This document shows positions 1 through 20,597 of a stretch of 20,597 nt of DNA, piece by piece. Position numbers and translations under genes: made by a program. Source of the DNA: a virus; IMG/VR virus record IMGVR_UViG_3300025137_000387, positions 1 to 20,597 of that record; one strand, given 5' to 3'. The stretch's first letter is position 1. Every line of letters starts with the position of its first letter. The notes under the pieces are model-generated. The model was not told where the DNA came from and did no database searches. It saw nothing but the letters and a program-made list of their open reading frames with translations.

Positions 1-216
1 TACTAACTCTTTGAGTTTAGCAGTTAAAGACTCTTGACTTGCTTGAAGTTGTAGTCCTGTTAACTGATGATTCTGCATCTGTTGTCCAACACTTTGTAGT
101 GCTGCAACAATCATTTTTGCATCATCGGATAAGTTTTCGATAAGATATTTTTTATCATCAAGAACTAAGACTGGTTCGTCATTAGTTACTTGAGGCTGAT
201 TATTTTCTGTCGACAT
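1..216 (-). CDS. Small hypothetical protein, 3' end outside window (DUF6447-like)
   Basis: This is the first 72 codons of a gene that runs off the left edge of the window. It starts at an ATG preceded by a good Shine-Dalgarno (AGGAGA, 5 bases away) and lies 9 bases after the end of nrdB, so it probably belongs to the same transcript. The visible protein has an acidic, Asn/Gln-rich start, then the stretch LVLDDKKYLIENLSDDAK (about residues 17-34), then a Gln-rich helical segment likely to form a coiled coil. The combination of a short beta hairpin with an 'LSDDAK' helix followed by a coil resembles the small phage/bacterial family DUF6447. That assignment is from memory and tentative. No enzymatic function is suggested. 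Confidence 0.7.
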   Translation of the reverse strand, partial: MSTENNQPQVTNDEPVLVLDDKKYLIENLSDDAKMIVAALQSVGQQMQNHQLTGLQLQASQESLTAKLKELV

Positions 217-225
217 AGTTTTCTC

Positions 226-1185
226 CTATTTAAATATATCTTGCCAATTTCCTTGGGTGCTTGCCTTAGCATACTCAGTAGCACGGTTTTCAAAAAAGTT
301 GGTATGCTCAACTGCGTTGACTTGCATGTCAATCCAAGGTAAAGGATTTTCATCACTATGAAATATAGCTTTCATTCCTATACCCAGTAATCTTCTATCC
401 GCAATATAGCGAATATACTCTTTTACTTCTTTTGCTGTTAAATCAGGTACATCTGCTTTATCGAAACAAATATCAATAAAGTTATCCTCTAATTCTACAG
501 TCTTTTCAGCAGCACAGTAAATTTCATATTTTAACTTATCTGTCCATAACTCAGGATTCTCCTGCATGAAAGTTCTGAATAGTTTTGACAAACCTTCAAC
601 ATGTAAGGACTCATCACGAATACTCCATGTAACAATCTGTCCCATTCCTTTCATTAAGTTATGTCTTGGATAGTTAAGAAGGATTGCAAAGCTACTAAAT
701 AACTGTACTCCTTCTGTGAAAGCACTATACACTGCCATTGTTTTTGCCATATCAAATGGAGTTTCCATACTGAAATCTTGTAGATATTCATGTTTTTCCA
801 TCATGGCACCAATGTCAAAAAACTCTTGGTACATATCATCTGATTTACCTAAAGTCTCTAACAGTAAAGAATATGCTTCTTGATGTACTGCTTCCATAGC
901 AGCATAACTTACTAGCATCATTCTTACTTCTGGTTGTTTAAATGTAGGTAAATAGTGGTGGGCATATCCTCCACATACATCTACATCTGCTTGTGTGAAA
1001 AACTTAAAGATATTGTCTAGCAATGTCCTCTCGCCCTCACTTAATTTTTCTTTATAGTCCTTTATATCATCTTGTAATGGTACTTCATCTGGAAGCCAAT
1101 GCATTTGTTGTTGTTTTTTGTAATTCTCAAATGCCCAAGGATATTGAAAAGGCTTATAATATTCTCTTTCTTCTAATAAACTCAT
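226..1185 (-). CDS. nrdB: Class I ribonucleotide reductase small (radical) subunit NrdB
   Basis: The 319-residue protein is the R2 subunit of aerobic ribonucleotide reductase. It houses the di-iron centre and tyrosyl radical passed to NrdA to make deoxyribonucleotides. The expected ligands can be placed by spacing against E. coli R2: Asp67, Glu98, His101, Glu158, Glu192 and His195, with the radical tyrosine at Tyr105 (EAVHQEAY). Spacings Asp-Glu (31), Glu-Tyr (7) and Glu-Glu (34) match E. coli. It is shorter than the E. coli enzyme (about 375 residues), mainly between Glu98 and Glu158 and at the ends. The C-terminal tail, which normally docks on NrdA, is present (ending NWQDIFK). The ATG follows the nrdA stop codon directly (TAA-ATG) with GAGGG as ribosome site, so the two subunits are coupled. 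Common in marine lytic phages as a nucleotide-supply gene. Confidence 0.96.
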   Translation of the reverse strand: MSLLEEREYYKPFQYPWAFENYKKQQQMHWLPDEVPLQDDIKDYKEKLSEGERTLLDNIFKFFTQADVDVCGGYAHHYLPTFKQPEVRMMLVSYAAMEAVHQEAYSLLLETLGKSDDMYQEFFDIGAMMEKHEYLQDFSMETPFDMAKTMAVYSAFTEGVQLFSSFAILLNYPRHNLMKGMGQIVTWSIRDESLHVEGLSKLFRTFMQENPELWTDKLKYEIYCAAEKTVELEDNFIDICFDKADVPDLTAKEVKEYIRYIADRRLLGIGMKAIFHSDENPLPWIDMQVNAVEHTNFFENRATEYAKASTQGNWQDIFK

Positions 1186-2949
1186 TTATCCCTCACAACT
1201 TAGACAATCTGATTGCTCAAAGATTATCTCTCTTTTTATTTTATTCGAAACGTTATCTGCTCTAGATATCGCTTCACTTCTTAGGTAGTACAAGGTCTTC
1301 ATATTCTTAGCCCATGCTAACATATGAATATTATGTAGTTCTCCTTTGTTTACATCGGGTGGAAAGAAAAGATTTACACTTTGCGACTGACAGATAAATT
1401 CCTGTCTTTGTGCAGCATGTTCTATTACCCAAGACTGGTTTATTTCAACAGCAGTCTTAAATACTTCTCTTTCTTCTTCACTTAAAAAGTCAAGATGTTG
1501 AACACTTCCTTTATTTGTAACTATACTCTTCCAAGTGTTTTCATCATTACTATTATAAGTTTCTAAAAGTTCTTCTAAAAATTTATTTTTCATAAGATAA
1601 GACCCGCTCTTTGTTTTTTGCGTATATGCATTAGCACGATAAGGTTCTATACTTGGACTAGTGTTGCCACATATAATCGAAGAGCTTGCGTTAGGAGCTA
1701 TTGCCAGTAAATGTGCGTTTCTTACTGAGCAAGAATCGTCATCTGGACAAGCTCCTCTCTCTACTGCAAGTTGTTCTGTTGTTGTTTGTGCTTGAGATTT
1801 TATACTTTCAAATACTTCATAGTTAATTGCACTTGCGATTGGACTCTCAAAAGATACTCCATTTTTCTGTAAGTACGCATGAAATCCCATTGCTCCTAAA
1901 CCTAAGCTTCGTTCACGCATTGCACTAAACTGGGCTCTCTCTAGTTGAGGTGGAGCATTTTTTATAAAAGACTCTAACACATTGTCGAGCATACGAATTA
2001 AATCTGGAATAAAAGCCGGAACCTTTTTCCATTCGTCATAGTACTCTAAATTTACACTCGATAAACAGCATACTGCTGTTCTCTCTTCATCTGTAGCAAG
2101 TGTGATTTCTGAACAAAGATTACTGTGATGTACACGCATACCTTTATCTTTTTGAAATTGTGGTAAGTCTGCATTTACCGCATCTTCAAACATTAAATAT
2201 GGTTCTCCAGTTTCCATACGATTCTGGAGTAATTTTACCCACAATGTTCTTGCACTTATTACACTTTTTACTTCACCGCTATGGGGATCAATTAGCTCCC
2301 AAGAGTCATCAAAGCCAGGCTCTTTAGTTGCTTTATGTATGATTTCCATAAATTTATCAGGTATTACTATACCATGATGTAGGTTAAGACACTTACGGTT
2401 TGTATCTCCACCTGTTGGTTTTCTCATGTCGAGAAACTCTTGTATTTCAGGGTGACTTATATGTAGATAAGAAGCATAACTTCCTCTACGAGTTACCCCT
2501 TGACTAAACGCCAACATCTCAGCGTCAACCACTTTTACAAATGGCATAACACCTGTGGATTCAGAACCCTTCGATGTCTTTGTTCCAGAGGCACGAACGT
2601 CACTCCAACTGCCCCCAATTCCGCCACCAAAAGATGAAAGATACGCATTTTCTGTATAATGTCCTGTAATTCCCTCTCTACTATCTTCTACATAATTGAG
2701 AAAACATGAGATTGGGAGACCCCGCTGAGTCCCTCCATTGGAGAGTACGGGAGTTGCAAACATAAACCACAGATTACTTGCATAATCATACAATCTTTGT
2801 GCATGGTCTTCGTCATCTGCAAACGCTTGTGCAGCTCGAGCAAATCCTTCCTGAGGACTTACTTCTTCGCCAACAAGGTAGCGATCTTTTAAAGTTTTAA
2901 GACTAAACTCTGTTAAAAGTTTGTCTTTTCTGTAGTCTATATTAATCAT
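1186..2949 (-). CDS. nrdA: Class I ribonucleotide reductase large (catalytic) subunit NrdA
   Basis: The 587-residue protein reduces ribonucleotides to deoxyribonucleotides in the cytoplasm with NrdB. Visible catalytic parts are the active-site cysteine pair Cys82 (in LPISCFL) and Cys294 (in VCCLSS), the radical-relay triad Asn277-Cys279-Glu281 (NLCSE), the double tyrosine Tyr554-Tyr555 (TLYYLR), and the C-terminal reducing cysteines Cys582-Cys585 (CLSC). The E. coli enzyme has about 760 residues. This one begins just before the catalytic barrel and lacks the N-terminal ATP-cone, so overall allosteric shut-off by dATP should be absent, as in many phage versions. The start ATG overlaps the upstream flap-nuclease stop (ATGA), with AGGA upstream. 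The C-terminal pair is CxxC where E. coli has a wider spacing. Confidence 0.96.
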   Translation of the reverse strand: MINIDYRKDKLLTEFSLKTLKDRYLVGEEVSPQEGFARAAQAFADDEDHAQRLYDYASNLWFMFATPVLSNGGTQRGLPISCFLNYVEDSREGITGHYTENAYLSSFGGGIGGSWSDVRASGTKTSKGSESTGVMPFVKVVDAEMLAFSQGVTRRGSYASYLHISHPEIQEFLDMRKPTGGDTNRKCLNLHHGIVIPDKFMEIIHKATKEPGFDDSWELIDPHSGEVKSVISARTLWVKLLQNRMETGEPYLMFEDAVNADLPQFQKDKGMRVHHSNLCSEITLATDEERTAVCCLSSVNLEYYDEWKKVPAFIPDLIRMLDNVLESFIKNAPPQLERAQFSAMRERSLGLGAMGFHAYLQKNGVSFESPIASAINYEVFESIKSQAQTTTEQLAVERGACPDDDSCSVRNAHLLAIAPNASSSIICGNTSPSIEPYRANAYTQKTKSGSYLMKNKFLEELLETYNSNDENTWKSIVTNKGSVQHLDFLSEEEREVFKTAVEINQSWVIEHAAQRQEFICQSQSVNLFFPPDVNKGELHNIHMLAWAKNMKTLYYLRSEAISRADNVSNKIKREIIFEQSDCLSCEG

Positions 2950-3776
2950 AGTATTTTTCCTAAAGTAGTGTGAATTACTTCCGTGTTTTCTTTTCCGATT
3001 GCTTCCTCAGAATAAGTTACTAAATCCATAAGTTCAACGTTTTGTAGAAGTTGTTCTGCATTTTCGTTGACCGCTTGAATATATTTATACTTACCTTCTA
3101 GTGGAATTGCATCATATATATCGAAAACTGTTCCATATTGTTCCATCAATTGTACTGCGCGTTTCGGACCGACTCCTGGTACTCCAGGGACGTTGTCCCC
3201 TTTATCGCCAGTAAGACATTTGAAAGAGATATAATCTTCAATCTCAAAATCATAATGTTCGTCCCAGTTATGTACTGTAGTTTCTTTTCTAGTTACAGTA
3301 CTAAACCTAGAAACAGTATCACTTATTAATAAATCCCAGTCTCTATCAGAAGATATCAACCAGCAGTCATCATATTTTATATTTTGTGTTATATATGCAG
3401 CAATATCATCTGCTTCCACTCCTTTAAAGTGAAATACAGGATATTTTGTTCTAATTAGTGTTAGTGTATCACTAAATTCTGCCATAAACATTTCGAACTC
3501 TTTAGCTTCTTGCTCAGTTTGTTCTGCAAATCTTTCTTTACGATTTGCTTTGTACGCAGGGTATATCTCTTTTCTGTAAGAGCTACCCCCATCTGCACAT
3601 ACTATAATAGTACCTGCATTGTAAGATTTTGCTAGACTTTCGATTGTTCTAATGTAGTCATATTTAAAATCTAATATGTTTTGATGTTTCCATCTAAAAG
3701 CTACATTTAATCCATCAACTATCAGCAAGTTCCCAATCGGAGCTTGGGCTCCAAGGTTCGCAATTGTAGTCGCCAT
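2946..3776 (-). CDS. 5'-3' exonuclease / flap endonuclease (T5 D15-like)
   Basis: The 276-residue protein belongs to the 5' nuclease family (DNA polymerase I N-terminal domain, T5 D15, T4 RNase H, FEN). It removes RNA primers and 5' flaps. Metal-binding acidic residues are visible in order: Asp21 (LIVDGLN), Asp62 (VCADGG) followed by the arch motif YRKEIYPAYKANRK, Glu121/Asp123/Asp124 (VEADD), Asp144/Asp146 (SSDRD) and Asp191/Asp194 (GDKGDN), then a helix-three-turn-helix (VPGVGPKRAVQLMEQYG). The family A polymerase in this window lacks its own 5' nuclease domain, so this protein is its natural partner. The annotated ATG gives a 62-base overlap with the resolvase gene. Its AGGAG site is about 13 bases upstream, longer than ideal, so a later start is possible, but any start must precede Asp21. 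Confidence 0.94.
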   Translation of the reverse strand: MATTIANLGAQAPIGNLLIVDGLNVAFRWKHQNILDFKYDYIRTIESLAKSYNAGTIIVCADGGSSYRKEIYPAYKANRKERFAEQTEQEAKEFEMFMAEFSDTLTLIRTKYPVFHFKGVEADDIAAYITQNIKYDDCWLISSDRDWDLLISDTVSRFSTVTRKETTVHNWDEHYDFEIEDYISFKCLTGDKGDNVPGVPGVGPKRAVQLMEQYGTVFDIYDAIPLEGKYKYIQAVNENAEQLLQNVELMDLVTYSEEAIGKENTEVIHTTLGKIL

Positions 3777-4206
3777 TTGTAAATTTTATCTCCTCTTTTT
3801 CTAGCCAGTGTTCTGCTAATAAAATATATGCACCCAGCCAGGCAATATGTATATATTTTAATGTGTTTGTTGGTTTTCTAACTGTTACTGCAAAGAACTT
3901 TCCATAGTTCTCTCTAAATATAAGTAACGGTTCCTGTTCCATATCTTGTGATTGTTTACAAAGTTTACTCCACCATTTGTATAAATTATTTGTTTTTGAA
4001 GTATATATTTTTGAGTTAAATCCACTATCTTTATAGAACTTAACTTCTACACAAAATAAATTATGTTTACCAGGTACTCTTAAGTCTCCTTTTATTTTTC
4101 CACTACCCGAACCTGGTGTTTGCCCCCATTTCTCTTCTGTCATACGACCAAGTAGAGACATTACTTGTTGTTCTCCTCTATTTCCTTTCTGTCTTGAGTT
4201 AACCAT
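3715..4206 (-). CDS. PD-(D/E)XK nuclease, probable Holliday-junction resolvase
   Basis: The 163-residue protein has the signature of archaeal-Hjc-type and phage resolvases: a basic start with KGNRGEQQV (Glu12), a GSGSGKIKGDLRV loop (Asp41) and the catalytic strand CVEVKFYK (Glu54-x-Lys56). This E...D...ExK pattern is the PD-(D/E)XK metal-dependent nuclease fold. It would cut recombination or replication branches during phage DNA processing. Its place between the SbcC-like gene and the flap nuclease matches T5 D14, a putative Holliday-junction resolvase, apart from the inserted cytochrome cassette. The start ATG overlaps the upstream gene by 8 bases. The resolvase role is inferred from motif and position. 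A general DNA-end nuclease cannot be excluded. Confidence 0.8.
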   Translation of the reverse strand: MVNSRQKGNRGEQQVMSLLGRMTEEKWGQTPGSGSGKIKGDLRVPGKHNLFCVEVKFYKDSGFNSKIYTSKTNNLYKWWSKLCKQSQDMEQEPLLIFRENYGKFFAVTVRKPTNTLKYIHIAWLGAYILLAEHWLEKEEIKFTNGDYNCEPWSPSSDWELADS

Positions 4207-4423
4207 TAATTCCTATTCCTATTATTAAAAATGCCGCTATCATTCCTCCAAATACTATAAGCTGTACTATAGAAGGAACTACTACAAAAAACTTTAAAAC
4301 ATCAAACTTTCCTGTCATAAAGAAGTCTCCCCCATTTTGCCATTCATTAACTTCCTCTGGAGTTGCTTCTCTTATTGCATTTAATTTTAATTCTAACTGC
4401 GTTTGATATTCTACTTGTTTCAA
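4199..4423 (-). CDS. Small C-terminal single-pass membrane protein, cytochrome cassette
   Basis: The 74-residue protein has a polar, acidic N-terminal half (residues 1-40) and one long hydrophobic segment near residues 45-71 (rich in V, I, F, G) that ends almost at the C-terminus. That is the layout of a tail-anchored or single-pass inner-membrane protein. I do not recognise a family. It starts at TTG, whose bases overlap the cytochrome c stop codon (TTGA), with GAGG about 10 bases upstream. The next gene, the resolvase, starts inside its last codons. This tight coupling to the cytochrome suggests it is a small partner or stabilising subunit of the same membrane complex. That is inference from position only. 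Confidence 0.72.
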   Translation of the reverse strand: MKQVEYQTQLELKLNAIREATPEEVNEWQNGGDFFMTGKFDVLKFFVVVPSIVQLIVFGGMIAAFLIIGIGING

Positions 4424-4863
4424 TTTAGTTCAACCTCAATAAATTTACCTAACATGTCTATTTCTGCATCAGATAACTTTCCAGCCTGAGCCCACATTGT
4501 AGAACTCATTGAACCTACTTCACCTCTATTTCTATAGATGTTAAGTCTACTAGCTATGTAATCAGCTGATTGACCCGCAAGCTTAGGAAAGACTGCCATA
4601 CCTTGACCTTCTGCACCATGACAAGCTGCACACCCACTCCATAGACCTCTGATAGGACTAAATTCGTCTAAGTTTGCAAGTTCTCGTTTTGCTCTAAGTT
4701 GTTCTACAACTGTGCCATTCTTAGCTACATACTGTTTGTAACACTCTCCTGTGCAACTACGAATATTTCGATAGCCTTTGACTTCTATATCAGGATATAT
4801 CATAGTAGCAAAAAATACTACAAAAATGAAACATGCCATTATTACCATTCCTAATTCTTTCAC
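4420..4863 (-). CDS. Membrane-anchored class I c-type cytochrome
   Basis: The protein has an N-terminal hydrophobic anchor (about residues 4-23, MVIMACFIFVVFFATMIY), a linker with a CTGEC cysteine pair (Cys37/Cys41), and a roughly 75-residue class I cytochrome c domain. The haem attachment site is CAACH (Cys78, Cys81, His82). It is followed by FPKLAGQSADYIASRL, typical of the c4/c553-like group, and by methionines at 119 and 123 (MSSTM) that can supply the sixth iron ligand before the final helix (LSDAEIDML). It should face the periplasm, receive haem from the host Ccm system and carry single electrons. I chose the GTG at 4863 because it overlaps the preceding stop as GTGA and has AGAGAGG upstream. 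A GTG at 4881 would add six residues. No quinol- or oxygen-reducing domain is present, so the partners must be host proteins or cassette neighbours. Confidence 0.93.
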   Translation of the reverse strand: MKELGMVIMACFIFVVFFATMIYPDIEVKGYRNIRSCTGECYKQYVAKNGTVVEQLRAKRELANLDEFSPIRGLWSGCAACHGAEGQGMAVFPKLAGQSADYIASRLNIYRNRGEVGSMSSTMWAQAGKLSDAEIDMLGKFIEVELN

Positions 4864-5033
4864 TTTACCTCTCTTAGCCACTTTCTATAAGAAACTGGAT
4901 TTTCTGTTTCTGTTAAATACTCTTTATATTTCTCTTTGTTTTCTTTTGATGTAGTCATAGCAGTAACCCATCCAGTAGATGAGTCTTGCCATCTCTTAGA
5001 GTTACCCATGTAATCATGCCATAATTGCTTCAT
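4860..5033 (-). CDS. Small soluble hypothetical protein (57 aa), cytochrome cassette
   Basis: A 57-residue reading frame fills the gap between the two larger cassette genes. It starts at an ATG overlapping the preceding stop (ATGA) and ends in a TGA overlapping the cytochrome GTG start. Four-base overlaps at both ends are strong evidence that it is translated. The protein begins MKQLWHDYMG, has no hydrophobic segment, and is rich in Trp (4), Lys, Glu and Tyr, with a charged helical second half (KENKEKYKEYL). No family is recognised. A cytoplasmic or membrane-surface helper to the cassette is possible, but that is only inferred from the chaining. Confidence 0.68.
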   Translation of the reverse strand: MKQLWHDYMGNSKRWQDSSTGWVTAMTTSKENKEKYKEYLTETENPVSYRKWLREVK

Positions 5034-5422
5034 GCTTCTTTATCTATATCCCATTTTACTACATTAGGTTTAGTTTTCTTCTGCCAAAACTTCCAAGCAC
5101 TTTCTTGGTTTCTCCAGTCAGAGTGCCATCTAGCTCCGTTTCTTTCTGCATCTTTAAATATTGCATTAGTAAATCCTATAGGTATTAAAACTGCTAAGTG
5201 AAATACTATACTTGTTACTGTATTATATCCATACCAACCCATATAATAGGTTGCTACTGCACCAAAGTAAACACTCCACATGGTAAATAAAACCAATGTA
5301 AAGTAAAATTGTAGACTTGGGTCTGGTATATATCGTAGAGGGTTGTATCTATTGTCCATAATAACTCTCCAACTGTCTACAATATACAGTAAAAATCTTC
5401 TATGTCTTGCTGGTTTATTCAT
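5030..5422 (-). CDS. Two-pass membrane protein, cytochrome cassette
   Basis: The 130-residue protein has a basic N-terminus, two hydrophobic segments (about residues 39-64 and 68-91) joined by a short GWYGYN turn, and a charged, Trp-rich C-terminal tail (residues 92-130). With a positive N-terminus and tail it most likely forms a hairpin with both ends in the cytoplasm. A histidine lies in the second segment (VFHLAVLIP), but there is no paired histidine pattern that clearly marks a b-type cytochrome. I do not recognise a family. It overlaps the SbcC-like stop by 8 bases and ends ATGA into the 57-aa gene. An internal ATG at 5359 (MDNRYNPLRY) has a better ribosome site (GGAGAG, about 8 bases) and may be the real start. 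Confidence 0.75.
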   Translation of the reverse strand: MNKPARHRRFLLYIVDSWRVIMDNRYNPLRYIPDPSLQFYFTLVLFTMWSVYFGAVATYYMGWYGYNTVTSIVFHLAVLIPIGFTNAIFKDAERNGARWHSDWRNQESAWKFWQKKTKPNVVKWDIDKEA

Positions 5423-7232
5423 TTAAATAACTCATTTCTCCTTCTTTTATTACTTCTATCTTTTCTAGTAGAGGGTGTGTCCAACCGTGAGATACTATAT
5501 ATGTGTTTAGATTGTCTTCTTTCAATAGTATTTCTACTAATCTCTCTTTACCTTGTTCATCAAGAACATTAGTAACTTCGTCTAAAAATAATATGTTGAT
5601 TTGAGACTTAGAAATACTACTCATTAACTTACGAATTGCAAGCAGTGTTGCAGTATTTACTCTTGCGAGTTCTCCTGCACTTAGTGCTAGGATATCTACT
5701 GATTTTCCATTGTCTTCTACAACAACATTAAGTTTATCATTTAGAACTACAAACTCTAAACTGAATCTACCATCAGATAGTTCTGCTAGATATTCATTTG
5801 TAAGTTCTTCTAGGTCTTTAACTAGATTCTCAATTTTGTAAGCAAGCAGTCCATTTGTACTAAATGCTTTTTTAAGTATTTCTATACTTGAGAATTTGTC
5901 TTGAATCTTATCTAGTTCTTCTGTAAGTTCATCAAATTCAGTTTTAAAATCATCAATTTGTTCTGTGATTATTCCAATACGAGTATTATGTCTTTCTACA
6001 TTATTATTATGGTCTATTGTATTTCTTAATTCTTTTTCGTACTCGCTCTTGTGTCCTGCTAAAATGCCGATTCTTTTTCTAATCTCATCTCCATTTGGAA
6101 TATTACTTGTTAGGTTATGATCAATACTTCTGTAGAGTTCTTCCCACTTTCTAATTCCTTCTTTCGCTTCTTCGTGTAGCGTATTGCTCTCTTGCGCCTC
6201 TTCAAGCTTCTCTTTATCTTTTTCGGAAAATGTTTCACAACCTATCTTTCTTTCTTGATGCTCTGCCATTTTTTCCTTGATGAAGTCAACGTCTATATCT
6301 TCTCCACATGTAGGACATACATGGTCTTCAGTTTCTAACAGTTCTCGGTATTTATTAACCATGCTTTGTTCATGCATTTTTTCGGCTTTCCAACTACCAA
6401 GCCCAGTAAGATAAGGGGCGGTATCAATAAGTTCAGGATTACTTGATAATACTCTTTTATATTCATGTAAATCTATGTGTCCAAGCTCCTTTTTGTATTG
6501 ATTATTTTGATTAATTTTTTTGATATTCTCACTGATATTTTGAAATTCTATTTGTAAAGAACGGAAAGTCTTTTCATCTTCTTCCGAATATTTTGGTAAT
6601 TCCATTTTCGAAAGTAGTGATGTATCTTCCAATTTATTGTCTTTTAACCATTTTTCAACAGTTGCAATTTTCCCATCTATACGTGAAAGTTGCCCTCCAA
6701 CATCTCTAGAAAGCTCTCTAAATAGTTCGAAGAAAGATACATACTTATCAAGCTGTAATAAATCAATCAAAAATTTCTTACGATTTGTGTCTGTAGCCGT
6801 AAGGAACTGTAAACTTGCGTTAGTGTTTTGGTATACAATTTGCGAAAATGTCTTGAAATCAATACCAATTATCTGTTCTAATGTTTTATAGGTATTTGTA
6901 GCTGTATGACTAGAAATATCCTCACCATTTTTAAGTAATTTCACTTTTATACTTGCACGACGAGCAACATCAATATGGTACTTATCTTCGTTTACAGTAA
7001 AGTCAAGACATATATCATAACCATTGTTTACTTGACGATTAGCTATGTCAGCTTTCTTTATACCTTTGGAATTCTTATTAAAAATAACTTCCTCTAAAAT
7101 TAGAGGTATAGACGACTTACCTGCACCATTTGTGCCAATAAGTTGTGTAAGGGTGTTACTTTGCAAATCTATGACATTGTTACTGCCATATGAAAAGCAG
7201 TTATTCCATGTTAGCTTTTCTAGAGTTATCAC
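5415..7232 (-). CDS. sbcC: SbcC / T4 gp46-like recombination ATPase subunit
   Basis: The 605-residue protein is the ATPase half of an Mre11-Rad50-type nuclease. Visible elements are Walker A GTNGAGKS (residues 33-40), a Q-loop near Gln135 (IVYQNTNASL), a long predicted coiled coil interrupted by the zinc-hook CPTCG (Cys306, Cys309), a second coiled arm, the ABC signature LSAGELARVN (about 521), Walker B ILFLDEV (about 549) and a switch histidine (IVSHGW). It works with the SbcD-like protein encoded just upstream to open and trim DNA ends in recombination-dependent replication. At 605 residues it is short for bacterial SbcC (about 1050) and near T4 gp46 or T5 D12. It overlaps sbcD by 32 bases and the cytochrome cassette by 8. 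Confidence 0.94.
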   Translation of the reverse strand: MITLEKLTWNNCFSYGSNNVIDLQSNTLTQLIGTNGAGKSSIPLILEEVIFNKNSKGIKKADIANRQVNNGYDICLDFTVNEDKYHIDVARRASIKVKLLKNGEDISSHTATNTYKTLEQIIGIDFKTFSQIVYQNTNASLQFLTATDTNRKKFLIDLLQLDKYVSFFELFRELSRDVGGQLSRIDGKIATVEKWLKDNKLEDTSLLSKMELPKYSEEDEKTFRSLQIEFQNISENIKKINQNNQYKKELGHIDLHEYKRVLSSNPELIDTAPYLTGLGSWKAEKMHEQSMVNKYRELLETEDHVCPTCGEDIDVDFIKEKMAEHQERKIGCETFSEKDKEKLEEAQESNTLHEEAKEGIRKWEELYRSIDHNLTSNIPNGDEIRKRIGILAGHKSEYEKELRNTIDHNNNVERHNTRIGIITEQIDDFKTEFDELTEELDKIQDKFSSIEILKKAFSTNGLLAYKIENLVKDLEELTNEYLAELSDGRFSLEFVVLNDKLNVVVEDNGKSVDILALSAGELARVNTATLLAIRKLMSSISKSQINILFLDEVTNVLDEQGKERLVEILLKEDNLNTYIVSHGWTHPLLEKIEVIKEGEMSYLNE

Positions 7233-8175
7233 TAAATACTCCTATAATTTTTTTAACTTTTGTTTCATCTAATTCGAGAATATACGATAGGTATTCTGCT
7301 AATTCTTCCTCCATCGTCATCTCTTTGTCCAATATGAGAGTGGCTTCTGTCTTTCGTTTTATTACTTTCTTATCCAATAGGTCAGAATTTTTGACCCCGC
7401 TCAAGTCTGATACATCACCCTCTACTTCATAAATAGTATGGTGCCACTCTGTCTGTATCATTTCTTCTGAGCTTGATACTGTTTTTCTTATTAGTTGAGG
7501 CAAATTAAATTCATGCCACGTCCAAGACCAATCGTCTTCTATTAGTATGTATCCTGTCTTTACTACATTTCTATGAAAACTTGTAGTCATAGGACTGCCG
7601 GGATAAACAATATTTCTTTGAGTATTCTCGTGAGCATGTAAATCTCCTGCAAATACAATATCAAACTTATCAAATCTTTCTAAATCTACTTCTGGTACTA
7701 CATGAGGTGGTATCTCTCCACGAACATGAGTAAATAGTATAGGGGAATCAATAGATTCTATACTACCTTTCTTATGTAAGTCGGCATATGGAAGAATAGT
7801 CCATACAGGTTCTACCTCTGGTCCCCATTCTCCAATCCATGTTTCGTCCACTACTTCTACTAGTGGATTAATGCTTTCTGTAACTTTTTTTAAATTTGTA
7901 AAAAATGTTTTATGTTTCCTAGTTGCTTCATGATTACCATCAAAGATAATCGTACGCACGTTAACAGTTTTTACAAAATCAAAATACAGTGTTAGTTCGT
8001 CCATAGAAGGGACTCGATCAAACAAGTCCCCACCTATGATATGCAGATGTACATCATTCTTTTCGACTGTCATTTCAAGCTGTTCGAAAAACAACTTATA
8101 ACGAGAGCACGCCCAAGCAATAGGAACATTTTTCTGTCCTAATTTGATATGCCAATCTGCAGTAAATAAAATCAC
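7201..8175 (-). CDS. sbcD: SbcD / T4 gp47-like recombination nuclease subunit
   Basis: The 324-residue protein is the Mre11-type metallophosphoesterase partner of the SbcC-like ATPase. Motifs appear in order: I ADWHI (Asp7, His9), II GGDLFDR (Asp50), III DGNHEA (Asn81, His82) and the later metal histidines in AGDLHAHEN with the following PGSP turn (about 178-196). These make a two-manganese nuclease centre acting on DNA ends and hairpins. The C-terminal third is the capping and SbcC-contact region and is less conserved. The start is a GTG that shares one base with the upstream stop (TAGTG), and no strong ribosome site is visible, so translation probably depends on the upstream gene. T5 D13 is the positional equivalent. 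Confidence 0.93.
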   Translation of the reverse strand: MILFTADWHIKLGQKNVPIAWACSRYKLFFEQLEMTVEKNDVHLHIIGGDLFDRVPSMDELTLYFDFVKTVNVRTIIFDGNHEATRKHKTFFTNLKKVTESINPLVEVVDETWIGEWGPEVEPVWTILPYADLHKKGSIESIDSPILFTHVRGEIPPHVVPEVDLERFDKFDIVFAGDLHAHENTQRNIVYPGSPMTTSFHRNVVKTGYILIEDDWSWTWHEFNLPQLIRKTVSSSEEMIQTEWHHTIYEVEGDVSDLSGVKNSDLLDKKVIKRKTEATLILDKEMTMEEELAEYLSYILELDETKVKKIIGVFSDNSRKANME

Positions 8176-8801
8176 TATAGGTCAAACTCATCATTGATGC
8201 TTTCGTCAGCATCTGAGTTAGAAGAACCAGCTCTGATTCTATCAAGTAATTCTTTTTGAGCGTCTGGTGTTGGTCTAGCCAGCACTTCGTCCATAGACTT
8301 AAGCTCAACAGTCATTTCCAGTTCTTGCTCAGTTAGAGGTCTTGGTTTGCACTTAAGAGGCTGTAACTGATACTCAACATTGTAAGCCATAGGTCCAGTC
8401 TTTACTCTTTTGAAGTAAACGTCCCACCCTGTTTTAGGGTCACAAGGGTCTCCTAAGTCTTCTGCTGCCATAAGAATCTGTTCAAGTAATTTCTTCTTGA
8501 GGTTTAGTACTTTGACTTTGCCACCGTGAACACACTGTATTGCATAAGACCAAGTACATTTTTGGTCTGGATAGTAGTCTCTAATCCAGTCTTTTTCTAC
8601 GTTAGTAAACGCTTCTTTCTGTCTATCGAAGGATAAACACTCGAAAGGAACATTCTTATCGTTTTCGCCTTTTAGCCAGTAAACATATCTTGCACATACG
8701 TCTCCGACCATTCTGACTATATTATCGCCCTCTACATATGTGTAGCTTTCGATTTTTCCTTTTTGGGCTTCGCCCTTTAATTTATTAAATGTTAATGCCA
8801 T
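8175..8801 (-). CDS. Probable single-stranded DNA-binding protein
   Basis: The 208-residue protein lacks a textbook motif. Its centre (about residues 25-160) is rich in beta strands with aromatic and basic residues (for example RYVYWLKG and WDVYFKRVKTG), as in OB folds. The C-terminus is a disordered, acidic tail with a hydrophobic end (DESINDEFDL), as in SSB and T4 gp32 tails that recruit replication partners. It lies among replication/recombination genes directly before sbcD. The start ATG has AAGGA 6 bases upstream, the clearest ribosome site in this sub-operon, which fits a protein needed in large amounts. The ssDNA-binding call rests on tail, composition and location. Another replication accessory protein remains possible. 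Confidence 0.6.
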   Translation of the reverse strand: MALTFNKLKGEAQKGKIESYTYVEGDNIVRMVGDVCARYVYWLKGENDKNVPFECLSFDRQKEAFTNVEKDWIRDYYPDQKCTWSYAIQCVHGGKVKVLNLKKKLLEQILMAAEDLGDPCDPKTGWDVYFKRVKTGPMAYNVEYQLQPLKCKPRPLTEQELEMTVELKSMDEVLARPTPDAQKELLDRIRAGSSNSDADESINDEFDL

Positions 8802-9205
8802 TTTAATTCCTTATTATCTGTGATTTCTTCAAATAGAAAATGTATTCTGTCATTCTCTACTCGTAGTAATCTATTTTTTATTAATATCTCTTGCTTTCCA
8901 GTAAAGAACAGCAAGTCCAATGTGGTATCTTTTTTATTATGATATTCAAAGTAGCTACGCAGTGATGCGATACCGGCATACTGTGCAATTTCTACATCTG
9001 AGTATCTGTTTCTTTGAATAAGCAGTGCTTCAGGGTTGAGTAAAAAGCTTTTACCATGAAAACTTTTAGTCCAATACTTAAACCGTTTATCCTTTCTATT
9101 AATTGGAGGCTCTTTCCTATAGGTAAGAATATGTAGGATAGAAACTATATCACCAACTTTTCCGTTGGTCTCATTTCTTATCTTTTTCCAATCGTAGAAT
9201 ATCAT
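8792..9205 (-). CDS. Hypothetical protein in the replication operon; start uncertain
   Basis: Beginning at the ATG (MIFYDWKK) the protein has 137 residues. An in-frame TTG at 9232 would give 146. It is soluble, basic and tyrosine/lysine rich, with no recognised domain. It has the look of a small mixed alpha/beta accessory protein, not a membrane protein. It lies between the SF2 helicase and the probable ssDNA-binding protein and overlaps the latter by 10 bases. The start is a puzzle. The TTG is itself part of a TTGACA -35 box and the ATG overlaps the TATAAT box of the same promoter, so a transcript from that promoter would begin inside the coding region. The full protein could only come from an upstream transcript. 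Neither start has a good ribosome site. Confidence 0.65.
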   Translation of the reverse strand: MIFYDWKKIRNETNGKVGDIVSILHILTYRKEPPINRKDKRFKYWTKSFHGKSFLLNPEALLIQRNRYSDVEIAQYAGIASLRSYFEYHNKKDTTLDLLFFTGKQEILIKNRLLRVENDRIHFLFEEITDNKELKWH

Positions 9206-9232
9206 TATATCAAAATATAGAGCATTTGTCAA
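9204..9232 (-). promoter_or_regulatory. Sigma70-type promoter overlapping the start of the next ORF
   Basis: On the minus strand there is a perfect TTGACA (9227-9232), a 17-base spacer and a perfect TATAAT (9204-9209). The box is preceded by GTTC as in the promoter at 20.57 kb. It lies just after the SF2 helicase stop. Unlike the other promoters in this family, the TATAAT runs into an ATG, so the predicted RNA start (about 9197) falls inside the 137-aa frame. It may drive mainly the ssDNA-binding protein and SbcD/SbcC genes downstream. Confidence 0.82.
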
Positions 9233-9249
9233 GAACTTTTTTTCTAATG

Positions 9250-10530
9250 TTAAATCGTTTCAACTTCATAGCTTTGTTTCATATAGTATCCCAGTCTTGC
9301 ATTAGCTTGTCGTCTAGCAGTTTTACCTTCAAAGTGAATATCAACGATTGTCGGTTGAGGTTTACCCTCATAAATTCTTATTATACGACCAATCAACTGT
9401 GTAAGAAGGGGCTCGTTATTAATTGGAGTCGCTAATATTACGCAACTCAAACAGTCTACAGATAGACCTTCTGAAAAGATACTTTGTGTTCCACAAAGAA
9501 TATCCTTATCATCGAATATCTGTTTAATCATAGCAGGTCTTTCCTCGTGAGGAATCTGTCCTGTTACACAAATAGAGTTATCTCCTATTAATCTATTACA
9601 TTGTCTTAGAAAATCTACTCTATCTGACACAACCAACACCTTGTGACCTACTGCAGCATACTTTGCCGCTAGTAATGCTACCATGTTTTGGTATTCCCAA
9701 TTATATGCTATAGCATTAATTCTAGATGCCCACGGTGTTTTTGCTCCATCAGGAAATCTTATTCCTGACTTAATTACATTTACTTTTGGTACTAAATAGT
9801 TCTCTTTAGGAGGCCTATAAACATTTGTATTGAAATAGTCACAGAAGACGACATGTCTCCCATCTTTTCTTTCCATAGTACCTGTAAGGCCTATCTTGTA
9901 CCTTGCTTTACTTGCATCTACAATCCTAGTAAATGTAGGACTGGACACATGGTGCATTTCATCGAGAATAATAGTTCCAAAAACGTTATTAATCTCGTCC
10001 ATTCTTCGATATAGGGTTTGCACATTACCTATAACAATGGGAGCATCTATTTCATACCTTCCACTGCCTATAATACCAGGTGTAATTCCAAAAACTTTCT
10101 CTGCCTCTTTTTCCCACTGCGCTCGTAACGATATCGTATGTGTTACAATAAGTGTTTTCTGTTGCAACTTATTTGCGATAGCTAACGCAGTAAATGTCTT
10201 TCCCCAACTGACCCAAGCGTTAATTATACAACTGTCACTGACATCGTCATATACCGTCTGTTGTGATGGTCGTAAGGTAAACTTAAAGTCAAAAGGTTCT
10301 ATTGGCGATACTTTTCGTTTATCGACTATATCGTAATCTTCTGGTATTAAATCCGTTCTTCCGCTAGGTAGGGTAATTAAACCTTTTCTAACTATGCCCA
10401 TATTCTTTATAACGAAAGGTGGGTCTAATGGATTTCTTGGGGGTATAGTATATGTAAGTTCCTTATCGAGTTTAGACTGCATATCAGCACTTACTTCCAT
10501 GAATATTCTGTTACTTAATACTGCTTTCAT
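9250..10530 (-). CDS. UvsW-like superfamily 2 DNA helicase (T5 D10-like)
   Basis: The 426-residue ATP-dependent helicase would remodel branched DNA and R-loops, linking recombination to replication. After an N-terminal accessory region come motif Ia/Q-like RPSQQ (about 88-92), a Walker A variant SWGKTFTA, motif II DEMH (in IILDEMHHV), motif III LTGT, and in the second RecA-like domain LVVSDRVDFL, SEGLSVD and motif VI QLIGRIIR. The first glycine of the usual GxGKT is replaced by serine, but Gly-Lys-Thr is intact. The start ATG overlaps the previous stop (ATGA). UvsW of T4 and D10 of T5 are the closest named relatives by domain content. A general type III-restriction-like SF2 enzyme is the alternative label. 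Confidence 0.9.
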   Translation of the reverse strand: MKAVLSNRIFMEVSADMQSKLDKELTYTIPPRNPLDPPFVIKNMGIVRKGLITLPSGRTDLIPEDYDIVDKRKVSPIEPFDFKFTLRPSQQTVYDDVSDSCIINAWVSWGKTFTALAIANKLQQKTLIVTHTISLRAQWEKEAEKVFGITPGIIGSGRYEIDAPIVIGNVQTLYRRMDEINNVFGTIILDEMHHVSSPTFTRIVDASKARYKIGLTGTMERKDGRHVVFCDYFNTNVYRPPKENYLVPKVNVIKSGIRFPDGAKTPWASRINAIAYNWEYQNMVALLAAKYAAVGHKVLVVSDRVDFLRQCNRLIGDNSICVTGQIPHEERPAMIKQIFDDKDILCGTQSIFSEGLSVDCLSCVILATPINNEPLLTQLIGRIIRIYEGKPQPTIVDIHFEGKTARRQANARLGYYMKQSYEVETI

Positions 10531-11009
10531 ATTTTACGCCAAGTCTTTTTTTGTTGTTTCTCTGAAAAAGAATATAAAATAGAAGGTTGAGTCCCCCTAT
10601 AAAGCACGCTTGCATAACGCAATCTAGCTTCGGGTGGACGCTTCACAAAAAAAGGAAACGGAACATCTTTAACCCATATAAGAGTTGCAATATCCCGCTT
10701 ATCTATTTTCTCTATTTTATGACTTACTAAATTGCAAGTTATATTCTTAATCCACCTAAAAAATTTACCATTACTATCTATATAAAAGGGCTTGCCTTTA
10801 TGATGAACAAAGTCTTGAAAACTTTGTATCATCACTTTTAAATGATATAAATTTTTATGTGGAGTCTGCAATCTTCGTATGCCAAGAGTTTCCCCTTTCA
10901 TATTTTTATCGTCTACAATTTGTGTATCGCAGAACATAAGTCCATCTCTTTCTTCTATCTCATCTGAATGAAGAACAAAGATAGGCCAGTTAATCTGTTC
11001 CAGCTTCAT
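10527..11009 (-). CDS. Hypothetical protein between polymerase and SF2 helicase
   Basis: Starting at ATG 11009 (MKLEQINWPIFVL) the protein has 160 residues. A longer version from an ATG at 11060 is open but would lie wholly within the polymerase end, so I prefer the shorter form with a 20-base overlap. The sequence is basic, with aromatic-rich strands (FFRWIKNITC, LIWVKDVPFPFFVKR) and a very basic C-terminus (EKQQKKTWRKI), suggesting nucleic acid contact. I do not recognise a family, and no catalytic motif is apparent. Its fixed position after the polymerase and ATGA coupling to the helicase suggest a replication accessory role. Confidence 0.7.
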   Translation of the reverse strand: MKLEQINWPIFVLHSDEIEERDGLMFCDTQIVDDKNMKGETLGIRRLQTPHKNLYHLKVMIQSFQDFVHHKGKPFYIDSNGKFFRWIKNITCNLVSHKIEKIDKRDIATLIWVKDVPFPFFVKRPPEARLRYASVLYRGTQPSILYSFSEKQQKKTWRKI

Positions 11010-13269
11010 ATTTCTTTGCAAACTTGCCAAAGGAATAATCTGTGCCAATATCAAAGTCACAACCGACTGGTGTACCTGCGATAGATAATCCTCTGTCTTT
11101 TTGTATAAACTCTTGAAGTTTTTTACTATACAATTCTACTTCATCTTCTGGCACTTCTGCTAGAATAGAGTCATGAACAAGTGCAAAGATTTTAGATTTC
11201 ATACCTGATTCGTTTATATACTGTTGCATATCAATACCGCCAAGTAAATTAATATCACTAGATACAGATTGTACAAGAGCATTGATACCACTACGGACTT
11301 CATGAGCAGCGATTGCTCTGTCTGTAGACTTTACATTTGGTAATCTTCTCTTTCTTCCAAAGAAGCTATATATGAAACCTTGTTTCTGAATAATCTTCTT
11401 AGAGTTATCTAACCATTTCTTTAACATAAAGAACTGCTCAAAATAATCTTCTATAACTTCTCTAGCCTGACTAGTGGTAAAAGTTGTTCCACTATCTTTA
11501 GTAACTTGCTCACTTATCTTTTTTGGTCCAGCACCATACATGATGCCGAAGGTGACAGCTTTTGCCATCTGTCTTTCTGTTGAATAATACTCAGCAACTT
11601 CGTCTACTTCACAGGGTAAATTAAATACTAGTTTCGCAATGTTTGAGTGAAAATTTCCACCATCTTGGAATACCTTTTGAAGTGCTATATCGTTAGCCAA
11701 TACGGCCGCACAATAAACCTCTGCTGTTGTTAAGTCCATGGCGACAATTTTGTGGCCTGGCTTAGCTTCTATGCAGCCTTTGACAATAGGATTGTCACGA
11801 GGGATTTGTTGCATGTTCATTTTCCCACTAGATGATAAACGACCAGAGGTTGTACCATGTAGGTTAAAACCTGTACGGAGTCTGCCGTCCATATCAAGAG
11901 CAGGAAGAATTTTATCAAGATATGTACTCTTGATTTTTACTTTTTGTCTTATATCGAGAACAAGCTGTGGAACTGGATGTTCTTCAGCTAACTGCCCAAG
12001 AACTTCTGCATCTGTTGAGTCAGCTCCTGTGCCTGTCTTTTTACCTGTTGGTTTTAATCCGATATAATCAAATAGAAGGGAACGAAGTTGCATCGTACTA
12101 TTTGGGTTAAAGTCCTTACCTTGTCCTTTTTCGAAGATTTGTACTTCTTTAAACTCATAGAGTTTTTGTACTGCTTTATCAATCTCATCTTGCATCAGCA
12201 CCGATGATTTTTCGAGTCGTTCTCTATTAAAGGGAACTCCATTACTCTCAACATCAAGAAGAAATTCAGTAGCAGGTAGAAGAATGTCTCTGTAAACACT
12301 TCTAAGTTTAGGGTTTCCTTCTACTTTAGGTAAGAACCTTTCATAAATGAGATATGTACAAACTGCATCCATTGCTGCGTAATCTTTCATGACTTCATAT
12401 GGAATCATGTCCCAAGTAAAGTCTTGTTTGAGTAAGCCGTTACGCTTACGAAAGGCGTCTATCCAATCGTACATTGGTTTCTCATAGTCTCCAAAAGGAG
12501 TATATTTGAGAGCGAGTTGCTTTAGGCCGTGAGTGCCTGGATTCTCATTTAATGTGTAATGCATTAACATAGTATCTTCAAAGTTTGGAAACTTAAATCC
12601 AAAGTGAAATCTAAAGAACGCAATATCAAACTTACTGTTATGAAATACAACTTTCTTTTTGTTAAAGAGTTCTTGCATCATGTTTTCCGCCCACTCATCT
12701 ATACAGTCTGTAAGTATGTATGCTCCATGATTATCTTTGTAAGCTAAACTTATACCAATCATATACCCATCACGAGGATATAGACTTGTTGTCTCTGAGT
12801 CAAGTGCGATAAAATCATTCTCATGCTCTATTGCCTCTTGCAGGAAGGTATGCAGTTCTTTTGTATCTGTAATTCCAAAACAACTATCACTATCTAGTGC
12901 TTCTTGTTTTAGTTCTCCAGATATGTACTTTACAATATTATCCCTAGACTCTATCCATGTTTTCTTTGCTTCAGGCTTAAAGGTAAGCATAGCTGGGTTA
13001 ATGACGGGTAGGAACTTGTCTTCAACTACTCTACCAGTATACTCTGTGATAGAGTTTATTTTGGTATAGTGTTTTAAAGGCTCAGAACCTACGAGTATTA
13101 CCCAGTCATACTTATCTAAGTCTATGTTTATATCCACGTCTCGTTTAAGAACTTTCTTAATCTGTGGGTTTGAGCAAAGAACATAGGAATCGAACTGAAT
13201 CTTATTTTCAAAAAGTTCAAAGAACTTGTTTCTGCTTGGTTTACTTTCTATTAATGCTATTTTTTTCAT
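10990..13269 (-). CDS. polA: Family A DNA polymerase (3'-5' exonuclease plus polymerase)
   Basis: The 759-residue protein is the phage replicative polymerase of the Pol I family without a 5' nuclease domain. After about 150 unassigned N-terminal residues the proofreading domain shows Exo I DSET (Asp157, Glu159), Exo II NSKFD (Asn211, Asp215) and Exo III YAAMD (Tyr297, Asp301). The polymerase has motif A DLTTAE (Asp512, Glu517), motif B RQMAKAVTFGIMYG (Arg566, Lys570, Phe574, Tyr578) and motif C VHDS (His699, Asp700). Phe574 aligns with E. coli Phe762. I place the start at ATG 13269 (MKKIALIES). The upstream in-frame TTG at 13305 is the TTG of a promoter -35 box and cannot be in that promoter's transcript. 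A promoter ends 7 bases before this ATG, predicting a leaderless message. Confidence 0.95.
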   Translation of the reverse strand: MKKIALIESKPSRNKFFELFENKIQFDSYVLCSNPQIKKVLKRDVDINIDLDKYDWVILVGSEPLKHYTKINSITEYTGRVVEDKFLPVINPAMLTFKPEAKKTWIESRDNIVKYISGELKQEALDSDSCFGITDTKELHTFLQEAIEHENDFIALDSETTSLYPRDGYMIGISLAYKDNHGAYILTDCIDEWAENMMQELFNKKKVVFHNSKFDIAFFRFHFGFKFPNFEDTMLMHYTLNENPGTHGLKQLALKYTPFGDYEKPMYDWIDAFRKRNGLLKQDFTWDMIPYEVMKDYAAMDAVCTYLIYERFLPKVEGNPKLRSVYRDILLPATEFLLDVESNGVPFNRERLEKSSVLMQDEIDKAVQKLYEFKEVQIFEKGQGKDFNPNSTMQLRSLLFDYIGLKPTGKKTGTGADSTDAEVLGQLAEEHPVPQLVLDIRQKVKIKSTYLDKILPALDMDGRLRTGFNLHGTTSGRLSSSGKMNMQQIPRDNPIVKGCIEAKPGHKIVAMDLTTAEVYCAAVLANDIALQKVFQDGGNFHSNIAKLVFNLPCEVDEVAEYYSTERQMAKAVTFGIMYGAGPKKISEQVTKDSGTTFTTSQAREVIEDYFEQFFMLKKWLDNSKKIIQKQGFIYSFFGRKRRLPNVKSTDRAIAAHEVRSGINALVQSVSSDINLLGGIDMQQYINESGMKSKIFALVHDSILAEVPEDEVELYSKKLQEFIQKDRGLSIAGTPVGCDFDIGTDYSFGKFAKKYEAGTD

Positions 13270-13276
13270 ATTATAT

Positions 13277-13305
13277 ATTATACTAAATTTTTGACCTTGT
13301 GTCAA
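13277..13305 (-). promoter_or_regulatory. Sigma70-type promoter for the DNA polymerase, predicted leaderless
   Basis: Minus-strand TTGACA (13300-13305), 17-base spacer, TATAAT (13277-13282). Seven bases separate the TATAAT from the polymerase ATG at 13269, so the usual RNA start falls on or next to the A of ATG and leaves no room for a ribosome-binding site. The upstream AAAATAATACT matches the AAAATAATTCT flank of the two ligase promoters, and its TAA is the primase stop codon. Confidence 0.88.
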
Positions 13306-13308
13306 GTA

Positions 13309-14163
13309 TTATTTTTCTTTGTACAATGACTCCCTTAACTTTCGAACTGATACCTGGCTAAGAGCTCCAGCATCTCCCAAGTCTGAGGGTATTCTTACAT
13401 TGTAATATTTTAATTCTACAGCGTCACAAAGTTCGATTACTTTTTCTACTGCCCCTTGCCCAGCATCGTCTGGGTCAAAGAAAATGTCTATTTGTTCAAC
13501 TCCTCTCATTTTAAGAAGCTGTAATTTGTCTGTTGTAATGTTAGATATTCCAAAACAACATAGTGAATTGGGTAGTCCTTTATCATGTAAGTTTATCACA
13601 TCAAAGATTCCTTCTACTAGTAGAACTCTTCCTTTGATTGGAGTTACATTTGCTGGAAATATAGGTAACTTTACTCTAGGTGGGTGAAAGATATACTTAG
13701 GCTGGTCTTTTATGTGTGTATTCATTCTAAGCCTACCATTAAAGGCTACTATCTTTCCTGTTATATCTCTTATAGGAAAATTAATCCTATCTTTAAATGG
13801 AGAATCTATACTTACAAATGCTTCAAAGTTTTTGAAGGTTTCGGACTTTATATTTCTTTCTGTGCCTATGTATGGCATTGCCGAATTAGGCATTTGAAGT
13901 CCTATAGATTCAGACCTTTTACGGTCTATTGTTTGTTTTAATTTTTCTCTTTTTATATCCAAGTAGTTACTAGGCTTATCATATAACTTGAATATGTTTC
14001 CCTTATATCCACAAGAAAAACAATTATATACTCCTGTAATCTTATCTATTCTCATACTCGGATTAGAGTCATCATGCTCTGGATTGAGACATGATACTAT
14101 AAAGTCAGCAGGGGACATCTTAAAAGGTATCTTTTCTTCAACTAATAGTTCTTCTACTGTCAT
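13309..14163 (-). CDS. DnaG-type primase (zinc finger plus TOPRIM)
   Basis: The 284-residue protein lays down RNA primers. The N-terminal zinc finger has ligands Cys25, His30, Cys48 and Cys51 (CLNPEH ... CFSC). After a basic linker, a TOPRIM domain shows LLVEGIFDV (Glu184, Asp188) and FFDPDDAG (Asp230, Asp232), the metal-binding residues. There is no fused helicase, unlike T7 gp4. The separate DnaB-like protein encoded upstream supplies unwinding. The length is about half that of bacterial DnaG, which also has a helicase-binding C-terminus. The ATG overlaps the deformylase stop (ATGA), and the gene ends in TAA within the flank of the polymerase promoter. Confidence 0.92.
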   Translation of the reverse strand: MTVEELLVEEKIPFKMSPADFIVSCLNPEHDDSNPSMRIDKITGVYNCFSCGYKGNIFKLYDKPSNYLDIKREKLKQTIDRKRSESIGLQMPNSAMPYIGTERNIKSETFKNFEAFVSIDSPFKDRINFPIRDITGKIVAFNGRLRMNTHIKDQPKYIFHPPRVKLPIFPANVTPIKGRVLLVEGIFDVINLHDKGLPNSLCCFGISNITTDKLQLLKMRGVEQIDIFFDPDDAGQGAVEKVIELCDAVELKYYNVRIPSDLGDAGALSQVSVRKLRESLYKEK

Positions 14164-14603
14164 TCTTGGTACACCTTTCCTCTATCTACTATTAGGAAAC
14201 CTTGTAGATGGTCAAACTCGTGTTGTATTACTCTTGCATCAAATCCAGTGAACTTCTGTACCATAGGTTCATCATTTTCATCTGTAAATTCTACTACTAC
14301 ACTATGTGCGCGTCTTACTTTTACATGCGCTCCTGGGCAACTTAAACAGCCTTCCCAACCTACTTTAGTGTAGCTACTTCTATCTTTAATTTTTGGGTTT
14401 ATAAAAACCTGTGGTGGGCTTCCTGCTAAAAATACTCTTTCAGGAACTCCTATCTGTATTGCAGATATGCCCACACCTTCGTGTTCTTTCATAGCTTCCT
14501 GCAGTTGATATATTGTATCTTCCAACTCTTCTCTAGCATGAATACTATCATTTACCCACTCTTTTGATACTTGCCTAAGTATCTTTCTATCTGTTACTAT
14601 CAT
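14160..14603 (-). CDS. def: Peptide deformylase
   Basis: The 147-residue enzyme removes the formyl group from the first methionine of new proteins. All three family motifs are visible: GVGISAIQIG (residues 43-52, Gln50), EGCLSCP (84-90, Cys86 metal ligand) and HEFDH (128-132, with His128 and His132 as ligands and Glu129 catalytic). The length is slightly below bacterial deformylases (about 165-170), with a trimmed C-terminus as in other phage versions. Phage deformylases are known from marine viruses and are usually treated as host-derived auxiliary genes that keep protein maturation running. It overlaps both neighbours by ATGA, so it is fully embedded in the replication operon. Confidence 0.95.
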   Translation of the reverse strand: MIVTDRKILRQVSKEWVNDSIHAREELEDTIYQLQEAMKEHEGVGISAIQIGVPERVFLAGSPPQVFINPKIKDRSSYTKVGWEGCLSCPGAHVKVRRAHSVVVEFTDENDEPMVQKFTGFDARVIQHEFDHLQGFLIVDRGKVYQE

Positions 14604-15463
14604 GTGTATTTTGTTATCCTTTTCTTCATTTCTTTAATATATTCTTTACTTAATTCAATCATTATTGAATCTCTACCTAAATTTTCTGCTACTATACCTG
14701 TGGTTCCCAGGCCTGCAAAAGGGTCTAAAACTAGTCCTCCTTTTGGGCTTCCTGCAATAACACAAGGTTTTATTAGACCCCGAGGATAGGTAGCAAAATG
14801 TTCTGAGCTAGGAGCTGAATCTGAACTTTGAATCCAAACCGATCTTTTAGCTCTTAATCCTTCTTGTTTTGTCGCATCTTCCATGATTCCTGCATGGTCA
14901 AAATAGTATTTTTTTGTTTTACTAAATAAGAATATATACTCGTGCGATTTAGTACATCTATTCTTTACACTTTCTGGCATAGGATTTGGTTTGTGCCATA
15001 TTATATCTTGTCGTAAATACCAACCGCTCTCTTGTAGAGCTAGTGCCAATCTCCAGGGCATGCCTGTTAGTTGTAGATTGTTTTGGTATGTGTCTCCCAT
15101 GTTTAGCCAAAGTGTTCCATCATTTCTAAGAGCATTTTTTACAAAGGTGAATACTCTCACCATATTTTTTATAAATTTTTCAGGTGTATCTTCTAACCCT
15201 AATTGTTTATCTTCTGTTCTTACTGCCCCACATTTTGGACACTCTTTTTGATAGAACTCTTTAGGAGCTGATATGCCTGAACTTAAATGCCAAGACCTCA
15301 TAGCATCTCCTCTATGGTCGCAGTCAGCTTTACCACCTTTCCAAGTGCCAGTTCCATAATCTCTTAATAACCAATAAGGAGGGCTAGTAATACAGGTATT
15401 TACTGTCTTAGGTTTTAGCCTCGTCAGTTTCTGTATGCAGTCTCCTTGAATTATCTCTATCAT
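14600..15463 (-). CDS. DNA methyltransferase (N4-cytosine or N6-adenine, SPPY type)
   Basis: The 287-residue protein has the circularly permuted (beta-class) order: the catalytic TSPPYW near residues 26-31 and the S-adenosylmethionine site DPFAGLGTTG near 246-255. The N-terminal part contains an insertion with Cys48, His50, Cys75 and Cys78 (CDH ... CPKC), a likely zinc ribbon for target recognition. SPPY methyltransferases modify the exocyclic amino group of cytosine (N4) or adenine (N6), and the motif alone does not settle which. No restriction nuclease is next to it, so it is probably an orphan enzyme that protects phage DNA or marks it. The ATG has GGAGA about 8 bases upstream and overlaps the preceding small gene by 56 bases. 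Confidence 0.92.
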   Translation of the reverse strand: MIEIIQGDCIQKLTRLKPKTVNTCITSPPYWLLRDYGTGTWKGGKADCDHRGDAMRSWHLSSGISAPKEFYQKECPKCGAVRTEDKQLGLEDTPEKFIKNMVRVFTFVKNALRNDGTLWLNMGDTYQNNLQLTGMPWRLALALQESGWYLRQDIIWHKPNPMPESVKNRCTKSHEYIFLFSKTKKYYFDHAGIMEDATKQEGLRAKRSVWIQSSDSAPSSEHFATYPRGLIKPCVIAGSPKGGLVLDPFAGLGTTGIVAENLGRDSIMIELSKEYIKEMKKRITKYT

Positions 15464-15563
15464 CTAGTGTTTCTCCGCAGTGTGGACAAGTAACTGGTAG
15501 CTCCAGTAACTTGCATATCTTTTCATGTTTTCTAAAGTCCTTAGTGGAGGAAGTCATTTCCAT
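15408..15563 (-). CDS. Small CxxC-containing protein (51 aa)
   Basis: A 51-residue frame starts at an ATG with GGAG 7 bases upstream, inside the end of the previous small gene, and overlaps the methyltransferase start. The protein has KHEKICKLL followed by VTCPHCGET, a CPHC knuckle with an extra Cys and His before it that could hold one zinc ion. A second ATG two codons in is possible. Small zinc-knuckle proteins are common in phage early regions, and no specific function is suggested. Support comes from the ribosome site, chaining and cysteine pattern only. Confidence 0.5.
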   Translation of the reverse strand: MEMTSSTKDFRKHEKICKLLELPVTCPHCGETLDDRDNSRRLHTETDEAKT

Positions 15564-15711
15564 ACTCAAACTCCATTTGTTCTTCAAACATTGGTCTAAA
15601 CTCTTCTAAATCTGGTATATCAATAAGAATACCTGCTTCTCTTAGAGTATAAAGTTCTCTTGCATACTTTACATATGCTATTTGTAATTGTTCTTCTGTG
15701 TATAATATCAT
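15541..15711 (-). CDS. Small acidic hypothetical protein (56 aa)
   Basis: A 56-residue frame starts at an ATG that overlaps the preceding stop (ATGA), with AGGA 4-5 bases upstream. The product is acidic and helical: MILYTEEQLQIAYVKYAREL, then a run ending FEEQMEFEYGNDF. There are no cysteines or membrane segments. Unrecognised. Similar small acidic helical proteins abound in marine phage replication regions. It may bind the methyltransferase or helicase, but nothing in the sequence shows this. Confidence 0.58.
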   Translation of the reverse strand: MILYTEEQLQIAYVKYARELYTLREAGILIDIPDLEEFRPMFEEQMEFEYGNDFLH

Positions 15712-15875
15712 AAGTTCCTAAATATTTTTACTACTTGTTTTTGTCTGTACCATAGACCATTAAAAGTTTTTATACTTTGTGTATCTTTGCTTTCAATAAT
15801 CCAGTTTTTTACTCCTATCCAATTCTTCTCCATGAATAGTCTGTGTGTACCTGTGTCGTCTAATAATAATCTCAT
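15708..15875 (-). CDS. Small basic hypothetical protein (55 aa)
   Basis: A 55-residue frame starts at an ATG overlapping the helicase stop (ATGA), with GAGG about 10 bases upstream, and ends ATGA into the next small gene. The protein (MRLLLDDTGTHRLFMEKNWI at the start) is Trp-rich and basic towards the C-terminus (WYRQKQVVKIFRNL). No known motif. The four-base overlaps at both ends make translation likely. Function unknown. Confidence 0.58.
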   Translation of the reverse strand: MRLLLDDTGTHRLFMEKNWIGVKNWIIESKDTQSIKTFNGLWYRQKQVVKIFRNL

Positions 15876-17233
15876 AAATCTTGTGCCTCTTCGCCGTCTA
15901 TTCCAAGTCCCATATCTTCTTTCATTTTTGTTTTTTCTGCTGGAGTTAATGCTGAAGCGGGACCTATCCTCAGCGATTTCCAGTCAACATGACTTGAGAA
16001 GCCTTTAACTTCATTGTTTCTCATTTTGGTACAATTGAATGTCATACATTGGTCTGCTGGTTCCCAAGTTTCGAGGGAATAAGCAGCATCTGCTGCATCG
16101 AGAATACCTTTTGCAAATCTAGCCTCTCCACTAGAATCTGTCTGATAAGGAGCGAAAACCAAAGTTTCATACTCTTGAGCATAAGACTTTAGTTTCTTAC
16201 TTATTTCAATTTGCTCCTGCCAATCATATTGGCTATTTTTGCCTGGTGCATTGTGGCGACGAACTTGGTTTAGATAATCTACGATTACGATACCAATGTC
16301 TGAACGACTGACCCTCTTATCGAGTTCGCTTTGAATTTTTGAGAGAGTGAGGGCTGGATCGTAGATTACATCTAGTTGTCTGTCTTCATGTAAAGGATTC
16401 TTTGTTAAGTTCCTATGGAACTCATCAAAGTCTCTATGTGATTCATATTCTTTTAAGAGTTCGTCTCCACCCTGAAAACGATTTGCCCACCAACTAGCAA
16501 CAGAGTTCCATTCATCTGTACTCATGAGTTTATCACGAATATTAGTAAATGTTATTCCTGTACTAATTGAGCACATTCTTTGTAAGATAGAACGACTGTC
16601 CATTTCAATAGTGAAATATATAGCAGTTCTGCCTGAATCGTATACATTAACAGCAAGGTTACAGGAAGTCAAAGACTTACCTGAACCTCGTCGTCCACCC
16701 ACTAGCACAAGGTCTTTGGGTGAAAATTTGACGCTTGCGTCATATTCTGTATTAAGTCCTAAAGGTAAATACTTTGCTCTTTGTTCATCATCTTCGAATA
16801 AAGTAATCGTTTGCATACTTTCTGAAGGTGGTGTTACATCTACCTTATCACTTACATTTAGGACTATTTCTTGTAATTGTTCTATATTTTCTTCTGCACT
16901 AGCCATAGTGACAGTTTTTTCCACATAAGAATCCAACTCATCTAAAATTTCTGTTTGGGTAAATTCATTCTTTAGGTAATCGAGTAGCATGTCTGCATCT
17001 ACTTCGACTTCGATAGATTCGATTGCGGATAATTTTTCGAGAACTTTTTGGTCTCTTTGACCTGTGGTGAGTTCCTCGAAAGTTGGGAGAGATTGATAAT
17101 TGTCTACGTGCTTTTCCAAGATGTTGAAAATCCCTCGGTACTCATTAGGCAAATAAATTTCTTTTACCTGAGACCAAGTCTCTAAATCTTGTTGTATAAC
17201 TACTTGTTTCAGTAATGCACTGGCAATATTCAT
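15872..17233 (-). CDS. DnaB-family replicative helicase
   Basis: The 453-residue protein unwinds DNA at the fork as a ring helicase. A helical N-terminal domain (about 1-150) is followed by a RecA-like motor: Walker A GGRRGSGKS (179-187), a catalytic glutamate region FTIEMDS, Walker B IGIVIVDYLNQV (about 316-327) and later motif FAPYQTD. It resembles T4 gp41 and T5 D6. It lies directly after a rho-independent terminator, and its ribosome site (GAGAGAG, 7 bases from the ATG) begins where the terminator's T run ends. Expression must come from read-through or an unseen promoter, which would keep helicase levels below those of the preceding DNA-binding protein. The low-complexity C-terminus (KTKMKEDMG) is probably flexible. 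Confidence 0.92.
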   Translation of the reverse strand: MNIASALLKQVVIQQDLETWSQVKEIYLPNEYRGIFNILEKHVDNYQSLPTFEELTTGQRDQKVLEKLSAIESIEVEVDADMLLDYLKNEFTQTEILDELDSYVEKTVTMASAEENIEQLQEIVLNVSDKVDVTPPSESMQTITLFEDDEQRAKYLPLGLNTEYDASVKFSPKDLVLVGGRRGSGKSLTSCNLAVNVYDSGRTAIYFTIEMDSRSILQRMCSISTGITFTNIRDKLMSTDEWNSVASWWANRFQGGDELLKEYESHRDFDEFHRNLTKNPLHEDRQLDVIYDPALTLSKIQSELDKRVSRSDIGIVIVDYLNQVRRHNAPGKNSQYDWQEQIEISKKLKSYAQEYETLVFAPYQTDSSGEARFAKGILDAADAAYSLETWEPADQCMTFNCTKMRNNEVKGFSSHVDWKSLRIGPASALTPAEKTKMKEDMGLGIDGEEAQDL

Positions 17234-17246
17234 CTATATCTCTCTC

Positions 17247-17273
17247 AAAAAAAGGGAGGGATTGCCCCTCCCT
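17247..17273 (-). terminator. Rho-independent terminator
   Basis: Read on the minus strand, an 8-bp perfect stem (AGGGAGGG / CCCTCCCT, six of eight pairs G-C) with a 5-base loop is followed by seven T. It is 16 bases beyond the stop of the four-repeat DNA-binding protein gene and 14 bases before the helicase ATG. It is the only clear terminator in the window. It would end most transcripts from the 18.8-kb promoter after the DNA-binding protein. Confidence 0.9.
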
Positions 17274-17288
17274 GCTAAATATTGCTAG

Positions 17289-18005
17289 TTAGCCTATTTC
17301 TTTTCTAGCTGCACCATTATAATCAGCACACTGAAGACCACGCCTTGTCAACATAGTTTTCACGCCTCTTACTGTTTTGCCAATGTCATCGGCAATTGCT
17401 TGTACAGTCATTTCAGAAATGTCAAGTTCAGCTAATACGTCAGCTTTGCTTGAACCTTTTGTATGCTCTTGCTTAGGAATAGCGTTGATGTCGCCACTTC
17501 TTAGTAATGATAGAGCTTTTCCTCTAATAGAGTTTACAGATTTGCCAAGTGAATCAGCGATAGCTTCTACGAAAGCGCCATCGTTAACCATTGTTACAAA
17601 CTGCTCTTCTTCTTGAGGAGTGTAAGTTCTAACACTCTCAGGCTTAGGAGCTGGTTTGACATGCTCTGTTAATTCCATTGAAAGAATTTTTCCTTGAATT
17701 GATTTTGCACTAAATGCTCCACCATCAAAGTTTGATGCTATTTCAGCATATGTATATACTCCACTATTGTCTGAGACAAAGTTTTGTAGGGTTGCTTCTT
17801 GCTCTTCTGAGAAAGACTTTGAAGCGGATGCAGAAGCTAATTCTACATCAAAACCCATTTTTCTTAGCTTTGAAGATACACTTCTTGTAGAAGTTTCTAA
17901 ATCTTCGGCAGCTTCTGCAACCATTGCCTGTGTTACAGGGCTTGAGTCACCGATGAAGTCCACTAGTTGCTGTGTTCTTTCATCTGTCCATTTTGGTAAT
18001 GCCAT
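17289..18005 (-). CDS. Tandem helix-turn-helix DNA-binding protein (T5 D5-like by position)
   Basis: The 238-residue protein consists of four degenerate repeats, each about 45-50 residues, ending in a recognition-helix-like stretch: residues 39-53 (STRSVSSKLRKMGFD), 99-112 (SAKSIQGKILSMEL), 154-168 (GKSVNSIRGKALSLL) and 209-224 (GKTVRGVKTMLTRRGL). The first three begin with a Myb-like 'WT/FS/YT-x-E-x' helix. This is a string of small helical DNA-binding domains. It lies between the ligase and replicative helicase, where T5 encodes gpD5, an abundant DNA-binding protein needed for late transcription and replication. A strong promoter upstream and a terminator immediately downstream imply heavy expression. 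The D5 equivalence is inference from order and type. A nucleoid-like or regulatory role fits. Confidence 0.78.
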   Translation of the reverse strand: MALPKWTDERTQQLVDFIGDSSPVTQAMVAEAAEDLETSTRSVSSKLRKMGFDVELASASASKSFSEEQEATLQNFVSDNSGVYTYAEIASNFDGGAFSAKSIQGKILSMELTEHVKPAPKPESVRTYTPQEEEQFVTMVNDGAFVEAIADSLGKSVNSIRGKALSLLRSGDINAIPKQEHTKGSSKADVLAELDISEMTVQAIADDIGKTVRGVKTMLTRRGLQCADYNGAARKEIG

Positions 18006-18009
18006 TTTT

Positions 18010-18765
18010 CTAATTTTCCTTAATTAAATGTTTTATATTATCGTAAATTTTAATACCCATATCTTGGGCTTTATTAGTTTTTGAAGACTCTATACCACTC
18101 TCGTTTAATAGAATCGTTACTTTACTTGTAAGACTGTCCTTTGTCTCAAATCCATAGTTTTGTAAAACTTTCTGAGCTGCAGCCTTACTAGGGTAGCTCT
18201 TTAGTTTACCTGTTATACAAACCACACCTTTAGTGTAGTTGACTTTAGGTTTCTCACAAGAGAAAGAAAAAGGCAGGTCATTGTACTCATTTGGATAAAA
18301 AATATTTTCTAACCAGTTGGTTAGGTTCGACGCCGCTTTAGGACCGAGACCGCTATCTATACATTTTTGTAAGGTTATCTCTGATATATTTGAGACCTTT
18401 GTAGTCAATTTATTAGAAGCGCTCCGCCCTATCAGCGGTATCGAAAAAGCGGGAAGAAGTGTTGTTAAGTCTGCTGATTTAGAATTTTCTATCTCAGCAA
18501 ACAACTTAGCCCCTAACCTTTCCGAATCCAAAAGAGAAATAATCTCCTCTTCAGTGAAAGAATAGACTTCATGATAGTCCTGAAGTTCTAACTTTTCAAT
18601 TGTTGCTTTTCCCAAACCTTTAATACTTAAAGACTTGGCAAAGTGTTCTATCTTTTTAGAACTCTGAGCAGGACAATCTACATTGCGACAAAATAATTGG
18701 TCATTCACAGTATCGAGCATTGTGTTACAAGCTGGACAATGTGTAGGTATAATTATTTCTTGCAT
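18010..18765 (-). CDS. NAD+-dependent DNA ligase, C-terminal half (zinc finger, HhH, BRCT)
   Basis: The 251-residue protein corresponds to the DNA-binding half of bacterial LigA. It begins at the zinc finger (CPAC near residues 8-11, second pair in CRNVDC), continues with helix-hairpin-helix repeats (IKGLGKATIEKL and GLGPKAASNL) and ends with a BRCT domain (about 173-251, including VVCITGKL). The adenylating half is on a separate gene upstream, after two intervening genes. The break falls in the linker that precedes 'PTHCP' in E. coli LigA. It has its own promoter and a ribosome site (GAGAGA, 8 bases from the ATG). It should assemble with the N-terminal half to form the working ligase, as the two subunits of T5 ligase are thought to do. 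Confidence 0.92.
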   Translation of the reverse strand: MQEIIIPTHCPACNTMLDTVNDQLFCRNVDCPAQSSKKIEHFAKSLSIKGLGKATIEKLELQDYHEVYSFTEEEIISLLDSERLGAKLFAEIENSKSADLTTLLPAFSIPLIGRSASNKLTTKVSNISEITLQKCIDSGLGPKAASNLTNWLENIFYPNEYNDLPFSFSCEKPKVNYTKGVVCITGKLKSYPSKAAAQKVLQNYGFETKDSLTSKVTILLNESGIESSKTNKAQDMGIKIYDNIKHLIKEN

Positions 18766-18794
18766 AAAATCTGTCTCTCTTTCATTTTTATAAT

Positions 18795-18836
18795 TATATT
18801 ATACTAAAGATTTAACCATTTGTCAAGAATTATTTT
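18795..18836. repeat. 42-bp direct repeat carrying a promoter, copy 1
   Basis: This stretch matches 20234-20275 at 41 of 42 positions (the only difference is at 18809/20248) in the same orientation. It contains the -35 and -10 boxes and the A/T-rich flank upstream of the -35. The two copies bracket the ligase N-terminal gene, the coiled-coil gene and the GIY-YIG gene. Confidence 0.9.
18798..18826 (-). promoter_or_regulatory. Sigma70-type promoter for ligase C-terminal half and DNA-binding protein
   Basis: Minus-strand TTGACA (18821-18826), 17-base spacer, TATAAT (18798-18803). The stop codon of the GIY-YIG gene (TGA, 18823-18825) lies inside the -35 box. Here the ATG is 32 bases beyond the -10, leaving a leader of about 25 bases with a normal ribosome site, unlike its twin at 20.25 kb. 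Confidence 0.9.
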
Positions 18837-19191
18837 TTGGGAAGTCCTGTAAGATAGTAGATGAAATTTCGAAACACTCTGTATGTCCACCAAACTTTTG
18901 TTTTGGTTTATAACTATCGTCTTTAAACTTTTCATGTAAGTACTGTTCCCACTTCCAACAATTATAGATGGTGTCTGTATAAGTTCTCTGGATTCGTAGG
19001 TCATAACCTTTGAATCCTCTACTTCTTTTTATTACGTGTCGCCAGTCTTTACCACTTGCTATTCCTACTTTGATACATTCTCTTTCGAATGTTCTTTGGT
19101 TTACTAGAATTACTCCATATAACACACCTTCTCTTTCTTGTTCAGAGGGGTGGTTATTAAAGTAAGTTTGATTATATACTCCTCCACTCAT
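18823..19191 (-). CDS. GIY-YIG-like nuclease inserted between ligase halves
   Basis: The 122-residue protein resembles the GIY-YIG nuclease fold (T5orf172 / MUG113-like branch). It has LYGVILV (residues 24-30, the GIY strand), then IKVGIASG (40-47, the YIG strand), a basic helix with Arg51 and Arg56, the catalytic-type glutamate in WEQYLHEKF (Glu82) and the closing strand TECFEI (104-109). The YIG tyrosine is replaced by lysine-valine, as in some of this branch. There is no separate DNA-binding domain. Stand-alone proteins of this type can be homing or mobile-gene nucleases. Its place between the two ligase halves supports that, but a host-takeover or repair role is also possible. It starts ATGA-coupled to the 36-residue gene. 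Confidence 0.7.
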   Translation of the reverse strand: MSGGVYNQTYFNNHPSEQEREGVLYGVILVNQRTFERECIKVGIASGKDWRHVIKRSRGFKGYDLRIQRTYTDTIYNCWKWEQYLHEKFKDDSYKPKQKFGGHTECFEISSTILQDFPKNNS

Positions 19192-19298
19192 TTTTCTTCT
19201 TTGAGCTTTTCATTGAGTTCTTCTATTCTTTTATATAATCTATAAATTTGTTCTGTTTGTTCTGCTACTTGCTTCTTGAGCATTTCTACTTCTGTCAA
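19188..19298 (-). CDS. 36-residue coiled-coil peptide
   Basis: A tiny frame begins at a TTG overlapping the stop of the ligase N-terminal gene (TTGA), with AAGGAGAG about 6 bases upstream, the best ribosome site in this cluster, and ends ATGA into the GIY-YIG gene. The peptide (starting MTEVEMLKKQVAEQTEQIYR) is one long charged heptad helix: Val3/Met6/Val11/Ile18/Leu21/Ile25/Leu28/Leu32 fall on one face, so it should form a coiled coil. Function unknown. It could dimerise or tether a neighbour's product. Too short for most gene finders, but site and overlaps support it. Confidence 0.6.
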   Translation of the reverse strand: MTEVEMLKKQVAEQTEQIYRLYKRIEELNEKLKEEK

Positions 19299-20230
19299 TC
19301 TACTCTCCTTAGTACTTGCGGTATTATCTTACCTGCTCTAATTACTTCTATCTTACAACCTAGTTCTAAGTTGAGAGCTTCTATTATTGACTTGTTATGT
19401 AGTGTAGCTTTTGATACCAATGCTCCTTCTATGTCTATTGGGTCGAAGTGGGCAACTGGCGATACTGCGCCTGATTTGCCTACTTGCCATGTAACTGACT
19501 GGAGTATAGTGACTACACCTGTTTCCTGTTTCTTCAGAGCAAAGGCTCCTCTAGGGTGATGGCTAGTATACCCGTAGTTATCGAACCTATCGTTCTTTGC
19601 TACACGGAATACAGAACCATCTTTAGGAAAGTTAGTATAGTCACTACATATGGCAGTATCAAATCCAAGATTCGCTAAGAACCTCATATCCGATACGTAG
19701 TTGTCTGTTATGTATGGAGAAAGCCCATGTGCTACAAAGTATAAATCTCTTGTAGCAAACTCTTGAGAGCTTTTTAATCCAAGCGCACCTGCTGCATAGT
19801 TTCTTGCATTAGGTATGCTTTTAGGAGCTACTACTTCTCCACTAATTTGTAGTACTCCTTCGTAATCTATTTGTTGTGGCACTAGATGTCTAATATTAAA
19901 AGTAATATCAAGTCCTTCAATGCCATCTCCTCTTGTTAGTGCTTTCTGAAATTCTCCACCACCATAAATCATGCTTATTGCAGCACCATCTAATTTAGCT
20001 GTAGTAATAAAATCATCACTGCCCCAATCTGGAGCAGTGTCGATTCCGCTTATCACTTTCTGGAGGGAAAACAATGGGAACATATGCCTGTATCTACGCT
20101 CATAAGAACTCTTATAGCCGATACTCTCAGCAGTTGCCATTGTTGAAAGATAATCAAAAACCTCATCACTCATAATGGGGGAACCACTATAGTACGCTTC
20201 TTTCGCTGTCTTGATAAGATTTTCTAACAT
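19295..20230 (-). CDS. ligA: NAD+-dependent DNA ligase, N-terminal half (adenylation and OB fold)
   Basis: The 311-residue protein seals nicks using NAD+. The start shows a shortened domain Ia (AYYSGSPIMSDEVFDYL, about 12-28) that binds the nicotinamide end of NAD+. The nucleotidyltransferase domain has the adenylated lysine in AKLDGAA (Lys79), TRGDGIEGLDIT (99-110), SGEVV (130-134), DGSVFRV (204-210, arginine where most ligases have lysine) and PRGAFALKK (226-234). The OB fold follows (WQVGKSGAVSPVA to AGKIIPQVL). It ends cleanly after the OB fold. The zinc finger, HhH and BRCT parts are on the gene at 18010-18765. A promoter ends 6 bases before the ATG with no ribosome site, so the message should be leaderless. 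Confidence 0.93.
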   Translation of the reverse strand: MLENLIKTAKEAYYSGSPIMSDEVFDYLSTMATAESIGYKSSYERRYRHMFPLFSLQKVISGIDTAPDWGSDDFITTAKLDGAAISMIYGGGEFQKALTRGDGIEGLDITFNIRHLVPQQIDYEGVLQISGEVVAPKSIPNARNYAAGALGLKSSQEFATRDLYFVAHGLSPYITDNYVSDMRFLANLGFDTAICSDYTNFPKDGSVFRVAKNDRFDNYGYTSHHPRGAFALKKQETGVVTILQSVTWQVGKSGAVSPVAHFDPIDIEGALVSKATLHNKSIIEALNLELGCKIEVIRAGKIIPQVLRRVD

Positions 20231-20233
20231 TTA

Positions 20234-20275
20234 TATATTATACTAAAAATTTAACCATTTGTCAAGAATTATTTT
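20234..20275. repeat. 42-bp direct repeat carrying a promoter, copy 2
   Basis: This copy matches 18795-18836 with a single difference, same orientation, 1439 bases apart. It covers the promoter and the last bases of the 95-aa gene (its TAA stop is inside the repeat). Exchange between the copies would delete or duplicate the ligase N-half/coil/nuclease block. Confidence 0.9.
20237..20265 (-). promoter_or_regulatory. Sigma70-type promoter for ligase N-terminal half, predicted leaderless
   Basis: Minus-strand TTGACA (20260-20265), 17-base spacer, TATAAT (20237-20242). Only six bases (ATATAA) separate the -10 from the ligase ATG at 20230, which places the expected RNA start at the start codon. 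No Shine-Dalgarno is present. Confidence 0.9.
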
Positions 20276-20556
20276 CCGATATGTTCTATCTCTTCTTTTG
20301 GTATAACTTGATACGCTCCCTTGTTGTATGCTATAGATACTGTGTAATTACTACTTGCTTCCTTTTTGTAAGAGGAATCGCGCGCAGGAGTATACTGGCT
20401 CACAGGAGCCGAAGGGTATTGTGTGGTAGTCCTACGGAATGTAGGCTCGGGAGCAAAGGTTTTCCACTGTTGCGTCTCTGTCTGTACAGCTTTAGTAACT
20501 TTGCTTTTGCGTTTACGACCGTGTTGGTCATATCTGAGGTTGTTCTTAATAATCAT
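20269..20556 (-). CDS. Small basic hypothetical protein (95 aa)
   Basis: The protein has a strongly basic N-terminus (DQHGRKRKSKVTK, residues 10-22), a middle rich in Thr, Ser, Pro, Gln and Tyr that is probably disordered, and a compact end (VSIAYNKGAYQVIPKEEIEHIGK) likely to form a short beta hairpin plus helix. I recall similar 'AYNKGAYQVI' C-termini in small proteins of marine phages, but no function. The basic head suggests nucleic acid or partner binding. It is the first gene of this visible cluster and has its own promoter 6 bases before the ATG, without a ribosome site. The TAA stop lies in the next promoter's flank. Confidence 0.75.
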   Translation of the reverse strand: MIIKNNLRYDQHGRKRKSKVTKAVQTETQQWKTFAPEPTFRRTTTQYPSAPVSQYTPARDSSYKKEASSNYTVSIAYNKGAYQVIPKEEIEHIGK

Positions 20557-20562
20557 AAATAT

Positions 20563-20591
20563 ATTATACTAAATTTTTAAGGAATTGTCAA
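20563..20591 (-). promoter_or_regulatory. Sigma70-type promoter for the 95-aa gene, predicted leaderless
   Basis: Minus-strand TTGACA (20586-20591), 17-base spacer, TATAAT (20563-20568), then six bases (ATATTT) to the ATG at 20556. The spacer and downstream bases (TTTAGTATAATATAT) match the ligase and polymerase promoters closely. No ribosome-binding site between -10 and ATG. Confidence 0.88.
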
Positions 20592-20597
20592 GAACTA

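Follow-up and report, generated by a model that had tools for sequence, protein, structure and literature searches.

A membrane-tethered, respiratory-type cytochrome c of marine phages and its recurrent membrane-protein neighbours

Why should a phage carry a cytochrome c among its recombination genes? The question is raised by a linear virus record from a marine phage, 20,597 nucleotides (20.6 kb) in length, which was analysed whole and is called the window below. Because of its replication genes the window is taken to be part of a tailed phage: it specifies a T5-type DNA polymerase (approximately 44% identity to those of Proteus phages), SbcCD and a ribonucleotide reductase, and pieces of a primase, a helicase and a ligase were recognised from their translations. 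No tRNA genes were found in the window. The ligase-like protein is spread over two ORFs, 19295–20230 and 18010–18765 (identified by translation only), with another ORF between them, which is how a split ligase would look. The translation of 14160–14603, which lies between methyltransferase-like and primase-like genes, resembles peptide deformylase.

Four small ORFs, which a sequence-only reading of this DNA had described as a cassette, sit where that reading placed them, and all are on the minus strand. The gene order on this strand is SbcC-like protein, tm2 (130 aa), a 57-aa protein, the cytochrome, tm1 (74 aa) and a resolvase, and each stop codon overlaps the next start along the chain. The features are as follows.

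7201–8175, minus strand: SbcD-like subunit, context gene (PHROG 100, 4.2e-42)
5415–7232, minus strand: SbcC-like subunit, upstream context gene (PHROG 77, 1.4e-96)
5030–5422, minus strand: tm2, two-pass membrane protein of 130 aa (at least 275 relatives in viral contigs; distant cellular homologues)
4860–5033, minus strand: soluble protein of 57 aa, outside the conserved module (locus comparison)
4420–4863, minus strand: anchored class I (c4/c552-like) cytochrome c, 147 aa (Pfam, family alignment, PDB profile, Foldseek)
4789–4854, minus strand: N-terminal membrane helix of the cytochrome, a predicted signal anchor (helix 4–32 of the AF2 model; sequence)
4738–4755, minus strand: CxxxCY motif, in a phage-specific stretch that separates the anchor from the haem domain (invariant in the alignment)
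4618–4632, minus strand: haem-attachment motif CAACH, C84-A-A-C87-H88 in the numbering of a 153-aa product (CxxCH in 101/101)
4495–4497, minus strand: invariant M129 in STMW, the presumed distal haem ligand (MWxQA in 96/97)
4199–4423, minus strand: tm1, 74 aa, one C-terminal membrane helix (adjoins the cytochrome in 40/103)
3715–4206, minus strand: PDDEXK/RusA-like Holliday junction resolvase, downstream (Pfam PDDEXK_15, 1.2e-18; PHROG 244)

The identification of a cytochrome c held up well: the gene is real and intact, its product is anchored, and the Pfam model Cytochrom_C reports it above the cut-off (2.8e-8). Two GTG codons could serve as its start. Since the relatives in the family alignment begin at M[KR]ELG.., the second (4863, giving 147 aa) is the likely one, not GTG 4881 (153 aa); this start gives a GTGA overlap between the cytochrome and the 57-aa gene, and at the other end the TTG start of tm1 overlaps the cytochrome stop. 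The basic N-terminus would leave the N-terminus inside the cell and the haem domain in the periplasm. In some relatives the N-terminus is shorter and might be cleaved.

Across 36 diverse aligned relatives, down to 47–55% identity, C84, C87, H88 and M129 are constant, as are C43, C47 and Y48 of the CxxxCY motif. Larger counts were made on 103 distinct cytochrome genes, near-copies being dropped only where the DNA of the cytochrome ORF was identical. CxxCH is kept in every one of the 101 that cover the site, CxxxCY in all 97 long rows, and MWxQA in all of these but one, which is cut by its own contig end; no decay of the haem site was seen. From these intact ligands, haem binding and redox activity are predicted. 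The AF2 model (pLDDT 86) matches c552, c554 and c4 structures with an rmsd of 1.3–2.2 Å over 65–75 columns (Foldseek). Thioalkalivibrio c546/556 is among the matches, at 43% identity across 72 columns, as are Vibrio c554, Pseudomonas nautica c552 and the c4 chain from the bc1-cbb3 supercomplex of P. aeruginosa (8smr); a profile search of the PDB likewise returned c552 and c4 cytochromes. With CxxCH, a distal Met and the class I fold the protein belongs to class I. It is no true c4, which has two tandem haem domains; it has a single CxxCH domain and is c4-like in sequence only. An assignment to the cbb3 subunits CcoO/CcoP was likewise rejected (CBB3 Pfam 25.4 bits, cut-off 27; NCBIfam ccoP 18.9, cut-off 179.95), and no COX1 that could serve as a CcoN partner turned up on 21 long phage records.

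The gene is not confined to the window. A single-protein scan of viral contigs returned 64 cytochrome relatives and a profile-pattern scan 503, on T5-like as well as T4-like contigs; those of the T4-like kind, whose SbcC-like protein is 46% identical to that of OM43 phage Melnitz, bear both the cytochrome and tm1. A near-copy of the window locus occurs in a separate viral record (L001). No relative was detected in annotated phages (tblastn, E 0.01), and PHROGs gave no match for the cytochrome. A scan of bacterial genomes produced four MAG contigs of phage origin and a single distant cytochrome. The bins (Synechococcus, Planctomycetaceae, Sphingobacteriales) were discarded as a clue to the host, the binned copies being phage contigs. 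In approximately 750 proteobacterial genomes nearly all of the best matches span the haem domain only. A tree of haem domains (32 from phages, 28 cellular), built on a short alignment of 93 columns and on a sample from which the hosts may be absent, unites the phage sequences in one clade (support 100/96).

Median pairwise dN/dS (Nei-Gojobori) is 0.31 for the cytochrome, falling to approximately 0.11 in the lowest pairs, and 0.22 for tm2, both medians being inflated by many distant pairs; on these sequence comparisons the cytochrome is under purifying selection. A gene with phage genes on both sides, present on approximately 500 viral contigs, under purifying selection and free of haem-site decay is more than a chance passenger, and it behaves as an auxiliary metabolic gene. 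That the locus might reflect misassembly, host contamination or a decaying passenger gene could be entertained while it was known from a single contig; the number of contigs, the flanking phage genes, the near-copy in L001, the purifying selection and the lack of decay refute this reading, to which we attach practically no probability.

If the cytochrome is real, is the cassette? Here the sequence-only reading was right about two of the three companions. Both tm2 and tm1 recur with the cytochrome in other phages, at several unrelated positions and often directly adjacent, while the 57-aa gene does not: it lies between tm2 and the cytochrome only in near-copies of the window and in L066. Neither outcome that would have told against the cassette, small genes never seen with the cytochrome elsewhere or a cytochrome in decay, was observed. 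The direct neighbours of the 103 distinct cytochrome genes, which are not fully independent since loci were fetched via the cytochrome or tm2, are most often tm1 (40), glutaredoxin (31), nrdB (26) and tm2 (23), and more rarely sbcD (7), peroxiredoxin (2) and a ferritin-like gene (2). Within the locus, though not necessarily adjacent, tm1 is present in 58 of the 103. Tm2 is the partner found most often immediately upstream; the tm2-cytochrome pair follows sbcC, nrdB or polA in some loci and precedes sbcD in others.

The association is not obligatory. Many phages have tm2 and no cytochrome, one contig (L094) retains the tm2-tm1 pair with the cytochrome missing, and tm2 was not found on six long cytochrome-bearing contigs, most of them fragments. 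Weak relatives of tm2 occur in two phages of the Kyanoviridae, Melnitz and C48C1, and its distant homologues in bacterial chromosomes (L189–L198) are single small genes, often beside a gene for a short-chain dehydrogenase or an NAD(P)-binding protein; these dehydrogenase neighbours were considered as a clue to mechanism and yielded none. Neither tm1 nor tm2 belongs to a recognised family or fold. The tm2 model (pLDDT 82) matches nothing in the PDB or BFVD, a sequence search of the PDB gave nothing significant, and tm2 and its cellular homologues reach the cut-off of no Pfam or NCBIfam family. A likeness of tm2 to the N-terminal region of CcoP (NPL and then a membrane helix) was picked up by no Pfam model and was given up for that reason. 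Through their association with the cytochrome, two membrane proteins so far without function gain a recognised partner.

The recombination operon, which had been regarded as the defining setting, proved to be only one of several. Elsewhere the cytochrome follows nrdB and precedes glutaredoxin, precedes sbcD, follows polA or lies near T4-like gp46/47. Contigs L131 and L134 are 98–99% identical over approximately 8 kb around the site (94.6% further upstream). At the site itself (6298–6303 and 6297–6731, respectively) the difference between them is precisely the cytochrome gene, which lies between tm2 and sbcD; an AAATGA repeat marks the junction. The gene has therefore been gained or lost as a unit. 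Such precise gain or loss between close relatives shows that some settings allow phages to do without the cytochrome. Around the gene, nothing was recognised as bc1, an oxidase or any other gene of respiration, and COX1 was absent from 21 long phage records (the control was positive in 8 of 14 genomes).

The identities of the neighbouring glutaredoxin, AhpC/TSA peroxiredoxin and ferritin genes were confirmed. Peroxiredoxin is encoded, for instance, at L088:1445–1990, at L145:6671–7264 and upstream of tm2 in L134; in many relatives it is flanked by p208 and sbcD or immediately precedes tm2. A ferritin-like gene is directly downstream of the cytochrome in L035 (6469–6906), one of two contigs with this arrangement (the other is L033). 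In the window itself the profiles used detected neither peroxiredoxin nor glutaredoxin.

Among cytochromes of solved structure the closest are the c4, c552 and c554 proteins of proteobacteria (1h1o, Acidithiobacillus c4; 1etp and 8smr, Pseudomonas c4; 2zzs, Vibrio c554; 8yts, Thioalkalivibrio c546/556), which have the same haem fold, CxxCH and distal Met, at 31–43% identity over approximately 70 residues. The phage protein differs from these by its N-terminal anchor and separate clade, by having one haem domain against the two of c4, and by a segment of approximately 45 residues containing CxxxCY that falls outside the best matches in the sampled proteobacterial genomes. By this segment the protein departs from ordinary shuttle cytochromes, a hint of some additional function. 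A comparable layout is known from cy of Rhodobacter capsulatus and c552/CycM of Paracoccus and its relatives, in which a single class I haem domain behind an N-terminal signal anchor is tethered near bc1 and the oxidase. The architecture of the window cytochrome fits this pattern, whereas in searches its haem domain groups with the c4/c554 types.

Cyanophages carry genes for the electron carriers plastocyanin and ferredoxin. These are likewise phage-borne carriers, soluble or tethered, that would plug into a host chain; the present gene differs in specifying a respiratory-type haem protein and in lying outside photosynthesis gene clusters. Respiratory genes reported from viruses include cbb3 oxidase reads (PMC3474794), soxD with cytochrome motifs (PMC8190135) and cydAB (PMC12043954), all of them oxidases or sulfur enzymes, whereas the phage cytochrome is a stand-alone carrier. 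One study states that its nitrogen-cycle phages showed neither cytochromes nor other electron carriers (PMC8115048).

What, then, might the protein do? We consider it about an even call that it is a phage electron carrier working, with membrane helpers, alongside the host respiratory chain, a function that we infer. The cytochrome would presumably be translated early, together with genes for replication and nucleotide metabolism, exported by the Sec pathway and loaded with haem by the cytochrome c maturation system of the host. Its N-terminal helix would tether it to the periplasmic face of the inner membrane, where it may shuttle electrons from bc1 or another quinol oxidoreductase to the host cytochrome c oxidase, and respiration and ATP supply would thereby be sustained through infection. 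Tm1 and tm2 would probably position the cytochrome or fit it to a host complex. In favour of this reading, the closest relatives of solved structure are electron-transfer cytochromes. Against it count the lack of a recognised respiratory gene nearby, the want of any recognised family or fold for tm1 and tm2, the phages that have tm2 and no cytochrome, the CxxxCY segment and the dispensability of the gene in some settings. With no haem-copper oxidase on the long phage records, maturation and redox partners must come from the host. We reasonably infer that such a protein feeds or redirects host respiration. A more ambitious version, which we think less likely than not, treats the tethered cytochrome c and two dedicated membrane partners as a mobile viral module that has reached unrelated marine phages and joins the aerobic respiratory chain of the host to retune it during infection, the CxxxCY segment being the phages' own element for docking or redox sensing.

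The frequency of peroxiredoxin and glutaredoxin makes protection from peroxide the main rival. Together with these proteins and ferritin, the cytochrome might drain an over-reduced chain or feed a periplasmic peroxidase, shielding both the cell and the phage ribonucleotide reductase. Glutaredoxin adjoins the cytochrome in 31 of the 103 loci, but it is the usual companion of phage ribonucleotide reductases and may owe its position to the nrdAB operon. Peroxiredoxin is in the locus in 21 of 103, with several contexts placing it immediately beside the cytochrome or tm2, and on 10 of the 21 long records, and two contigs have the ferritin-like neighbour; against this, the window yielded neither enzyme and the cytochrome has no peroxidase motif. 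We judge this explanation unlikely.

The same tether, CxxxCY segment and pair of strongly conserved membrane partners could serve binding and not shuttling, in which case the phage cytochrome would compete with its host counterpart or jam a complex and so change the membrane potential, for example in timing lysis or slowing the host. A decoy is made less likely by a haem site that never decays: attachment motif and distal Met are fully retained across approximately 100 distinct genes, which favours redox activity, and we hold interference to be improbable. Lower still stands a membrane module for superinfection exclusion or anti-defence, with redox activity secondary. The sequence-only reading had offered exclusion as an alternative and nothing was found in its favour; tm2 and tm1 resemble such proteins in size only, and both can occur without the cytochrome. 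PADLOC gave no match of note, only a weak one (0.0054, JetD) to a tm1 relative, and the conserved haem protein would be left unexplained. We regard it as highly improbable.

Known phage electron carriers mainly serve photosynthesis. As a kind they are familiar; a family of tethered respiratory-type cytochromes c would be new. The open literature searched contained no description of such a phage family with recurrent membrane neighbours, an absence that is not in itself proof of novelty. An intact stand-alone cytochrome c is present in hundreds of marine viral contigs and missing from PHROGs and the annotated phages searched. As a single gene with mutable haem ligands, it makes the respiration idea directly testable. 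Its recurrence in hundreds of ocean phage fragments, where genes for small membrane proteins or redox enzymes are its usual neighbours, suggests that ocean phages adjust host respiration during infection. If this is true, viruses would also adjust bacterial respiration in the ocean cells that they infect, and through it the use of oxygen and the flow of carbon.
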